Source: Candidatus Bathyarchaeota archaeon (GTDB lineage: Archaea; Thermoproteota; Bathyarchaeia; Bathyarchaeales; Bathycorpusculaceae). From it: a DNA stretch of 64,000 bases. The notes under the pieces were generated by a model. The model worked only from the letters and a program-made list of their open reading frames with translations, ran no database searches and had not been told where the DNA came from. Location: positions 1 to 64,000 of the forward strand of contig JAOZHV010000022.1 in NCBI GenBank assembly GCA_026014725.1. The letters run 5' to 3'. The translations under genes were made by a program, and so were the position numbers. Positions 1-64,000 of this stretch are shown here, one piece after another; the stretch's first letter is position 1; each line of letters begins with the position of its first letter.

Positions 1-1
1 A

Positions 2-988
2 ACAGGCATCCCGCAGGAGCAGGCGGTGGCTATGATGCTGGAACGCTACGAAACCACCAAAGCCTTCTTCCACGGATTCGATTACCGCAGATTCTTCGAT
101 GCCCAACCCAAAGAACGCATAACCATCATCATGGAAGCCATGGAACAGATACTCAAACAGGAAAACGGAAAAGACCGCTACCTAAAAGAAACAACCACGC
201 TGCTCTACGCCTTCGCCCTAGCCGTACCGCACCCAGAAGCACTCAAAATCCGAGACGACGTCGGCTTCTTCCAAGCAGTCAAAGCAGCCATCGTCAAAAA
301 CACCGAAACCAAACAACGCCAAACCCAAGACATAGACTCAGCCATAAAACAAATACTCTCCAAAGCCATCGTATCCGACCGAGTCGTCGACGTGTTCGCA
401 GCGGCAGGACTCAAAAAACCCAACATAAGCATCCTCGACGAGGACTTTCTAGCCGAAATCAAAACCTTGCCCCAGAAAAACCTCGCCTTCGAAACCCTCA
501 AACGCCTCTTAGCCGACGAAATCCGCTTCCGCCAACGCAAAAACCTCATCCAAGCCCGAAGCTTCGAAGAGCTCCTTGACAAAGCCATAAAATCCTACAC
601 TAACAAAAGCATAGAAACCGCGCAGGTCATCCAGCAACTCATAGACTTAGCCAGAAAAATTCGAGAGGAACAAAACAGAGGCACACAACTGAACCTGAGC
701 GACGACGAGGTGGCATTCTACGATGCCTTGGCAAATCATCCGGGCGTTAAAGAAGTTATGGGCGATGAAACCCTCAAAACCATCGCCAGAGAACTCGTAC
801 AAACAATCAGAAACAACGTGCGCATTGACTGGACCCTGCGGGAAAGCGTGCAAGCTCAACTGCGCATTGCGGTTAAACGGATACTGCGAAAGTACGGGTA
901 TCCGCCTGATAAGCAGCAGAAAGCAACCGACACCGTGCTGGATCAGGCTAAGCTGCTAGCCAAAGACTGGGCAGAAACTAATGCGTGA
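2..988 (+). CDS. hsdR: Type I restriction enzyme R subunit, C-terminal part (cut by window edge)
   Basis: The reading frame is open from base 2, so the gene starts left of the window; the GTG at 26 is only an internal codon. The 3' part has the helical C-terminal domain typical of EcoR124-type HsdR subunits. Landmarks are a segment reading FYDALANHPGVKEVMGD, then IDWTLRESV, then KRILRKYGYPPD close to the end. In the family this region follows the nuclease and helicase domains and contacts the methyltransferase core; the complex translocates DNA and cuts far from its recognition site. The catalytic domains and the hsdM/hsdS partners are not in the window. A hairpin follows the stop codon. Base use is CA-rich and ordinary for the window. 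The family call is firm; whether the whole gene is intact cannot be seen. Confidence 0.9.
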   Translation, partial: TGIPQEQAVAMMLERYETTKAFFHGFDYRRFFDAQPKERITIIMEAMEQILKQENGKDRYLKETTTLLYAFALAVPHPEALKIRDDVGFFQAVKAAIVKNTETKQRQTQDIDSAIKQILSKAIVSDRVVDVFAAAGLKKPNISILDEDFLAEIKTLPQKNLAFETLKRLLADEIRFRQRKNLIQARSFEELLDKAIKSYTNKSIETAQVIQQLIDLARKIREEQNRGTQLNLSDDEVAFYDALANHPGVKEVMGDETLKTIARELVQTIRNNVRIDWTLRESVQAQLRIAVKRILRKYGYPPDKQQKATDTVLDQAKLLAKDWAETNA

Positions 989-1012
989 AATATTTAGCGA
1001 AAGGTAACTGAC

Positions 1013-1038
1013 AGCTTTTTAACACTTTTAAAAAAGCT
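1013..1038 (+). terminator. Hairpin after hsdR, likely transcription terminator
   Basis: The arms AGCTTTTT and AAAAAGCT form a perfect 8-bp stem around an AT-rich loop, 25 bases after the hsdR stop. The T-rich arm lies within a T/A-rich stretch. Its position suits transcript ending for the restriction gene, but archaeal termination depends mainly on U-tracts, so the role is inferred. Confidence 0.4.
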
Positions 1039-1107
1039 CATATTAGTCATCCGAATTAACTTTGATATTATCCTTGCAACATAAACAGCGTTACATGGGG
1101 GAAGATA

Positions 1108-3693
1108 ATGTCTGACGGCTGGCATGTTACTGCTATTAACATAACTAGATGGGTAGAGAACAATCAAAGAGAGGCACAGGAAATCCTTCCTCTGTTGATC
1201 AAAAGATTAATTTTTGCGAGCGTAAATGCCTCTTTGATTCGTTTTCCTTCTGGCGATAGCATTGTTCTACCTGGATGGGATGGTATACTCAAAACTGATA
1301 AAGGAAATGCCTTCATACCAACAGGCGACTCTGCATGGGAACTTAGTAATGAAAAAACCGTTAAAACCAAAGCAGATAGCGATTACCTTAAAAGAACCCA
1401 AAACCCCAGCGCCGTTGACAAAAAGAAAGCAACATTCGTTTTTGTAACAAGCCAACGATGGAGTGAACTTGCCAATTGGGTATCTGAGAAGAAATCAGAA
1501 GGGCAATGGGCTGATGTAAGAGCCTTATCGGCTGAAGAATTAGCAGATTGGCTTTCTCAGTGTCCTGCTGTTCATCGATGGTTTGCTAGGTTGATTGGAA
1601 ATAGGCCAGAAGGTGTGTGGGATGCTGAACAAGCTTGGGAGGGTTGGTCGTTAGCGACCAAACCCCAGTGTAATACAAACTTAGTAATCGCGGGCAGAAA
1701 TGACCAAGCTGATAATCTGGCAAACTTTATGTCGCAATCGCCGGAAATTATTGAGGTTTCATCTGATAATAAGGATGAAGCATATGCCTTTATTATCGCA
1801 AGTGTTAAAACACATCCGTGGCTATTACCTCGTTTGTTAGTTGTTAGAGATCAAAAAGAATGGGACCTCCTTATTCAAAATGATAATTCGCTGATTTTGG
1901 TACCTCTCTTCGATCCTTTACCCACACTTGGTCTGGCGGTTAAAAATGGACATTGGGTACTTCTTCCAGCTTTATCTCAGTTTAGTAAAAATGCAAAATT
2001 GTCTTTAAAAAGACCTAGTAAAGATCAACGTCTAAAAGCTCTTATTGAAATGGGCATACCAGAGGAAGCCGCTGAAGATATTGTAAATGATAGCAGACAT
2101 CGGTTGCATATAATCCGTAGGCATTACATGATTGCTCAGGCAGGGCAGCAAAAGCCAGAATGGGCTGATTCTGAAAAAGCAGAAATAATGCTTGCAACAT
2201 TGTTAGCTGGATCATGGTTATCTGACAATCCTAATGATCGCGAAAAGTTAGCCTATCTAGCCAATACTTCATATGACAAGTTGGAACAAACTTTAAACAA
2301 ATGGCTAAATACAGGCGATTTTCCAGTAGAGCATCTTGGCAATAAATGGCAAGTAGTATCTGCTGTTGATTCTTGGCAATTTTTAAAACCCTTTGTAACC
2401 GACTCAATTTTGGACAGATTCGGCAAAGTAGCAGTTGAAGTTCTCAGTGAAAACGATCCCCGCTTAGAACTACCGCCTGAGGAAAGATGGCTTGCAACGT
2501 TACATAAGAAAATAACAAGGTATTCGTCAAACTTTCGCCACGGGCTATCTGAAGGATTGGCCATTCTTGGTAGTTTTGGAGACCGAGATTGCAAAAACTT
2601 AACAACAGATTCGATTCAAGGCATGGTATCTTACTGGTTAATGCAGCTTTTAAATGATACAATGTCTGAGACACAATGGGGTTCGCTTGCACCAGAACTG
2701 GATGTATTAGCTGAGGCTTCTCCAGAAGTATTTTTAGCATCAATCGAAAGTAGCCTTAATAATCAAAATCCACCAGTCTTGTCCCTATTTGTTGACGAAG
2801 GCACCATGGGTGGATGCTCGCATCTGGGATTGTTAAGAGGACTTGAGTATGTTGCTTGGGATTTAAATTATACAAGTCGTGTTGCGTCTATCTTAGCCAA
2901 ACTATCGTTACGTGATCCCGGCGGAAAATGGGCAAACCGTCCATACAGTTCACTTAAAGAAATCTTTAGAGGCTGGTTACCCCAAACAAAGGCGCCCCTT
3001 GATAAAAGACTTGAAATTCTTGATTCTTTAATTACATATAACTCAGCCTTAGGCTGGAAATTATTGCTCGATCTTATTCCGGGAGACCATGAAGTTTCAA
3101 CTCCCATAGGGATACCTCACTTTAGAGATTGGGCAAAAGGCTGGAAAAAGGGCGTTAGCAACTTAGAATACCGACAGCATATATGTGCTATTTCTGAACG
3201 TGTCCTTGGTCAAATTAGCAAAGACCCAGAAAGAGCTTGGTTAAGTGTGAATGAAATTTTAACGCTTCCACAACCATACTTGAGTCAAGCAATTGATCAA
3301 CTGGACAAAGATGTGAGCACACTCAGTAGCAAAACTAAGCTTGTTCTATATAATGAAGTGCTGAAAACGATTTCTCATCATACTCAGTTCTCTAGTGCTG
3401 AATGGGCCTTACATAAGGAATGTATTGAAAAACTCACCACTATTTATCAAAAGTTAATTCCAGTAGACCTAGTAGATAGGTACAAGATTTTGTTTGATAA
3501 TTACTTTGCGCCCATCATAAATCCAGTCCTGTATACAGAACATGAGGAAAATGAGCGAAGAGGAGAAAGCGCTCGCTCTATGGCTTTAGAGGAAATTTGG
3601 AGCAAGGATGGGATAGCCGGAATTGAACGGTTGATTGATAGCGTTCAATTTCCCGGAATAATCGGTAATTCATTAAGTGTAGCTTCGTTTTAG
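1108..3693 (+). CDS. Very large accessory protein, 5' part of a frameshifted gene (861 aa)
   Basis: ATG start behind a strong GGGGGA ribosome site. I do not recognise a named family. The first 180 residues resemble a compact nuclease-like module: GWDG near residue 53, AWELS near 76, KTKA near 84, then a TFVFVTSQRW strand and a WADVRALSAEEL segment. This order could be a diverged PD-(D/E)xK fold, but no clean E-x-K is visible. The rest is helical with many Trp and Leu and no P-loop that I can find. The frame ends in TAG at 3691-3693, directly after a TTTT run (3688-3691). Skipping one T restores a frame that runs on to 4891, giving an undisrupted protein of about 1260 aa. The neighbour is hsdR, so a defence role is plausible but unproven. 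Confidence 0.6.
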   Translation: MSDGWHVTAINITRWVENNQREAQEILPLLIKRLIFASVNASLIRFPSGDSIVLPGWDGILKTDKGNAFIPTGDSAWELSNEKTVKTKADSDYLKRTQNPSAVDKKKATFVFVTSQRWSELANWVSEKKSEGQWADVRALSAEELADWLSQCPAVHRWFARLIGNRPEGVWDAEQAWEGWSLATKPQCNTNLVIAGRNDQADNLANFMSQSPEIIEVSSDNKDEAYAFIIASVKTHPWLLPRLLVVRDQKEWDLLIQNDNSLILVPLFDPLPTLGLAVKNGHWVLLPALSQFSKNAKLSLKRPSKDQRLKALIEMGIPEEAAEDIVNDSRHRLHIIRRHYMIAQAGQQKPEWADSEKAEIMLATLLAGSWLSDNPNDREKLAYLANTSYDKLEQTLNKWLNTGDFPVEHLGNKWQVVSAVDSWQFLKPFVTDSILDRFGKVAVEVLSENDPRLELPPEERWLATLHKKITRYSSNFRHGLSEGLAILGSFGDRDCKNLTTDSIQGMVSYWLMQLLNDTMSETQWGSLAPELDVLAEASPEVFLASIESSLNNQNPPVLSLFVDEGTMGGCSHLGLLRGLEYVAWDLNYTSRVASILAKLSLRDPGGKWANRPYSSLKEIFRGWLPQTKAPLDKRLEILDSLITYNSALGWKLLLDLIPGDHEVSTPIGIPHFRDWAKGWKKGVSNLEYRQHICAISERVLGQISKDPERAWLSVNEILTLPQPYLSQAIDQLDKDVSTLSSKTKLVLYNEVLKTISHHTQFSSAEWALHKECIEKLTTIYQKLIPVDLVDRYKILFDNYFAPIINPVLYTEHEENERRGESARSMALEEIWSKDGIAGIERLIDSVQFPGIIGNSLSVASF

Positions 3694-4891
3694 TGATAGT
3701 ATCGAACAGGGTATATTCCATTGGCTATCGAATGCAAATAGTAAGTACCAGCAAGCAGCAAGTTCTTACATACGTGCAAAGGGCTTTAAGGCAAAAACCG
3801 AATGGTTAGATAGTATTTACAACAAATATTCATCTTCTTGGTCAGAATCGATTTGGGTGGATTTTTGTTTAGGGTTGCCGTTCAATAAGGCCCTTTTTGA
3901 CTTCTTGGAGAAATTTAATGACCTAATAAAAAGTCAATATTGGAAAAATGTGCAAATGTATTTCTTAACAAAAGAAGATGCGCAGTATGCCCAATGGGTT
4001 TTAGAGATGTTAACAGCTAACAACAGACCATTTGCTGCCCTCGATGCTGCCGCAAATTACTTGCAGACCATTGCAAAAGATGCTGAAATAAGCAATGAAG
4101 TATTACTGAAAATACTGGAACAAACAATGGTTAACCCAGAAGATATCAAGACAATTCGGCAAGATATGCTGAGTTATGATTTTAGTTTAATTCTAAAAAG
4201 AATTACAGCGGACGAAAAAATAGATCAGAGTCGAATAGCGAGAATTGAATGGTTTTATATGCCCTTTTTCGGAAACGGAGAGACGCACCCGAAGATACTC
4301 ACTAGTGAAGTTTTGAGGAATCCTGGGTTTCTAGTAGAGCTTATTTGCTTTATGTTTAAGGCAGATCCTCCAATTGATAACGAGTTTTCAGGTATACCTT
4401 CCGCTGTATTAGAAAGTAGAGCACTTAATGCCCATCGCTTAATTGGTTTAGTTAATTCGATTCCTGGACAGAAAAATACTTCAGAAATCGACCTTAATGA
4501 GTTAGACACTTGGGTTAAACAAGTGAGAGAACTGTGTGCCCAGAAGAACCGAAAAAGAATTGGCGATGAAATAATTGGGCAGATACTGTCTCATTCACCG
4601 ATCGGAAAGGATACTATATGGCAGCATGAAGCAGTCAGGGACATAATCGAGCGGTATTGCAGCCATGACATAGAACAGGGGTTAGAAGTAGGTAGATTCA
4701 ACCAACGAGGTGTAATTACTAAATCCTTGACTGAAGGAGGAGAACAAGAGCGGAAGATAGCGGCTAATTATGAAAGTCAAGCCGAGTTGATACGTTATAA
4801 GTTTCCGAGAACGGCTAGTATGCTTAAACGAATGGCTGATACATACAAGCGGGACGCAATACGTGAGGATAGAGACAAAGAACTAATGTAG
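3692..4891 (+). pseudogene. 3' part of the same frameshifted large gene
   Basis: This frame has no convincing start of its own. A GTG occurs at 3857, but coding-like sequence begins right at the frameshift with SDSIEQGIFHWLSNA. It reads naturally as the continuation of the upstream protein (…NSLSVASF followed by SDSIEQG…). The C-terminal 400 residues are helical, with a WVLEMLTANNRPFAALDAAANYL stretch suggesting helical repeats, and a basic tail (KFPRTASMLKRMADTYKRDA). The break could be a real inactivating mutation, a homopolymer error in the assembly, or a programmed shift. The first two are the simplest readings, because a second gene in the window (40.3-41.2 kb) also breaks in a homopolymer. 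Confidence 0.6.
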
Positions 4892-5056
4892 TCGCTTTCA
4901 ACAATCAAATAATCTACCGCTGGAATAAGCAGTAGTCTATACAACTGCTTTTTTACGATGGCAGAATAGTTAGTATAATTATCGGTCAGATTAGCAGCAA
5001 CCACTTGCTGAATCAGGAGTTTTCCGGCTAAGAACAAAAAAGGAAATTTCATAGTT

Positions 5057-5377
5057 TTAGAATTTTCTTAGGATCTTCATCACAATGTAAAACCCAATTA
5101 TAAACAGATAAATTGGATATTCCCAGGGTTCCATAAAATATTTTCCAATCAGAAATATTCCGCCAAAGTATCCAACAGAATAAAGTATGCCCCAATACTT
5201 CGCGCTTTGCAGTGAGCCTATCCCAACCAAAATTGAAACGAGATTAAACAAAACGGCTAGACCATTTCCAGCCCCAGAAATGCTGGTAGGGAGAACAGCA
5301 CTAACAACTGCTGAAGTGACAAATCCAATAACTGAACTGGTTATGGCTGTTATCAGGCCGTTTCCCATGTCTGGCAT
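5057..5377 (-). CDS. Small integral membrane protein (106 aa)
   Basis: I place the start at ATG 5377 because GGAGG lies seven bases upstream; the longer frame from 5416 has no such site and overlaps the gene before it. The protein begins MPDMGNGLITAITSSVIGF and has about four hydrophobic segments (near residues 7-28, 35-50, 58-75 and 80-100), ending in a basic KILRKF tail. No family is recognised. It lies directly downstream of another small membrane protein on the same strand (16-base gap), so the two are probably co-transcribed. Size and paired layout recall membrane components of mobile elements or pili, but nothing in the sequence proves this. Confidence 0.55.
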   Translation of the reverse strand: MPDMGNGLITAITSSVIGFVTSAVVSAVLPTSISGAGNGLAVLFNLVSILVGIGSLQSAKYWGILYSVGYFGGIFLIGKYFMEPWEYPIYLFIIGFYIVMKILRKF

Positions 5378-5393
5378 TTTTGTTCCTCCAATC

Positions 5394-5639
5394 TTATACT
5401 TTTTTGAGAATACCAATGAAAGCTGTTACGAACACCATTGCGACCGCAAAATAGACTGCCCCAACTATATAGTCAACGCTAAAATTCACAACGTTGGTAG
5501 TTGCTGCTTGATAATCGCCTTTAAATGCTGGGGACGTGGCATCCATAACTTGGACTGCAGTATTCAAATCGTCAACTTGGCTATAGATGGCTATGCTAAT
5601 CGTGATAAACGTAATTATGAGGGCTATAATTTTTTTCAT
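5394..5639 (-). CDS. Small membrane or secreted protein (81 aa)
   Basis: ATG start with GGAG upstream. The N-terminus MKKIIALIITFITISIAIYS is a signal or anchor helix. A short polar middle (residues 22-50) and a second hydrophobic helix (about 53-77, ending GILKKV) follow. One or two membrane spans with a small extracytoplasmic loop would resemble pilin-like or holin-like subunits in size, but no diagnostic motif is present. It is the first gene of a two-gene unit with the 106-aa membrane protein that follows. No known family. Confidence 0.55.
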   Translation of the reverse strand: MKKIIALIITFITISIAIYSQVDDLNTAVQVMDATSPAFKGDYQAATTNVVNFSVDYIVGAVYFAVAMVFVTAFIGILKKV

Positions 5640-5803
5640 GGCTTTTCTCCATCAACTGAAACAAGCTGGCTTTCCATTTCTTTTAGTCGTGTCATAATTC
5701 CAACAGTATAAGGGGTTGCTTAAAAGCATTTCTATGATGCACCTTAGTGCAAAATTCGTCAGTATGTTATACCTTACCGCATCAAGCTTTAATAAGGGTA
5801 ATC

Positions 5804-6541
5804 ATGACTAATATATGGGCGCAAGTCTTGAGCAAGACAAAAGAATTTGAAATCAGCACAGTCGTTGTAAGCGGGTCCCGCAACCTCTTCAAAGCAGCAC
5901 TATCTCGATCACTTTTAGGTGTAACTTATAAAAAATTCAGTAGGAAAAAAGGGAAATTTTTTGCGAACCGCATACACAATGAAATAGTTACCGAAGGCGT
6001 TATCGATTGTGTACATGAGTCATTACTCTCAACATTGAGAAATGTTAGCGACTTAGATATGAAAACCAAGCTCAAACCAGAATGGGACGAGAATGGCAAA
6101 ATTTTGGCGGTTTCCGACTTATCAGTGTCCGTCTATATGAAAGTAGGCGAGTTAAAAATCAAAAAGTTACAGGTACAAGATACCGTAGACTCGATTAAGG
6201 TAGACCTGTTCTTTTCAGAAATAGATGCAAGGAGCAAAAAGTTGAGAAACGATTTGCCGATAATTATTAATGAAATAGGAAAAGAAAGGGTAGAATATGC
6301 GGAACACGATTTCTTAACCTCCGAGGGGCAACAGCTAGCACAAGCTTACAAAATCACAACAGTACCTACAGTTCTGATTAATGCAGAGAAAGCCCTTGTA
6401 GACCCCGAAGAAAACCATATCAAACAAGAACTTGAAAAAGCCTTTCAGGCACGTATTGAACCAGTAGGAGATATTGAGTTTATCCCAGACACCTTATTGA
6501 AACCGAACGTCAAAGTGCTTTCACAAATTAATACCCGTTAA
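5804..6541 (+). CDS. Protein with C-terminal thioredoxin-like fold lacking CxxC (245 aa)
   Basis: I choose ATG 5804 (MTNIWAQVLSKTKEF) rather than the upstream ATG 5747, since the extra residues look non-coding and overlap the likely promoter. Residues 1-130 are an unrecognised alpha/beta domain. Residues about 145-220 look like a thioredoxin fold: a VKVDLFFSEID-like strand, a helix, then YKITTVPTVLINAE, where TVP supplies the cis-proline of thioredoxins. The CxxC active site is absent, so a redox role is unlikely and a binding or structural role more so. It stands alone, divergent from the small membrane genes to its left and convergent with the helix-turn-helix gene on its right. Confidence 0.55.
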   Translation: MTNIWAQVLSKTKEFEISTVVVSGSRNLFKAALSRSLLGVTYKKFSRKKGKFFANRIHNEIVTEGVIDCVHESLLSTLRNVSDLDMKTKLKPEWDENGKILAVSDLSVSVYMKVGELKIKKLQVQDTVDSIKVDLFFSEIDARSKKLRNDLPIIINEIGKERVEYAEHDFLTSEGQQLAQAYKITTVPTVLINAEKALVDPEENHIKQELEKAFQARIEPVGDIEFIPDTLLKPNVKVLSQINTR

Positions 6542-6588
6542 CACGGCTAGCGAACGTTAGTCTATAAAAATCGCTTTTATGCTGTTCA

Positions 6589-7014
6589 CTAGTGGGAGAG
6601 CGACTCCAATAACGCTTTATGCTTACTCAACTGTTTTTCTATTTCAGCCACCTTAAAGCCGCCCTCTTGTGTTTCTCTTAATGTTTCCAACCCAAGCAAT
6701 GCCACTAGCCGATCAGTGACGTCTATCATGCGGGAGAGGTAAAGTGGTTTTTGGGCGTCACTTGCTGTCTGGAAATGGAGGCTTGCTTGGCGGTAGAGAA
6801 AGTCGTAACGGTTAATCACCATAAGTCTAGCTTTGTCAAGGTCAAACAGTTGGGTGAGGACTGGTTGCCAGGTGTCGCGGGTTTCAGCGTCATAGTAGAT
6901 GTTTCTCTCTGAGGTTCGGTATTCTTCGCTTAGAACTTTCACTATCTCGCAGAGGGAAAAGCCTCTGGCTTCGAGCTTTAGGAAATCCAGCCTTCTTTTG
7001 ACCACATCGTTCAC
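6589..7014 (-). CDS. Small DNA-binding-like protein, terminase-small-subunit flavour (141 aa)
   Basis: GTG start at 7014 that overlaps the TGA of the upstream gene by four bases (GTGA), so translation is coupled. The N-terminal 50 residues (MNDVVKRRLDFLKLEARGFSLCEIVKVL, then SERNIYYDAETR) look like a helix-turn-helix of the kind seen in phage small terminases and small regulators. The rest is helical, ending in a coiled-coil-like stretch (AEIEKQLSKHKALLESL). It forms a tight pair with the 239-aa gene before it. No integrase, portal or capsid gene is nearby, so viral origin is only suggested. Confidence 0.5.
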   Translation of the reverse strand: MNDVVKRRLDFLKLEARGFSLCEIVKVLSEEYRTSERNIYYDAETRDTWQPVLTQLFDLDKARLMVINRYDFLYRQASLHFQTASDAQKPLYLSRMIDVTDRLVALLGLETLRETQEGGFKVAEIEKQLSKHKALLESLSH

Positions 7015-7730
7015 AGAAAATCCTCCAAAATTGAAACCCGGATTTCATTATCACTGTAGTCTGTGCTTCTCTTTAGCATGTCACCTTCAAGTTTTACCTC
7101 TCTGCGGCGTGTTTCAGACAGGAAATAGTAGGGTTCCTCGAAGGTTGGCACTTTGTATTTTTTGCAGATTTTGAAGTAGGCTTCCACTATCTCGAAAATG
7201 TCACTATCCAGCAAAACGCCCCTAAACTCTTTAGCGTCTTGGATGTAGCTCCAGTCGCAGGTTAAATGCAGATAGAGGCGTAGACAGAACTTTTCATATT
7301 CTGAGGCTTTCTGTTGCAAAACTTGGACTTTGTCATAGATCGGTTTCGCCTGCATTAGTGCTTCCACAAAAACTTTGCTTAGGGGATCCTCTCTTGCTTT
7401 TGCAATGTCTATGTCATATTGTTCATTGGGTGCCTCTTCTAATGGCTGACCCTGCATGTTTGCTTCTTTTTGACTCCGCGGATATTTCTCTAAAAAGTAC
7501 CTGCGAGTTTTACCGTAGGTCATCATTATTCGCAATTCAGTGTAGGACATTAACGATAAGTCGTTGCCATAGGCGTCTATAAATGGCGGAAAAAGCTGCT
7601 GGAGGGTGGCGTTGTCTGGGTCTATGCCGCTCTTTTTTAACTGTTCAAGAATTTCTGGGGAATATTCGGCAGACTGGGATTCGGTTTGTTCATGTTTTTG
7701 AGGTGTTTTCTTTTTTATTTCTTTAACCAT
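7011..7730 (-). CDS. Unrecognised 239-aa protein paired with the HTH gene
   Basis: ATG start with AGGGAG ribosome site. The N-terminal 40 residues are charged and low-complexity (MVKEIKKKTPQKHEQTESQ), and the rest is helical, rich in Tyr, Phe and Glu. No catalytic motif, metal site or membrane segment is visible. It is the first gene of a two-gene operon with the HTH-like protein (4-base overlap). A disordered basic lead followed by a helical body would fit a protein that binds nucleic acid or a protein partner. It lies between the thioredoxin-like gene and the two-gene PLD unit, inside what I take to be an integrated element. Confidence 0.5.
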   Translation of the reverse strand: MVKEIKKKTPQKHEQTESQSAEYSPEILEQLKKSGIDPDNATLQQLFPPFIDAYGNDLSLMSYTELRIMMTYGKTRRYFLEKYPRSQKEANMQGQPLEEAPNEQYDIDIAKAREDPLSKVFVEALMQAKPIYDKVQVLQQKASEYEKFCLRLYLHLTCDWSYIQDAKEFRGVLLDSDIFEIVEAYFKICKKYKVPTFEEPYYFLSETRRREVKLEGDMLKRSTDYSDNEIRVSILEDFL

Positions 7731-7926
7731 TGCAGCTCCCTCTTGACGTGTTCTCCGACATCATGGAGAAGAGACAACAAAGCGAGCTAGCGCTCAAGAC
7801 ACCACAAAACAAGACAACAAATAGTCAATTATATTATCAGCCATAAAAAATTATTGCTGCATTGGCGGCGACTCTCTCTCGCAAATGTGATATATCGCTT
7901 AATTAAATAGTTGTTAGAGAAATGCT

Positions 7927-9579
7927 ATGTCCTATGAAGTTTATTGGACAAAGAAAATCCCACTAAATGCAATAATTGACCCCTTAGGCATAAGATCACT
8001 TAGAGCGTTAGAAGACATATTTTTGCCTGGAATTACTACTCAGACTCACAGAATTCGCTACTTTACATTTCTTTTATGGGCGTGGAATCAAGTTAAAGAT
8101 CGCAAAATTAACTTACTTCAAATGGAAAAACTGCTAACGTTGATTGTGCAATATAACCACGGAACAAATGTGCCCTATGGTTCTAGAAATACAGAAAAAA
8201 CACAAGACTTCCTCCAAAAAAAGACTGAGGATGCAACAATAGACCTAGCTGAGTTTACAGATTTTGGAGTGCCAGGTAGCAACTATACAGTAGGATACGG
8301 TGATTCCCTTTACAAAAATTCTTTGGCAATGCTCGAACTTGTTGGAACTAACGATTTTAGGGAAATTAAATTCTCAGAAGCGGGAAGAACAATAGCAAAT
8401 TCTTTAGAGCACGCAAAAGGAAAGGAAGCATTTTTCCAAACATCTATTTCGAAAAAGGAACTCAAAGAATTACACGACCATTTTTGCCTTTGCAGAGAAA
8501 CAATTACTGACTTAGAAGTAGACCTATGGAGGAAAATATTTTTTGGGTTTACACGTTCCGACAAAACAGGAACACTTGTTTTTGATGAGGATAAATTCCA
8601 GAGTTTTCAAAATAATACGCTGCAGTATTACCGATCCCCGCAGGAATGGTATGAAATAGCTTGTTCAAACCAACCTGAAAAGATCGCGTTGGGCAGAGGC
8701 AGCCTCTTATTAATGATTTTAAGAATAATAGAGAACGCAGAACCATCTTCTCAGTCGGTTAACCAAACAATTCGAGACGCTATTTACTTCAAGCAGTTTA
8801 TCAATTCAAAACAAGAGGTCCAAGTGATAGATTTTGGTAGTTTAGAAGCTTTTAGAACAATATGGGAAGTGTATGTTCACAATCTCTATATAATGTCTTT
8901 TCTCGAGAAAACTTTTGGAATTTTCTTGAAACTTCTCGAAAAAAAGCCTATGGGAACACGTCTGGAGAATTTAATCTCAGATTTATCATTTAATAAGCTA
9001 GAAGAAAATTTCCTTTCTAGCATCGGAAGCGTGGATTTAAGCCGATCAGAGGAAATACTTAGCAAAGAGTTACCCGGTAAAACAACGCTCAAGACCAGGA
9101 TAAACGAAAGGGACATCTTCCGAAAGGCACAATCTTCTTCAACTATCGAAGAAAAACTATCAAATTATTTGGTTCTACTGTGCCTATTGAAGCATAGAAA
9201 AATGTCTTTTTCAGAACCTCAACTTTCAATGTTACAATATCTGGAAAGAAGCACATACAACCTTTCGCCAAATACTCTATACACTAACATCCTGCAAAGT
9301 GACCTGAGAAAGACGATTGGTGCCCTCTTTAGGAATCTCATCAATAATCATAGAACAGTTATAGCAGAAAGATACGGTGCTGGAACTAAATGCTGGCTAT
9401 TGACAGAGGAAAAAGGCTTGCTAATTCCTTACAGTACTCCATATGAAGGAGTAACTTATTCAGAGACAAAATGGAGAAACGTACTTGAATTCCTATATGA
9501 CCTGAAACTGGTCGAAAAAACGGATCAAAAATTCTCAATAAGTGAGGCTGGAAGTAGATGGCTCAAGCACCAAGTATAG
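7927..9579 (+). CDS. First gene of a candidate two-gene defence unit (550 aa, unrecognised)
   Basis: ATG start; the region upstream has an AT-rich box (TTAATTAAAT) about 25-30 bases before it. The N-terminus contains DPLGIRSLRALEDIFLPGIT followed by THRIRYFTFLLWAW. Large bacterial hypothetical proteins share this 'LPG…T-R-RYF' pattern as far as I recall, but I cannot name the family. The middle is helical. The last 80 residues (KWRNVLEFLYDLKLVEKTDQKFSISEAGSRWL) look like a winged helix. No nuclease or NTPase motif is visible. The stop overlaps the start of the next gene by 22 bases, which means co-translation with a PLD-fold nuclease. A sensor or adaptor with a nuclease effector is my inference. 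Confidence 0.6.
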   Translation: MSYEVYWTKKIPLNAIIDPLGIRSLRALEDIFLPGITTQTHRIRYFTFLLWAWNQVKDRKINLLQMEKLLTLIVQYNHGTNVPYGSRNTEKTQDFLQKKTEDATIDLAEFTDFGVPGSNYTVGYGDSLYKNSLAMLELVGTNDFREIKFSEAGRTIANSLEHAKGKEAFFQTSISKKELKELHDHFCLCRETITDLEVDLWRKIFFGFTRSDKTGTLVFDEDKFQSFQNNTLQYYRSPQEWYEIACSNQPEKIALGRGSLLLMILRIIENAEPSSQSVNQTIRDAIYFKQFINSKQEVQVIDFGSLEAFRTIWEVYVHNLYIMSFLEKTFGIFLKLLEKKPMGTRLENLISDLSFNKLEENFLSSIGSVDLSRSEEILSKELPGKTTLKTRINERDIFRKAQSSSTIEEKLSNYLVLLCLLKHRKMSFSEPQLSMLQYLERSTYNLSPNTLYTNILQSDLRKTIGALFRNLINNHRTVIAERYGAGTKCWLLTEEKGLLIPYSTPYEGVTYSETKWRNVLEFLYDLKLVEKTDQKFSISEAGSRWLKHQV

Positions 9580-12044
9580 TTTCTGAAATTGATCTCTTAA
9601 AAGAGACAGGGGCTGAAAAAAACTGCGAACTAATAATCTTTACAACCTTCTCTTTTGATCCTCATTTCTTTGACAATATAGTTCTTAAAAAATTAAGAAA
9701 AGACAACCCAATAGCCCGAATAGTCGTAGTTGCAGATTCAAACCACATCGATTTTGAAAAAAGAACTTATGAAACTGGAAGAGAATATCGGTTGATATTG
9801 GCGCCACCAACGTTTCACCCCAAGATATTCCTTTTTTGCAGCAATAAAACTGGCAAAACCTTGATTGGAAGCCATAACTTGACGCTTTCCGGTTTTAGTA
9901 ACAATCTTGAACTGAGCTGTAAAATTGATAACAGAGATATCACAATAGAATTTCTAGAAATAATCAAAAACCTTCTTTCTAAACTACTCAGCTTAGATGA
10001 CCCAATTTTTACTGACATAGATAAACAACTGCAGAATAAATTTATTCGTGGACAAACTGATCTTTATACAATAACAAATCTGGAACTTCCCATATTAGAT
10101 CAAACATTATTAAAAATAACAAAACTAGACCCAAAAATCAGAACCGTCAAAATAGTGTCACCGTTCTATTCAGAACCAAGAAAACTAATTGAGAAAATAA
10201 CTAACGCAACTAAAGCTGAAAAGGTGCAGATTTGTGTCCAAAAAAATAATCACACCCTTTCGTCTGATGAGATTAAGAACTTACTTCATGTTGAACCGTT
10301 AGAAATCCAAGCAAAACAAAAAAGGAGAATACACTCAAAAATTATTCTTTTTGAAGGAACAAAAAAACTTGCTTTAGTCGGTAGTCCAAATTTTACTACT
10401 GCAGCCCTTAATGAAATCTATCAAGTGGGCAGAAGCAATTTAGAAATTGCAGTTCTAGTGGATGGTGAAAAAATAAATTCCCTACTCAGTGAGCTTTCCT
10501 ATCTTAGTATAACAATGGATGAGATTGATGATTCACGTATGAAGAATAACCAATGGCTCGCTGGTCATTATACGCATCATATTGTTACGTCAATTTACGA
10601 TCCGTTTGGCTACTTACATATCGAGTTTGCATCAAGCCCGAGTCTTTCTGGAACCTATGCTGAATTAAAATCAATGAAAAACGAGATTAACATGATAGAC
10701 ATAGGAAGCAGCGAAAAAGTTGAAGGCCGCAAACTAACGTTTAATTGCCCTGTTAAGCTAGAGCCTGGTACGCTACTTACGATCTACTCCAATGCAGGTC
10801 TCCAAGTTTCAAACGTCAGCATTGTCAATATTTTAAGAAGTATCACAGACATAATGCCGATTTACAATACAATGTCACCCGACCAAATTATAAAAACTCT
10901 GGCAAAAGCGAGCACCTTTGAAGACTTGGTCAGATTAACTATTTCATTATGGAATCCCCCTGAAAAAACCGCCACCAGTTCTGAGAAACAAACAAGTGAA
11001 GATAATTCACAACCAGATATTCTGCCAAGTTCTTGGGGAAGAAGTCAAGCTCGAAAAGACATCTTGGACATTTTAGAAGAGCTTTATTCTTTAACTTCGT
11101 CTAGAGCCAATTACCCGACTGGTTTAGCCTCAACTACAAACTATTCAAAAGAGGATATAGTCGATATTAAAAACAGAATTCGAAGGATTCCTCTAAAGTT
11201 TACAAAGTGCTTTGAGAATTATAAACTTAAAACAGACAACAGTTCTAGCGTATACTCAATCTATCTTTTGTATTCCATTAGATTAAGTGAAGTCTTATCC
11301 AAAATTCTGCAAACTGACATTCAAGAACTATTACAGAGAGAAGCCCTTCTTAACTTCAATACACTAATTCGAAACTATGGGATTTCATTGGGTGACAACT
11401 CAAAATTGTTATCTTTACTACTTTACTTGGAATCACATAGCGGATTAAAACTCGATGAGAAGCTTCTACTGAAGCTTACATCCAATATTCGAATAAATGA
11501 GCTTAACCTATTCAATACCTCTTATTTAGAGGAAATGTCAATTGAGCTAAACAAAAAACAGGACTTGTACGACATAGCAGAACAGCTAACAATTTCCATA
11601 ATAAAATCAAAAGGTAACCTATGGGAAAATATTCAAATAAATCCTGAAATTGAAAATAAGATATTTGACTATTATCAATCGATAATACCGGAATGCAAAC
11701 AAATACCGAAACCAGTTTTCATGAAAGCAGTCACTGGAATAGATGTTATTAACCTCTATGGATACGGCGTATACCCGAGAACAGAGGCAGATGGTCTTCC
11801 ATCATTTACAACACAAATACCTTTAAACGAAGTCTTGGAAAAGACACTCCAAATAATCAAAGGAAACCACATCAATTTAAACAATGAATCCTTGACGGCA
11901 ATTCTATTAAATAAACTCCGTAAAGAAGACCTTAGAACAATTCTGGCATTTACCCTGGAAAGAGGAAAAGCAAGATTTACACCGGGGCGAATAATTCTGA
12001 AATTTAGAAAACAAAATGAACCGAAACTAGCAGCCACCAGGTAA
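9558..12044 (+). CDS. Phospholipase-D-fold nuclease-like protein (828 aa)
   Basis: The N-terminal 300 residues carry two HxK half-sites of the PLD superfamily. The first is H87-x-K89, followed by GSHNLT (104-109). The second is H259-x-K261, followed by GSPNFT (275-280). Two half-sites in one chain make one active site through a covalent phospho-histidine. Family members with this layout include DNA nucleases in restriction and defence systems. Residues 300-480 are beta-rich. The remaining ~350 are helical with no motif I recognise. The acidic residue of HKD is not in its classic spacing. ATG 9558 lies inside the upstream gene with GAGG before it. A hairpin follows the stop. Confidence 0.75.
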   Translation: MAQAPSIVSEIDLLKETGAEKNCELIIFTTFSFDPHFFDNIVLKKLRKDNPIARIVVVADSNHIDFEKRTYETGREYRLILAPPTFHPKIFLFCSNKTGKTLIGSHNLTLSGFSNNLELSCKIDNRDITIEFLEIIKNLLSKLLSLDDPIFTDIDKQLQNKFIRGQTDLYTITNLELPILDQTLLKITKLDPKIRTVKIVSPFYSEPRKLIEKITNATKAEKVQICVQKNNHTLSSDEIKNLLHVEPLEIQAKQKRRIHSKIILFEGTKKLALVGSPNFTTAALNEIYQVGRSNLEIAVLVDGEKINSLLSELSYLSITMDEIDDSRMKNNQWLAGHYTHHIVTSIYDPFGYLHIEFASSPSLSGTYAELKSMKNEINMIDIGSSEKVEGRKLTFNCPVKLEPGTLLTIYSNAGLQVSNVSIVNILRSITDIMPIYNTMSPDQIIKTLAKASTFEDLVRLTISLWNPPEKTATSSEKQTSEDNSQPDILPSSWGRSQARKDILDILEELYSLTSSRANYPTGLASTTNYSKEDIVDIKNRIRRIPLKFTKCFENYKLKTDNSSSVYSIYLLYSIRLSEVLSKILQTDIQELLQREALLNFNTLIRNYGISLGDNSKLLSLLLYLESHSGLKLDEKLLLKLTSNIRINELNLFNTSYLEEMSIELNKKQDLYDIAEQLTISIIKSKGNLWENIQINPEIENKIFDYYQSIIPECKQIPKPVFMKAVTGIDVINLYGYGVYPRTEADGLPSFTTQIPLNEVLEKTLQIIKGNHINLNNESLTAILLNKLRKEDLRTILAFTLERGKARFTPGRIILKFRKQNEPKLAATR

Positions 12045-12063
12045 TACCTTTAAGAAAAGGTAT
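12044..12063 (+). terminator. Perfect 8-bp hairpin at the PLD gene stop
   Basis: ATACCTTT, loop AAGA, AAAGGTAT. The stem begins on the last base of the stop codon. It is well placed to end the transcript of the two-gene unit or to protect its 3' end. No long T-run follows, so terminator function is inferred. Confidence 0.4.
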
Positions 12064-12268
12064 GAGTTGCTGTGAGGAATATCATTCGTGATACTGACCT
12101 CTTACCCTTACACGTACCCCTACTCAATTACTTCTCAACTCCAACATATGCTTATGCATAGATTTAGTGCGCGTAACAGGGTACGAAGTCACAGGAAAGA
12201 TTAACGGGAAAAAGGGAGAATGAAGCTGCGTAGAGACTGAAGAATTGGCGATGACGCCAGCGTGTTAG

Positions 12269-12294
12269 GGGTTCGAATCCCACCCCCTGCACCA
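12269..12294 (+). other. tRNA 3'-end remnant, probable attachment-site scar
   Basis: This segment is the T-loop TTCGAAT with the 3' strand of a T-stem (CCCAC), an acceptor 3' strand (CCCCTGC), discriminator A and an encoded CCA. A matching tRNA would begin GCAGGGG, as in some archaeal tRNA-Leu/Ser. No such 5' strand, D-arm or anticodon arm occurs in the preceding 150 bases, and the 5' side of the T-stem is disturbed (removing five bases, TTAGG, would restore GTGGG). A lone tRNA 3' end is the classic product left at the far end of an element that integrates into a tRNA gene. Confidence 0.65.
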
Positions 12295-12344
12295 AACTAC
12301 ACATTCCATCTATTTGTGCAAGATTACACATTTTAACCGCTACT

Positions 12345-12527
12345 TTACACTTTTACGCCAGGTTTTTCCTGTTTCATTACCACTGCGGTCATCAACAATG
12401 CTAACGTTAAAGCAATTATTGCTATTGGTGGAAACTCTGGTACAGTAGGTGAGGGGGTCGCTTGAGGTGTAGCTGTTGTGCTGTCTGATTTATAAGCCAA
12501 CGAGTCCTTTTCGCCTACAACGTGGTT
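12345..12527 (-). pseudogene. C-terminal remnant of a secreted, membrane-anchored protein
   Basis: The minus strand encodes 60 residues, beginning just after an in-frame TAG (12528-12530), with no start codon. They include a Thr/Pro-rich linker, VPEFPP, then a hydrophobic helix (IAIIALTLALLMTAVVM) and a basic tail. This three-part end (PEF-like motif, TM helix, basic tail) is typical of archaeal surface proteins, and the gene at 13280-14662 has a comparable one. The body of the gene is missing, so this is a decayed or recombined fragment at the edge of the integrated element. Confidence 0.55.
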
Positions 12528-12534
12528 CTATTGA

Positions 12535-12636
12535 TACTGTTATTTCAAAGGTACAAAAAACGCTAAAGCTAGTGATTGGACAAAAATTGAAGACTTAATT
12601 ACAAGCAATCAGAATTATGTTCTTGCCAAAATCTAA
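12535..12636 (+). pseudogene. Short C-terminal gene fragment
   Basis: An open stretch of 33 codons, bounded by TGA at 12532 and ending TAA at 12634-12636, encodes a charged peptide containing NAKASDWTKIEDLIT and ending NQNYVLAKI. The composition looks protein-like and there is no start. It abuts, on the opposite strand, the remnant of a surface protein, so both may be debris from the same recombination. Weak: it could be chance. Confidence 0.25.
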
Positions 12637-12654
12637 ATGAGGAGGCAGACTCGA

Positions 12655-13194
12655 TTGAAAAGGAACTACTTCGGAATCAGCGCAGGCATAGTAGCGTTTG
12701 TTAGCTTGCTTTTACCTTGGTTTAATATCGAATTGTGGACTGAAAACCTTAGCAGTACCATGAACTTTGCTGCCAACCTGTATCAGCTAACCGGAACCGT
12801 GGAAGGAACAACAGCGAGAGTTTTTTTGATGACTTGGTTTACCGTGGGCGCCATTATTTTGATGTGTATAACCGGAGCAACTGCATTACTCGGCAGTACT
12901 CTTATCAAAAGAAAAAGGAAACTGTTTCTAATTGTTTCTTGTGCTTTTGCGTTGATTGCTATGTTGATCTTCGGTTATGGTTTAGCTAACAGCAGTTTTG
13001 CTGTTGAAGAGATAAATCCCGGATACACGATTAGTCAATTTCCCAAAGACACCTTTGGGTTATCAGCTGAAGAATCCATGCAGAATTCATATCATTACAC
13101 TTGGAATGCCGGGATTGGCTTCTGGTTGGCGCTAGCCACTGCCATTCTTGCATTGGTTGCTACGTTCATGTCAAGAAAAATGGGTGAAAAATAG
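12655..13194 (+). CDS. Four-helix membrane protein of unknown function (179 aa)
   Basis: I choose TTG 12655 (MKRNYFGISAGIVAF) because AGGAGG sits nine bases upstream and includes the alternative ATG at 12637. The protein has hydrophobic segments near residues 7-22, 60-80, 88-112 and 152-172. Extracytoplasmic loops lie between TM1 and TM2 (PWFNIELWTENLSS…) and between TM3 and TM4, and the tail is basic (SRKMGEK). The layout recalls the claudin-like small tetraspanners common in archaeal genomes. No family is named. It is the first intact gene after the integrated element and the fragments at its edge. Confidence 0.6.
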   Translation: MKRNYFGISAGIVAFVSLLLPWFNIELWTENLSSTMNFAANLYQLTGTVEGTTARVFLMTWFTVGAIILMCITGATALLGSTLIKRKRKLFLIVSCAFALIAMLIFGYGLANSSFAVEEINPGYTISQFPKDTFGLSAEESMQNSYHYTWNAGIGFWLALATAILALVATFMSRKMGEK

Positions 13195-13279
13195 AAAGCT
13201 GATAGTATAGCAAGCGCGCAAATTAAAAAACAGAAATCAGCGCCTTAAACTGGTTGCTTCTCAGAGGATTTGTTTGAAC

Positions 13280-14662
13280 TCATACTTTTATCGAGCGACG
13301 GCGGTATCTTATCAAAATAGCAATGGAGAGCATCATCACAAAGAAGGGCAGAATCATAAGCATTTGAAACTCTGGTACGCTTGGTGAAGGATACGGGGAT
13401 GAATCATCTGAGTTTGTAGACCCCTGTGTACCACCTGCTTGTGCTGGACCAGCTTGGTTTGAAGCTGAAGGCGTAGGAGTGGCAACAGGGTTCTCCAATT
13501 TTTCTGTCTTGAGCAAAAGTATTTTGGAGGACTCAGTTATACCGACTAAGACATAAGCCCCATCACTTGTTTTAGTCATAGCTGTAGCGTAGTCGTCTCC
13601 TGTTCCGCCGTAAGTACGATTCCAAAGTTGTGTTCCTGAAGAATCAACTCTGACTAAGAAGAAATCTCTAACCGCATTAATAGGCTCTGCCAAACCCAAT
13701 CCTCCTGCCAAAGCAAATCCGCCATCAGCTAAAGCAACAAGTGAATAAGCACCAAATTCCTCAAAATCACCACCATACTTCTTGCTCCAAACCGCGTTGC
13801 CAGAAGAATCAGTTTTCACAAGCCAAAAATCACCACGCGCATAGTAAATCCCTGAAAAGCCAGCCAAGGCAAATCCGCCGTCAGCAGTTTGAACTACCGA
13901 ATAAGCTATGTCCTTATCGCCCCCTCCGTAAGTTTGACTCCACTGCATCTTACCAGAAGAATCTGTCTTAACTAACCGAAAATCCTCACGACCATCAGAG
14001 CGAAAGGTATAACCCGCCAATGCAAACCCACCATCCTTGGTAGTTACTATGCAATGTACGGCGTTCTCAAAATCGGAATACTCATAGATTTGATTCCACA
14101 ACTCATTACCGGAAGAATCAACTCTCACAAGCCAAAAAGTAGACAACCCCGTGGAAGGACTCCAAGTTGAACCCGCAATAGCAAAACCTCTGTCACTTGT
14201 CTGCACAATTGAGTATGCTTTTTCATCCGCTTCGGTTCCAATAGTTTTGTTCCATTCAACGTTGCCCGATGCATCAGTTTTTATCAACTTAAAATCGCTA
14301 TATCCCGCACTATAATAGGTGATGGAACCCGCAATGGCAAATCCCCCATCTTGAGTTTGAATTACGGCATATGGTGACTCAGTTACAGTGCCGAGGACTT
14401 GATGCCACAGTTTGTTTCCTGAAGGACTATATTTTTCCAACCACAAAGTACACAAGCCGTCATTTTTGTAGTCAAAGCCCACAATAACATAGTTGCCGTC
14501 TGTTGTCTCAATAACAGAATAACAGTATTTTGGTTCTGGCCCCTCAATCACTAAATTCCACTGCGGGGCAGCTTGCACAAACGGACAAATAGCAATTGGA
14601 AGCATTAAATTTAGAGTCAAAATGAATAAGAAAATTTTCGTTCTGTTTGGCAAACAACTCAC
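13280..14662 (-). CDS. Secreted, C-terminally anchored repeat protein (about 460 aa)
   Basis: The protein starts with a signal peptide (IFLFILTLNLMLPIAICPFVQA), then about seven repeats of ~50 residues, each carrying a core like SIVQTSDGGFALAGYT followed by a W-x-x-x-Y/F segment. Such repeats probably fold as a beta-propeller on the cell surface. A Pro/Ser/Thr-rich linker follows (about 390-425), then VPEFQ, a TM helix and the basic tail RYRRRSIKV, a typical archaeal surface-anchoring end. Starts GTG 14662 or TTG 14653 are both possible; an AGGTG site favours the latter. No enzymatic motif is seen. The role is probably binding or structural at the envelope. Confidence 0.7.
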   Translation of the reverse strand: MSCLPNRTKIFLFILTLNLMLPIAICPFVQAAPQWNLVIEGPEPKYCYSVIETTDGNYVIVGFDYKNDGLCTLWLEKYSPSGNKLWHQVLGTVTESPYAVIQTQDGGFAIAGSITYYSAGYSDFKLIKTDASGNVEWNKTIGTEADEKAYSIVQTSDRGFAIAGSTWSPSTGLSTFWLVRVDSSGNELWNQIYEYSDFENAVHCIVTTKDGGFALAGYTFRSDGREDFRLVKTDSSGKMQWSQTYGGGDKDIAYSVVQTADGGFALAGFSGIYYARGDFWLVKTDSSGNAVWSKKYGGDFEEFGAYSLVALADGGFALAGGLGLAEPINAVRDFFLVRVDSSGTQLWNRTYGGTGDDYATAMTKTSDGAYVLVGITESSKILLLKTEKLENPVATPTPSASNQAGPAQAGGTQGSTNSDDSSPYPSPSVPEFQMLMILPFFVMMLSIAILIRYRRRSIKV

Positions 14663-14976
14663 CTACGATGACTATTAAGTAGATTTGTTTAAAAAATTTT
14701 CATTCTAAAATGGTATTTTTGGGTTTCCCTATATTAAGTAATTGCTAAATGTTGCAGTTTAACCAGGGCTATGAGGAAGACTTAAGTTGTCGATGAAGTA
14801 GAATCAGGGTTTGGGCGTCTGCCGCATTCCGTCTCTTGTGTGTCGCTATCCTTTTGAATGTTATCTACTGTCAAGCAGATTTACGTATCAGAAAAAAGAC
14901 TTATACCCAGCGTCTTAAGGTTCGAGGCCGTCTGCGCTTTCATAAATATTATGTTTACTTTACGCCAGTGCCAGTC
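14663..14976. other. 314-bp intergenic gap without a supported gene
   Basis: The gap lies between two minus-strand genes. It has AT-rich stretches near 14690-14710 that could hold the promoter of the repeat protein on the minus strand. I see no credible ORF with a ribosome site, no tRNA-like fold and no repeat. A GATGA-like box near 14790 resembles a C/D-box RNA motif, but no convincing partner box is placed correctly. Confidence 0.4.
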
Positions 14977-15585
14977 TCATGCTCTTCTTCTAGCCCCGCA
15001 ATTTGGGCAGAATATTGAAGTTTGAGGCATTAGACCGCTACAATATGGGCATGGAATTAAAACCACTTCTCTTGTAACTTCTTTCACAATTGGTGAGGAA
15101 TGACTAACTTGTGGTGGCGCTACTTGAATCTCATATGTTTGCGTACGAATATGAGGGCGACCGACTGGCTCCATCAATGCAAAAAGATGCCACTTAACGT
15201 TATGATCTAGACTATAGAGTGTCTCCTTAGCCCCAAATGATATGTCAATAGCATATGGATATGTCTGATTGAAACCTGAGGGGATTTGTACATTTCCGAA
15301 TATTTTGCATGAGTTATTATATATTGTAGCGCTATCCCAGTATTCAGTTTGAAATGTTCCATACTGGCTTCCGGAAACTCGGGTTTTTTTCTTTGTTTCA
15401 TTGCAACTTAAGCAAACGTTTAGTTGATTTACCAAAAATTCTTCTTCCGAAATAATTTTAATACTGCCTGTTACTTGTTCCCCAAGTGAATACTTGCTTT
15501 TATGCGAATAAAGCTCGATTTTCGCTTTAGGGGAATTTGATGAACTTGACTTGAAAATATCAGACCATTTTGGGCTCAATTTCAA
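14977..15585 (-). CDS. Arrestin-like (SpoOM-type) protein with C-terminal zinc ribbon (202 aa)
   Basis: TTG start with GAGG six bases upstream. Residues 20-150 form a beta-rich domain with the arrestin/SpoOM pattern (AKIELYSHKSKYSLGEQVTGSIKI, then IPSGFNQTYPYAIDISFGAKE). The last 30 residues (IPCPYCSGLMPQTSIFCPNCGARRRA) are a four-cysteine zinc ribbon of the zinc-ribbon_2 type. Proteins with this fusion occur in archaea and are thought to act as cytoplasmic adaptors; no enzymatic site is present. There is no signal peptide. It stands alone on the minus strand. The arrestin-like call rests on the pattern of the first strands and is moderately sure; the zinc ribbon is clear. Confidence 0.65.
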   Translation of the reverse strand: MKLSPKWSDIFKSSSSNSPKAKIELYSHKSKYSLGEQVTGSIKIISEEEFLVNQLNVCLSCNETKKKTRVSGSQYGTFQTEYWDSATIYNNSCKIFGNVQIPSGFNQTYPYAIDISFGAKETLYSLDHNVKWHLFALMEPVGRPHIRTQTYEIQVAPPQVSHSSPIVKEVTREVVLIPCPYCSGLMPQTSIFCPNCGARRRA

Positions 15586-15756
15586 TCAATTCCTCAATGC
15601 TACTTTTTTGCAGTATTATTGATAACTATGCAGTCTTCTTAAAAAATTTGCGAACATCCATAACAGCGGTTTTTTCGGGGTGATATCACTTTACTGGAGG
15701 TTCAAATACTACTCTTGCACCGATGCGGCTTTACGGTTTGTCTTGTAGTGTGGGAC

Positions 15757-16677
15757 TCATAGTTTGGCTGTTTCCCCGACTGCTTTGCTGGCTACTTCAA
15801 GCATGACTGTTTCCGTGACTGCCTTAATCGAGACTTCAAGCATGTCGTCAGTTGGCTCTTTTGTGGTTAAGCGCTGGAATGCCAGTCCCGGCGCAATCAG
15901 AACCTTCGTGATTGGTGAGTCTTTGTACTTGGCGCTTAACCTTAACAACTCATAGGAGATTCCTGCTATGACTGGAATCAAAAGCAATCGGTAAGATAAG
16001 TTGATTGCAAAGCCCAAGTTCGGCATCAACGTGAATATGACGATGCTGATTATGAGTACTATGAAGAGAAAGCTGGTGCCGCACCGAGGATGCAGCCGCG
16101 AGTACTGCTTGACGTGTTCGACATCCATTGGGGCTCCTGCTTCATGGGCATGTATGGCTTTATGTTCTGCGCCATGATACATCAGCACCCGCCTATATTG
16201 ACCCCAAAGAGAAATGGCGGATAAATAACCAATAAACATGCCCAGACGGATAACGGCTTCAACTATTATGAAGAGAACACCAGACAGTTTAAGCCAAGTT
16301 GACAACAGGAAAGGAACCAAAAAGAAAACAGCCATAATCCCCACTACGCCCGCAACCAGCAGAGCGATTTCCTTGTAGCCAAACTCTATCTTTTCAGGCG
16401 TGCCCTCTTCATCCTCAAACTCAAACGCAACGCTGGCCGAATCCCATATGGCATTCATGCCAAGGTAGAGGTTCTCCACCATGTTCACGATGCCTCTAAA
16501 GAAAGGCCAACCCAGAACCCTGTGCTTCTCAGAATACGGCGTTACTGGTTTAATGTTCACCACTATTTCCTTTCTTGGGTTTCTAACGCAGCAAACCAAG
16601 TGTTTTTTGGAGCGAATCATTATGCCTTCAATTAATGCTTGACCGCCAAATGCAAGCGATTGCTCTTTCTGCGACAA
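15757..16677 (-). CDS. YqhQ-like DUF1385 membrane protein (306 aa)
   Basis: TTG start behind GAGGGG. Family signatures are clear: AFGGQALIEGIMIRSKKH at the N-terminus, a GWPFFRGIVNM segment, YHGAEHKAIHAHEAG in the middle and HPRCGTSF after it. Four or five membrane helices follow the DUF1385 plan. The conserved GAEHK and HPRCGT motifs suggest a metal-dependent enzyme, but its substrate is not known. The C-terminus carries a short internal repeat (…MLEVSIKAVTETV MLEVASKAVGET), also visible as a DNA-level repeat. In bacteria the homologue lies near prfA/rpmE; here there is no such context. The family call is firm, the function unknown. Confidence 0.88.
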   Translation of the reverse strand: MSQKEQSLAFGGQALIEGIMIRSKKHLVCCVRNPRKEIVVNIKPVTPYSEKHRVLGWPFFRGIVNMVENLYLGMNAIWDSASVAFEFEDEEGTPEKIEFGYKEIALLVAGVVGIMAVFFLVPFLLSTWLKLSGVLFIIVEAVIRLGMFIGYLSAISLWGQYRRVLMYHGAEHKAIHAHEAGAPMDVEHVKQYSRLHPRCGTSFLFIVLIISIVIFTLMPNLGFAINLSYRLLLIPVIAGISYELLRLSAKYKDSPITKVLIAPGLAFQRLTTKEPTDDMLEVSIKAVTETVMLEVASKAVGETAKL

Positions 16678-16886
16678 CTCGTCCCCTCACCCATAAGAGG
16701 ATGGCTTGGCATTAATAAAACTTCAATATAGTGCATTCTAATTCAGAAAAGAAAAGTCATAAGCAAAAAACCAGCATGGTTATTATTGCCGCTTGTGAAT
16801 CAAAGCCCTAATTGGCAGTAACACATCTCACTTGTAAGGTTTTCACAACTAGAAAAAGAAAAGGGGGAATTGATGTTGACAGCTAC

Positions 16887-19439
16887 TTATCTTCGCCTAA
16901 TCAGAAATGCCAAGACAGCACCTATGATGATGAGGATTATGATTATAACTATGATGCCTCCAATCAGCCACTGCTCAAGCGCCGATGCCGGAGGTTCTGC
17001 TGTGGGGATAGGTGTCGCAGCAACGGGTCCCACATTGATGTATGTTTGTGTATGCGTGCCATAGTAAGCTTTGGAGCCAGCGAAAGTAGCTATGATAATG
17101 TAGTCACCCTCAATGTCAGGTGTCCAAACGAACTTGAATTGACCAGTAGAATCAGTTGTGGTTGTGCCGATGTTGCGGAAGTTACCATTTACGTCGATGA
17201 CATCTAATATTACAGGAACGCCTGTTATATTCCCTGCGTGATCAAACTGTTTGTACACCGTGAGCATCCATGCACTTTGGCTCTCGTCAGAAACTGCTGG
17301 AACACCATTGGGGAACCGCGCGGCAATCGCATAATCTAAGGTACCAGGTGAAATATCCATGACCGAACCAGTTATCATTACACCACTGTTCAAAGGCAAG
17401 AATCCGGGAGACGCTGAGACAGTAATTTTGGTTGGACCTTTGCCGATTGCATATATACGTTGGTCATAGGTATCCATGGTTGCGATGATGCTGTCGCCGA
17501 TAACTCCGTTGCCACCCCAGCGGGTATCACGGAACATACCGTTAATACGCCAGATTTCACTGCCGTCGGTTGCGTTAATGCAGACTTGGGGGGCGCCACG
17601 AGGTAGAGGTTGTTCAGCAGAGTGTTCGATTGTTCCCATGTAGATTTTGCCGTCAGCAATCAGAGTAATCCAGCCCCACCAGTTATTGCCCGTTACAGGT
17701 TCACTGTAGGGGTCGGTTAAATTGTATGTCCATGCAACATTACCTGTGCTGAGGTCATAAGCATACAATATGCCAGAAATACCTGTTGAGTACAGTTTAT
17801 CGTACGCAAAGTACCAAGTGTGCTCAACATTACCAAAGCCATATGCATTTAAGAAGTTCTCAGATGGAGTTTCCCATAAAAAGCTGCCTGTTTCTGTGCT
17901 GAATGCATAGTGTTTGCGTAGTTCCTTGTTCCAAACCGCGATTACACCATCCTCGGGCTGGTTAGTTGCACCGGTGTAGTGTAGGGTGTTTGAACCAGCA
18001 AACCATTCAGCAGGTGCTGACCACGTCTTATCGAACAATAACGATGCGGAAGTGGAAGCACGAGTCACGCCTTCAATGTTTAGTCCCCATACGCGAACTT
18101 GTGTTTGGTTGAAGAATATTCCCACCACCCTGTCTGAATATGGTTTGAGTATTGGTGTGAAGAATGATGCACTGACCTGTAGTCCTGCAGGGATTGTGAC
18201 ATTCCATGAATAGCTCTCTGGGTTCGATGCATCAAGTGTTCGTCCGTGAACTATTCTACCCCAACTACCATAGTCAGCACCAGTAGGGTCTTGACCTTGC
18301 TGACCGCAAGCAGTTGAGTTCCAAAGAGCCATCCAATTGTTAGCAAAGTCAGCTTGCAGTATCAGAATTTCACCACTAGGACCATAATACTGAGTTCCTG
18401 AGGGGACGTTTATCATGCTATACAACCATTCGCTTGTGAAGGGATCGTAGGCATGCCAAGTAGTGCCTGCACTAGCGTCCCAAAGATATTGGAAGACGCC
18501 ATCGTAGTTGAAGCTGTTGAAGTAGAAAATTTGACCAAATGACAATTCAGTGTTATTTCTAAACCATAGTTCTTTCCCGCTGTGGAGGTCAACCGCATAT
18601 ATTCCCTTTTGAGGCTGGAATGTGCCAGCGAAGCCCTGCGGCATTCTGTTGTAGTAGAGAACTCCATACATTACCACTGAATTTATGAATTTGCCTTCGT
18701 ATGCATCACCTGTACCAGCGGAAGCTGGAACCTGACCTGGCCCCCATAAGCCACCGGTTAAGCCGCCAGTGGTTAAGTCACGAGCCCACAGTACATGGGG
18801 GGTTTCTGGTGCGTTGTCATTGTAGAGTGCCAGCGAGTTATCTGGTCTGCTTACCCAGTTTCCGGATATTGTGTACCATTCTCTAAGCTGTGGGTCGATT
18901 GGACGACTCCAATATTCAACTGGAAGAGCATGGCCTGGATAGAAGACTGAGGGTTCTGAGTGGACGACGAGGTTTATTGTCTCACTGGTGCCTGCTTGCA
19001 CCACAGTGCCTTCAAGAACTAAATTGCCTGATTCAAGGTCGAGGAATGTGGAAGGAACAGTCTGTTCTGGAAAATGTGTAGTCAATTTGTATATGCCAGC
19101 TTGATCGGGAGTATAGATTGTAAAAGTTGAGCCTGTTGAGTCTGTCCTAAATGGACCAAGCGTTTCGGTTGTGTTGTCAGGCTTGACAACGGTTACTGTA
19201 ACGCCAGTCCAGCCTTCGGTGACGTTTCCCAAGGGCATCAGAATGCCTGTGCGTATTAGTACTTGTTCTCCAACCCCTGCTGGGTTGGGGACTGCGTCTA
19301 TAATGGGATAGGATCTTCTAGTAGGGGGCTGTTGCTGTGCGCCAACGGGCACGAAAAAGACGACGAAGGAGGCTGCAAATGATATTATTAGAAGCGTTGC
19401 AATGATAGCATTTTTCTTCTTATTGCTTAATATTTGCAT
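16887..19439 (-). CDS. Secreted PQQ-like beta-propeller protein with Ig-like domain and C-terminal anchor (850 aa)
   Basis: I choose ATG 19439 (MQILSNKKKNAIIAT) with a GGGA site, rather than the ATG at 19481, whose extra residues look like leader sequence. A signal peptide ends at about residue 35 (FVPVGAQQ). An Ig-like domain (about 45-135) is followed by a long propeller region with repeats of the type GKELWFRNNTEL, GSFLWETPSEN, GNVAWTYNLTDP and GSEIWRINGMF. These are PQQ-like blades, but no cofactor site can be asserted. A second Ig-like domain (about 690-805) precedes a Pro/Ala linker, a TM helix (LEQWLIGGIIVIIIILIIIG) and RRR at the end. It probably sits on the cell surface. Confidence 0.8.
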   Translation of the reverse strand: MQILSNKKKNAIIATLLIISFAASFVVFFVPVGAQQQPPTRRSYPIIDAVPNPAGVGEQVLIRTGILMPLGNVTEGWTGVTVTVVKPDNTTETLGPFRTDSTGSTFTIYTPDQAGIYKLTTHFPEQTVPSTFLDLESGNLVLEGTVVQAGTSETINLVVHSEPSVFYPGHALPVEYWSRPIDPQLREWYTISGNWVSRPDNSLALYNDNAPETPHVLWARDLTTGGLTGGLWGPGQVPASAGTGDAYEGKFINSVVMYGVLYYNRMPQGFAGTFQPQKGIYAVDLHSGKELWFRNNTELSFGQIFYFNSFNYDGVFQYLWDASAGTTWHAYDPFTSEWLYSMINVPSGTQYYGPSGEILILQADFANNWMALWNSTACGQQGQDPTGADYGSWGRIVHGRTLDASNPESYSWNVTIPAGLQVSASFFTPILKPYSDRVVGIFFNQTQVRVWGLNIEGVTRASTSASLLFDKTWSAPAEWFAGSNTLHYTGATNQPEDGVIAVWNKELRKHYAFSTETGSFLWETPSENFLNAYGFGNVEHTWYFAYDKLYSTGISGILYAYDLSTGNVAWTYNLTDPYSEPVTGNNWWGWITLIADGKIYMGTIEHSAEQPLPRGAPQVCINATDGSEIWRINGMFRDTRWGGNGVIGDSIIATMDTYDQRIYAIGKGPTKITVSASPGFLPLNSGVMITGSVMDISPGTLDYAIAARFPNGVPAVSDESQSAWMLTVYKQFDHAGNITGVPVILDVIDVNGNFRNIGTTTTDSTGQFKFVWTPDIEGDYIIIATFAGSKAYYGTHTQTYINVGPVAATPIPTAEPPASALEQWLIGGIIVIIIILIIIGAVLAFLIRRR

Positions 19440-19650
19440 GTTTTTCCCTTTTTGTTTGTTTGGGCAAAAACCACAAGTCATTTAATCTTTGCTTAAAACA
19501 AGAATCTGGGCTTTTGCCCAACTATAAATACACAGCCACCTGCTTATAATTCTTACGAGAACCTTCTTATTTCATCTCTTTCTGGAGATTTGTAGACAGT
19601 GGTCAGCAAAAGCCAAGTGCTAAAGAAATGCTCTCGTCTATCCAGTCTAT

Positions 19651-19731
19651 ATGTCGAATGGTGTGGGTCTTGGCGCTGGTGTGTTAATTTTGTTCGTATT
19701 ACGCTGGGTTTTTGGGAAAACAACTAAATAG
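19651..19731 (+). CDS. Possible 26-aa membrane microprotein
   Basis: The frame MSNGVGLGAGVLILFVLRWVFG plus a short basic end forms one membrane helix. The open frame extends only eight codons upstream of the ATG, and no ribosome site is visible. It ends 23 bases before the next gene. It could be a true microprotein, the tail of a lost membrane gene, or chance. The rest of the 19440-19754 gap contains a short GGGC-TTTT-GCCC hairpin (about 19508-19519) and promoter-like AT-rich DNA for both flanking genes. Confidence 0.25.
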   Translation: MSNGVGLGAGVLILFVLRWVFGKTTK

Positions 19732-19754
19732 TTGACCATTGCAATGAATTAGTT

Positions 19755-20426
19755 ATGTCCAAAAAAGTAGTCCTCGTAATCGTTTTAATGAGTGTACTTC
19801 TTGTATCAGCTATTGCAGCCGTCTATTATACACAGTTTGCTCCTCCCAGAGTGGATGTTGGCGTCAAAGTGGGAGACACATTTACATATTCTTTGCAGGG
19901 CACCTGCATTTTAATAGGTCTGGACGCTGTGGAACCTGCAGGATTCTCAAGTTATAACCAAACAGACTACTACAAAGTTACAATCACAGGCATAAACGGC
20001 ACCTCAGTAACGATGGATACTGTTTGGCGATTCAAAAATGGTACAGAAGTTATAACTCCACAAACAATCGACTTGGCGAACGGAGCGAAAACTGATGAGC
20101 ATGGTTTTTGGGCAATTTACGCCGCAAACCTCAACCTCAACAACGCGGTTCGACCCACAGGTTATGACGGTGTAGTCGTCAACGATACTGATACTAAAAC
20201 GTACACTAGCGGTACAAGGGATAGAAATTTCTTTTCTACACAAGGCAATTTCTATGATATTAACGACCCGACACAGAGTACATGGCGTATCGAATACACT
20301 GGAATTTACTTCGACAAGCAAACAGGGATGCTGGAAACCTTAACCAACATACAAGAATACAACAACCCCCAGTACAGACTAATTATCACTTGGAAACTTG
20401 TTAGCTCATCAGTCTGGGGAATCTAA
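19755..20426 (+). CDS. Secreted or N-terminally anchored protein of unknown function (223 aa)
   Basis: ATG start. Residues 5-28 form a signal anchor (VVLVIVLMSVLLVSAIAAVYY). The rest is a beta-rich exported domain with many Asn/Thr, including VKVGDTFTYSL at about 39-49. That opening recalls archaeal surface lipoprotein-like domains that begin 'VGDxFTY', which I cannot assign further. No lipobox cysteine follows the anchor and no enzymatic motif is seen. Divergent from the large propeller protein, it shares the upstream gap with it. It probably belongs to the envelope. Confidence 0.6.
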   Translation: MSKKVVLVIVLMSVLLVSAIAAVYYTQFAPPRVDVGVKVGDTFTYSLQGTCILIGLDAVEPAGFSSYNQTDYYKVTITGINGTSVTMDTVWRFKNGTEVITPQTIDLANGAKTDEHGFWAIYAANLNLNNAVRPTGYDGVVVNDTDTKTYTSGTRDRNFFSTQGNFYDINDPTQSTWRIEYTGIYFDKQTGMLETLTNIQEYNNPQYRLIITWKLVSSSVWGI

Positions 20427-20559
20427 AACCCCTAAGCCATAACTCAACATTCAACCAACAGAGTTAACTCGTTAATTGCCGCTTACCTGTTGGAATCGGG
20501 CTTATACGAAAAAATGAAATAGTCAAGCGATTACACCTATAACAAGAGGCACGCAACTA

Positions 20560-21324
20560 TTGTCGTTTAAGACGAAAATGGGAGAGGTAGCAAAACGCAA
20601 GAATTCAAAGATAGTTTTAGCGTTAGACTTTCCCTTCGAAAGCCCAATAAACCCAGCAAAATTGTCGACTAAAGCCACCAGCGTCCTGGAGGCTGTTGGC
20701 TCTCAGGTTTGCGCCGTTAAAATAAACCATCACCTCACCCTTCCGCTGGGGCTTTTTGATGGCGTTCAGCGTATTGTTGATAAAATTCATGCACAGGGGT
20801 CACTTGCAATAATGGATGCCAAAGTTAACGATATAGGAGCAACCAACCAAGTCATAACGGATTACTACTTCGCCGCAGGGTTCGATGCCATAATTGCTAA
20901 TCCGTTTGTCGGCTGGGATGAAGGCTTAAAACCGCTCTTTGACGTAGCCAAACGGCTTGAACGCGGAGTGATTCTTCTCACCTACATGAGCCATAAAGGC
21001 GCAAACGAAGGCTACGGCCAAACGTTAATCAACCCAGCAGGAGAAAAAACACCACAATACATCTCCTTTGCCAAAAAAGCCCTCCAGTGGAGCGCTGATG
21101 GCATAGTGGTGGGCGCTACTTACCCAGAGAAAATCGCCGAAGTAAAACAAGTCGTTGGAGACAAGGTTGCGATTTTCTCACCCGGCGTTGGTGCACAGGG
21201 CGGGGCAGCTGAAACAGCGCTTAAAGCAGGCGCTAATTATCTTATTGTGGGCAGAGAAATCACTCTTTCAGATAACCCAGAACAAGCAGCACGCGAACTT
21301 AACGCCACGATAAGGAAAAATTGA
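20560..21324 (+). CDS. pyrF: Orotidine 5'-phosphate decarboxylase
   Basis: Decarboxylates OMP to UMP, the last step of UMP synthesis. Catalytic residues are visible as K54 (AVKIN) and the D86-x-K88-x-x-D91 motif (MDAKVNDIG). The C-terminal phosphate-binding loop appears as GANYLIVGREIT. At 254 aa it is longer than many archaeal PyrF proteins (~210-230) because of an N-terminal lead and an insertion around residues 140-165, closer to the longer OMPDC forms. TTG 20560 has AGAGG upstream; ATG 20578 is possible. pyrC is in the same window but 17 kb away, and carAB further on, so the pathway genes are dispersed. Confidence 0.93.
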   Translation: MSFKTKMGEVAKRKNSKIVLALDFPFESPINPAKLSTKATSVLEAVGSQVCAVKINHHLTLPLGLFDGVQRIVDKIHAQGSLAIMDAKVNDIGATNQVITDYYFAAGFDAIIANPFVGWDEGLKPLFDVAKRLERGVILLTYMSHKGANEGYGQTLINPAGEKTPQYISFAKKALQWSADGIVVGATYPEKIAEVKQVVGDKVAIFSPGVGAQGGAAETALKAGANYLIVGREITLSDNPEQAARELNATIRKN

Positions 21325-21330
21325 GCGGTT

Positions 21331-21486
21331 TTATCTGCCGCGTTTGTTTTCCCAGAGTTCTTTCTTTAGCAGGTCCCGCACGGCGGAGCGGATGACGCTG
21401 CTTCTGCTGGGGTACATGTTTGCTCGGACTAGTTCATCTAAGCCTTCTAGGTAGGCTTCTGGTAAAAGTACGGTTACAAGTTTCAT
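21331..21486 (-). CDS. Small ribbon-helix-helix DNA-binding protein (51 aa)
   Basis: Start ATG 21486 with GAGGGAG upstream, stop TAA at 21331-21333. The protein begins MKLVTVLLPEAYLEGLDELV, giving the beta strand and first helix, and then has MYPSRSSVIRSAVRDLL for the turn and second helix, the CopG/MetJ ribbon-helix-helix pattern. It is complete, with a basic tail (ENKRGR). It should bind DNA as a dimer. It is convergent with pyrF (six bases between stops) and could be a local repressor. No toxin gene is adjacent, so an antitoxin role has no support. Confidence 0.8.
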   Translation of the reverse strand: MKLVTVLLPEAYLEGLDELVRANMYPSRSSVIRSAVRDLLKKELWENKRGR

Positions 21487-21575
21487 TTTGTTTTGTTCTC
21501 CCTCAAACTATGTTAGGCATATAACATGTGGCAAATATAAGAGTTGGCGTGCAAACCCTAACTTCCCAAAGATGT

Positions 21576-21968
21576 TTAGTAAATGCCGCCTTCCTTAAAG
21601 TAATAGTTTTCCTCTTTCTTTGGACCAAAACTTCTAACGCCGTCCCGCTTTAGCTGGCACCGCAACTCTTTTGCGTAATCATCGGAGATTTCGCCTTTCT
21701 TGTGCAGGTATGCAATTATTTCTTCAGCTTGCTCTTCCGTGTCGCATCGACGGATAAAGTCCACCGCCTGTGGGTTGAAATGGCGCAGTTTATCAGGCGT
21801 TTCAGTGCAGGATGCAAATTCTTCTTCGCCGCATTCTTCGCAAGCAGCTTCTTCCGCTACCATGGCATCTTTTCGGATGGCGTCAATGGAGATTTTGTTT
21901 TCGCCTTCTTCGAGTTCGCGGTAGAGGTTTGGGAACATCTTTTTTAGGGATTTCTTGTCTATTGCCAT
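21576..21968 (-). CDS. DUF2095 family protein (130 aa)
   Basis: Matches the archaea-only DUF2095 pattern: FPNLYRELEEG at the start, DFIRRCDTEEQAEEIIAYLHKKGEI in the middle and RSFGPKKEENYYFKEGGIY at the end. A CEECGEEEFASC segment adds cysteines that could hold a metal. The protein is acidic, cytoplasmic and complete. Function is unknown in the family. It stands downstream of the nucleotidyltransferase gene on the same strand with a 78-base gap, so co-transcription is possible but not required. Confidence 0.85.
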   Translation of the reverse strand: MAIDKKSLKKMFPNLYRELEEGENKISIDAIRKDAMVAEEAACEECGEEEFASCTETPDKLRHFNPQAVDFIRRCDTEEQAEEIIAYLHKKGEISDDYAKELRCQLKRDGVRSFGPKKEENYYFKEGGIY

Positions 21969-22046
21969 TGTTCATCAATTACTTAAAACTAGATATTTGT
22001 GGTTCTTTATGTGCTTTTTTGACAAAAAGAGTTCTTTTGCGAGAAT

Positions 22047-22664
22047 TTAGGTTGGTAGGAACTGTTGTGTTGGATTGTTTTCAAGAATTTTTTGCAGTTC
22101 TTTGATGTTTAAGCCTTTGATTTGGTCGCCGAAGGTTTCGCATTTTCTTTTTTTCCCAGCTTCCTCTTGGCTTCTTACCACTATTTCAAGATCATGCTTG
22201 CCTTCTGTTTCAGCATAAATATGGAATGATGGTAAGGTAGTGCCTTGCTTGTTGACGGTGGTCCAAGAGGTTTTCAAAACCCTGATGCCCTCAACCTTGA
22301 GGGTGTCTACGATTTCTTGTGGCGTATCCGTGTAAACGGCTATGTCAATATCGCTTCCCTGTTTAATTGTTCCGCGCCAAACGCTCCCAATCAAAACAGG
22401 GCAATAATCATTTAGGAGTTGCATGATTTTTAGGGCTTCTTTTCGCATTTCTATTAAGCGTTCTTTTCGTTTTGCACCCTCGTGCTCTTCTGCTATTTGG
22501 TCAAGTTCAAGGGCGACTTCAAGGTTAGAAGGCAAAAAGTGAGCGCCAAGGGTTTGTGCTGCCTTGAGTTTTGCTTGCTTGTACTCTTTTTCTGCTCCAA
22601 AGTAAAGTAGCGTTGCGGCTTCTTTTGCTACGCGACGCTTTAGGTCAAAGTCTTCGGTCAACAA
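22047..22664 (-). CDS. Pol-beta superfamily nucleotidyltransferase (205 aa)
   Basis: The catalytic signature is G93-S94…D105-x-D107 (GSVWRGT…GSDIDI), typical of the MJ-type and tRNA-nucleotidyltransferase-like group. A helical N-terminal domain (1-85) precedes it and a strand with a third candidate acid (HDLEIVV, about 175-181) follows. TTG start lies one base after the TGA of the glycosyltransferase gene, so the two are translationally coupled. The coupling suggests a shared job in polysaccharide or glycolipid chemistry, but the substrate cannot be read from sequence. It is not a minimal MNT antitoxin: it is twice as long and has no HEPN partner. Confidence 0.75.
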   Translation of the reverse strand: MLTEDFDLKRRVAKEAATLLYFGAEKEYKQAKLKAAQTLGAHFLPSNLEVALELDQIAEEHEGAKRKERLIEMRKEALKIMQLLNDYCPVLIGSVWRGTIKQGSDIDIAVYTDTPQEIVDTLKVEGIRVLKTSWTTVNKQGTTLPSFHIYAETEGKHDLEIVVRSQEEAGKKRKCETFGDQIKGLNIKELQKILENNPTQQFLPT

Positions 22665-22665
22665 T

Positions 22666-23916
22666 TCACCGTTTCACTATCGTTTCGTAAAGGTTCACGG
22701 TTTTTTGAGCGATTTTGCTCCAAGTAAACTCTGCTAAGACACGCTTTCTGCCGTTCTTGCCGAGCATTCGGCTATTTTCAGGGCTCTCTAAAGCACTGAT
22801 GACGCCCCATGCGATGTCTGAGGGGTTGTTTGGGTCTATGTGGTAGCCGCATTGTTCTGGACCACAGCAAATCACTATTTCACGCATGCCACTGACTCCA
22901 GCAGCGCCCACCACGACTGGTTTTTCCATAGCCATGGCTTCGAGTGCAACGATGCCGAATGGTTCGTAGTAGCTGGGGAAAACTGCTATGTCGCATGCGG
23001 CATAATGCAGTATGCGCTCTTCTTCGGGGATGAAGTCGAAACAGAATTTCACGTATTCGTCTAACTTTATGGTTCGAGTTAAATTACCAAGGTACTCTTG
23101 GAGGTCGCCAACTCCTACAATTACAAGTTTTGCCTTCGGAATCTTTGCCAGTATGTGGGGCATAGCCATAATTAATTTGTCAACGCCTTTAACGCCGACG
23201 AGTCTGCCTAGAAACAGAATCATGTATTCGTCATCTTTAAGGCCGTATTTTGCTCTCACCCTCTTGATGTCGTCGCGGGAAACGTTTTGGGGATTGTACT
23301 TTTCTGGGTCAACTCCGTTGTAGGCAACTTGAATCTTTTCTCTTGGAAAACCAAGCTGAACAAGCTCGTCTTTCATGGCATACGAGACTGTTACAATTAA
23401 GTCAGCCATATTGCCAGCGCGCAACTCGATGTTGCTGACAACGCCTGAGCCATTTCCGAGCGTTCTGCCTTTCTCGGTTGAGTGCACATGGAAAGCAAAA
23501 GGCAGACCTGTTTCGCGTTTCACAGTTATGCCGCCCATGGCGGAGAGCCAATCATGTGCTACGACAATGTCGTACTTCATGCCTTCTTTCTTAATCAGTT
23601 CATTGATGAGTTTTGCTGCAGACAAGTAATTGTAAACCATAAGGTTACCGAACAAGTGTATTCCTCTGCCCCATTTTCTTATGTCTTCAGCAATAACATC
23701 TGGCAGAGAATCGGATATGTCAATGTGGAGGGGTCTGTGAACTTCTATGCCGCGCCAGATTTCCCTTGTTGGCAGAGAACCCTCATCATTATTCATTGTG
23801 AATACTGTTACGTCGTGGTCATTTAATACGAACTTGCGTGTTATTTCAGCAGCATAAGTTCCAAGTCCGCCAACAATTTTGGGAGGATATTCGTAGACAA
23901 AAACAGCAATTTTCAT
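22666..23916 (-). CDS. GT4-family glycosyltransferase, glycogen-synthase-like
   Basis: A GT-B fold enzyme with both Rossmann halves. The N-terminal loop VYEYPPKIVGGLGTYA (9-24) is the K-x-G-G-L glycogen-synthase-like glycine loop, and the C-terminal donor site has FGRL-type LFLGRLVGVKGVDKLI and the E-x7-E motif (YYEPFGIVALEAMAMEKPVV). These point to retaining GT4/GT5-like transferases, such as archaeal glycogen synthases using ADP- or UDP-glucose. At 416 aa it is full length. ATG start. It heads a coupled pair with the nucleotidyltransferase, and a winged-helix DUF5752 gene is divergent upstream. The exact donor and acceptor are uncertain. Confidence 0.85.
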   Translation of the reverse strand: MKIAVFVYEYPPKIVGGLGTYAAEITRKFVLNDHDVTVFTMNNDEGSLPTREIWRGIEVHRPLHIDISDSLPDVIAEDIRKWGRGIHLFGNLMVYNYLSAAKLINELIKKEGMKYDIVVAHDWLSAMGGITVKRETGLPFAFHVHSTEKGRTLGNGSGVVSNIELRAGNMADLIVTVSYAMKDELVQLGFPREKIQVAYNGVDPEKYNPQNVSRDDIKRVRAKYGLKDDEYMILFLGRLVGVKGVDKLIMAMPHILAKIPKAKLVIVGVGDLQEYLGNLTRTIKLDEYVKFCFDFIPEEERILHYAACDIAVFPSYYEPFGIVALEAMAMEKPVVVGAAGVSGMREIVICCGPEQCGYHIDPNNPSDIAWGVISALESPENSRMLGKNGRKRVLAEFTWSKIAQKTVNLYETIVKR

Positions 23917-24079
23917 GTCTTAACAGTCACCATTTGTCATTTAGCATTAGGAATCTTGGTACAAAAGCTTTACTTAGCTTGAGTAAGTGTTGAGTATTAA
24001 ACTATCTTAAGAGTGTTGGTTTAAAGGAAAAGTTTGATTAGACCGTTCTACATAGCACTAAGGGTAAGGTGCCGAGAAT

Positions 24080-24643
24080 ATGAGTTTATCACCTATTAAA
24101 AAAGAAATACTGGAAACCATGCTTCTCAACGAAAAGCCAGAGAAAGCTACCGTAATTGCAAATCAGTTGCAGAAGGATTTTAAGCCAATCATGATGCACC
24201 TTTTAGGGCTTTCACGCATGGGATACGTCACTTCACCGCAGAAAGGGCAATACATTATAACTGAAAAAGGCAAACAAGCCCTCGGCATACCAGAAACCAC
24301 CAAAGAAATGGCTGAAGCAATACTATCTTATGCACCGCACGACAAGGCATTCAACTTTTACGTTTCAGTTGACAAACCTATAAATCTCCATGCACACACC
24401 TTGAGAGATTTTGCGAATAAAATTGAGAGAGCTGAAATAGCATCCATAGAATTCCACACTCAACGCGGCGATTTCGAAGCTTGGTTTAAAGGACTTGGCG
24501 ATGAGGAATTAGCGAAGAAAACAGCACTCTTAAAACAGAAAAATAAGAGCGGAGAAGAACTGCGACGGCAACTCCAGCAAATTGTTGAGCAACGGTATCT
24601 TGATTTGGCAAAGTTAGCTGAGCAGCCTGTGCCGCCAGAATAG
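24080..24643 (+). CDS. Winged-helix protein with DUF5752-like domain (187 aa)
   Basis: Residues 1-70 form a winged helix (IKKEILETMLLNEKPEKATVIANQLQ, then KGQYIITEKGKQAL for the wing). Residues 90-180 match the DUF5752 plan (FNFYVSVDKPINLHAHTLRDFANKI, FHTQRGDFEAWFKGLGDEELAKK, LRRQLQQIVEQR). In other archaea this domain often lies near glycogen or trehalose genes; here it is divergent from the GT4 glycosyltransferase, which fits a local regulator of that locus. ATG start. The stop codon abuts the converging FBP aldolase/phosphatase gene with no gap. Confidence 0.75.
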   Translation: MSLSPIKKEILETMLLNEKPEKATVIANQLQKDFKPIMMHLLGLSRMGYVTSPQKGQYIITEKGKQALGIPETTKEMAEAILSYAPHDKAFNFYVSVDKPINLHAHTLRDFANKIERAEIASIEFHTQRGDFEAWFKGLGDEELAKKTALLKQKNKSGEELRRQLQQIVEQRYLDLAKLAEQPVPPE

Positions 24644-25771
24644 TTAGCTTTGGCTTAATGGTGTGAAGCGTTTTTCCATTTTTTCTAGGACCGTCTGAAT
24701 GGTAGTGTACTCCATGTCTTCCGCACTCAAGCGCGCAGGCTCAAACTCACCCATCCTACGCAACATGTTACCGTTGTTTATGGCTTCACGTCTCGCAATA
24801 GAGAACGCTGGGTCATCAAACAAATCAGCAATCATGGGTTTTCCGTCATCGTCACTGGCAATTTTGCCGTTAGCTATCTGCAGACCTAAAGCAACAATCC
24901 GCGGAGGTCCATCAAACGCTGTGCACTTGGACGCTTTTAACCCCACGGGCATTAGTGGCCCCCAATGGCTTCCACGCATCCAGCCCTGAACAAAGTAGCT
25001 ATGCATGAAAGGCGCTAAAATCTCACCGACCGCAGGAAGTCCATGTTGAGCGCGAGCCATCATGACTGGGTCGTCTTTTCCGACGTATTTGCCAGCAATC
25101 AGCGAAAGCTTAGACACACTGCTTGAAGCACAGATTAAATCGTCACTTGCACGCCAAACTCTAGAAATTGCATATCGCCCCACTGTTCCAATAAGAGACA
25201 GCAACTCGTACATTTCTGCTGGGCATTGAAGAACAGCACACTTGTTCTCCACTGTGTCAATGACTTCAAACTTGAAACCACAAAGCATGTTTGGGTCAAT
25301 AACTAAGCCAGCCGTGTTCATAGGGTCAGCGAACATTCGGAAAAGCGGATAATTAAAAGACCCCGCAGAAGTCTTGTCAGCAGCAAAAACAACAATGGGG
25401 TCAGATGCACGCTCCTCAAACTCCATCTCAGCCACGCCGGGTCCCATGCCGCGAACGTTGCCGCTGAATGCGTTTTTTAGGAGGTCTTGCCCTGCAGCGT
25501 AAAGCTTGAGTTGTAGGGCTTTGTTTGCTGCTTTTTTAAAGGTCTCCCAAGCGAGCTTGTGAATTTCACTGTTTTGTTCGCCCAGTTCATGAGCCATCAA
25601 CAGTTCAAGGTCGTCGCCTGCGTTGAAAACAAAAAAGTTGTTGATTAAGCCTTCGTCTTGGGCTTTTTTTAGGTTTTGTTCAGCTATATCAAAAAGAGGT
25701 TTAGGAACAATATGATGACCAGCCAGTGAGCCGACATCACATTTAATCAGAGAGATCGTGACTTTGCTCAC
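24644..25771 (-). CDS. fbp: Bifunctional fructose-1,6-bisphosphate aldolase/phosphatase (class V)
   Basis: Archaeal gluconeogenic enzyme that joins triose phosphates and removes the C1 phosphate. The family core KYVGKDDPV, then AVGEILAPFMH and GWMRGSHWGPLMPV, is present, as are metal-binding acidic segments (SLIKCDVGSLAGHH at the start, FNAGDDLELLM). I choose GTG 25771 over ATG 25783: the protein then begins MSKVTISLIK, and the tyrosine and Schiff-base lysine of KYVGK fall at 229 and 232, the numbering I recall for characterised members. At 375 aa it is full length. It stands alone, converging on the winged-helix gene. Its presence marks a gluconeogenic archaeon. Confidence 0.93.
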   Translation of the reverse strand: MSKVTISLIKCDVGSLAGHHIVPKPLFDIAEQNLKKAQDEGLINNFFVFNAGDDLELLMAHELGEQNSEIHKLAWETFKKAANKALQLKLYAAGQDLLKNAFSGNVRGMGPGVAEMEFEERASDPIVVFAADKTSAGSFNYPLFRMFADPMNTAGLVIDPNMLCGFKFEVIDTVENKCAVLQCPAEMYELLSLIGTVGRYAISRVWRASDDLICASSSVSKLSLIAGKYVGKDDPVMMARAQHGLPAVGEILAPFMHSYFVQGWMRGSHWGPLMPVGLKASKCTAFDGPPRIVALGLQIANGKIASDDDGKPMIADLFDDPAFSIARREAINNGNMLRRMGEFEPARLSAEDMEYTTIQTVLEKMEKRFTPLSQS

Positions 25772-25893
25772 ACACAACCCCATTTAAATCGAGGAAACCA
25801 ACGCATTTAAGTTTTTCACAAATCCACGTTTAGCGGTATGGAAAAAATGAAATACACTAAAACAAATATCACTCTACCGAGGAGTCACAAGCC

Positions 25894-26394
25894 TTGAGTG
25901 AAATCCGCACAATCACCGTAAAAATCCCTGAAGCAGTCTACCAAGAACTGTGCTTGCGCATACCAGAGGGTGACCGAAGCACCTTCATAAGAGAAGCCAT
26001 AAGCGAAAAACTCCAAAAAACACCTAAATCAGACAAACTCTTAGCGCTAGAAGAACGAATGAGCCGAATCGAGCAGGAATTTGGTCAAATAAGAAAATAC
26101 CTCGCAGATTTAGAAATTCTCACTTTCCAGCATGGCAAAATCAACCCGCATAGCTTCTGCATTGATGAGCTTGACCATAAGATAATGGAGTACTTGCTTC
26201 ATTACAAGTCGGCGACGACTCCTGAACTGGCGGATTACGCGAAAACCAACCGTTGGCTTGTCCTAAACAGGCTTCGAAAAATCCAAAAGAACAGCAAAAA
26301 GCAAGTGGGAAAATCAATAGTCGAATACTACGCTGGCGAGAAGTCAGGCAAGAAGAAGGCTTGGTGGATAGACGAAGAGTTAATCCAAGAATAA
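25894..26394 (+). CDS. Ribbon-helix-helix plus winged-helix regulator (166 aa)
   Basis: TTG start with GAGGAG upstream. Residues 4-45 form a ribbon-helix-helix (RTITVKIPEAVYQELCLRI, then RSTFIREAISEKL). Residues 48-75 form a coiled coil (LLALEERMSRIEQEFGQIRKYL). Residues 88-160 form a winged helix (DELDHKIMEYLLHYKSATTPELADYAKTNRWLVLNRLRKI, with a basic KKQVGK end). Two DNA-binding modules joined by a dimerising coil imply a regulator that can hold two sites. It is divergent from the FBP aldolase/phosphatase gene (122-base gap) and is a natural candidate to control it. No known family name. Confidence 0.75.
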   Translation: MSEIRTITVKIPEAVYQELCLRIPEGDRSTFIREAISEKLQKTPKSDKLLALEERMSRIEQEFGQIRKYLADLEILTFQHGKINPHSFCIDELDHKIMEYLLHYKSATTPELADYAKTNRWLVLNRLRKIQKNSKKQVGKSIVEYYAGEKSGKKKAWWIDEELIQE

Positions 26395-26405
26395 GGGCAA
26401 GGTTA

Positions 26406-26415
26406 GCTTTAAATC
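26406..26415 (+). promoter_or_regulatory. TATA-like box for tRNA-Arg
   Basis: GCTTTAAATC is centred about 33 bases before the tRNA 5' end, the usual place for an archaeal tRNA TATA element. It overlaps the end of the intergenic space after the regulator gene. Confidence 0.45.
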
Positions 26416-26443
26416 AATAGGCAAGGTTTGTTTGTAGCCGCAT

Positions 26444-26522
26444 GGGTCCGTAGTCTAGCACGGATTAAGGCATCGGCCTCCGGAGCCGAGAATCCTGGGT
26501 TCAAATCCCAGCGGACCCGCCA
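26444..26522 (+). tRNA. tRNA-Arg, anticodon CCG
   Basis: A full cloverleaf can be drawn: acceptor GGGTCCG/CGGACCC, D-stem GTCT/AGGC, anticodon stem TCGGC/GCCGA with loop CTCCGGA (anticodon CCG, reading CGG = Arg), T-stem CTGGG/CCCAG with TTCAAAT loop. G is the discriminator and CCA is encoded (26520-26522). There is no intron. No repeat or integrase at its 3' end suggests an integrated element here. It is not related to the tRNA scar at 12.27 kb, whose acceptor differs. Confidence 0.97.
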
Positions 26523-26545
26523 CCCATCGTCTTAGTGCATGATTG

Positions 26546-26552
26546 TTTTTTT
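26546..26552 (+). terminator. T-run after tRNA-Arg
   Basis: Seven consecutive T residues about 24 bases after the CCA end match the U-tract that ends short archaeal RNA transcripts. Confidence 0.45.
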
Positions 26553-26709
26553 AGTATTAGAAGAAGAGATGAGTGCCCTTATTCATCTTCTTCTATGGGG
26601 GCTTTGTGGCTTTGTCGGTTTTGGCGTCTGCGTTTAGTTTGGGTTGCAGACTGGTTGTGGAGTTGAAGTTTACAACGTTTTTTAGTTTCCGTTGTGCTTA
26701 TTTATTTCC

Positions 26710-27351
26710 ATGGGAATTTCGGACAAAGACGATACTTTCATGGGTCAATTTAGGTGCCCAACTGGTGTTCAAGGAAGAGCTGTTGCCGCGCTGATGAATC
26801 AGGACCATGATGCCCTCTCAAATTGGGGGTTGAGTCACATCCAGATTAAACCTGATTTTGTCGTTTTAGATGTTGGTTGCGGTGGAGGGAGAACCATTGG
26901 CAAACTGGCGCGGCAGGCGTCTCGAGGTTTGGTACTCGGCATTGACTACTCTAAAGACATGGTCAAATACTCCAAAGAGCAAAACCTGCAACTGGTCAAG
27001 GAAGGGCGCATCGGGCTGACTCAAGCATCAGTGGAGAAGTTGTGTTTCCCAAATGACTTCTTTGATTTAGTTACAGCGATTGAAACGTACTATTTCTGGT
27101 CAAACGTCCAAACTGCTTTTCAAGAAATTAGGCGCGCCCTAAAGCCAAATGGAAAACTGCTTATTGTTAGTGAAATGGTTAAGGACGGTAAATATGAGGT
27201 TGAGAACGCTGAAACAGTTAAAAAGTGTGGTGTGCGCCTTCTTTCCCTGCAAGAAATTGAGAACTTGCTGGCTTCCGCCAAATTTGCCGAAGTTAAAGTG
27301 TTCAAGAAGCCCGATTCCGTTTGGAACACTGTAGTTGGTACCAAGGCTTAA
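26710..27351 (+). CDS. Class I SAM-dependent methyltransferase (213 aa)
   Basis: SAM-binding motif I is VVLDVGCGGGRT at residues 51-62. An acidic motif II (LGIDYSKDM) follows, with the post-I region ASVEKLCFPNDFFDLVTAIE and FQEIRRALKPNGKLLIVSE near the middle. These are the methyltransferase 11/25 type. No specific substrate-binding segment is diagnostic; small molecules or lipids are usual for this group. I take ATG 26710 (MGISDKDDTFMGQF); the ATG at 26692 adds six poorly supported residues. No ribosome site is obvious, so the transcript may be leaderless. It converges with the fusion glycosyltransferase gene (11-base gap). Confidence 0.82.
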   Translation: MGISDKDDTFMGQFRCPTGVQGRAVAALMNQDHDALSNWGLSHIQIKPDFVVLDVGCGGGRTIGKLARQASRGLVLGIDYSKDMVKYSKEQNLQLVKEGRIGLTQASVEKLCFPNDFFDLVTAIETYYFWSNVQTAFQEIRRALKPNGKLLIVSEMVKDGKYEVENAETVKKCGVRLLSLQEIENLLASAKFAEVKVFKKPDSVWNTVVGTKA

Positions 27352-27362
27352 GTGCCAAGCTT

Positions 27363-29738
27363 TTAGCCGCCTTTAGGGTGAGTGTTGAACCGAAGTTGCA
27401 GTTTCTGTGAGGCTTGATAGATGAAGTTGCTTATGGCAAAGGCAAACGCTGGCAACGCTGGCAGGATGTACCAGTACAGTTTGGTTTGAGCAACCGAAAA
27501 CAAGACAAGCACAATCGCCATCCAAGCCAAAACCAAAATGTCGCTTTTGTGGCGCTTAAAGAAAGCGTTGAAACCGCACAGCACGACTGAGAACGGCAAC
27601 AGCGCGACCCAGAGAAGGTTTTCGCCTGTGAGCAGATAGTTGATGTAGAAGAGGGGGCTTCCAGCGTGTCCCTCAATGGGGGTGGTGGCGCGTTCAACGA
27701 CGCAGTAGATGAGGTAACAGTCCCAGAAGTCTCTAAAGCGCATGGTCATGTAGAGCACGTAGGGGAAGCAGACAAGAACTGGGACTACCCAGAAAAGCGT
27801 AAAACTCTTTGTGAAGATGAACCTGATGCTTTTTTTCGTGGCGACGAAGTAAGCGATGATGATTAGAGGTATTAGTAGCGCTTGAATCTGCTTAGTCATC
27901 AACGCCAGTCCAAAGAAGAGCCCGCCTAAAGCGGCAAAGTAGCTGCTATTTTTCTCTTCGCTCAGGAGCATAAAGTAGATGCTTGCCAGCATAAAAAACA
28001 AAAGAGGGCCATCAGTCATGGCGTGTGTTGCAAACTCAAAAAACGTTATGAAAGTGCCTAAAACCACAATCGACAAAAACCCAACCTTCTCATTATACAG
28101 CCTCTTGCCCAAAAAGAACACAACAACCAACGACAAAATTCCAAACATGGGGTTCCAGAGTCTTGTTGAATAATTGTTTACGCCAAAGGCTTGATAAGAA
28201 AGCGACATCAGCCACATGAGAATCGGCGGCTTACCAGTCCAAATTGCTGGTTCACCGTAAGCCCAAGGCAAGAGGTAATCGCCGCTTTTCAGCATGTGGT
28301 ATGCCATTTGCGAGTACGTTTTCTCGTCAGCCGCCCATAATGGTCCAGCTTCCAAGCTGGCGAAGAATGCAACCGCGAAAATTACAAGAACCAAAACAGT
28401 GAGCGCATTTAAATGTGCTGAAAACCAAGACTGCTTTTCGGGGCTAGTTAGCGCTCCAACTTTCAACTTATTCTTTCTACTTGAACGAACATAATACGCG
28501 ATTGTAAAAGCAATCACTGCCCCTACAGCGCAGGCGAGAATGTCAAAAACAATCGTGCTCGTCTTTATGGCATCTGAGGCTTCCACAGGTGGGGGTTCAA
28601 CGGTTGAATCAGACAGTGTTAAGGCGTAGACGTGATAGTCATGGGAGCCCACGTACAGAATGCCGTTAACGATTGTTGGAGAAGAATCCACGTAACACCC
28701 AACTTGATACTTCCACTTCACTTGCCCCGTGAAGGCGTCAAGACAGTAAATGTTGTAGTCCTCAGAGCCCACGAACACGTTACCGTCCGAAACAGCAGGC
28801 GAAGACCAAACCCAGTACCCCGTTGTAGTCTCCCACAACTTCTCGCCGCTGGTAGCGTTTAAGCAATAGATACTGCCGTCTTGTGAGCCAATGTAAACGC
28901 GCCCATAAGCGACGGCGGCAGAAGAAGTCACTGAGTCACGCGTCAGATACCTCCAAATCTTTGCGCCAGTGGAAGCGTTCAAAGCGAAAACGTAGCTGTC
29001 GTATGAGCCTATGTAGAGGTAACCATCAGCTACACAGGGCGAATTCATGTTGCTTCCAGTATGCTGGTGCCATATTTCCTCGCCTGTGGAGGCGTTAATG
29101 GCGTAAGTGAAAAAGTCATCCGAAGCAAAATACACTACACCATCTACAACGGCAGGCGACGAATCCACACGGAACCGTGTTGGAAAAGTCCAAACTACAT
29201 CTCCCGTGGAAGCGTTAAAACAGAACAAATCATGGCTTCCCGAACCAATGAACACGTAGCCATCCGCAACTGCAGGGCTTGACCGCACAACCCCTCCCAC
29301 TTTGGAAATCCAACGAGGCGAACCAGTGGCTAATTCTATGCAGTAAACCCGACCGTCATCTGAGCCCACATAGACGTAACCGTTATCGATGGCAGGCGAA
29401 GAATTCACTTCGTGCCCAGCCGTAAAATTCCACAACTGCTCGCCGGTCGAAGCGATGAGGCAGTAAAGTCTGCAATCCTTACAGCCAACGACGACTTTGC
29501 CGTCCGATACAGCGGGGGAAGACAGTACTGATGCGCTGGTGCTGAAATTCCACAGTTTCCTAACCGAAGCCGCCGCACCATTGCCAGTCGTGTAACCAGT
29601 ACGGCTTAGGTCGTAGCGGAACATCGTCCACTCGCCGCTGGAGGCGCTGGCGCTTGGCAATGCCAACAGACTGCATGATTGTGTAATAGCAAGCAAGAGA
29701 ATAAGTAGTGGCAGTAGCTTGTGCTTTCTCATCAGCAT
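27363..29738 (-). CDS. Fusion of a PQQ-like beta-propeller and a GT39-like membrane glycosyltransferase (791 aa)
   Basis: A signal peptide (residues 5-33) precedes eight propeller repeats (about 65-375), each with a core of the type VDSSPAVVDG, then YVFIGS and an ASTGE-x-x-W end. A short linker leads to a TM helix (about 395-417). From about 443 the sequence becomes a polytopic GT39/ArnT-like transferase. It has an ADEKTYSQMAYHML motif with the catalytic-type acids D471/E472 in the first external loop, then a KPPILMWL segment. At least nine further hydrophobic helices follow. Such enzymes move a sugar from a polyprenyl carrier to protein or lipid outside the membrane. The propeller would sit on the same side and could bind acceptors. 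ATG start; no operon partner. Confidence 0.85.
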   Translation of the reverse strand: MLMRKHKLLPLLILLLAITQSCSLLALPSASASSGEWTMFRYDLSRTGYTTGNGAAASVRKLWNFSTSASVLSSPAVSDGKVVVGCKDCRLYCLIASTGEQLWNFTAGHEVNSSPAIDNGYVYVGSDDGRVYCIELATGSPRWISKVGGVVRSSPAVADGYVFIGSGSHDLFCFNASTGDVVWTFPTRFRVDSSPAVVDGVVYFASDDFFTYAINASTGEEIWHQHTGSNMNSPCVADGYLYIGSYDSYVFALNASTGAKIWRYLTRDSVTSSAAVAYGRVYIGSQDGSIYCLNATSGEKLWETTTGYWVWSSPAVSDGNVFVGSEDYNIYCLDAFTGQVKWKYQVGCYVDSSPTIVNGILYVGSHDYHVYALTLSDSTVEPPPVEASDAIKTSTIVFDILACAVGAVIAFTIAYYVRSSRKNKLKVGALTSPEKQSWFSAHLNALTVLVLVIFAVAFFASLEAGPLWAADEKTYSQMAYHMLKSGDYLLPWAYGEPAIWTGKPPILMWLMSLSYQAFGVNNYSTRLWNPMFGILSLVVVFFLGKRLYNEKVGFLSIVVLGTFITFFEFATHAMTDGPLLFFMLASIYFMLLSEEKNSSYFAALGGLFFGLALMTKQIQALLIPLIIIAYFVATKKSIRFIFTKSFTLFWVVPVLVCFPYVLYMTMRFRDFWDCYLIYCVVERATTPIEGHAGSPLFYINYLLTGENLLWVALLPFSVVLCGFNAFFKRHKSDILVLAWMAIVLVLFSVAQTKLYWYILPALPAFAFAISNFIYQASQKLQLRFNTHPKGG

Positions 29739-29838
29739 TCCATAAAGAAGACTTCTAGTTTGCTATTTTAAATTATTCAAAAAAGAGGTAAAACAGAGAT
29801 TATGAAAGAGGTCTTGGAATGCGGAATAGAAAAGGTTG

Positions 29839-30507
29839 TTATTCTCTGCTTGAGAGCACCAAGATGTAGTCTGCTGTGTCAGCGCACATGTCTGCTGCTT
29901 GCTCAATGAATTCTATGAGGTCATCAAAGATTACCATGGCACCGCAGTTTATCTCTGCACCGTATTTAACGAACAAGCTCTTTGATTTGAGGTATTCAAC
30001 ATCAATGGCATGTTCGATTTCTCCGACTCTCTTTGCTTCTCTGATGGCTTCACTGGGGTTTGATGAGATTTTTTCTATGCTCCCGCGCAAAGTTTGAGCA
30101 GTTTCGACTAGTTTAGAGGTCATAAAGACGGTTTTGTCGCAGAGTTCTTGGGGAATTTCCGCTTCAGAGAGCATTTCAAGGCATCTCGCAGCATCTTTGG
30201 TGTGGTCTGCCAGCGTATCTAACCGTTTAACAAGGTGCAACAGGTCCTCGCGGTAATCTGCCACAAGCGCAGCGCCCTTTGAGAGTTCCATGAAAACGTC
30301 CGTGCGAAGAGCATCTACTTCTTCTTCAGCTTTGTAGAGGTTTTCGATGTATTTCTGTGACTCTTTATAGTTTCTTTCTGCGAAACTTTTGGTTGCCTTA
30401 TGCAACCACGTTACAGTGTCAAAAGCTTTTGTAATCTGGTCGTGAGCAAGTTCTAAACCGCGGGTTTTTCGGCGTTGCTCAAACCAGTCATAACTTCTTT
30501 TTTCCAC
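29839..30507 (-). CDS. DUF47 / PhoU-like helical protein (222 aa)
   Basis: All-helical protein with the DUF47 (TIGR00153, PhoU-related) pattern. Features are a DLLHLVKRLDTLADHTKDAARCLEML segment with conserved D and H metal ligands and IEFIEQAADMCADTADYILVL at the C-terminus. I take GTG 30507 (MEKRSYDWFEQRRK) because GGAG lies nine bases upstream; the TTG at 30516 overlaps that site. Family members usually sit beside Pit phosphate transporters and help control phosphate uptake. No transporter gene is adjacent here, so its partner must be elsewhere. Confidence 0.82.
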   Translation of the reverse strand: MEKRSYDWFEQRRKTRGLELAHDQITKAFDTVTWLHKATKSFAERNYKESQKYIENLYKAEEEVDALRTDVFMELSKGAALVADYREDLLHLVKRLDTLADHTKDAARCLEMLSEAEIPQELCDKTVFMTSKLVETAQTLRGSIEKISSNPSEAIREAKRVGEIEHAIDVEYLKSKSLFVKYGAEINCGAMVIFDDLIEFIEQAADMCADTADYILVLSSRE

Positions 30508-30625
30508 CAGCACCAACTCCGTTTGATAACATAATTCTACCTTGCAAATATAACCCTTCTCTTAGTACCGTGTTCGCAGGATACCTTTAGCGCTTGCTTT
30601 ACGTTCACATGTTTCCCTCTCTGCT

Positions 30626-30712
30626 TTAGAAAGCATCAATTGTCAAGAGCCAATCCAGAAAATCAGCCCTCTTGGTGTCCTCTTCCTTTTCATCTTTCAG
30701 ATTTTCCTTCAT
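30626..30712 (-). CDS. Charged microprotein (28 aa)
   Basis: The ATG is preceded by GGGGGAG at seven bases, one of the strongest ribosome sites in the window. The frame encodes MKENLKDEKEEDTKRADF, then LDWLLTIDAF and TAA. The product would be an acidic/basic helix with an aromatic C-terminus. No homologue is known to me. It lies between the DUF47 gene and cofD on the same strand, and could be an independent short gene. Translation is inferred from the ribosome site only. Confidence 0.45.
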   Translation of the reverse strand: MKENLKDEKEEDTKRADFLDWLLTIDAF

Positions 30713-30822
30713 ATTTGCACTCCCCCACTAACTAACATGCCATTATACACGAATGAAATACCATGGCGCTTCGACTTTTGCATGATTCTTTTTATTCTCT
30801 TTAGGTTGCATGGCAGTTCACT

Positions 30823-30894
30823 AAACAAAATATTTTTGTTTCTTCCCTATTTAGGGTATCAAAGTAGTTTATAGAGAAGTAATTATTCTCTATA
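30823..30894. repeat. Two adjacent perfect hairpins downstream of cofD
   Basis: Hairpin one is AAACAAAA-TAT-TTTTGTTT (30823-30841). Hairpin two is TATAGAGAA-GTAATTA-TTCTCTATA (30870-30894), lying 8 bases past the cofD stop on that gene's strand. Both are perfect dyads. They may terminate the moaE-cofD transcript or be protein-binding sites near the microprotein promoter. Confidence 0.4.
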
Positions 30895-30901
30895 GACCTT
30901 T

Positions 30902-31819
30902 TTAGCTTTCTAATACGGTTTTTGCCAGTGAAACCTTATCGCTCAAGCTCTTCATTATCGTATTAGTAACTTTAACATCCAGACCAAGCAGTTCAATCTT
31001 ATTTTTCTCGCCCGCATCCTTGGCATCGATGACAAAGACGTCGAGGAAATCTGCATAAAGCTTCGCAACGCTATATGCGGAAACATCCAAGCCCAAACCA
31101 CGCAACAATTTATCCGCAGGACCCTTAATGGGAGCACCAGCAACAATTGGGCTGACTCCAACTACTCTTGCCTTTGTCCTTTTCAGTGCATCTCTGATGC
31201 CGTCAACCGCAAGAATAGCCCCTATGCTAACTATGGGGTTGCTTGGGCAAATAACAACTTTTTCCGCATCTAAAATGGCGTCTAAAACTTCTGCTGAAGC
31301 TGTTGCGTCTTTGGCGCCAGCAAATTCGACGCCTAAAACCTCGTCTTTGGCTTGTCTTTTAACAAAATACTCTTCGAAATGCACTGTGCCTTCAGCGATT
31401 TTGATTCGTGTTTCAAACTTGTCATCGCTCATGGGCAAAATCTTTACTTTCAAGCCTAAGGCGTGGCAGATTTCGTCTGTTACTTGCGAGAGGGTAAAGC
31501 CTTTAGCTAAACGTTCAGTTCGGTAAATGTGCGTTGCTAAATCCTTGTCACCTAGATTAAACCATGTGTCCGCGCCGTGTTTTTTTAGCATTTCAAGGCA
31601 GTGGAAAGTGTCCTCTTTTATTCCCCAGCCTTTGTCTTCGTCAACTATACCCGCCAGAGTGTATGCGACAATGTCTATGTCAGGCGAAATGTGCAAGCCA
31701 AAAAGTTCAATGTCATCGCCAGTATTAGCGATAATCCGCAAATCTTCCGCATTAACAAGCTCCACCAGCCCCGTTAGGAATCTTGCTGCACCAACTCCGC
31801 CTGCTAGTGCCGTAATCAA
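30902..31819 (-). CDS. cofD: 2-phospho-L-lactate transferase (coenzyme F420 synthesis)
   Basis: Joins the activated phospholactate-type precursor to the deazaflavin Fo to make F420-0. The N-terminus ITALAGGVGAARFLTGL is the family's nucleotide-binding loop. IIANTGDDIELFGLHISPDIDIVAYTLAG, NLGDKDLATHIYRTE and CPSNPIVSIGAIL are hallmark CofD segments. I choose TTG 31819 because AGGGG sits upstream and this removes a 59-base overlap with moaE that the ATG at 31894 would cause. At 305 aa it matches the usual length. It is second in a moaE-cofD unit. F420 use is expected in this organism; cofE and cofC are not in the window. Confidence 0.95.
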   Translation of the reverse strand: MITALAGGVGAARFLTGLVELVNAEDLRIIANTGDDIELFGLHISPDIDIVAYTLAGIVDEDKGWGIKEDTFHCLEMLKKHGADTWFNLGDKDLATHIYRTERLAKGFTLSQVTDEICHALGLKVKILPMSDDKFETRIKIAEGTVHFEEYFVKRQAKDEVLGVEFAGAKDATASAEVLDAILDAEKVVICPSNPIVSIGAILAVDGIRDALKRTKARVVGVSPIVAGAPIKGPADKLLRGLGLDVSAYSVAKLYADFLDVFVIDAKDAGEKNKIELLGLDVKVTNTIMKSLSDKVSLAKTVLES

Positions 31820-31835
31820 GCGTGTGCACCCCTGT

Positions 31836-32297
31836 TTAGTGGTTGTGTTCTTTTTCTGAAACCCAGTACCCTGATGTTGCACCTTGTTCGTCAATTATGT
31901 ATTCTTTCTTGAAAACAGGGACCTCAGTTTTGTAGCGCTCCACTGCTTCCCGTAGCACTGGGAAAACATCTGTTCGATGAGCGCCAGCGACTGCAACGTA
32001 AACCAAGTCATCTCCAACTTGGAATTCGCCTAATAAATGGTGAATTTGAACGTTAACTATCCCGTGCTTTTTCATCAAGTCATTTCTTATTTGGGTTAGA
32101 ACTTGGTTTGCTTTTTCCTCATAAGCTTCTATGCTGAGCTTTTGAACCCTTTCACTGTTGAGCGTTTCTCCCCGCACAATACCGATGAAGAACGCTATGG
32201 CACCAGCTTGATGATAGTTAGGGTCTGTTTTTATGTTATTCATGACGTCTTGAATGGTGAATGTTCCTTTTTCATGAACAGCTGCATTAGTGGTCAA
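31836..32297 (-). CDS. moaE: Molybdopterin synthase catalytic subunit
   Basis: MoaE adds the dithiolene sulfurs to precursor Z together with MoaD thiocarboxylate. The protein shows AFFIGIVRGET, LSIEAYEEKANQVLTQI, GEFQVGDDLVYVAVAGAHRTDVF and VERYKTEVPVFKKEYI, the last holding the conserved active-site lysines. At 153 aa it is complete. ATG start. It is 16 bases upstream of cofD with that gene's ribosome site in the gap, so the two are co-transcribed. This suggests joint control of molybdenum/tungsten cofactor and F420 synthesis. moaD is not nearby. Confidence 0.93.
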   Translation of the reverse strand: MTTNAAVHEKGTFTIQDVMNNIKTDPNYHQAGAIAFFIGIVRGETLNSERVQKLSIEAYEEKANQVLTQIRNDLMKKHGIVNVQIHHLLGEFQVGDDLVYVAVAGAHRTDVFPVLREAVERYKTEVPVFKKEYIIDEQGATSGYWVSEKEHNH

Positions 32298-32401
32298 AAC
32301 CTGTGCGCTCCTTTGCTTACTGTTGAGAACTGCATATTTTAGGGGTTAATCTCTTTAAAAACTGTTTGCGATTAAAAATAAGAAAAGGAAAAAATTTGTG
32401 C

Positions 32402-33049
32402 TTAAGCTGTTGCTTCTACTTCTGCCTCTTGCGGCTTTGAGACTGTTTGGATGATTAGTTTTGATTTTCTTATACCCACATGCCTCAAAGGAGCAATAAG
32501 CTTTGTTTGGTTGTAGATGTCTGAAGCGATTTTTCCAAGAACCATTTCTTGAACGAACTGGTCAAGTGTGAGCATTGCGGCTTTGTCTTGGATAATTTTC
32601 TCCATCATGTCTCGAATCATTTTTTCTTGGGAGGTTTTTATTCTTGAAAGTGTTAAGGCTGAAACTGAAATTCGCAGTTTAAAGCCATCTTTTGTTACAA
32701 GATTGAACAAGCCATCCACTTTTGTGGTTCTTCTTCTGACAAGACTTCGCAGGTAGTCCCGTGAGTATTCGTGACCTTTAAACATGGTCTTGGCAGTTTT
32801 TCCATCAATCTCGTTTATTTGGAAGAACATTTTCAAATAGTGATGAGAGAAGTCTCCCGTAATATCGTATAATGTGGCTTCTACGACTCTGCCGATTAAT
32901 TGTTTTTCTTCTTGAGCTGGAATGGAACCTAACTCTATGTTACCAAAGAATGATGGCGCAATCACCATGTACCATGATTTTCCTCGCCATTTATCCCGAA
33001 CGTTTTTCTTGACTTTTGAAGACAAGCTTATTTCTCCAAGACGTTCCAC
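32402..33049 (-). CDS. Small ribosomal subunit protein eS1 (S3Ae)
   Basis: An archaeal/eukaryotic-type protein of the 30S subunit. Family landmarks are KWRGKSWYMVIAPSFFGNIELGS near the start, HHYLKMFFQINEIDGKTAKTMFKGHEYSRDYLRSLVRRRTTKVD in the middle and IYNQTKLIAPLRHVGIRKSKL at the end. At 215 aa it is full length. GTG start. It lies immediately downstream of serS on the same strand (27-base gap), so the two are probably co-transcribed, a translation-linked cluster with alba upstream. Confidence 0.95.
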   Translation of the reverse strand: MERLGEISLSSKVKKNVRDKWRGKSWYMVIAPSFFGNIELGSIPAQEEKQLIGRVVEATLYDITGDFSHHYLKMFFQINEIDGKTAKTMFKGHEYSRDYLRSLVRRRTTKVDGLFNLVTKDGFKLRISVSALTLSRIKTSQEKMIRDMMEKIIQDKAAMLTLDQFVQEMVLGKIASDIYNQTKLIAPLRHVGIRKSKLIIQTVSKPQEAEVEATA

Positions 33050-33076
33050 AACATTCTCAAGGGAATATTAAAAGCT

Positions 33077-34366
33077 TTACCGTTTTCGGCAGATTTTTTC
33101 TGTGTTCCCCATGTACTTTCTGAGCGCTTCAGGTATATTTATGGTTCCATCTTCATTCTGATTGTTCTCCAAGATGGCTACAATGGTTCTGCCAGTGGCA
33201 ATGGCTGTGGAATTAAGCGTGTGAACAAAGCCTTTTGGCGGCGCGCCTTCTTTTTCTCGGTAGCGAACTCCAAGCCTCCTTGCTTGGTAGTCAGTGCAGT
33301 TGCTGCATGAGACAACTTCTCGGTAACCGTTTTGGGCTGGCATCCACGCTTCTATGTCGTATTTTTTGGCTGCAACCGTGCCTATGTCTCCTGTGCAAAC
33401 GTTCACTACACGGTACGGTAAGCCGATTTTTTGGAGCAGTTCCTCAGCGTTTTGCAAAAGTTCCTCATGGAGTTTTGCTGAGTCTTCAGGTTTGCAGAAG
33501 ATGAATTGTTCTATTTTGTTGAATTGGTGTGTGCGGAATATGCCTCGTGTGTCTTTGCCGTGTGCGCCTGCTTCTTTGCGGAAACAAGTGCTTATGCCTG
33601 CGAGTTTGATGGGCATGTCTGCTTCTTTGAGGGTTTCGTTCATGAGCATGGCTGCCATAGGGTGCTCCGAGGTTGCGATAAGGTAGAGGTCTTCGTTTTC
33701 TACCTTGTAGAGCACATCAGCGAAGTCTGCCAGAGCAGTTACGCCTTCGTATGCTTCGCGCTTCATCAAATACGGTGGTATGGTTGGAGTGTAGCCTTTC
33801 TTTGTTAGTTCCTCAATGGCAAAGCTCATCAACGCCATGTCTAAGCGTGCTACATCGTTTTTAAGGTAGAAGAACCTTGCTCCAGAAACTTTGCCTGCCC
33901 GCTCCATATCGATTAAATCTAAATCTAACGCCAAATCAATGTGGTTTTTTACTGGAAAACTAAACTGTGGAATAGTCCCCCATGTTTTCACTTCCACATT
34001 GCCGCTTGAATCGGTTCCCAGCGGAACGGAATCATCCAGCAAGTTTGGCAACCGCATCAGATAATCGCGGGTCTGTGCTTCTTGCTCGGTTACCTGCTTT
34101 TCAAGCAACGTGATTTTCTTGTCGCATTCTTGGGCTTTCTGGAGTTCAGCAGTGGCTTCTTTCCCTGCTTTTTTAAGTTTGGCAATCTCTATGGTTACTT
34201 GCTTTCTATCGTGGCGCAAATCGTTTAGGGCGGTTAGGTTTGCACGCCATTGCTTGTCAGCAGCAATCAATTCTTCAAGCATGGCTAGAACTTCAGGGTT
34301 GCCGCGCTTAGCTAAATTAGATTTGACCAGTTCAGGGTTTTCACGGATAAGCTTGATATCTAACAT
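33077..34366 (-). CDS. serS: Seryl-tRNA synthetase (common class II type)
   Basis: Charges tRNA-Ser. The N-terminal coiled-coil arm (about 30-100) precedes the catalytic core. Motif 2 appears as STCFRKEAGAHGKDTRGIFRTHQFNK. Motif 3 is in the GRTIVAILENNQ region, and TSEHPMAAML belongs to the serine pocket. It is the common type, not the rare methanogenic SerRS with its zinc-binding core. I take ATG 34366 (MLDIKLIRENPELV), which matches the family N-terminus; the GTG at 34375 adds three residues. The product is 429 aa. Confidence 0.95.
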   Translation of the reverse strand: MLDIKLIRENPELVKSNLAKRGNPEVLAMLEELIAADKQWRANLTALNDLRHDRKQVTIEIAKLKKAGKEATAELQKAQECDKKITLLEKQVTEQEAQTRDYLMRLPNLLDDSVPLGTDSSGNVEVKTWGTIPQFSFPVKNHIDLALDLDLIDMERAGKVSGARFFYLKNDVARLDMALMSFAIEELTKKGYTPTIPPYLMKREAYEGVTALADFADVLYKVENEDLYLIATSEHPMAAMLMNETLKEADMPIKLAGISTCFRKEAGAHGKDTRGIFRTHQFNKIEQFIFCKPEDSAKLHEELLQNAEELLQKIGLPYRVVNVCTGDIGTVAAKKYDIEAWMPAQNGYREVVSCSNCTDYQARRLGVRYREKEGAPPKGFVHTLNSTAIATGRTIVAILENNQNEDGTINIPEALRKYMGNTEKICRKR

Positions 34367-34528
34367 GTTAGTCACACGGAACTAATTCTCTACTAATAAA
34401 ATCAGCTATTTAACCTTGCGATACAAGCAACCGAAAGCAAAACACAACAACATCGAAAGCCTTGAGAGCTAAAAAATAAAAGAAAAATAAACTTTGGGTT
34501 TCGTCTTTATTGTCTGCGTTGTTTCAGT

Positions 34529-34816
34529 TTACTTTTTGACCAGCGTTATCTCCATCGTGGAAACCATTCTGGACTTATTCTCTCCCTCGCGAGGCGGCAT
34601 TTCTGCTGTTCCAATAGCAATCTTGCTAACTTTGAGGTCTTTAATGAAGCGGTTTCTTGCGATCTCGGCGACGTCGACAGCGGTGGTGATTGCTTGGCCT
34701 CTTGCTTTTAAGGTTATTTCATTCAGTTTGCCTGAAGAGAGGCTTGTTATGATTGCCAGAACATAGCTCATTGGAGGTTTGTTTCCGACGAAGATTACAT
34801 CTGCATTTTCAGCCAT
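34529..34816 (-). CDS. alba: Alba chromatin protein
   Basis: Small basic DNA/RNA-binding protein of archaeal chromatin. The core VIFVGNKPPMSYVLAIITSL is the Alba N-terminal strand and helix, followed by LKARGQAITTAVDVAEIARNRF and a beta hairpin rich in Arg/Lys. ATG 34816 is used (GGAG nine bases upstream, inside AAAAGGAGTAAAGAAT); the track of open frame extends further upstream but is non-coding promoter DNA. The product is 95 aa, as usual. Its 5' region contains paired palindromes described separately. One copy is seen in the window. Confidence 0.93.
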   Translation of the reverse strand: MAENADVIFVGNKPPMSYVLAIITSLSSGKLNEITLKARGQAITTAVDVAEIARNRFIKDLKVSKIAIGTAEMPPREGENKSRMVSTMEITLVKK

Positions 34817-34848
34817 ATTCTTTACTCCTTTTTTGTTGTTTGCTTTGT

Positions 34849-34907
34849 GTAACGCTACAGTTACGGCTCTGCTGTGTAACAGGAACGTTACTTCCAAAAT
34901 AATTAAC
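34849..34907 (-). promoter_or_regulatory. alba control region: TATA box and twin GTAAC-N6-GTTAC palindromes
   Basis: Reading toward alba: an AT-rich TATA-like box (about 34897-34907), then palindrome 2 (GTAAC-6-GTTAC, 34876-34891), then palindrome 1 (same arms, same 6-base spacer length, 34849-34864). The two are 27 bases apart start to start. They would lie at and just after the start of transcription, the usual place for an archaeal repressor. The arms are identical and the spacers differ, as expected for a dimeric regulator's site. Confidence 0.55.
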
Positions 34908-35030
34908 AGTTCTTCCTTATAAGTCCATTGAAAACCACCATCTTTGGGGGACTTGTTGAACAACTTGGCGGTTTATGGACTGGAAAGGCTTTTCTACCGC
35001 TAAGCCGTAATTGACTTTAACATCCTACAA

Positions 35031-35669
35031 GTGGCAGGTCATGTGCTAACCAAACTTAAACAAAGAATCCAGCAAATGCTGACAACCGAAGCCAAAATCG
35101 CACATAAACTAGGCTTAACGCCTAACCGCATCAGCATAATCGGCTTTGTTCTTGCTATAGCATCAGCCATCACGTATGCCTTGGTGTCCACCCAGTCACC
35201 GTGGCTTTTGCTCTTGGCTACGTTTTTTTTGCTTGCCTCTGGCTTTAGTGATGCTTTAGACGGCATAGTTGCCCGAACGTTCAAGCAAACAACAGCTTTT
35301 GGAGGTTTCTTTGATTCTGTCCTCGACAGGTATGCTGATGTACTAGTATTCTCTGGAATAATCATCGCTAGTTTAACCAACGACGTCTTTAACCATTTTT
35401 GGACCCTTCTCATTGGTTTAGCGGCGCTTTCAGGTTCTGTTCTTGTGAGTTATACTCGTGCAAGAGCTGAAGCGGCGGGAATAAAAATGGAGTCAGTTGG
35501 TCTAGCTGAACGGGCAGAACGTATGCTAATCCTAGCGGCTACCAGCATAGTTGCGTATTTCTATATGCCAGCATTCCTTTATGGAATAGCCTTGATAGCG
35601 ATTCTCGCAAACCTGACCGTAGTGCAGAGACTGCTACATGTTTATAAAATCTTAAAGAAAGAAACGTAG
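35031..35669 (+). CDS. CDP-alcohol phosphatidyltransferase (archaeal lipid headgroup synthesis)
   Basis: The family signature D-x2-DG-x2-AR-x8-G-x3-D-x3-D is exact: D74, D77, G78, A81, R82, G91, D95, D99. It needs divalent metal and moves a CDP-linked lipid to an alcohol. The N-terminus LGLTPNRISIIGF and five or six membrane helices follow the family plan. In archaea the close relatives make archaetidylinositol phosphate or related lipids. The exact acceptor cannot be told from sequence. GTG start. It is divergent from alba. The stop nearly meets the eS26 stop (three bases apart). Confidence 0.9.
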   Translation: MAGHVLTKLKQRIQQMLTTEAKIAHKLGLTPNRISIIGFVLAIASAITYALVSTQSPWLLLLATFFLLASGFSDALDGIVARTFKQTTAFGGFFDSVLDRYADVLVFSGIIIASLTNDVFNHFWTLLIGLAALSGSVLVSYTRARAEAAGIKMESVGLAERAERMLILAATSIVAYFYMPAFLYGIALIAILANLTVVQRLLHVYKILKKET

Positions 35670-35672
35670 AGC

Positions 35673-35966
35673 TTAGTAGCGTCTTCGCCTATACTTGTTG
35701 TGGCGCTCGTTTTCCGCTCTAACTTTAACTATGCCGCGGTGAACGGCGCATGAGATACAGTAGTATTTTGTGTCAACCCATGAAGCCAAAAATGTGCCTT
35801 TTTGCCTCAGTTCTTTGGCTAATTGAGGCTCAACGAACGACACCCGACGGGTGGATTTCTTTGCCTTATCACGCGGCACCATAGACCCACAGTTTACACA
35901 TTGAACAAGCGTACTGCTTCCTTTGCTTCCTTTTGATCTTCCTCGGCTTTTTCGCTTAAACGGCAC
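35673..35966 (-). CDS. Small ribosomal subunit protein eS26
   Basis: The N-terminus is very basic (MPFKRKSRGRSKGSKGSS). A zinc site is formed by CVNCGSMVPRDKAK and CISCAVHRG, and ENERHNKYRRRR closes the protein. The pattern is that of eukaryotic and TACK/Asgard-type eS26, which many euryarchaea lack, so it helps place the organism. At 97 aa it is complete. GTG start. It is monocistronic or starts a short unit, with DUF4438 starting its own frame upstream on the same strand. Confidence 0.93.
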   Translation of the reverse strand: MPFKRKSRGRSKGSKGSSTLVQCVNCGSMVPRDKAKKSTRRVSFVEPQLAKELRQKGTFLASWVDTKYYCISCAVHRGIVKVRAENERHNKYRRRRY

Positions 35967-36015
35967 TTACTTGTGACCCTCTTTTTGTTTTCTGTCAATT
36001 ATGGATGAAACTATC

Positions 36016-36903
36016 TTATATATCTGCTCTTAGCTTGAGCAGAGAAGCCACGTTTGCTTTTCCATTTAGCTGCGGAATAATCTTGCCTGTAGGCGAAGTC
36101 ATCAATGTTGTTACGCCTGGACCGTGACCTGCCGTGACACAGTTCGTATGCACGACAACACCTACTGAGATTGCGCCTTGGCGGAAGATTCTGCCGTACG
36201 AGTGGTCAGCGTCAATGATTGCTACTAAATCGCCCAAACGCAAACTCTCCAATCCGTACTGGTCAATGATGGTTTGGTCGAAAAGTTGGATGTCGTAGTC
36301 TCCTGAGTTGACTTGGTTTGCGCCTAAACCTGAGCCCATGATTGCTGCTGGAATAACATGCGTAACTGGCACTTCAAGTTTGTCGCCGTTGGGTTTGGGG
36401 TTCCAGGCTTCTAGCAGTTTTGGGTCTGCGTTTAGGACTTTTATGCCTGGGAAATCCAAGAGTTTGAGTCCGGTACCATAGGCTTTTATGAGGATTTTGT
36501 CGCCCGGCAGGAGTTTGTCTAAAACTTCGGGCGGGAAGTCTACGAGTACATGTTCGATTCCGCCATGTTTGCCTGTAACTACGCCTTTGGCTCCTTTCGC
36601 GTCGCCTGTGGCTACGGTCGCTTGGTTGCCCACGCATGAGAGCACGTTGAGGGCTGTGTTGGCGGCTTGACCTGAGCGCGAGTCGTTTTCTTTGTTTTCG
36701 ACGCTGACGCCTGGTTCAACGTGGTCTGCTTCCCATCCGCATGCTTTGTCACCGACTCTTAGGTTGTAGGTTATGCCGCCTACTCCCGGCAACACAACTG
36801 GGTTGCCTGTTGCTGAGACATTGTAGGGTTGACGCATGGTTGGGCTTGCAACTTCGCCAACGACGGAGATTTTTATGAGTTTTTCAGCGTTTGTTTTGAG
36901 CAT
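36016..36903 (-). CDS. DUF4438 domain protein (295 aa)
   Basis: It matches the DUF4438 plan seen in archaea and some bacteria: VVLPGVGGITYNLRVGDKACGWEADHVEPGVS near the N-terminus, GKHGGIEHVLVDFP in the middle and SYGRIFRQGAISVGVVVHTNCVTAGHGPGV at the end. The several conserved Gly, His and Asp residues suggest a hydrolase-like or ligand-binding beta protein, but no function is established to my knowledge. ATG start. It lies 49 bases upstream of eS26 on the same strand; co-transcription is possible. Confidence 0.85.
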   Translation of the reverse strand: MLKTNAEKLIKISVVGEVASPTMRQPYNVSATGNPVVLPGVGGITYNLRVGDKACGWEADHVEPGVSVENKENDSRSGQAANTALNVLSCVGNQATVATGDAKGAKGVVTGKHGGIEHVLVDFPPEVLDKLLPGDKILIKAYGTGLKLLDFPGIKVLNADPKLLEAWNPKPNGDKLEVPVTHVIPAAIMGSGLGANQVNSGDYDIQLFDQTIIDQYGLESLRLGDLVAIIDADHSYGRIFRQGAISVGVVVHTNCVTAGHGPGVTTLMTSPTGKIIPQLNGKANVASLLKLRADI

Positions 36904-37048
36904 AAGTGGTTCTTCTCGGTTATGGTGGTAATCGCATGGTTTCTAATAAAAGTTGTATGAGTCTTTTTTTAAGCAACTCTTAAATTATGCGCTACTTTAT
37001 TGTTGCATTGACGCGTAGCTCGTCTAAATTGTCGGAGTGAACGAAGCG

Positions 37049-37627
37049 ATGTCTGAAATTGGTTTGAGAACTAAAATGCTCGTGAAAGACGTGATGAGTA
37101 GCCCAGTCTTTACTGTTAATGAAGATGAAACGGCAAATAAAGCGGCTGATATGATGGCGAAAGATGATTTAGGCTGCGTAATCGTCACCAATAAGGCTGG
37201 AAAATCTATCGGAATTATAACTGAGCGTGACCTCGTCATCAGGGTTGTGGCTAAGAATTTGAGGCCTGACACTATGAAGGCGAAGGATATTATGACTACT
37301 CCGCTTGTTACCATTGAGCCTGATGCCACGATAAGTGATGCGGCGCGAAGAATGACGCGACTAGATATTAGACGACTTGGCGTGATGTATAAGGGTAGCT
37401 TGGTTGGGATAATTTCAAGCAAAGACGTTTTAGGCGTTATGCCTGAGTTGATTGAAATTATGCAGGAACGCGTGCGCATCGAAGGCGCGGCGCATACCGA
37501 GGAGACGGAGGAGGCTCCACTTTCAGGTTACTGTGACCGTTGCAACGCTTACTCTGAGAGCCTAAAAGAACGCAACGGGCAAAACATCTGTGACGAATGC
37601 CGCATAGAACTTGAACAGGAAAAGTAA
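37049..37627 (+). CDS. CBS-domain pair with C-terminal zinc ribbon (192 aa)
   Basis: Two CBS domains (about 10-66 and 75-130) are visible as VKDVMSSPVFTVNEDETANKAADMM and AKDIMTTPLVTIEPDATISDAARRM, each followed by a GIITERD- or GIISSKD-type strand. A CDRCNAYSE…ICDEC zinc ribbon follows (about 160-185). CBS pairs bind adenine nucleotides, so the protein may sense energy state. The zinc ribbon may contact RNA or protein. I choose ATG 37049 with GGAG upstream; GTG 37037 overlaps that site. It stands 76 bases upstream of pyrC on the same strand, so joint control is possible. Confidence 0.85.
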   Translation: MSEIGLRTKMLVKDVMSSPVFTVNEDETANKAADMMAKDDLGCVIVTNKAGKSIGIITERDLVIRVVAKNLRPDTMKAKDIMTTPLVTIEPDATISDAARRMTRLDIRRLGVMYKGSLVGIISSKDVLGVMPELIEIMQERVRIEGAAHTEETEEAPLSGYCDRCNAYSESLKERNGQNICDECRIELEQEK

Positions 37628-37703
37628 GAATCTTCTCTATTTCTTTTTGGCTTAAAAAGCTTTAATTAACAAACCATGCGCTATTTCTAGGCTGTGACCT
37701 GTC

Positions 37704-39050
37704 TTGATTGTTGATTCTGTCCTCACCAACGCCAAAGCGTACCTAAACGGGCAAATTGTTGACTGTTGCATAGCCATCAACGAAGGCATAATTCATAAAA
37801 TCGGCAAAGAAACCCAGATGCCAAAAGCTGACGAGAAAACTGACCTGCGCAACCTCCTGGTTTTGCCTGGGTTGATTGATGAGCATGTGCATCTGCGGGA
37901 TGAGGGCAAAGCCTACAAAGAAGACTTCATTTCAGGAACTGCTGCGGCTGCGGCTGGTGGCTTCACAACGGTTTTGGATATGCCAAATAATGAGCCTGTC
38001 ACTATGAGCGCTGAGGCATTGCGGAACCGCAAGCGGGTGGCGCAGAGGAAGATTTTGGTTAATGTTGGGTTTTACTCGGAATTTCCAGTGGACTTGGGTG
38101 AAGTACAGAACATTGTTGGGGAAGGCGCGATTGGGTTTAAGCTGTTTATGGGTTGCCAAATTGGCGGATTGAACATAGATGACGATAGTGCCTTGCAAGA
38201 AGGTTTCAGGGCGGTTGCTGGTTCTAAGATGCTTGTGGCTGTTCACGCTGAAGATAAAATGATGCTTTTGACAAATGAGGAGCAGCTAAAGCGAAACAAA
38301 AAAGTCAGCACTGCCGATTTCTTGAGGGCGCACACAGAGGTTGCTGAGTTGATAGCTGTCGAACGGTTATTGAGATTGAGTGCAGAGACGGGCGCACACT
38401 TGCATTTTTGTCATGTGTCAACTAAAGAGGGCTTAGAAGCCATTGCTAAAGCAAAAAAATCAGGTCGCCAAGTAACCTGTGAGATTACACCAAACCACCT
38501 CATGCTGTCAAGTGACGATTACGCTCGTTATGGGCAGATGGCGATTATGGCTCCACCGCTCCGCAGCAAAGACAACGTTGACGCACTCTGGCGCGGGTTA
38601 GAGGACGGCACTGTTGACGCTTTGGGTTCTGACCATGCCCCCCACGCTCAAAGCGAGAAGTCAGCCAGTAGCGTTTGGGACGTGAAGGTTGGCGTTGTCG
38701 GGTTGGAAACGACTTTGCCGTTGATGTTGACTATGGTTAGGAAGAATCGGCTGTCTCTGTCTCAGGTGGTTTCGCTTTTGGCTGAGAAGCCCGCGGAAAT
38801 CTTCGGCTTGACAAATTTGGGACGTTTAGAGCAGGGCAAAAACGCAGACTTAACCGTTGTTGATTTTAACTGCCAATTCAAGATTTACGCTTCCAAATTC
38901 AAGTCTAAAGCCAAGTTCTCGCCCTACAACGGCTGGGAAGTCTGGGGCAAACCAATGAAAACCATCGTGAACGGGCAGTTAGTCATGGACGAGGGCGAAA
39001 TTGTTGCTAAGGCAGGCAGTGGCAGAGTGGTTCGGAGAGGCACCGCGTGA
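37704..39050 (+). CDS. pyrC: Dihydroorotase
   Basis: Cyclises carbamoyl aspartate in pyrimidine synthesis. Metal ligands are visible as H61-x-H63 (IDEHVHLRD), the VAVHAED and HFCHVSTKEGL segments and GSDHAPH near residue 313. TPNHL supports the amidohydrolase fold. At 448 aa it fits type I dihydroorotases. TTG start. The stop overlaps the next gene by four bases (GTGA), so pyrC and the Mut7-C gene are translationally coupled. It is separate from carAB, pyrF and the rest of the pathway. Confidence 0.93.
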   Translation: MIVDSVLTNAKAYLNGQIVDCCIAINEGIIHKIGKETQMPKADEKTDLRNLLVLPGLIDEHVHLRDEGKAYKEDFISGTAAAAAGGFTTVLDMPNNEPVTMSAEALRNRKRVAQRKILVNVGFYSEFPVDLGEVQNIVGEGAIGFKLFMGCQIGGLNIDDDSALQEGFRAVAGSKMLVAVHAEDKMMLLTNEEQLKRNKKVSTADFLRAHTEVAELIAVERLLRLSAETGAHLHFCHVSTKEGLEAIAKAKKSGRQVTCEITPNHLMLSSDDYARYGQMAIMAPPLRSKDNVDALWRGLEDGTVDALGSDHAPHAQSEKSASSVWDVKVGVVGLETTLPLMLTMVRKNRLSLSQVVSLLAEKPAEIFGLTNLGRLEQGKNADLTVVDFNCQFKIYASKFKSKAKFSPYNGWEVWGKPMKTIVNGQLVMDEGEIVAKAGSGRVVRRGTA

Positions 39051-39544
39051 AGTTTCTTGCCGATGGCATGCTGGGGAAGTTGACGCGTTGGCTTAGGATG
39101 ATTGGACAAGACGTAACCTACTCTACTAAGTTTAGCGACAGTGAGCTTTTGGAGTTGGCGAAAACAGAACAGCGTGCTTTGTTGACGAAGGATTTCCAGC
39201 TCTACAAACGCGCCATCGCGAGAGGTTTGGATGCCTTTTATGTTGAGGGCAAAACGGAATCAGAGCGGCTCGCAGAAATCTCCAAGCGTTACGGGGTACC
39301 GTTAAAGATTGACATGGACAGGTCGCATTGTCCCGTGTGCAACAGCAAACTCGAAGCAGTCACCAAAGAGCAGGTTGCTGGCGAAGTAGAAAAAAACACG
39401 TACAAGCACTATGACAAGTTCTGGAAGTGCCAAAACTGTGGACAAATCTTCTGGCAAGGCGCACACTGGAAAAAAATCGGGCAGACACTAACAGAGGCAC
39501 AACAAAAGAGCTCTGGTTCTAGCGAGGGCACCAGACGGTCTTGA
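39047..39544 (+). CDS. Mut7-C RNase domain protein with zinc ribbon (165 aa)
   Basis: The N-terminus KFLADGMLGKLTRWLRMIGQDV is the hallmark of Mut7-C/DUF5615-PIN proteins, whose fold is that of PIN-type RNases; D5 and the D/E residues around DSELLELAKTEQRALLTKD are the likely metal ligands. A four-cysteine zinc ribbon (CPVCNSKLEAV … CQNCGQIFW) follows. It is probably an RNase or RNA-binding protein. GTG start inside the pyrC stop. The 3' end overlaps the converging PIN gene by 26 bases. Confidence 0.85.
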   Translation: MKFLADGMLGKLTRWLRMIGQDVTYSTKFSDSELLELAKTEQRALLTKDFQLYKRAIARGLDAFYVEGKTESERLAEISKRYGVPLKIDMDRSHCPVCNSKLEAVTKEQVAGEVEKNTYKHYDKFWKCQNCGQIFWQGAHWKKIGQTLTEAQQKSSGSSEGTRRS

Positions 39545-39914
39545 GGTTTTCAATGCGCTTAAAGTGAGCGTCATCTGAAAAAAGAGGGCATCCCTCAAGC
39601 TGTGCGGTTGCTGCAATAACACTGTCAGCCATCGGCATCGGATGATTGCTTCTTATTTCGGCGCTCTTTACGGCGATTTGGTAATCAACATCGATAACTT
39701 GGAAGTCTCTCTGAATAGTGCTACTTCTTAATGTTGCAACAGTTTTGCCTTCCTTTCTTAAAACGATTCGGTATATCTCATGGATTGTTAGCGAGGACAC
39801 CAACCGTTCATTCACTGATTTGAACTCTTCCCTGAGTTTTTTTGCTAATTGCTGGTCAGATGTATAAAAAGATTCTGCAAAGAAGCGGGTGTCATAGAGG
39901 CGCCTATTCGTCAT
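39519..39914 (-). CDS. vapC: PIN-domain ribonuclease toxin (VapC-like)
   Basis: PIN fold with the acidic set D8 (RLYDTRFF), E46 (TIHEIYR), D97 (MADSVIAATA) and D114/D115 (LFSDDAHF). The set coordinates metal for RNA cleavage. At 131 aa it is complete. Its start overlaps the end of the AbrB-type gene by 11 bases, as in other vapBC pairs. It probably cleaves tRNA or rRNA and is blocked by its partner, but its target cannot be read from sequence. It converges with the Mut7-C gene, with which it shares 26 bases on opposite strands. Confidence 0.88.
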   Translation of the reverse strand: MTNRRLYDTRFFAESFYTSDQQLAKKLREEFKSVNERLVSSLTIHEIYRIVLRKEGKTVATLRSSTIQRDFQVIDVDYQIAVKSAEIRSNHPMPMADSVIAATAQLEGCPLFSDDAHFKRIENLKTVWCPR

Positions 39915-40140
39915 CTTCTGCCCTCATTTCATCAAGCATCTTCTTTACTTCTTCAACGGTGGCTTTACCCACACCGCTCCCTATTAAATCCAGAAAGCTC
40001 GGCTGCTTTTTTATGACTATCTTGCCGTCTTCCTCAAGGATTTGCACTTTAGAGTTTTCGCTTATGTTGAATTTTCTTCTAATCTTAACAGGTATGGTTA
40101 CTTGTCCTTTTCTTGTAACTACAACTTCTTCCACAGTCAT
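39904..40140 (-). CDS. vapB: AbrB/SpoVT-type antitoxin (VapB-like, 78 aa)
   Basis: A swapped-hairpin DNA-binding domain is visible as VVVTRKGQVTIPVKIRRKFNI (residues 6-26), followed by LEEDGKIVIKKQ and an acidic helical tail that would bind the PIN toxin. I choose ATG 40140 with GGTGAG upstream; the longer frame from 40161 runs into the operator. Start-to-stop overlap with the toxin is 11 bases. Autoregulation is likely through the inverted repeat just upstream. Confidence 0.85.
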   Translation of the reverse strand: MTVEEVVVTRKGQVTIPVKIRRKFNISENSKVQILEEDGKIVIKKQPSFLDLIGSGVGKATVEEVKKMLDEMRAEDDE

Positions 40141-40149
40141 ACTCTCACC

Positions 40150-40197
40150 AAAGTTATACAATAATGAAAGTATTACTTAAGGATAATGTATAACTTT
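40150..40197 (-). promoter_or_regulatory. Inverted-repeat operator/promoter of the VapBC pair
   Basis: Perfect 11-base arms AAAGTTATACA (40150-40160) and TGTATAACTTT (40187-40197) are separated by 26 bases holding a TTAAGTAATAC TATA-like stretch. The layout, two symmetrical half-sites around a promoter just upstream of an AbrB-type antitoxin start, is typical of toxin-antitoxin autorepression. Confidence 0.6.
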
Positions 40198-40282
40198 TAG
40201 AATTTGCGGTGTCTCCACTGCGGACAAACCTACTAGCAAGCACATACTGAAAACAAAGGCTCGCATTGAATTAACTGAATAG

Positions 40283-40927
40283 TTATTTCTTGCTACTGCT
40301 TTGGGCTCTCTTCGCTTTAAGTGTAGCGAGCTCTTTTTCTATCCTATAAATGACTTCTTCAATTGTTGGGTCTTCGGGCTTCTTTAGCTTATTCCAATTG
40401 GGGTCATCCTTACATATTCCAATCGCAATATTATAATTGTCTCTAGCTTCCGCATATCTGCCTAATTGGTCACAGACCCGAGCGAGAAGAAGGAAATGGT
40501 CATAGTGTCCCCTGTCAAATTCTGTTAAGAGTCGACCGAATTCATATGCTCCTTGAAGGTTTCCTTTTAGGATACAATCGCCAATTAAATAGTCAAGACC
40601 AAGTCTTACTCTGTATCGCACATTTAGTTCAGCTTGCTTTGAGAGCCACAATAGGGGTATAGACCGAACATATCCATCGCCTATCATATGGGGTATACCA
40701 TAGTTAGCATTCGCCAAAACTGTATCGTCTTTAACTCTCTTGATAAATTCGGTGTTTGCACCGTTTCTCTTTAAGAGGCATTTTCGAGTTATTGTAACTT
40801 CTATGCTTTTATTTGTATCAGCAAGTTTACTTGTCCAGTCATTCCGGCATTCTTCGACAGACAACCAATAGCAGTTTCCACTATTGGTTTCCAATAACAA
40901 CAGAAAAACAGGCGATAATTGCCTCAA
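40283..40927 (-). pseudogene. DUF4365 gene, C-terminal part after a frameshift
   Basis: The frame begins in mid-protein: upstream of the formal ATG it already reads QAKETQHFDECW and TIRFWLRQLSPVFLLL, the typical continuation of a DUF4365 domain. The C-terminal 120 residues form a helical TPR-like segment (YEFGRLLTEFDRGHYDHFLLLARVCDQLGRYAEARDNYNIAIGI). The break is at an A6 run on the plus strand (41005-41010), where one added base would join the parts. Such genes are common in defence and mobile regions. The intact protein would be about 295 aa. Confidence 0.65.
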
Positions 40928-41166
40928 CCAGAACCTAATTGTATCTTTTTCAACGTATTCACTCCAACATTCATCAAAGTGTTGCGTTTCCTTAGCTTGA
41001 ACCCAAAAAATATTCCTGTTGACGCACCGTTCTCAAGCAGCTCACAGCAAAAATCCAGTCCTATATCATAATCAGGAACCATCACATTCGAAAATTTGCT
41101 TAGCAAAGAAGCGACCGCATATTCTCCACTTTGCCCTTTAGTCCTAAACTGAGGAACTTTTGGCAC
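40924..41166 (-). pseudogene. DUF4365 gene, N-terminal part before the frameshift
   Basis: The start MPKVPQFRTKGQSGEYAVASLLSKF and DYDIGLDFCCELL are the DUF4365 hallmarks: a Gly-Glu N-terminal motif, then a D-x-x-x-D/E pair of PD-(D/E)xK-like type, with the missing Q-x-K (VQAK) supplied only by the other frame. After GIFFGF the frame turns to non-family sequence and stops. ATG start, no good ribosome site. See the companion entry. A homopolymer assembly error is as likely as a real mutation. Confidence 0.65.
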
Positions 41167-41340
41167 TGCTTTCCACCTTAATCATACAAAACTCTTCTTA
41201 AGCAACGCCTAATTAGTTTTTCGAAAGGCTAATTGTTTATGGAGCAAATTCATAGTTTAAATCGGAAACAAGATTAAGTAAGTTAATAACAAAAATGGTG
41301 GGTATTCACTTTCTATTTGAGCAGTATGTTTCTTGTGGTT

Positions 41341-42015
41341 TTACTGGTGTACCGCAGTTGAGTTGTGATTTGCTGTTTGTGTTGGTGCTACTGGTGGTTG
41401 TGTTGGTGGCGAATTGTTTGCATAAGGTTGTGGCGTATAGTATGGTGATTTCATGGCGAAGAAGCCGACTATTGCGAATATCCAAGCGATTAGTATCAGC
41501 AGTAAGCCGACCACGATTATTGTTAGGATAGAGCCAACCCAGAGTAGGGCACCTGCAGTTTCAAACGAGTGTTCGCCTGTTTTCTGTGCAAGGGTGCTGA
41601 AAGTTTTTCTCAGGTTCGTAGCCGCAAGAACGTAGAACACGAAAGCGACGATTATGAATATGACTCCGAGTGCTATTCCAAGTGCGTTGCCAACGGTAAG
41701 CACGGTTGTGAAGTCAGTGAATACGAAGCCAACCACGAAACTAGCAGCAGAGACAGCAAGCGCGATTAAGGCAATTATGTAGTATTTGACGCCTGTTAGC
41801 GAGTTCTGGTAGATGCTGTTGTCTTGGTAGAAATTAGAGAACTCTCTCATGGCGCGAAGCAGCAGGATGACGCCTACGATGCCAAGCGCCCAACCAACAT
41901 AAGGAATCAAACCGAGTAATAGCAGTATTGAGCCTTCCATTGCCAACGTTTTACTATATTCGAAAGTTGTTGCCAAATTTTTTTCCTCCTTGTCATTTTT
42001 TTTCTTGAGTACCAC
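41341..42015 (-). CDS. DUF996 membrane protein (224 aa)
   Basis: Fits the DUF996 family: STLAMEGSILLLLGLIPYVGWALGIVGVILLLRAMREFS-type N-terminus (here SKTLAMEGSILLLLG), followed by helices near residues 75-100, 110-135 and 155-190. A Pro/Gln/Thr-rich cytoplasmic or external tail of about 35 residues ends the protein. About five membrane spans. Function is unknown in the family. The upstream region has AT-rich DNA and GGAGGAAAAA lies within the early coding sequence, so a later start is possible. It stands alone, divergent from the wHTH-TM gene. Confidence 0.8.
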   Translation of the reverse strand: MVLKKKNDKEEKNLATTFEYSKTLAMEGSILLLLGLIPYVGWALGIVGVILLLRAMREFSNFYQDNSIYQNSLTGVKYYIIALIALAVSAASFVVGFVFTDFTTVLTVGNALGIALGVIFIIVAFVFYVLAATNLRKTFSTLAQKTGEHSFETAGALLWVGSILTIIVVGLLLILIAWIFAIVGFFAMKSPYYTPQPYANNSPPTQPPVAPTQTANHNSTAVHQ

Positions 42016-42122
42016 TAAGTGCTGTCGCGCCTATAGCCCTAACATTTAGAAATGCAGTTCTAAGGGTTAGAGTCATAAGCAAATCAACCAATAATAATCA
42101 AAAAAGGAACAAACCCGCACCA

Positions 42123-42617
42123 ATGGGCAGGGCAAACAAGAAAATGGCAAAGTCACGTGGAATAAGCTCCGACATTCAGTCACCGAGAACAAAACTACTC
42201 TTCACCATATACTCTGCCCCAAACAGCAAAATCAAAGCCGAACCCGGCGTAAAATCAAGCCTCAGCACAGCGTTAGGCTACAAGTCTGATGGACACTTCC
42301 ACTACGACTGGAACTACCTCATCGGCGCAGGCATGATAGAAGAAAAACAAGGCTACATTTCAGTGACGGAACTTGGCAAAAAAGAGTTCGCACTCCATGA
42401 AACAGCGCTTAGAAGCAACTACATCATGATTGCTATGGGCATCGCCATAATCTTTTTCACCCTCGCGCTTCAGTTTGGACTTTTGCCTCAAGAAAGCGCC
42501 ATTTTCTTCGGCGTCATCCTAATCGTAGTGGGCACCCTGTTCTTGTTGGTGAGCAGAAAAAACCGCCCCAAACTGCCCACCGCTGTGAAAGTGCTGCTAA
42601 AAGAGCTGAAGCATTGA
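42123..42617 (+). CDS. Winged-helix domain with two membrane helices (164 aa)
   Basis: Residues 20-95 resemble a winged helix (RTKLLFTIYSAPNSKIKAEPGVKSSL, with GYISVTELGKKEFA as the wing). Residues 98-143 hold two membrane helices (YIMIAMGIAIIFFTLALQFGL and AIFFGVILIVVGTLFLLV). A basic tail follows. Membrane-bound winged-helix proteins are common in archaea and may sense the envelope. No specific family. ATG 42123 is used; ATG 42144 (MAKSRGIS) is possible. Divergent from the DUF996 gene, so shared control is possible. Confidence 0.65.
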   Translation: MGRANKKMAKSRGISSDIQSPRTKLLFTIYSAPNSKIKAEPGVKSSLSTALGYKSDGHFHYDWNYLIGAGMIEEKQGYISVTELGKKEFALHETALRSNYIMIAMGIAIIFFTLALQFGLLPQESAIFFGVILIVVGTLFLLVSRKNRPKLPTAVKVLLKELKH

Positions 42618-42710
42618 ATTGTGAGAACCAGTTGAGTGCGCCCAAAAATGCGTAGCTCACCAACCTATTAGCAGCCTATTAGAAGCCTATTTGGATGCAA
42701 ATAACAGTTC

Positions 42711-42814
42711 TATGCACAAACCTATAGGGGGTAGGTGCTATTGCCGCTTTCTCAAGCCATTAGCATGTTGAAAATCAGCGCTTTAAATAGGGGGATAGGG
42801 TCGATGGCAAAGCA
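42711..42814 (+). repeat. Dispersed intergenic repeat, copy A
   Basis: Two conserved blocks: A1 at 42711-42743 (containing CCTATAGGGGGTAGG and GTGCTATTG) and A2 at 42779-42814 (CGCTTTAAATAGGGGGATA and GGCAAAGCA). Copy B near 51.1-51.3 kb carries both in inverted orientation and order; copy C near 52.0 kb carries 25 bases of A1, also inverted. The rest of the gap before carB contains no ORF of note. Confidence 0.7.
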
Positions 42815-42821
42815 ACAAACC

Positions 42822-45800
42822 TTACCAGAGCAACCAAGGCAAATCTTGCATATACTCGTTTAGTGAACGTATAGAGTTGCCGTTTTGGCCTTTTTTCTTG
42901 AGCACTTCCACCAGCGCCGTTGCCAGCTGCAAGTTAGTGATGACAGGCACGTTGAATTCAACAGCTTGGCGTCTGATGATGTAGCCGTCGGTTATGATGT
43001 CAGAGATGTTGGAGCGCTTGTTTGCCATAGGCACATTGATTACTAAATCTATTTTGCGTTCCTGTAAATAGTCCAAAATGTTGGGGCTAATTTTAGCTTC
43101 ACTGACCTTATGAAGCACTGTAGCATTTATGCCATTAGCGTTAAGTACAGTCGCCGTGTTCAGTGTCGCGTAAATCTTAAAGCCCATCTCGGCAAAAGCC
43201 TGTGCTATCGGGACAACACGTTTCTTGCGTTCCTCATCGCCGCCAACACTCAACAGGACCGCGCCGTCTTTATCTGGAATATTGACCTCTGCAGATTGCA
43301 ACGCCTTGGAGAACGCATCAGAAAAGTTCTCACCTAAACATGCCACTTCGCCTGTGCTAAGCATTTCCACACCTAAAACAGGGTCGGCACCGCTCAGGCG
43401 CATGAAGCTGAACTGGGGAACCTTAACCCCAACATGAGGCGCCACAGTCATTGGCGAGAGTTTAACGCCGTCGATTTTTTTGCCCAGCATCGCCAAAGTT
43501 GCCAGTTCAATGAGGTTTATTCCGCGTGTTTTACTGACGAAAGGCATGGAACGGGATGCCCGCAGGTTGCATTCAATAACATGAACAACATCGTCCTTAA
43601 CAAGGTACTGAATGTTGTAGGGACCACGAATCTTTAGTGCCTTAACTATGCTGACTGTGGCTTTCTCAATATCCTGTTGCACCTCAGGCTTTAGAGCTTG
43701 AGGCGGAATAGTCATGGTTGCGTCGCCGCTGTGAACACCAGCATTCTCCACATGCTCCATTATAGCACCGATGAACACGTTCTCACCGTCAGAGACACCG
43801 TCCACTTCAACTTCTTTTGCCTGCGTGATGAATTTACTGATAACTACAGGATGGTCAAGAGAAACCTTCGCTGCCAATTTTAAGAAGTTCTCGAGTGATG
43901 TTTCATTGTATGCTACACGCATCGCTGATCCAGAGAGCACATAACTTGGGCGCACGATAACTGGGTAACCAATCTTTTCCGCAAAACGTTTGGCATCCTC
44001 AATGGATTGCAGTTTGCTCCAACTTGGCTGAGAAATTCCCAACTGGTCTAGTAACGCGCTGAATTTGGAGCGGTCTTCAGCTAAATCCACATCCTCCGCC
44101 GTTGTGCCCAGCAACTTTACGCCTGCGTTTGAGAGTTTCATGGCTAAGTTGTTTGGAATTTGCCCGCCTACACTTGTGATAACGCCAAGCGGGCTTTCCT
44201 TATCATAAATATCGAGGATACGCTCTGTAGTTAGTTCTTCAAAGTAGAGTTTGTCTGAAACATCATAATCTGTGGAAACTGTCTCAGGATTATAATTAAC
44301 CATAATGGCTTCTTGTATGCCGTTCTTCTTTAGCGCCCAAATAGTGTTGACACCACACCAGTCGAACTCTACACTTGAACCGATGCGGAACACGCCAGCG
44401 CCAAGCACAACGACTTTGCTTGTAGTGCCACTGAGTTCTATGTCGTCTTCGTCTCCACCGTAAGTCAGGTAGAGATAGTTTGTCTTCGCTGGCCACTCAG
44501 CCGCTAACGTGTCAATTTGTTTCACGGCTGGGATAATGTTGGCTGTTTTTCTAAAGCTTCGGATTGTTGACGCACTAGTTTTTTGGCAAACGGCAATCTG
44601 CTCATCAGAGAACCCTATGCGTTTGGCTTCGCGTATGACTTCAACTGCGTCGCTGTCTGCCAGGTTTAGGGCTTTGAGTTTATCTTCCATATTAACAATG
44701 TTTTGGATTTTGTATAGGAAGAACGGGTCTACGCCGCTTAAGCGGTAAATCTCCATTATCGGGATACCCATGCGCAAGGCTTTGGCAATCTTGTAGAGGC
44801 GCTCGTCTGTTGGGTGAGCCATCTCGTCGCGTAACCGCTCTTCTGATTCAGGCTCAGCGTCTTCAGGGTTGCAGACTAAGCCTATCTTGCCGATGTCTAG
44901 CATGCGCACAGCTTTCTGTAAGGCTTCCTCAAAACAGCGCCCAATAGCCATAACTTCGCCTACGCTACGCATTTGAGGACCAACATGGCGGTCAGCGTTT
45001 TTGAACTTCTGCAGGTCCCAACGCGGGATTTTTACGGTTATGTAGTCAAGAGCTGGCTCAAAACAGGCAGTTGTGACCTCGGTAACTTTGTTTATGAGTT
45101 CAGGTAGAGTGTAGCCTAGCGTTAGTTTCGTGGCTATATATGCGAGGGGGTAACCTGTAACTTTGCTTGCAAGCGCTGAACTGCGCGACATGCGTGAGTT
45201 AACTTCGATTACTCGGCACTCTTCAGACGTTGGGTGCAGTGCCCATTGGATGTTGCATTCGCCCACGATGCCCAAGCTACGGATGGCATTTATGGAGATT
45301 GAACGTATATGATGGTACTCGCGGTTAGTCAAGGTCTGAGACGGCGCCACAACGATGCTGTCGCCTGTGTGGATACCCATCGGATCAAAGTTTTCCATGT
45401 TGCAAACGGTTAAGCAGTTGTCAGCGTAATCACGCATGACTTCATACTCGACTTCTTTCCAGCCACCCACGTACTCCTCAACGAGAACTTGACTAATGCG
45501 GCTCTGCACTATACCCACTGAAACTATGTCTTTTAGTTCTTTTTGGTTGTGTGCCACACCTGCGCCTTTACCGCCCAACGTGTAAGCTACTCGAACCATC
45601 ACAGGATAACCGATTTGGTCAGCAATCTCCAAGGCTTGTTTTACGCTGGTTGCAGCTTGACTCTTTAGGAACGGCACACCAGCTTTGAGCATGGCTTGGC
45701 GGAATCGTTCACGGTCTCCTGTGTCTTCGATGGCTTGAACAGGAGTACCTAAAACCTTAACATTGTACTTTTGCAGAATGCCTTTCTTTTCCAGTTCGAT

Positions 45801-46097
45801 GCCGCAGTTAAGGGCAGTTTGTCCACCGAAGCCCAAAAGTATGCCATCAGGGCGTTCTTTCTCAATCACTTTCTCCACATACTCAGGAGTAACTGGCAAA
45901 AGGTAAACTTTACCTGACAAGCGAGGATCTGTCTGGATAGTAGCGATGTTTGGGTTAATCAGAACGGTTTCTATGCCGTCTTCACGCAACGCTTTTAGGC
46001 ATTGGCTTCCCGAATAGTCAAATTCCGCAGCTTCCCCGATTTTGATGGCGCCGCTCCCCAGAACCAGCACTTTCTTTATCCAGTCAAACTTGGGCAT
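42822..46097 (-). CDS. carB: Carbamoyl-phosphate synthase large subunit
   Basis: Makes carbamoyl phosphate for arginine and pyrimidines. Two homologous ATP-grasp halves are clear: KVLVLGSGAIKIGEAAEFDYSGSQ and VVVLGAGVFRIGSSVEFDWCGVN open them, and each is followed by EVNSRMSRSSALASKVTGYPLA- or ECNLRASRSMPFVSKTRGI-type catalytic segments. A C-terminal MGS-like domain (about 930-1091) would bind allosteric ligands. At 1091 aa it is complete. It is the last gene of argG-argH-carA-carB, one base after the carA stop. Archaeal carB is sometimes split; here it is one chain. Confidence 0.97.
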   Translation of the reverse strand: MPKFDWIKKVLVLGSGAIKIGEAAEFDYSGSQCLKALREDGIETVLINPNIATIQTDPRLSGKVYLLPVTPEYVEKVIEKERPDGILLGFGGQTALNCGIELEKKGILQKYNVKVLGTPVQAIEDTGDRERFRQAMLKAGVPFLKSQAATSVKQALEIADQIGYPVMVRVAYTLGGKGAGVAHNQKELKDIVSVGIVQSRISQVLVEEYVGGWKEVEYEVMRDYADNCLTVCNMENFDPMGIHTGDSIVVAPSQTLTNREYHHIRSISINAIRSLGIVGECNIQWALHPTSEECRVIEVNSRMSRSSALASKVTGYPLAYIATKLTLGYTLPELINKVTEVTTACFEPALDYITVKIPRWDLQKFKNADRHVGPQMRSVGEVMAIGRCFEEALQKAVRMLDIGKIGLVCNPEDAEPESEERLRDEMAHPTDERLYKIAKALRMGIPIMEIYRLSGVDPFFLYKIQNIVNMEDKLKALNLADSDAVEVIREAKRIGFSDEQIAVCQKTSASTIRSFRKTANIIPAVKQIDTLAAEWPAKTNYLYLTYGGDEDDIELSGTTSKVVVLGAGVFRIGSSVEFDWCGVNTIWALKKNGIQEAIMVNYNPETVSTDYDVSDKLYFEELTTERILDIYDKESPLGVITSVGGQIPNNLAMKLSNAGVKLLGTTAEDVDLAEDRSKFSALLDQLGISQPSWSKLQSIEDAKRFAEKIGYPVIVRPSYVLSGSAMRVAYNETSLENFLKLAAKVSLDHPVVISKFITQAKEVEVDGVSDGENVFIGAIMEHVENAGVHSGDATMTIPPQALKPEVQQDIEKATVSIVKALKIRGPYNIQYLVKDDVVHVIECNLRASRSMPFVSKTRGINLIELATLAMLGKKIDGVKLSPMTVAPHVGVKVPQFSFMRLSGADPVLGVEMLSTGEVACLGENFSDAFSKALQSAEVNIPDKDGAVLLSVGGDEERKKRVVPIAQAFAEMGFKIYATLNTATVLNANGINATVLHKVSEAKISPNILDYLQERKIDLVINVPMANKRSNISDIITDGYIIRRQAVEFNVPVITNLQLATALVEVLKKKGQNGNSIRSLNEYMQDLPWLLW

Positions 46098-46098
46098 A

Positions 46099-47256
46099 CT
46101 AGTTCACCTCCAAGGTTTTGGCGAACTTGTCAAAAAGCAGTTCAGTGTCATATGGCCCTGGAGATGCTTCTGGGTGCCATTGCACAGCGAAAACGGGCTT
46201 TGTTTTGTGACGAATGCCTTCGGTAGTTTTGTCGTTGGGGTTTAGGAACCATGGTTCCAGCGGCGTATTATTTAGAGATTCTGGATCTATTGCGTAACCG
46301 TGGTTTTGTGTAGTGATGTAGCAGCGTTTGGTGTTTAGGTCAAGTGCGGGCTGGTTTTGGGCGCGGTGTCCAAATTTGAGTTTGTAAGTGTCTCCACCTA
46401 GCGCTAGCGCAAGTATTTGGGCACCTAGACAGATGCCCATGATTGGAGTTTTTTCGCTGAGTTCTCGGATGGCTTCGATGGTTTTGACACATTTTTTGGG
46501 GTCACCTGGGCCATTGCTCAAGAAGACGCCATCTGGGTTGTAAGACAGGATTTCGCTAGCTGAAGTATCATAGGGCACGCGTATGACATCTATGCCTCGT
46601 TTGAGGAGATTACGGATGATGCTGTATTTGACTCCGCAGTCGATTAGAACCACTGTTTTTTTGCCTTGAACAGTGTACTTGACGGTTTTTTGGATGGAGA
46701 CTTCCTTGACCAAATCTGTCAGGTTCGGGTCAGGGATGTTTTTGCCGTCCTTTAAGAGTGCGCCTAAATCTGGCTCTTCTCCGTCTCCGAAAACTTGTAG
46801 AATCCCCAGCATGACACCACGGGTTCGAAGCTTTTTTGTAAGACGTCTGGTGTCTACTCCGTAGATGCCGGGTACACCTTCGTCTGTTAGCCATTGGTCA
46901 AGGGTTCTTGTGGATGCCCAGTGAAACGGCTCGTGACATAGTTCATGAATTATTAAACCTTGGACTTGGATGTGGTCAGATTCAAAGTAAAGCGGAAGCC
47001 CAAGGTTTAACTCGTTGGATGGAACGCCGTAGTTGCCAACCATTGGATAAGTGAAAGTTAAAATCTGTCCCTTGTATGACGGGTCAGTTAATGCCTCTGG
47101 ATAGCCAACCATCTGCGTTGAGAAAACGACTTCGCCAGATGATTTTCCTGTTGCGCCAAAACCATTACCGATAAATGACGTTCCGTCTTCAAGAAGCAGA
47201 ATCGCTTTTTTGTTATTTTTGAACGTGCTATGTTGTGGAGCCAAAGCCCTATTCAA
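46099..47256 (-). CDS. carA: Carbamoyl-phosphate synthase small (glutaminase) subunit
   Basis: A class I glutamine amidotransferase domain: the nucleophile Cys in MGICLGAQILALALGG (about 275) and the His/Glu pair in VQWHPEASPGPYDT (about 360). The N-terminal CarA domain shows FIGNGFGATGKSSGEVVFSTQMVGYPEALTDPSY. It passes ammonia to CarB. At 385 aa it is full length. It sits four bases after argH and one before carB, so it is plainly co-transcribed. Confidence 0.96.
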   Translation of the reverse strand: MNRALAPQHSTFKNNKKAILLLEDGTSFIGNGFGATGKSSGEVVFSTQMVGYPEALTDPSYKGQILTFTYPMVGNYGVPSNELNLGLPLYFESDHIQVQGLIIHELCHEPFHWASTRTLDQWLTDEGVPGIYGVDTRRLTKKLRTRGVMLGILQVFGDGEEPDLGALLKDGKNIPDPNLTDLVKEVSIQKTVKYTVQGKKTVVLIDCGVKYSIIRNLLKRGIDVIRVPYDTSASEILSYNPDGVFLSNGPGDPKKCVKTIEAIRELSEKTPIMGICLGAQILALALGGDTYKLKFGHRAQNQPALDLNTKRCYITTQNHGYAIDPESLNNTPLEPWFLNPNDKTTEGIRHKTKPVFAVQWHPEASPGPYDTELLFDKFAKTLEVN

Positions 47257-47260
47257 CCTA

Positions 47261-48760
47261 TCAGTTTGGATTTTTAAGCCTTACGTTTTTAGGCGTGTTT
47301 GAAAGAGAATACGTTTCAACGGTTGTTTTGAGTGCGGTTTCTGCGTTGGCAAGTTTCTCTTGGAGTTTAGCGATGCTGTTTTTGTCTTGTGAGATAGTTT
47401 TGTTTTTTGCTGATATGGCTCTTTCAACTTCTTTGGGTGAAGGACCGCCTTGTACTTTATATGTTTCGACTAGTTTGCGAAGATTTGTGCATGAAACAAT
47501 GTCTTCACTCTTAACCACCAATTTGATGCCAGCAACTTCCTGAGCAACATTTTCTATCAATTCAGGTGTAGCATCAAACAAAGTTTTCTTAGAACCAATC
47601 AATGCCTTAACCACAGCGCCTACAATCTTATGGGATGTGCGGAAAGCAATATTGTACTTTCGCACCAGCATGTTGGCGAGTTCAGTTGCGCCTACGAAAC
47701 CTGCGGTAGCTTTGCCCTCAACATCAGCGGTTATCTTCAGGTTAGGGATTAGCTTAGCAAAAATGCTAAGAGAAGAGGTCAAGTTGTCTGTTGATGCCCA
47801 GAGCTTAGGTGTTATCTCTTGAAAATCAAGGTTGTACGTAGTAGGCAAACTCTTAAGAGCAGCGACTGAAGCCACTAAATCGCCAAGCGCGTAGCTGGCT
47901 CGGGCACGTATTATCTCGAGCACTTCTGGATTTTTTTTCTGCGGCATGATGCTGCTGGTTGAGGTGAACTCGTCAGGTAACTCGACAGTGCCGAATTCTG
48001 GTGAACTCCAAATTATCAAATCTTCGGCTAAGCGGCTCAAGTTCACCGCTAACATTGCTAACGCTGATTGGGTTTCGACGACAAAGTCTCTGCTACCCAC
48101 TGCATCAATCGAGTTTTCCAAAACAGAATTGAAGCCTAAGAGTTCGGCGGTTCGTTTGCGGTTAATTGGAAAACTAGTTGTTGCTAATGCTCCAGCACCT
48201 AGAGGGCACAGATTAACATGCACATAGGCGTTTTGTAATCTTTCAAGGTCTCGTCCTAAAGCCTCAACGTGAGATAGCAGGTAATGTGCGAATGTGACTG
48301 GTTGAGCTGGTTGCAAGTGAGTGTACGCTAAGATTACGGTTTCCGTATGTTTGCTAGCGGTTTCAATCAGGCTTTCCTGCATGTTCAGCAATAGTTGCAC
48401 TATATTAAGTAGTTCACTGCGCAGTTGCATGCGGATAGCGGTTGTGACTTGGTCGTTTCTGCTTTTGGCAATATGCAGGTTTCCACCCACTTCTGGTCCT
48501 GTCTCGGCGAGGACTGCTTCTTCTACTGCCATGTGAACGTCTTCGGCTTTAGGGTCAAGTTTTTGGCTGGATAGTTTTTGGAGGGCTTTTAGAATCTTTG
48601 CGCCGTCTTGCAACGGGATGATTTCTTGCTCGATAAGCATGACTACGTGAGCCTTGTTGATTGCTAAAACAGCATCGGCTACTCTTGCATCGTCCTTTCT
48701 GGATGAGGTAAAGTGAGCAACGTCTTCTCGGACATCACCGAGCCGTCCCCCATGTAGCAT
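47261..48760 (-). CDS. argH: Argininosuccinate lyase
   Basis: Last step of arginine synthesis: splits argininosuccinate into arginine and fumarate. The lyase signature TSSIMPQKKNPE (about 272-283) and the HTHLQPAQP-like AYTHLQPAQPVTF segment (about 138-150) hold active-site residues. The first residues MLHGGRLGDVREDVAHFTSS match the family N-terminus. The protein is 499 aa with an extra C-terminal coiled coil of about 40 residues (KNKTISQDKNSIAKLQEKLANAET), which is unusual for ArgH. It lies 51 bases after argG. Confidence 0.96.
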   Translation of the reverse strand: MLHGGRLGDVREDVAHFTSSRKDDARVADAVLAINKAHVVMLIEQEIIPLQDGAKILKALQKLSSQKLDPKAEDVHMAVEEAVLAETGPEVGGNLHIAKSRNDQVTTAIRMQLRSELLNIVQLLLNMQESLIETASKHTETVILAYTHLQPAQPVTFAHYLLSHVEALGRDLERLQNAYVHVNLCPLGAGALATTSFPINRKRTAELLGFNSVLENSIDAVGSRDFVVETQSALAMLAVNLSRLAEDLIIWSSPEFGTVELPDEFTSTSSIMPQKKNPEVLEIIRARASYALGDLVASVAALKSLPTTYNLDFQEITPKLWASTDNLTSSLSIFAKLIPNLKITADVEGKATAGFVGATELANMLVRKYNIAFRTSHKIVGAVVKALIGSKKTLFDATPELIENVAQEVAGIKLVVKSEDIVSCTNLRKLVETYKVQGGPSPKEVERAISAKNKTISQDKNSIAKLQEKLANAETALKTTVETYSLSNTPKNVRLKNPN

Positions 48761-48811
48761 TTTTGACGCTTTTTTGCCCTCCTTACATTTACCTTTTTTA
48801 TTAAAAAGTTT

Positions 48812-50116
48812 TTAGGTCTTCTTGGTTTTCTTGCCTGACTTCTTTTTTAGCACATTGTACATTCTTGTTTGAAGTCCCCAAAGTTCTATGAAGCCTTTCG
48901 AGTAGGATTGGTTGAAGCTGGTTTTTATGTTGTAGTTGGCTAGGTTCTTGTCGTAGAGTGACATTGGTGATGAGCGCCCGATAACTTGGAGACTGCCCTT
49001 GTAGAGTTTTAGTTTGACCTCGCCGTTCACGTTCTCCTGAGAGCGATTAATGAATGCGTCAAGGTCTTCTTTTAAGGGGTCAACCCACAATCCAGCGTAA
49101 GCTAAGAAAACCCATTCAGCATCAACTTGCTGTTTGAACAAAACCTCGTGCCGTGTCATGACCATTTTTTCAAGGTCTTTGTGAGCTTCCAGAATCACTG
49201 TGGCTGCGGGGCACTCGTAAACCTCGCGTGATTTAATGCCAACTAAGCGGTCTTCAATGTGATCTATGCGACCCACACCATGCTTGCCAGCAATCTTGTT
49301 CATTTCCATGATGAGCTCGAGTGGTTGCATGTTTTTGCCGTTGATGGCAACTGGAACGCCTCTCTCGAACTTTATGGTTACTATCTCTGGTGCGTCTGGG
49401 GCTTTTTCTGGCGCGGTTGTCCATTCATAAGCGTCTTCTGGCGGCGCGTTGTTTGCGTCTTCGAGTAGTCCGCATTCGATGGCTCTGCCCCAAACGCTTG
49501 CGTCTATGCTGTATTTTTTGGCGGCAGTGGAGACGGGGATACCTTTGGCTTTGGCGTATTCAATTTCTTCTTCGCGTGTCATGCCCCATTCGCGGACTGG
49601 TGCGAGGATTTTTTTGTCTGGTGCCAATGCGCCTAGGGTTATGTCGAAGCGTACTTGGTCGTTGCCTCTGCCTGTGCAGCCGTGTGCCAGACCTGTGGCG
49701 TCTTCTTTTTCGGCGATTTCCACCATTTTTTTTGCGATTAGTGGGCGGGATAGGCTTGTGCTGATGGGGTATTTGCCTTCGTAGAGTGCGTTGGCTTTTA
49801 TGGCTGGGAAGATGTAGTCTTTGGCAAATTCGTCTTTGGCGTCTATTCCATAGTGTTTGTAGACGCCGAGTTTTTTGGCTTTTTCCTCTGCTGCTTTTTG
49901 GTCTTCCATTTGGCCGACGTCTACGGTTACGGTTATGACTTGTGCGTTATATTTTTCTTGAAGGTATTTTATTAGTACGGATGTGTCTAATCCGCCTGAG
50001 TAAGCTAGGACGATTTTTTCGGGTATTTGTTTGCTCCCCCATTTTTCTTTTAAATTTATTTCCTTAACCTCAGTTGCGGGGGTTTTAAAGGTTGTGACTT
50101 TTTTGTTACTTAACAA
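48812..50116 (-). CDS. argG: Argininosuccinate synthase
   Basis: Joins citrulline and aspartate with ATP. The PP-loop LAYSGGLDTS is at residues 37-46; GHGCTGRGNDQVRF is the second family motif. At 434 aa it is longer than usual because of about 32 extra N-terminal residues (MLSNKKVTTFKTPATEVKEI…), lacking a clear later start codon, and a Lys-rich tail. TTG 50116 is the only start I see. It overlaps the likely promoter of the divergent regulator, so the true start is uncertain. It is the first gene of argG-argH-carA-carB. Confidence 0.95.
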   Translation of the reverse strand: MLSNKKVTTFKTPATEVKEINLKEKWGSKQIPEKIVLAYSGGLDTSVLIKYLQEKYNAQVITVTVDVGQMEDQKAAEEKAKKLGVYKHYGIDAKDEFAKDYIFPAIKANALYEGKYPISTSLSRPLIAKKMVEIAEKEDATGLAHGCTGRGNDQVRFDITLGALAPDKKILAPVREWGMTREEEIEYAKAKGIPVSTAAKKYSIDASVWGRAIECGLLEDANNAPPEDAYEWTTAPEKAPDAPEIVTIKFERGVPVAINGKNMQPLELIMEMNKIAGKHGVGRIDHIEDRLVGIKSREVYECPAATVILEAHKDLEKMVMTRHEVLFKQQVDAEWVFLAYAGLWVDPLKEDLDAFINRSQENVNGEVKLKLYKGSLQVIGRSSPMSLYDKNLANYNIKTSFNQSYSKGFIELWGLQTRMYNVLKKKSGKKTKKT

Positions 50117-50141
50117 TCTTTAAATGTACCATTTGATACAT
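50117..50141. promoter_or_regulatory. Divergent argG/regulator control region with a dyad
   Basis: CTTTAAATG (50117-50125 region) is a symmetric TATA-like box. It overlaps a dyad with arms ATGTA (50124-50128) and TACAT (50137-50141), eight bases apart. The gap between argG and the regulator is only about 37 bases if the regulator starts at 50154. The dyad is a candidate operator for the HTH-ACT protein. Confidence 0.4.
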
Positions 50142-50153
50142 CCAGTTGACGAT

Positions 50154-50732
50154 ATGACGATAGCTAAAAATGTCAGGGACCACCTGAAAAATAAGCCCTA
50201 TTTGCTGGAAGCGTTAGAGAAAGGCATAGTTAATCTGAGTGAGCTTTCTAGGCAGATTCAGAAAGAACTAAAAATTAATGACACAAGTGCCATAAAAGCT
50301 GCCTTGCGCCGTTATGCGGAAGAGTTGCAAAAGCATAAGCAGAAGCGGGAAGAGAAGGTTTTGCATTTGTTGCGGCGGAGCAGTATTGCGGTGTATGACC
50401 ATAAAGCGGTAATGATTACGGGAAAGGAGTTCAACTCGAAAACGGGTATGAAAGTGGATTTACTCAATAAATTCGTTTACTTACTAGATAGAGCCGATAT
50501 GCCTCAGCGGGTGAACACTCTTGTGAAGCATGATAACTGCACTATGATTGTGATTCATTCTCCTGAAGAGCTTGAGGCGACGCCGGGTGTTGTGGCTTTT
50601 TTGGCGACTTTGCTTGCTGAGCAGAACGTGAACATCGTTGAGTTCATTTCCTGTTGGACGGAGACGATTTTGGTGGTTGAGAAGAAGGACAGCCTCAAAG
50701 CCTATGAGGTTTTGTCGAATATGGTTGGTTAA
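50154..50732 (+). CDS. HTH-ACT regulator, likely controlling the arginine/carbamoyl phosphate operon (192 aa)
   Basis: Start ATG 50154 (MTIAKNVRDHLKNKPYLLEAL); the ATG at 50124 lies within the dyad and adds ten unsupported residues. Residues 1-75 look like a helix-turn-helix (VNLSELSRQIQKELKINDTSAIKAALRRYAEEL). Residues 85-185 show an ACT-like ferredoxin fold (IAVYDHKAVMIT… , CTMIVIHSPEELEATPGVVAFLATLLAEQNVNIVEFISCWTETILVV). The AEQNVNIVE segment is the typical ACT ligand-interface. ACT domains bind amino acids, so an arginine-responsive regulator is a natural reading, supported by its divergent position next to argG. The name and ligand are inferred. Confidence 0.75.
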   Translation: MTIAKNVRDHLKNKPYLLEALEKGIVNLSELSRQIQKELKINDTSAIKAALRRYAEELQKHKQKREEKVLHLLRRSSIAVYDHKAVMITGKEFNSKTGMKVDLLNKFVYLLDRADMPQRVNTLVKHDNCTMIVIHSPEELEATPGVVAFLATLLAEQNVNIVEFISCWTETILVVEKKDSLKAYEVLSNMVG

Positions 50733-50875
50733 TTGTTGTTTTGTTTTTCTTTCTTTGTGTGAGAAATTTTGTTTTAATCCTGTTACAAGTCTGCTTGTGG
50801 AGCGGGTTGTGTTTTGTTTTTGGGTTGGTTTTCTGCGTCTGATTGGTTGTGAGATAAGGGTTTTTCTTCACAAGT

Positions 50876-50895
50876 TCAACATGGTTCTATGTTGA
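50876..50895 (+). terminator. Perfect 7-bp hairpin after the regulator
   Basis: TCAACAT, loop GGTTCT, ATGTTGA. It follows a T/G-rich stretch (about 50735-50830) after the stop codon, which includes T5 runs able to end transcription. The hairpin may be an added signal or just a dyad. Confidence 0.35.
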
Positions 50896-51121
50896 GCCTG
50901 GGCTAGTTGCAGAAGTGAGTGCATGTTAAGAACGTTTTAGAATTCACAAGCATCAATGTTAGCAGTGATTGGCACAATGCAGTCGGGCACTAGCATGACC
51001 CATTCAGACGTTTCCGCCCGCCAAACCAGCCGCCAACCGTCCCTTTAAACAATTTTGGCACATAAAAAGCGGAATAGAAAACGCCTTTTTCAAACAGCCA
51101 TAGCAAGAACCACAGCTTTGC

Positions 51122-51345
51122 TGCTTTGCCACCTGCCCCTATCCCCCTATTTAAAGCGAGTCGGGTGAGGGTTTTTATGCGATTTACTACGACCATCAAG
51201 GAATCGTCTAGCGCAGTCTTGGCAGTTTTTACCACGACCAAACCCTAAAAGTCAAACGTTGCCGTAATGGTCGTAGTAGCAGATGGTCGTAGTAAACTCA
51301 TGCTTTTGGAGCGATTTTGCGTCAATAGCACCTACCCTTCTAAGG
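51122..51345 (-). repeat. Dispersed intergenic repeat, copy B (inverted) with insert
   Basis: Block A2' at 51122-51158 matches copy A2 inverted: 22 bases from CGCTTTAAATAG through GGGGATAGGG are identical, then GGCAAAGCA. Block A1' at 51323-51345 matches A1 inverted, with 15 identical bases (CAATAGCACCTACCC). Even the short AGCATG in between is kept at the same spacing from A1. Copy B is longer than A because of a 114-bp insert (51183-51296). No gene is supported in 50733-51363 apart from these elements. Confidence 0.65.
51183..51296. repeat. 114-bp nested inverted-repeat element
   Basis: Perfect 15-base ends: TTTACTACGACCATC at 51183-51197 and GATGGTCGTAGTAAA at 51282-51296. Two further imperfect copies lie inside: TTTACCACGACCAAA (51228-51242, same sense as the left end) and AATGGTCGTAGTAGC (51266-51280, same sense as the right end, 16 bases before it). 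It could be a MITE-like insertion, a multi-site operator, or a folded RNA. No flanking duplication is clear. Confidence 0.6.
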
Positions 51346-51363
51346 ATTTTACCAATTACTCAA

Positions 51364-51579
51364 CTACTCAAATTCCGAACGCTGCTTCTCCGTTTGCTTT
51401 ATGATATACTGTATAACAAACACGGTCACTTCTCTATGATGAGGAACCCAAGTAGTCAGCACCTTATGCCCCACACGCTTCTTAAAAGTTGTATGCTTAC
51501 TAGAGCGTACTTCTTCAAAGCCGTTGGATTTGAGGATTTCAATTACTTTTCGCTGAGGCAACGGTCGAAGCTTTGGCAC
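51364..51579 (-). CDS. hicA: HicA toxin (mRNA interferase)
   Basis: A double-stranded-RNA-binding-like fold of HicA: KLRPLPQRKVIEILKSNGF (residues 3-21), then SSKHTTFKKR with the catalytic-type His near 27, and TWVPHHREVTVFVIQYIIKQT. I choose GTG 51579 (MPKLRPLPQ) with AGGTG upstream. The product is 71 aa. Its start lies within the end of hicB (41-base overlap). HicA cleaves mRNA and is neutralised by HicB. Confidence 0.88.
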   Translation of the reverse strand: MPKLRPLPQRKVIEILKSNGFEEVRSSKHTTFKKRVGHKVLTTWVPHHREVTVFVIQYIIKQTEKQRSEFE

Positions 51580-51817
51580 GCAAAACACCTTCAGGAACAG
51601 TAACGGCAATATTTGCTAACGAAAGAGACATCAAATCCTCAATCGCAGGCTTAGGCGTATCAGGATCACTTAGGTAATCATCGATTAAATCAGCCATGTT
51701 CGCTTTAACCTCCGCCTCAGATTTTCCCTGCGTAGCAACATCTAAAAGAGGACAAGAAGCAACAAACCATTTTCCCTCTCTGGCAATAATAATCGGGAAA
51801 GGCAACTGAATAGACAT
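51539..51817 (-). CDS. hicB: HicB antitoxin
   Basis: It begins MSIQLPFPIIIAREGKWFVASCPLLD, then VATQGKSEAEVKANMADLIDDYLSD, the HicB partial RNase-H fold. The C-terminus (EGVLRAKASTVASAKSN) has no obvious ribbon-helix-helix or HTH, so DNA binding may be absent or weak. The order antitoxin-toxin and the overlap with hicA are typical. ATG start. Confidence 0.88.
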   Translation of the reverse strand: MSIQLPFPIIIAREGKWFVASCPLLDVATQGKSEAEVKANMADLIDDYLSDPDTPKPAIEDLMSLSLANIAVTVPEGVLRAKASTVASAKSN

Positions 51818-51942
51818 AGATTAACCAATGGTACTACTGTTCTAATAAACATATAATTATTTCCCATCAAAACGCTAAAGATTAAAAAGCAAACCTCTCA
51901 GAGAAAAAGGCAATTTAACATGCCATTGGACACAAAACCCGC

Positions 51943-52069
51943 CAAAGCACCTAGCCCCCTTTAGGATTTTTCGCGCATACGTAGCGGTTGCGTTTAACGC
52001 ACTGTTTTGCCGCGCTGAAACCTACCCCCTATAGGTTTGTGCATACCACTGATATTAGTATCCTAATAT
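51943..52069 (-). repeat. Dispersed intergenic repeat, copy C, with adjacent dyad
   Basis: 52021-52045 is a 25-base exact inverted match to copy A1 (CCTACCCCCTATAGGTTTGT then GCATA). 51943-51971 resembles the A1' end of copy B (AGCACCTA, then TTAGGATTTT). A perfect dyad ATATTAG-TATC-CTAATAT follows at 52052-52069. The 495-bp gap 51818-52312 contains no other supported gene; AT-rich DNA near 51845-51860 may hold the hicB promoter. Confidence 0.55.
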
Positions 52070-52312
52070 GTTCGCAAAAAACGCACCACAAAACAGGTTT
52101 TCCGTGATAGCCATTGCGTTTTCGGCACTCTGTTGCCCATGGGTCTCTTATATAAATGGCGTTTTTACGTATGCCGTAACCCTCAGCTAACAACTTTTAA
52201 GTCTTAATTAACTTTCGCCAAAGTTTACCTTTAAGTGCAAACAATAATAAGTCAAAGACTTGAACACCAGTAAAAGAAGATATCACCCATCTTCAGTTTT
52301 TTCTACGAAGAT

Positions 52313-54085
52313 TTAGGGCATAGCATCGATAAAAGCATATCTTTTGCGCATAAATTCCCTCAATAGTCCGATGCTTTTTTCGCTTTTGAAGAATTTGTTG
52401 TGGTAGTATTCCGGATCCTTTCTGAGTTCATTTGTGTAGTTGGCTATTTCATTTTTAATGATATCGTATATTTGTTGAAGATTATCACTGTTTCCATCTA
52501 TTTGTTTGAGTATATCCATAATGGCGACTCTATCATGGACAATATCATTGGTTCGACAAATGAAGTCTCTCATTAAATCAAGAACGAAGTACTCGGAGTG
52601 TAGAACTGAGTCATAGGCAGTCAATACTTCTTTAGGCTTATCCCCAGATAGAACCGCCTTTTTAAGTTGCTTGAGCTCTTTTTTATATTCTCTCTTTTTT
52701 TGCTCTACAAATCGAAGAATCTTCCAAGCAAGGAACAATTTTTCTGCAAGCAATTTTTCATTCTTATTGAATACCTGCTCGTAAAAGCCGCTGGTGTCCT
52801 TCACGAATATGCGTCCCTTCTCTGATTTGGATTGAGACGGCATGTTGAGGTATAATGCTAAGAATGCTTGCGCCGCTTTCTCATTACTAATTATCTTATT
52901 TTTATATCCTCTTCCAAAGTTTTGTATCTTTTCTCTGGGGGTTTTGTATGTAGAATCGAACTCTCCTCTTTTTCTTTCATAAAAATATTGGAAACAGCCG
53001 TTTATCACCCTTTGAATAGTAATTTGTACTTCATCGTTTGAAGATAAATCCCTTAGGCGTATAGCATTTTGAGAGTTTGTGTATAAAGTTACGTTTTCAA
53101 TAAACTCTTTTTCATGAGTTTCAATTACTTTCACTAGCAACTCGACGCAGTCATCTAGTTTACCGCTACTATACGCATCAAAAAGAGCATATGTTGTTTG
53201 AGCGCCGTTAATAATCTGGGGTTTTCTCAGGTTCGCCACTCTGCCGCTCGGAACGACATCCACGTTAGAGCAAACGATTGTAATCCCGTTATTAAAATAC
53301 CAGAAATCGTTTTTTCGCTGGCTACTGATTGCTGTCTCGAAAATTTTCTTGTTGATACTTCGTGATTTTAGCCCAAGTGAAAGTCTTACGTTTTGTTGAA
53401 AAATTCGTTCCTTGTAGTCGTTGAATATTTTAGCAAGTTCTATACCCTTACATGTGAAAACGTACGCTTTTCGAGGGCTCTCCTTCTTTAAGTAGCTTGA
53501 AAGTACTGTGAACGATATTCTTTCTGGTGGAGAGGCTACGGACAGAAGAAAACTGCCTTCGTAAAAGTCCTTCAAATCGCAAAAGTTAAAAAATATAACG
53601 TCTGTGCGCTCAAAATCTTTTAGAAATTGCTTTACATATTTATCATCCACAGGATTCTTCTTCATAAAAAGGAATAAAATCTTGGTTTCATAATTACCAG
53701 TATTCACTAGTGCATGATATTCATCAACTAGATTTTCAAGTTCAGGTGTTATTTTACCTTTATAACCGCCAGTTAATAATAACCTCATTCCCTCCAAAGT
53801 TGATTTTACGTCATTTTCGGAGAGGTTTTTTTCGATTTGGTCAAAGCCATTAGTTTTAGCAGAGATAAAGTATATGGTTAAGTTTCTTTCGTCAATGAGT
53901 ACTGCGTCAATTCCTTCTGCGTGTGTATCTTCGACAATTCTTTCCACTATTTCTTCAGGGTCCAAGTACATTGAATTCTCGCCGAACCATACTATTAGAG
54001 AATCATGAATTGACTCCAATTCATATTTTCGATTTACATTTTCTAACAGCATCTGGAACCGGTCATAGAATTCTTTGTTATCCAA
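52313..54085 (-). CDS. AIPR family abortive-infection protein (590 aa)
   Basis: The family core is FWYFNNGITIVC (residues 261-272) and KPQIINGAQTTYA (288-300). The N-terminus has a PD-(D/E)xK-like pattern: D60-AVLIDE followed by IYFISAK (K77). AIPR proteins are named from lactococcal phage-resistance genes such as abiG/abiR-like types; they likely act as nucleases against phage or on host RNA/DNA. TTG start with AAGGTG upstream. It is monocistronic and has its own AT-rich promoter region. Full length, no disruption. Confidence 0.88.
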   Translation of the reverse strand: MDNKEFYDRFQMLLENVNRKYELESIHDSLIVWFGENSMYLDPEEIVERIVEDTHAEGIDAVLIDERNLTIYFISAKTNGFDQIEKNLSENDVKSTLEGMRLLLTGGYKGKITPELENLVDEYHALVNTGNYETKILFLFMKKNPVDDKYVKQFLKDFERTDVIFFNFCDLKDFYEGSFLLSVASPPERISFTVLSSYLKKESPRKAYVFTCKGIELAKIFNDYKERIFQQNVRLSLGLKSRSINKKIFETAISSQRKNDFWYFNNGITIVCSNVDVVPSGRVANLRKPQIINGAQTTYALFDAYSSGKLDDCVELLVKVIETHEKEFIENVTLYTNSQNAIRLRDLSSNDEVQITIQRVINGCFQYFYERKRGEFDSTYKTPREKIQNFGRGYKNKIISNEKAAQAFLALYLNMPSQSKSEKGRIFVKDTSGFYEQVFNKNEKLLAEKLFLAWKILRFVEQKKREYKKELKQLKKAVLSGDKPKEVLTAYDSVLHSEYFVLDLMRDFICRTNDIVHDRVAIMDILKQIDGNSDNLQQIYDIIKNEIANYTNELRKDPEYYHNKFFKSEKSIGLLREFMRKRYAFIDAMP

Positions 54086-54218
54086 TTTAACACCTTGAGG
54101 ATATTCAGCGCTATTACTTTAAAGATTTTTTGCTAGGCTGTAAACAAGACATTAAAGTAGTAAACGACATATCATAGCGGTTTGAGCCTGTGCTTTACCA
54201 ATAGGTTTTTCCCGAGAA

Positions 54219-54230
54219 CCCTTAAATAAT
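54219..54230 (+). promoter_or_regulatory. TATA-like box for the thrC-hom-lysC operon
   Basis: CCCTTAAATAAT is an A/T-rich box about 70 bases before the thrC start, preceded by a purine-rich CCCGAGAA segment that may be the BRE. It is the best promoter match in the gap. Confidence 0.4.
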
Positions 54231-54297
54231 AATAACCATAGTCGATAGGTAAGCTATAACCCTTTCACGATTAACAATCTAAACGGAGCGATATAGT

Positions 54298-55548
54298 GTG
54301 GTACATCAAGAATGCATAAACTGCAAAATAGTCTACGATATAGATGAGATTATTTACTTCTGCAAGAAATGCGGAGATATCTTAGAAATAAAATTCGACG
54401 ATAACGAACTAGCCGAAAACCTCAAGAATAGCGAGTGGAAGAAGACTCCGCTTTCAGTTTGGCGGTACCGCAACTTTATGCCTATTCATGAAACTACAAA
54501 GTTAGTAACTTTAAATGAGGGCGGCACAGGGCTCCACCGCTCACCGCGGCTAGCCGAAGAAATAGGACTAAAAGACCTGTACGTTAAAAATGAGGGAGAA
54601 AATCCAACAGGCAGCTTCAAAGACAGAGGCATGACCGTTGGCGTCACAAAAGCCGTGGAACTCGGCGCGAGGCACGTTATTTGTGCTTCAACAGGTAACA
54701 CCTCAGCAAGCTTAGCTGCTTACGCCGCCAGAGCTGGAATAAAGTGCACTGTACTGATTCCTTCAGGCAAAATCGCCTACGGTAAGCTCTCGCAAGCCAT
54801 GATTCACGGAGCTAAAGTTCTGCAAGTCCGCGGCAACTTTGACCAAGCCCTAGAGTTCGTCTTAAAACTTGCCGAGAAGCACAAGAGCATTTACCTGTTA
54901 AACTCAATTAACCCCTTCCGCATCGAAGGGCAAAAATCGCTGGGCTACGAAATCTGCGAGCAACTAAACAACCAAGCCCCAGACCGTATCATCATTCCAG
55001 TGGGCAACGCAGGAAACATCAGCGCCGTCTGGAAAGGCTTAACCGAATTCTACAAGCTTGGGTTCATCAAGAAACTGCCCAAAATGACAGGCATCCAAGC
55101 GGCAGGTTCAGCCCCAATCGCACAGGCAATCAAAGCCAACAGCGATAAAATCGTCCCAGTTGAACACCCAGAAACCATCGCTACCGCCATCCGCATCGGT
55201 GCACCTGTAAGCTGGAAGAAAGCCGTAAACGCAATCCGTGAATCAGGCGGAACCGCAGAAACGGTTACGGACGAGGAAATCTTGGAAGCACAAAAAACTC
55301 TTGCCCGAATCGAAGGCATCTTTGTAGAACCAGCAAGCGCATCCTCAATTGCAGGACTAAAGAAACTGGTCAAAAACGGCGTGATAGCCAAGGATGAGAG
55401 GGTTGTCTGCATCACAACAGGGCACGGACTAAAAGACCCCGATACAGCAATTAAGCAATGCGAAAAGCCGCTGGAAGTGGACGCGGAGATTTCAGCTATA
55501 GAAAATGCTTTAGGTTTAAAAGAAAGAGTAACACTGCTGGCACGGTGA
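54298..55548 (+). CDS. thrC: Threonine synthase
   Basis: PLP enzyme making threonine from phosphohomoserine. The PLP lysine is K108 (NPTGSFKDRGMTVG). An N-terminal zinc ribbon (C6, C9, C22, C25) is typical of archaeal forms. PVGNAGNISAVWKG binds the PLP phosphate. GTG 54298 has GGAG nine bases upstream. At 416 aa it is full length. First of thrC-hom-lysC, with eight bases before hom. Confidence 0.96.
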   Translation: MVHQECINCKIVYDIDEIIYFCKKCGDILEIKFDDNELAENLKNSEWKKTPLSVWRYRNFMPIHETTKLVTLNEGGTGLHRSPRLAEEIGLKDLYVKNEGENPTGSFKDRGMTVGVTKAVELGARHVICASTGNTSASLAAYAARAGIKCTVLIPSGKIAYGKLSQAMIHGAKVLQVRGNFDQALEFVLKLAEKHKSIYLLNSINPFRIEGQKSLGYEICEQLNNQAPDRIIIPVGNAGNISAVWKGLTEFYKLGFIKKLPKMTGIQAAGSAPIAQAIKANSDKIVPVEHPETIATAIRIGAPVSWKKAVNAIRESGGTAETVTDEEILEAQKTLARIEGIFVEPASASSIAGLKKLVKNGVIAKDERVVCITTGHGLKDPDTAIKQCEKPLEVDAEISAIENALGLKERVTLLAR

Positions 55549-55555
55549 ACCTAAA

Positions 55556-56584
55556 ATGAGAATCATACTGGTCGGTTATGGCGTAGTCGGAAAAGGCGTA
55601 AGCACCATCCTTGCCCGCCGATACGCTGAGCAGGTTAAGGATTACGGGTTTAACCCAAAAATCGTCGCCATCTCCGACATAGACGGAGCAGTCATAAACC
55701 CACGGGGATTGAGTCCTGAAAAGCTGGAAACCATCAAACAACGCGGGTACCCAATCTCTGCTGACCCTGATTTTGGTCGCCCAGGCATGTCAGCGCTGGA
55801 CGTTATTGAATCGGTTGAGGCAGAAGTAGTCGTAGAAGTCACGCCCGTCAACATAAAGAACGCTGAGCCCGCGCTGTCGCATATTACTAAAGCTTTCAAA
55901 ACAGGCAAACATGTAGTCACAACCAACAAAGGACCATTAGCCTTAGCCATGCCAGCCCTCACAGAACTGGCGGAGTTCAACAATGTTTACTTGCGGTTCA
56001 GCGGCACAGTCGGCGGCGGCACACCCATGCTAGAGTTCGCCAAACGATGCCTCGCAGGAGACAAAATCTTAGCCATCAAAGGCATACTAAACGGCACAAC
56101 AAACTACATCCTAACCGAGATGTCGCAGAACCGCGTTTCCTTCCAAGAGGCATTGGCAAACGCGCAGAAGCTTGGCTACGCCGAGCGCGAGCCCTCAATG
56201 GACATTGACGGGTTTGACACTGCCTGCAAAGTAGTCATACTGGCAAACTGGATACTCAACAAGAAAGTTACCCTAAAAGACGTGGACAGAACAGGCATCC
56301 GCGACGTAACCCTGCAAGCGCTTGATGAAGCCGCAAAAAGAGGCAACACAATCAAACTAATAGGCTCCATAGACGGCGACGTGCCAACCGTGAAGCCGAC
56401 GGAGATTCCGAAAAACAATCCTTTATGCGTCAGCGGAGTGTTAAACGCAATAACCTTCTTTACCGAGTTTGCAGGAGAACAAACTCTTGTAGGCAGAGGC
56501 GCGGGAGGCATTGAGACTGCCAGTGCAGTTTTAAGAGACCTCTTAGACATTAGACATAAGTTAGCAACTAAACTACTAAGATAA
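55556..56584 (+). CDS. hom: Homoserine dehydrogenase
   Basis: NAD(P)-binding N-terminus ILVGYGVVGKGVSTIL. Catalytic core FSGTVGGGTPMLEFAKR…LAIKGILNGTTNYIL, and EREPSMDIDGFDTACKVVILAN, which supplies the homoserine site with the conserved D/K residues. At 342 aa there is no ACT domain, so feedback control by threonine must act elsewhere in the pathway. ATG start, in the middle of a tight operon. Confidence 0.95.
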   Translation: MRIILVGYGVVGKGVSTILARRYAEQVKDYGFNPKIVAISDIDGAVINPRGLSPEKLETIKQRGYPISADPDFGRPGMSALDVIESVEAEVVVEVTPVNIKNAEPALSHITKAFKTGKHVVTTNKGPLALAMPALTELAEFNNVYLRFSGTVGGGTPMLEFAKRCLAGDKILAIKGILNGTTNYILTEMSQNRVSFQEALANAQKLGYAEREPSMDIDGFDTACKVVILANWILNKKVTLKDVDRTGIRDVTLQALDEAAKRGNTIKLIGSIDGDVPTVKPTEIPKNNPLCVSGVLNAITFFTEFAGEQTLVGRGAGGIETASAVLRDLLDIRHKLATKLLR

Positions 56585-56599
56585 GGCTGGTGTGAAAAA

Positions 56600-58006
56600 A
56601 TGAAGAAAATTGTGATGAAGTTTGGTGGAACAAGCGTAGGCACAGGCGAAAACATTCGCCACGTTGCAGACCTAGTTACCCAAAACGCTAAAAAATACAA
56701 AGTAGCAGTTGTTGTTTCAGCGCTCGCAGGAGTCACAAACAATCTCATCGAAAACGCTTGTCAAGCAAAAAAAAGCAACGAGAAAAACATCCAAGCATTC
56801 ACAAAACAACTGCTGGATAAGCACTTAACAGCGATTAAAACAGCCATCAAAAGCAAACAAATTCAAAAAGAAGTAACCCAGATAACAGAGAAAACCATTG
56901 CTGAACTCGAAAAGGTGTTAACAGGCATCTGTTATGTTGGCGAATTGACACCTAAATCAAAAGATTATGTTCTCTCGTTTGGAGAGCGGTTGTCTGCACC
57001 CATCGTTTGGGGCGCCTTAAAAGACCACGGACTAGAGACCCAGTGGCTCACTGGAAAAGAAGCTGGCATCGTAACAGACTCAAACTTTGGCGACGCAGAC
57101 CCCCTGATGAACTTCACCACGCACTTGATTCAAGAAAGATTAGCGCCGCTTTTGGAAAAAGGCATCGTGCCAGTAATCACAGGCTTCATAGCAGCAAACC
57201 AAGACGGCATAGTAACCACTATTGGTCGTGGTGGCTCAGACTATACTGCGACCATCATAGGCGTCGCGCTGAAAGTTGACGAAGTGTGGATTTGGACTGA
57301 CGTAGACGGGATTATGACCACTGACCCCAAGATAGTGCCAGAGGCGAAGATGCTAACCCAACTCAGCTATCAAGAAGCTGCGGAAATGGCAATCTTCGGC
57401 GCCAAAGCCATGCATCCAAGAGCGCTAGGTCCAGTAATCAAAGAAAACATTCCAGTGCGAATATACAACGTGTTCCATCCTGAAGCACAAGGAACGCTGA
57501 TAACGAAGGACCCGATTGAGGCAAAAGAAGTCGTCAAGGCAGTAGCCATGATAAAAGACGTCGCCATGATAAACGTAAACGGCGCAGGAATGGTGGGCGC
57601 GCCAGGCAGCTACGCCAAAGTCTTAGACGTTCTGGGCAAGAACAACATCAACGTCATGATGATATCCACAGCAGCATCAGAAGCCAACATATCAATGATA
57701 ATCAAACGCGGACTCTTAGGACGAGCCATCAGCAACCTAGAAATTGCACTGCTGGAGCGCGGCGGAGTAGTCAGCGAAGTCACAGCAGAAGACGACGTGG
57801 TAGTCATCGCAGTTATGGGCGCGCACATGAAAGGCACCCTCGGCGTTGCCTCACGCATATTCTCAGTCGTTGCCAAGAAAGGGATAAACATTCGCATGAT
57901 TGCTCAAGGTAGCTCAGAACTCAACATTTCGTTTGTTGTTAAAGAGAAAGACGGAGCAGCCGTAGTTAGAGCAATACATGAGGAATTTAACCTAGACAAA
58001 ATATAA
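56600..58006 (+). CDS. lysC: Aspartokinase
   Basis: First step of the aspartate pathway. KFGGTSVG is the nucleotide/aspartate motif (7-14), GFIAANQDGIVTTIGRGGSDYTA (about 197-219) is the kinase core. Two ACT domains at the C-terminus (about 318-400 and 400-468, e.g. VNGAGMVGAPGSYAKVLDVLGKNNINVMMISTAASEANI) give amino-acid feedback. At 468 aa it is complete. It ends the thrC-hom-lysC operon; asd and thrB are not in the window. Confidence 0.96.
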   Translation: MKKIVMKFGGTSVGTGENIRHVADLVTQNAKKYKVAVVVSALAGVTNNLIENACQAKKSNEKNIQAFTKQLLDKHLTAIKTAIKSKQIQKEVTQITEKTIAELEKVLTGICYVGELTPKSKDYVLSFGERLSAPIVWGALKDHGLETQWLTGKEAGIVTDSNFGDADPLMNFTTHLIQERLAPLLEKGIVPVITGFIAANQDGIVTTIGRGGSDYTATIIGVALKVDEVWIWTDVDGIMTTDPKIVPEAKMLTQLSYQEAAEMAIFGAKAMHPRALGPVIKENIPVRIYNVFHPEAQGTLITKDPIEAKEVVKAVAMIKDVAMINVNGAGMVGAPGSYAKVLDVLGKNNINVMMISTAASEANISMIIKRGLLGRAISNLEIALLERGGVVSEVTAEDDVVVIAVMGAHMKGTLGVASRIFSVVAKKGINIRMIAQGSSELNISFVVKEKDGAAVVRAIHEEFNLDKI

Positions 58007-58039
58007 CCCTTATTTTTGCTATGTCTCTTTTTTATTTTT

Positions 58040-58114
58040 ACATAAAAGATTTTAACGATAGGTAGAAAGGATACTGTTAACTTAAAAGGATATGCCTTCA
58101 AAAATAGTTTTTTG
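58040..58114 (+). repeat. 75-bp inverted repeat, left copy
   Basis: Begins ACATAAAAGATTTTAACGAT and ends AATAGTTTTTTG. It is identical, base for base, to the reverse complement of 61228-61302. The two copies enclose the restriction-modification gene and a small zinc-ribbon ORF. It starts 34 bases after the lysC stop. The bases outside each copy differ, with no evident target duplication. Confidence 0.95.
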
Positions 58115-58278
58115 AGGTGCTGTTACTTCTTCGGTTATTTCTGCCGATGGGAAAGAGTGTTACTTTTAGGTTGATAAATAACGTGACCGAGCCACACTCC
58201 ATTTACTAAGTACCTTACTATGACTTTTAAAAGTATGACAAATTTAATAAATAAATCATTGGCACTAAACGGTTAACT

Positions 58279-61002
58279 ATGGACAAAGCAAAGGCTCTAG
58301 ATGAAATCAAAATTTTAGTTGAAAACTATGAGCGAGTTGTAAATGAAAACAGGGTAAAAACCTACAATGAAGAATCGACAAAGAAGGATTTTATCCTACC
58401 ATTGTTTGAGGCTCTGGGTTGGAAAGTCAAGGATTCGAGAGAGGTTTCGGCTGAAGAAACAATATCTAAGAAAAGAGTTGATTATGGTTTTAGGATTAAT
58501 GGCATACCCAAGTTTTTCTTAGAGGCAAAATCATTAAAAGAGGACTTGGATGCCCCTAAATTTGTGGAGCAAGCAATTAACTATTCTTGGCTTAAAGCCT
58601 GCACTTGGGCTATTTTAACAAATTTTGAGACTATACGAATTTTTAACGCTGAATGGAAAACAGCGCGTCTTTTTGATAAACATTTTCGAACAATCCATTG
58701 CTCTGAGTTTGTAAAAAGATTTGATGAATTATGGTTTCTTTCAAGGGACAGTTTCGTATCAAACGCTTTGGATGATGAAGCTGAAAAGTTAGCTAAACGA
58801 ACTAAAAGGATGCGTGTTGACAAACAGTTATGGACAGACTTATCACGGTTTAGAGAGATGCTTTCAAAGAGTGTAACTAAGCTTAATCAGACAAAACAAC
58901 TCAGTCACGAAGATTTGGATGAAGCCATTCAGAGAGTATTGGACAGACTGATTTTCATACGATGCTGTGAGGATAGGGAACTAGAGCCAAGAATTTTGAT
59001 TTCAAATCTTAGAGACTGGGAAAGCAAAGGTAGAGGACAATTAATAAAAAGTTTGCGAGAAGTTTTCAGTTCCTTCAAAACAATATATAACAGCGAAATC
59101 TTTGCTCCCTCAGAATGTGACGAACTAGAAATTGACAATGATAGCCTTCATGAAATTATTCAAGGATTGTATTACACCAAGGATGAGATGGGGCAATATG
59201 ATTTTTCTGCTATTGACGCTGACATTTTAGGCAATATTTACGAGCAATATCTTGGGCATATCCTAAGAAAAACCGAAAAGAGAGCCACAGTAAAGCAGAA
59301 CTACAGGCATCGAAAGCAAGAAGGAATCTATTATACACCTACCTACATTGTAGATTATATTGTGGAAAGCACTGTAGGAGAACTTCTCAAAAGAAAGAAG
59401 GTGGATGTTCGAAAAATCCGTGTGTTAGACCCTGCTTGTGGTTCAGGTAGTTTTCTGATTAAGGCTTTTGATTATCTTTATAGTAATTACGCAAAAAGTG
59501 ACGAAGGAAAACAGGCATTATTAGATTTTAAAACGGGCATCATATTTCAGATGGAAGTTCAAATTCTTTTGAACAATATCTTTGGCGTGGATTTAGACAA
59601 ACAGGCAGTTGAAATTGCAAGACTTAATATTCTGCTAAGACTCGCTGAAAGTGGTCAAAGACTACCGCTGCTGAAACAGAACATTAAACTTGGAAATTCA
59701 TTAAGTAGCGACCAGACAGTAGCTGGCGACCGAGCATTCAATTGGAATGAACAGTTTAAGGATATAATGAGTCAAGGTGGCTTTGATGTAGTAATGGGAA
59801 ACCCGCCATACTTAGACTCTGAAGAAATGGTGAGGTCACAACCAGAGCTCCGAAAAGCATATGCTCGTACTTTCGAAACGGCAAAAGGTAATTGGGATAT
59901 TTTCTGTATCTTCTTGGAAAAAGGAATTAGCCTTCTTAAAGACGGTGGCTATTTGGGTATGATTGTTCCGAATAAGTTGCTGTCTGCCGACTACGCAACC
60001 GCAATCAGGAATTACATAAAAAAGTACAGAGTTGTTTCTATACGGGACTATTCAAACGTTCCAGTTTTCCAAGCAAGTGTTTATCCTGTGGTGATTGTTA
60101 TTCAAAAAGTACCACCAAAAAACAACAAATTAATAGCAGAAGTAATGGAACCCTATGCGGGTGGAGTTCAAATTGAAAACCGTAGAGATGTTAATCAAAA
60201 AGACTTAGCTAGCGTTGAAAATACTTGGTCACATATTTTCGGTGAAGCAGGAGAAAAAGTCAGAGATAAGGTTCTAGCAAACTCCGAACGTCTGGGCAAC
60301 ATTGCTGACGTTTCAGGCGCTGCTTCAGTATCCGAAGCTTATGCAATAAAGCCACTAATAACTGAATTAAGGGGTCAACGGAGCTATTTCAAATTTATAA
60401 ATACTGGGACTGTTGACCGCTACTCTTGCCTATGGTCTATTTTTAAGACTGCTTACATAAAAACAAGATACAACCAACCAATAATAACAAAAAATGACCT
60501 CTATAAGTTCTCCAAAAGCCGTTATGAACAAGCCCAAGCAACCAAAATCGTTATCGGTGGAATGAACAAGAGAATCGAGGCTTATCTCGACGATGGAAAC
60601 TGCTTTGCAGGAAAATCTACAGGAATAGTGCTGAATGCTAAAATAAACCCGAAAATTCTTCTAGCACTCTTGAACAGTAAACTGATGACGTTCTATTACA
60701 AGAATGTTTTCAAAACCTTGTCCCTTGCAGGTGGTTTCATGAGAATAGGTTCTCCACAGATAAAAAAACTCCCGATTAGAAATGTTCCTTCCGATGTAGA
60801 ACCGCGGCTAATTCAACTAGTCGATAGAATAATTGCCCTTAACCAACGATTAAACATGATATACTTCAAAAAAACAGAAGAACACTATTTTGTGGAAGAA
60901 GAAATACGTAAAACCGATGCCAAGATTGATGAATTGGTTTACCTGATATATGGAATAACTGAGCCAGAAAAGAAAATCATAGAAAAAAATGTTCAAGTTT
61001 AG
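58279..61002 (+). CDS. Single-chain restriction-modification enzyme, type IIG-like (907 aa)
   Basis: An N-terminal PD-(D/E)xK nuclease is clear: D68 (KRVDYGF) and E82-A-K84 (FFLEAKSL). A helical linker with KRxxRVDKQLW (about 175-185) follows. The methyltransferase has motif I VLDPACGSGSF (382-392), YYTP at 351-354 and motif IV GNPPY (507-511), which is adenine-specific. The C-terminus (about 650-880) is TaqI-type target recognition, seen in FKFINTGTVDRY… and SLAGGFMRIGSPQIKKLPI. It should both modify and cut at one asymmetric site. ATG start; AT-rich DNA near 58242-58252 may be the promoter. No other RM subunit is adjacent. Confidence 0.92.
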   Translation: MDKAKALDEIKILVENYERVVNENRVKTYNEESTKKDFILPLFEALGWKVKDSREVSAEETISKKRVDYGFRINGIPKFFLEAKSLKEDLDAPKFVEQAINYSWLKACTWAILTNFETIRIFNAEWKTARLFDKHFRTIHCSEFVKRFDELWFLSRDSFVSNALDDEAEKLAKRTKRMRVDKQLWTDLSRFREMLSKSVTKLNQTKQLSHEDLDEAIQRVLDRLIFIRCCEDRELEPRILISNLRDWESKGRGQLIKSLREVFSSFKTIYNSEIFAPSECDELEIDNDSLHEIIQGLYYTKDEMGQYDFSAIDADILGNIYEQYLGHILRKTEKRATVKQNYRHRKQEGIYYTPTYIVDYIVESTVGELLKRKKVDVRKIRVLDPACGSGSFLIKAFDYLYSNYAKSDEGKQALLDFKTGIIFQMEVQILLNNIFGVDLDKQAVEIARLNILLRLAESGQRLPLLKQNIKLGNSLSSDQTVAGDRAFNWNEQFKDIMSQGGFDVVMGNPPYLDSEEMVRSQPELRKAYARTFETAKGNWDIFCIFLEKGISLLKDGGYLGMIVPNKLLSADYATAIRNYIKKYRVVSIRDYSNVPVFQASVYPVVIVIQKVPPKNNKLIAEVMEPYAGGVQIENRRDVNQKDLASVENTWSHIFGEAGEKVRDKVLANSERLGNIADVSGAASVSEAYAIKPLITELRGQRSYFKFINTGTVDRYSCLWSIFKTAYIKTRYNQPIITKNDLYKFSKSRYEQAQATKIVIGGMNKRIEAYLDDGNCFAGKSTGIVLNAKINPKILLALLNSKLMTFYYKNVFKTLSLAGGFMRIGSPQIKKLPIRNVPSDVEPRLIQLVDRIIALNQRLNMIYFKKTEEHYFVEEEIRKTDAKIDELVYLIYGITEPEKKIIEKNVQV

Positions 61003-61166
61003 GTTTTGGGAATTGTAAAGCTCAACTTGCCATTATGATAGTATTCAAAAATGTTCTTCTTACAATTTGGACATGGATACCTTTTAACATGATAATAATG
61101 ATTATGAAAATCCCATTCTTTAACAGGTTTGTCTGGTACTTCTGAACCGCATCTCGGACATTTCAA
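60999..61166 (-). CDS. Small zinc-ribbon protein (55 aa)
   Basis: TTG 61166 with AGAGG eight bases upstream. The protein has two CxxC knuckles: CPRCGSEVPDKPVKEWDFH at the start and CPNCKKNIFEYYHNGKLSF later, plus a His-rich middle (HNHYYHVK). It ends TIPKT. Its stop overlaps the RM gene's stop by three bases on the opposite strand. It lies inside the inverted-repeat-bounded unit, so it travels with the RM gene. Such ribbons can bind DNA or RNA or help protein folding; its role here is unknown. Confidence 0.6.
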   Translation of the reverse strand: MKCPRCGSEVPDKPVKEWDFHNHYYHVKRYPCPNCKKNIFEYYHNGKLSFTIPKT

Positions 61167-61227
61167 ACCTCGTCGCCTCTGCCTACTTTACATTCGGTTT
61201 ATTTATATAATTTTACTTTGCCAGTCA

Positions 61228-61302
61228 CAAAAAACTATTTTTGAAGGCATATCCTTTTAAGTTAACAGTATCCTTTCTACCTATCGTTAAAATCTTTTAT
61301 GT
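61228..61302 (-). repeat. 75-bp inverted repeat, right copy
   Basis: The perfect inverted copy of 58040-58114; outer ends are 3263 bp apart. A looser, degenerate echo of part of the repeat (AACTTATCAGTATC … CGTTAAAACTT) lies just outside at about 61312-61345, upstream of the MNT gene. This may be a remnant of an older copy or the original target. Confidence 0.95.
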
Positions 61303-61368
61303 TGGGTCACTTAACTTATCAGTATCTATTAGCGTTAAAACTTAAAAAGCAAATTAACCCAATTAGTC

Positions 61369-61683
61369 ATGGAAGACTGGTTCATGAAGTCGCTAACAGA
61401 CATGAAGGCTCAACTCGAAGAGCTAAAACCGATTCTTAGAAAAAGATTCCAAGTGGAAACCATTGGGATTTTTGGCTCTTACTCAAGAAAAGAACAGAAA
61501 AAGAACAGTGACATTGACCTCTTGGTTACTTTCGTTGAGCCAAACGATATTGACCTCGTAGATTTTATTGAAATCAAGCAGTTTTTAGAGCGCAAGCTAA
61601 AGATGAAAGTAGACTTGGTGACAAGAAGCGCGTTAAAGCCATTGATTCGAGATAGAATTCTTGAAGAGACGATTTACGTTTGA
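61369..61683 (+). CDS. Minimal nucleotidyltransferase (MNT-type, 104 aa)
   Basis: Core motif G36-S37 … D48-x-D50 (IFGSYSRKEQKKNSDIDLLV) is the minimal nucleotidyltransferase domain, which in MNT/HEPN pairs serves as the antitoxin that AMPylates its HEPN toxin. KVDLVTRSALKP gives the third acidic strand. The ATG at 61369 or 61384 may start it. No HEPN gene is next to it; downstream is the converging sufB/D, so it is solitary or its partner is lost or distant. It lies just outside the RM cassette. Confidence 0.85.
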   Translation: MEDWFMKSLTDMKAQLEELKPILRKRFQVETIGIFGSYSRKEQKKNSDIDLLVTFVEPNDIDLVDFIEIKQFLERKLKMKVDLVTRSALKPLIRDRILEETIYV

Positions 61684-61717
61684 CCAGTACCCAGTTCTAT
61701 CTTTAGTGGATAGCAGA

Positions 61718-62833
61718 TTATTCTGCGTTTGCTGAGGTATCGATAATGTTTTTGATTTCCCTATTCAAGCTGTCTGGCAAGCCCAGGATGCCCACGTCCA
61801 TGAAGCCGCGAATTATGAGTGAAACCGCTTGTTCTCGGCTTAGTTTGCGTGTCATTAGGTAGGTGATTTCTTTTTCGCTGATTTTGCCTACTGCTGCCTC
61901 ATGTGTTATTTCCACGCCTTTCTTTTTAGCGATGAGTTCAGGGATTGACTGCATCACTGATTGGTCGTCCATAATTAGCCCCTTGCATTCTAGGTGCCCC
62001 TTGCAGTCAGGGTTGTCGCCTTCTATTAGTCCTCGAATAATCATTTTTGAACCTTCGCGCGAGATGGCTCTGCCAACCATTTCGGCTTTGCTTGCCCTTC
62101 CAGTCAGCACCGCTTTGGAGCCGATGTCGAGGTTGCTATTTTTGTGCCCGTAGAGTATGCTGTTGAAGCTGACTTTGGATTCTTCGCCTTTGCAGTATGC
62201 TACTGGATACATCTGGATATCTTGAACTGGGCGCATGCACACGTAGTTTGAAACGAATGTAGCTTTGTCGTCTATTTCTGCGGCGCTTCTTGGGCGCACA
62301 AGCGTTTTTTCGCTCCACTGATGAATCATCGTAAAGTTCAGCATGGCGCCTTTTTTCACGTAAATTTCAGATATGCCAAGGTGCGCTGCGTTGGGAACGC
62401 TGGAGTGTTGCAGGCAGCTTGTGATTATGTGGGCTTTTGAGTCTTCTTCGGCTATGATGATGTTGTGCACTCTTTGCTCAAGGTTTTGCTTTGTAATCAG
62501 TAGGCACGATTGTAGTGGGAACTCTATTTCTGCGCCTTTTAGGATTCGCATGAAGTAGCCGCCGCTGAAGTCTTGGGCGACTTTTTTTGTGTATTCGTCT
62601 TTGTCTTTGTTTACTAATCGCCACCGATAGTCTTCTAGCCACGGGTATTTCTTGAGGGCTGCTTTGGTGTCCATGAGTTCTAGTTTGCCTTCGTAGTACT
62701 CGTTGACTTTTGCGGCTACGGTTTCTTGGTTTAGGTGCATGAATGTGGCTGAACGGTTTTTTTCTTGGGTTTCAATGCCAGCTTTTTGTGCTTCCGCGAG
62801 GATTTCGTGCGGAATTTTTGTCAGGTCACTCAC
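61718..62833 (-). CDS. SufB/SufD-family Fe-S scaffold protein (371 aa)
   Basis: Beta-helix core of the SUF Fe-S cluster assembly system. AAVGKISEKEITYLMTRKLSREQAVSLIIRGFMD (about 322-355) is the family's C-terminal signature. The middle shows the repeats of the right-handed beta-helix (ALGISEIYVKKGAML…, SILYGHKNSNLDIGSKAVLTG). I choose GTG 62833 with GAGGG at the right spacing, inside the sufC end; GTG 62848 is an alternative. At about 371 aa it is shorter than SufB (~480), nearer to the archaeal SufB/D type, so I do not name it as B or D. It overlaps sufC by eight bases. Confidence 0.9.
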   Translation of the reverse strand: MSDLTKIPHEILAEAQKAGIETQEKNRSATFMHLNQETVAAKVNEYYEGKLELMDTKAALKKYPWLEDYRWRLVNKDKDEYTKKVAQDFSGGYFMRILKGAEIEFPLQSCLLITKQNLEQRVHNIIIAEEDSKAHIITSCLQHSSVPNAAHLGISEIYVKKGAMLNFTMIHQWSEKTLVRPRSAAEIDDKATFVSNYVCMRPVQDIQMYPVAYCKGEESKVSFNSILYGHKNSNLDIGSKAVLTGRASKAEMVGRAISREGSKMIIRGLIEGDNPDCKGHLECKGLIMDDQSVMQSIPELIAKKKGVEITHEAAVGKISEKEITYLMTRKLSREQAVSLIIRGFMDVGILGLPDSLNREIKNIIDTSANAE

Positions 62834-63584
62834 TTTTCCATCCCTCACGTTCTCTTATTCTGCAGGCGACGCATTCCTCGTATCCTAAACGTTTGATGTC
62901 CTCGTAGATGCGCAGTGGCTCTCTGAAGCAGTGGAATTGACCGTTAAGCAGTATGCACCCGTATGAGGCTTTGATGTACTCGAGGATGTCTCCTTTATGC
63001 GTTATTAGCAATGCTGCACTGCCCGTGCTCTCAACGTATTTTTGAATTTCAGTGGCAATCATGCGCAAGCTGTCCACGTCAACGCCTGAGTCAGGTTCAT
63101 CCAACAAGAGCAGTTTAGGTTTGAGGAAAATCAGTTGCAGAATTTCAGAGCGTTTTCTTTCTCCGCCGCTGAAACCAACGTTGACATCTCGGTTTAGAAA
63201 ATCGGTTAGTCGGAAAGCGTCAATTTGGGCTTTCTCTTGAGGGCTGAATTCGTCAGCGACGGTTTTTCCTAAGCAGAGCTTAAGCAAATCACCCAATTTT
63301 ATTCCTGTTATCTCTGGGGGCGTTTGGAAGCTGACGATTATGCCAAGTTTAGCTCGTTCATCAACGCTTTTGTTGGTGATGTCAACGCCGCGGAAGCTTA
63401 TCTTGCCTGAGACCACTTGATAGCCCGGCAACCCCATTAGGGTGCTGATGAGTGTGGTTTTTCCTGAACCGTTAGGTCCAAAGAGGATGTGGCTTGCGCC
63501 TTCTTTGAGGCTGAAGGTTAAGCCTTTTAGTATTTTTTTGCCTTCAACTTCAACCGTTAGATTGTTTACTTCAAGAATGTCCAT
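62826..63584 (-). CDS. sufC: SufC ATPase of Fe-S cluster assembly
   Basis: ABC ATPase with Walker A GPNGSGKTT (36-44), signature VGFSGGERKRSEIL (about 136-149) and Walker B LLLLDEPDSGVD. DEPDSGVDVDSLR is diagnostic of SufC. At 252 aa it is complete. ATG start. It is the first gene of a two-gene suf operon, overlapped by the sufB/D gene. The minimal SufBC pair is typical of archaea. Confidence 0.95.
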   Translation of the reverse strand: MDILEVNNLTVEVEGKKILKGLTFSLKEGASHILFGPNGSGKTTLISTLMGLPGYQVVSGKISFRGVDITNKSVDERAKLGIIVSFQTPPEITGIKLGDLLKLCLGKTVADEFSPQEKAQIDAFRLTDFLNRDVNVGFSGGERKRSEILQLIFLKPKLLLLDEPDSGVDVDSLRMIATEIQKYVESTGSAALLITHKGDILEYIKASYGCILLNGQFHCFREPLRIYEDIKRLGYEECVACRIREREGWKSE

Positions 63585-63644
63585 GGTTAGTCAAGGTTAA
63601 TTATTTTCTATCAAGATAAGCCTTGTGAAAAAACAAGCGCTGGT

Positions 63645-64000
63645 TTATTTTACTGAAACATAGCTGTTATCTTTAATGTAGAAGCGCCAAGGTTTATTTT
63701 TCCACTCGTCTGGGGCATATTCAACCCCTATACGCGTTGCTTCCACAATGTCCTCTTTAGGCACAGGCGGCGCATCCTTGATGTATAGTGGCGAAGCGGT
63801 TAGGTCTGTGTTGTTTTGTGCTTTGGAGATGCCCATTGCCATGCATAGCTTGCTTGGACCATTAGTTAAGTTAGTAACGTTACCGTTTGCTAAGGCTCGC
63901 CTTTTTATCATAATTTCCTCGCCTACAACTGGCTCAAGCGCTCTCAGTAGGACCGCTTCAGGCTTTCCCGGCACAGCCCCCGCAGTCACGTTAAAGCAAA
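63645..64000 (-). CDS. mpg: 3-methyladenine DNA glycosylase (MPG/AAG type), C-terminal part (cut by window edge)
   Basis: The open frame continues past the right edge (…CFN, then VTAGAVPGKPEAVLLRALEP). Family landmarks are GKPEAVLLRALEP, GPSKLCMAMGISKAQN and LYIKDAP. Removes alkylated bases. The N-terminal half is not in the window, so the start is unknown. The GTG at 63989 is internal. Confidence 0.9.
   Translation of the reverse strand, partial: CFNVTAGAVPGKPEAVLLRALEPVVGEEIMIKRRALANGNVTNLTNGPSKLCMAMGISKAQNNTDLTASPLYIKDAPPVPKEDIVEATRIGVEYAPDEWKNKPWRFYIKDNSYVSVK

Follow-up and report, generated by a model that had tools for sequence, protein, structure and literature searches.

Published members of the IS6 family are about 700-890 bp long, with the longest at about 1.76 kb (Varani et al. 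2021, PMC7986276; Harmer and Hall 2019, PMC6807381). They generate 8-bp target duplications, a single passenger-bearing member (ISDsp3) has been reported, and zinc-finger N-terminal extensions are known in clade h (PMC7986276; PMC6807381). The locus that we describe belongs with a set of probably archaeal elements whose transposases resemble those of IS6: the transposases score on the models NF033587 and DDE_Tnp_IS240 and have a zinc-finger extension, and the terminal inverted repeats (TIRs) of these sister elements are short. The sister elements differ from IS6 in that their target site duplication (TSD) is 9 bp rather than 8 bp, and in that they are 0.3-6 kb long, most of them with cargo, in contrast to about 0.8 kb filled by the transposase. 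Because of these departures in length, duplication, and cargo, the group with GATACTG ends and 9-bp TSDs looks like a new variant of IS6, a placement made by model scores.

Elements that move without a transposase of their own, and elements that carry passengers, are established. Mobile insertion cassettes (MICs) and transporter ISs comprise transposase-less IS-derived structures that can be activated by a cognate transposase, and IS copies with passengers (PMC3129680). The locus is like MICs in that its cargo lies between IS ends with no transposase, with one of the ends shortened, and in that its own genome has a candidate cognate transposase with a similar TIR variant (G000:C47). It differs in the hosts, in the type of transposase, and in the cargo, which here consists of restriction-modification (R-M) or restriction genes.

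Mobile R-M genes have other precedents. Furuta, Abe and Kobayashi 2010 (NAR 38:2428) reportedly described mobile R-M units bounded by long inverted repeats, some of them with a short target duplication. Their report is cited in PMC3031569 and PMC10609329. Our locus is similar in having R-M genes with long inverted repeats and different in that the transposon family and the transposase have both been identified and that one end is shortened. Tn7-like transposons carry defence and R-M cargo, and the study that reported this found no Tn7-like transposases in archaea (PMC8649781). The element described here shares the R-M cargo and the repeated transposase-binding sites at the ends, which are putative in our case, but contains no Tn7 genes. 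A search of the literature, incomplete in its coverage, found nothing to the point on such elements in this lineage.

The inverted arms and the genes between them

The R-M gene is flanked by a perfect inverted repeat. Positions 58040-58114 and 61228-61302 of the window (the entire 64-kb stretch of DNA that was analysed) are exact reverse complements over 75 of 75 nt and are separated by a spacer of 3113 nt, as a first-pass annotation of the sequence had claimed. A flawless match of this length excludes chance as the source of the arms. There is one other inverted pair of at least 24 nt in the window, a 49-nt pair with 88% identity that belongs to an unrelated dispersed repeat. The 2.56-Mb genome has no copies of the 75-bp arm other than the two at this locus. 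We searched for it in 150 relatives, a check that had been proposed with the annotation, and found no copy, and a search of viral contigs with a 21-bp piece of the arm found nothing. The identity of the arms suggests that the event was not old. It fits the recent formation that had been proposed, although the event is undated.

The arms enclose a single-chain Type IIG restriction enzyme-methyltransferase. The gene (58279..61002, plus strand), identified with PADLOC and domain searches, is uninterrupted and encodes 907 aa, with an HSDR_N-like nuclease region that has an EAK signature at residue 82, and with the motifs DPACGSG at 384 and NPPY at 508. The annotation was right in this respect also. 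Domain matches were to Eco57I, N6_Mtase, TaqI_C, and HSDR_N, and the best PADLOC model was REase_MTase_IIG (E 3e-127). Nuclease, N6-adenine methyltransferase, and recognition domain of the TaqI_C type are thus combined in one chain, as in Type IIG (Eco57I/TaqI-like) enzymes. Judging from the intact reading frame, the enzyme is presumably still a restriction barrier. The converging zinc-ribbon ORF that had been noted (61002..61166, minus strand) is real, though short (55 aa, with a TTG start), and had no relatives among the loci compared at that stage. The ORFs between the arms do not include a transposase, which agrees with the earlier reading.

The R-M gene appears to have come from outside the lineage. 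Of the homologues found, the closest (59-67% identical) come from Hadesarchaea, Woesearchaeota, Altiarchaeota, and a MAG whose record reads uncultured bacterium. The homologues make an archaeal origin of the window likely, and the families of eight other window proteins did not decide the taxon. Relatives from the same genus or family have a more distant homologue (44-55% identical) or none. That the best homologues are in other phyla while those of nearer relatives are more divergent suggests that the gene was acquired by horizontal transfer. The G+C content of the gene is 0.374, compared to 0.466-0.468 for the aspartate kinase and SufD genes alongside. No inverted repeats were found around those R-M homologues that had sufficient flanks, other archaea included, and the closest homologues, those in other phyla, are without GATACTG-type ends. 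Elsewhere in the same genome (G000:C52:50478-50618) there is a 47-residue fragment that matches the N-terminal region of the enzyme at 64% identity and that is likely the remnant of a second R-M copy.

Perfect inverted arms around a single gene could also be the recombination sites of an invertible cassette that flips the R-M gene for phase variation, the second possibility raised in the annotation. We found no support for this and consider it scarcely credible. There is no recombinase among the ORFs at 50-64 kb or in the domain searches of neighbouring genes. Since the arms also enclose 164 bp upstream of the R-M gene, an inversion would probably carry the gene's own promoter along with it. 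Furthermore, the arms are accounted for as the interior of a transposon TIR, as described below.

The right terminus and the missing left terminus

The right arm is continued outward by a transposon end. The motif GATACTGATAAGTTAAGTGACCC (61304..61326, minus strand), 1 bp outside the right arm and in the correct orientation, is the terminal repeat of a transposon family. It has two mismatches to the family consensus GATACTGTTAAGTTAAGTTACCC and places the right terminus at 61326. We first met this terminus in the relative G003 during a search of relatives with the right flank, as an inverted pair of the sequence that adjoins the right arm externally. The window end fits the terminal motif GATACTG[TA]TAAGTTAAGT[TG]ACCC with two mismatches. 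Read inward, the end consists of GATACTGTTAAGTTAAGTTACCC, after which several of the copies have AACATRA, and the 75-bp arm is the continuation. The window TIR is therefore 99 bp in total, and both the left arm (58040..58114, plus strand) and the right arm (61228..61302, minus strand) correspond to its positions 25-99. The arms had been taken for the boundaries of the element; this was incorrect, as the right-hand repeat extends beyond its arm to 61326 and its left counterpart is shortened. There is no target duplication at the boundaries of the 75-bp arms, a result that was at first counted against a transposon, until the real right end was located.

The window TIR is far longer than those of other family members, whose ends match exactly over at most 25 bp. 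Both arms contain an inner copy of the terminus motif, GATACTGTTAACTTAA, that starts 54 bp from the end (58070..58085 on the plus strand in the left arm and 61257..61272 on the minus strand in the right arm). Subterminal motifs such as GATACTGTTAACTTAA are often transposase-binding sites, and we regard these copies as putative sites of this kind. A likeness between the right arm and the adjoining downstream segment was considered as a possible local duplication and rejected, as it is this subterminal repeat of the TIR.

The left terminus is missing. The first 24 bp of the TIR are absent on this side and from the rest of the window, and there is no second copy of the window terminus in the assembly except in the element on contig C47. 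By the 9-bp rule of the complete family members, the right target duplication is expected to be TATTAGCGT at 61327..61335. This sequence occurs once in the window, at 61327; its left partner and the left flank are lost. The window copy is thus without the paired ends and the TSD that would prove transposition, and because the inverted partner terminus is absent, our claim is of a remnant rather than a complete member of the family. Based on the right TIR, the arms, and the TIR and TSD structure of the family, we delimit a non-autonomous cargo-transposon remnant at 58040..61326 with a complete right end and a shortened left end. We infer that the left terminus was removed by a deletion after insertion. 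With bases 1-24 of the left TIR and the target duplication gone, the element probably no longer moves.

An assembly error might produce a similar picture if the left arm or its junction were chimeric and the real locus had a full left end, or none. The genome is a draft in 63 contigs and the arms are exactly identical, both of which would suit such an error. We nevertheless give it very little weight: the window is within a 300-kb contig, the right end carries a genuine TIR of the family, and the genome contains no other copy of the arm that could have been the source of a mis-join.

A family of elements with GATACTG ends

The terminal motif defines a family that is present in related genomes. 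We searched for GGGTCACTTAACTTATCAGTATC (61304-61326), allowing up to three mismatches, and found it in 15 of 151 genomes, compared to none for a control with the reversed pattern. When the consensus was searched across the class, 14 of 257 genomes had matches, and the control had one. In fetched loci of related genomes, with C47 of the window's own genome included, we delimited 13 elements with paired GATACTG-type ends. Twelve of these have 9-bp TSDs (11 exact, one with 8 of 9 positions). A scan of 0.82 Mb found 11 exact pairs of 9 bp and no 10- or 11-bp pairs; in the reversed sequence there were no pairs at all.

The duplications occur in elements with and without a transposase. Among the transposase-bearing elements, the TSDs are CGAAAAAAC (L158, in the same genome as the window, G000:C47:147-4520), GTTCCAACA (L200), GCCATCACC (L202), CTTTTGAAG (L205), and CCCTATGCC (L204); L201 has identical 23-bp ends and no duplication. 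Among the transposase-free elements, they are GATAATGCA (L126), TGGCTCAAG (L152), and TGGATTGAG (L165), all three with cargo, and CTGCCGCCT (L154), AGCCGTTAT/C (L159), TGTTTCTGT (L161), and CTACTGCAC (L164). The same 1735-bp cargo element with the duplication TGTTTCTGT is found in L161, L162, and L163 (genomes G102, G111, and G117), apparently at one site, and is probably an inherited insertion. At three other loci, where the ends are GGTTCTG or GATTCTG, the duplications are 8 bp long, as in ordinary IS6 elements. A separate 578-bp element (L193 1286-1863, G098:C27) has a perfect 52-bp inverted repeat that begins GGTTCTGTTAACTC... and an 8-bp duplication, TTGAACCC. Its ends are of the ordinary IS6 type and its TIR is unusually long.

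Six of the 13 elements (L158, L200, L202, L205, L204, and L201) encode an IS6-type DDE transposase of about 300 aa. These transposases are 47-78% identical to the copy in L158 and have an N-terminal zinc ribbon and invariant residues D110, D169, and E209. Their scores on the NCBIfam IS6 model NF033587 were 124-138 bits against a cut-off of 125, with one of five just below, and they also matched DDE_Tnp_IS240 and zinc domains of the IS1/IS1595 type. In viral contigs, a search for the transposase gave matches at the level of the zinc ribbon only. The transposase-bearing elements are 2.2-6.0 kb long and carry other genes, and elements of all kinds range from 0.3 to 6 kb. The other seven have no transposase, and their content ranges from a few genes or a single gene to no recognisable feature (MITE-like).

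The cargo of several sister elements consists of restriction genes. L200 carries a methyltransferase with HSDR_N, a specificity subunit, and a DUF3800 protein; L205 carries a methyltransferase, a specificity subunit, and an AAA_14/DUF4143 protein; and L202 carries GmrSD and a UPF0175/DUF3368 pair. The R-M genes of L200 and L205 are Type I-like. The element L158, at 147-4520, also carries an NYN-domain protein and a 448-aa ORF, and just inside its right end there is an ARAGORN call for a tRNA-Ser with the unusual anticodon ACT.

The element on C47 is the candidate source of transposase for the window element. Its right TIR, AAGTTACCC, is a variant close to those of the window and of the transposase-free elements, and the transposases of G016, G054, and G035 pair with other TIR variants. 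The contig C47 is short, at 4.7 kb, and may have been assigned to the wrong bin.

Taken together, the results make us quite confident that the locus is a transposase-free copy of an IS6-related transposon with a Type IIG R-M passenger, and that its left end was deleted after insertion. A transposase of the family, produced from another locus in the cell, would bind the GATACTG... terminal repeats of a transposase-free cassette, cut it, and insert it with a 9-bp target duplication. The copy carrying the R-M gene would have inserted upstream of a nucleotidyltransferase gene, between it and the aspartate kinase gene. A later deletion would have taken the 24 outermost bp on the left, the left flank, and the target duplication, such that what is left of the 99-bp TIR is the 75-bp inverted repeat and the copy is now probably fixed. 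The complete copies of the family, with their 9-bp TSDs and cargo, and the transposase in the same genome support the original suggestion of a passenger mobile element moved in trans. The mobilisation in trans, like the activities of the transposase and the R-M enzyme, is predicted from sequence.

For the family as a whole, we lean somewhat toward the view that it is an undescribed IS6-related group, probably archaeal, with 9-bp TSDs and habitual defence cargo (Type I-like, Type IIG, and GmrSD-type restriction), in which transposase-bearing elements of 2-6 kb mobilise transposase-free cassettes. If so, the family may be a main route of R-M genes in this lineage, and the R-M genes may aid the persistence of the transposon. 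The traffic of restriction and defence genes between uncultured archaea is little understood so far, and the family provides a concrete vehicle for it, one whose ends, target duplication, transposase, and cargo are defined. A 23-bp signature makes it possible to trace a portion of the defence load in these genomes. The family also puts a transposase of the IS6 type at the centre of cargo transposons with several genes, a kind that is almost absent from the IS6 literature.

The insertion site and its neighbours

The right boundary of the element coincides with the start of sequence that is shared with relatives. Outside the element are an intact aspartate kinase gene on the left (56600..58006, plus strand) and a nucleotidyltransferase gene (NTP_transf_2) on the right (61369..61683, plus strand), both identified by domain search. 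A promoter-like segment of the nucleotidyltransferase gene starts just past the right end of the element and is common to relatives that have no element there. Two relatives, G013 and G005, share (A)CGTYAAAACTTAAAA upstream of the same nucleotidyltransferase, only outside the predicted right end, and the segment after TATTAGCGT (CGTTAAAACTTAAAAAG) matches the promoter region of this gene in both. There was no TIR upstream of the nucleotidyltransferase gene in G013 or G005. Empty sites, which the annotation had proposed to look for, were also sought by synteny, and none was found. The aspartate kinase and SufD genes are not adjacent in the relatives that were checked and the neighbourhood is rearranged, so a true empty site could not be read.

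This rearranged neighbourhood bears on a different origin for the arms, in which 75 bp of the right side were duplicated on the left of a horizontally acquired R-M gene, by template switching or by an inversion with staggered breaks, with no transposon involved. The lack of a TSD at the 75-bp boundaries and of a terminus on the left copy would also be expected from such an event. We consider it improbable because the right arm adjoins a correctly oriented transposon end of the family, and because a homologous gene lies inside the same kind of end in G013. There, a perfect family end is followed, about 90 bp inward, by the start of the Type IIG gene (44% identical), and the extension CCCAACATRAAAG is common to this end and the window TIR; the other end of the G013 element was sought and not found. 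Insertion of a transposon with later loss of its left end is the reading that we prefer.

Other genes and repeats near the element were recorded. The nucleotidyltransferase at 61369-61683 matched PADLOC PDC-S09, without an evident adjoining partner, and has many paralogues in the genus. An AIPR/AbiU-like gene (52313-54085, minus strand; PADLOC AbiU, E 1e-42) and HicA/HicB-like ORFs (51364-51817) form a small defence-type cluster near the R-M element. A dispersed short repeat, ACCTACCCCCTATAGGTTTSTGCATAGA, is in the window at 42712-42736 (minus strand) and 52020-52044 (plus strand). It is also present at L109-L112, L114, L120, L122, and L125 and at L089 3493, with several more copies in the sampled parts of the same genome, and it is found in the relative G013 too.
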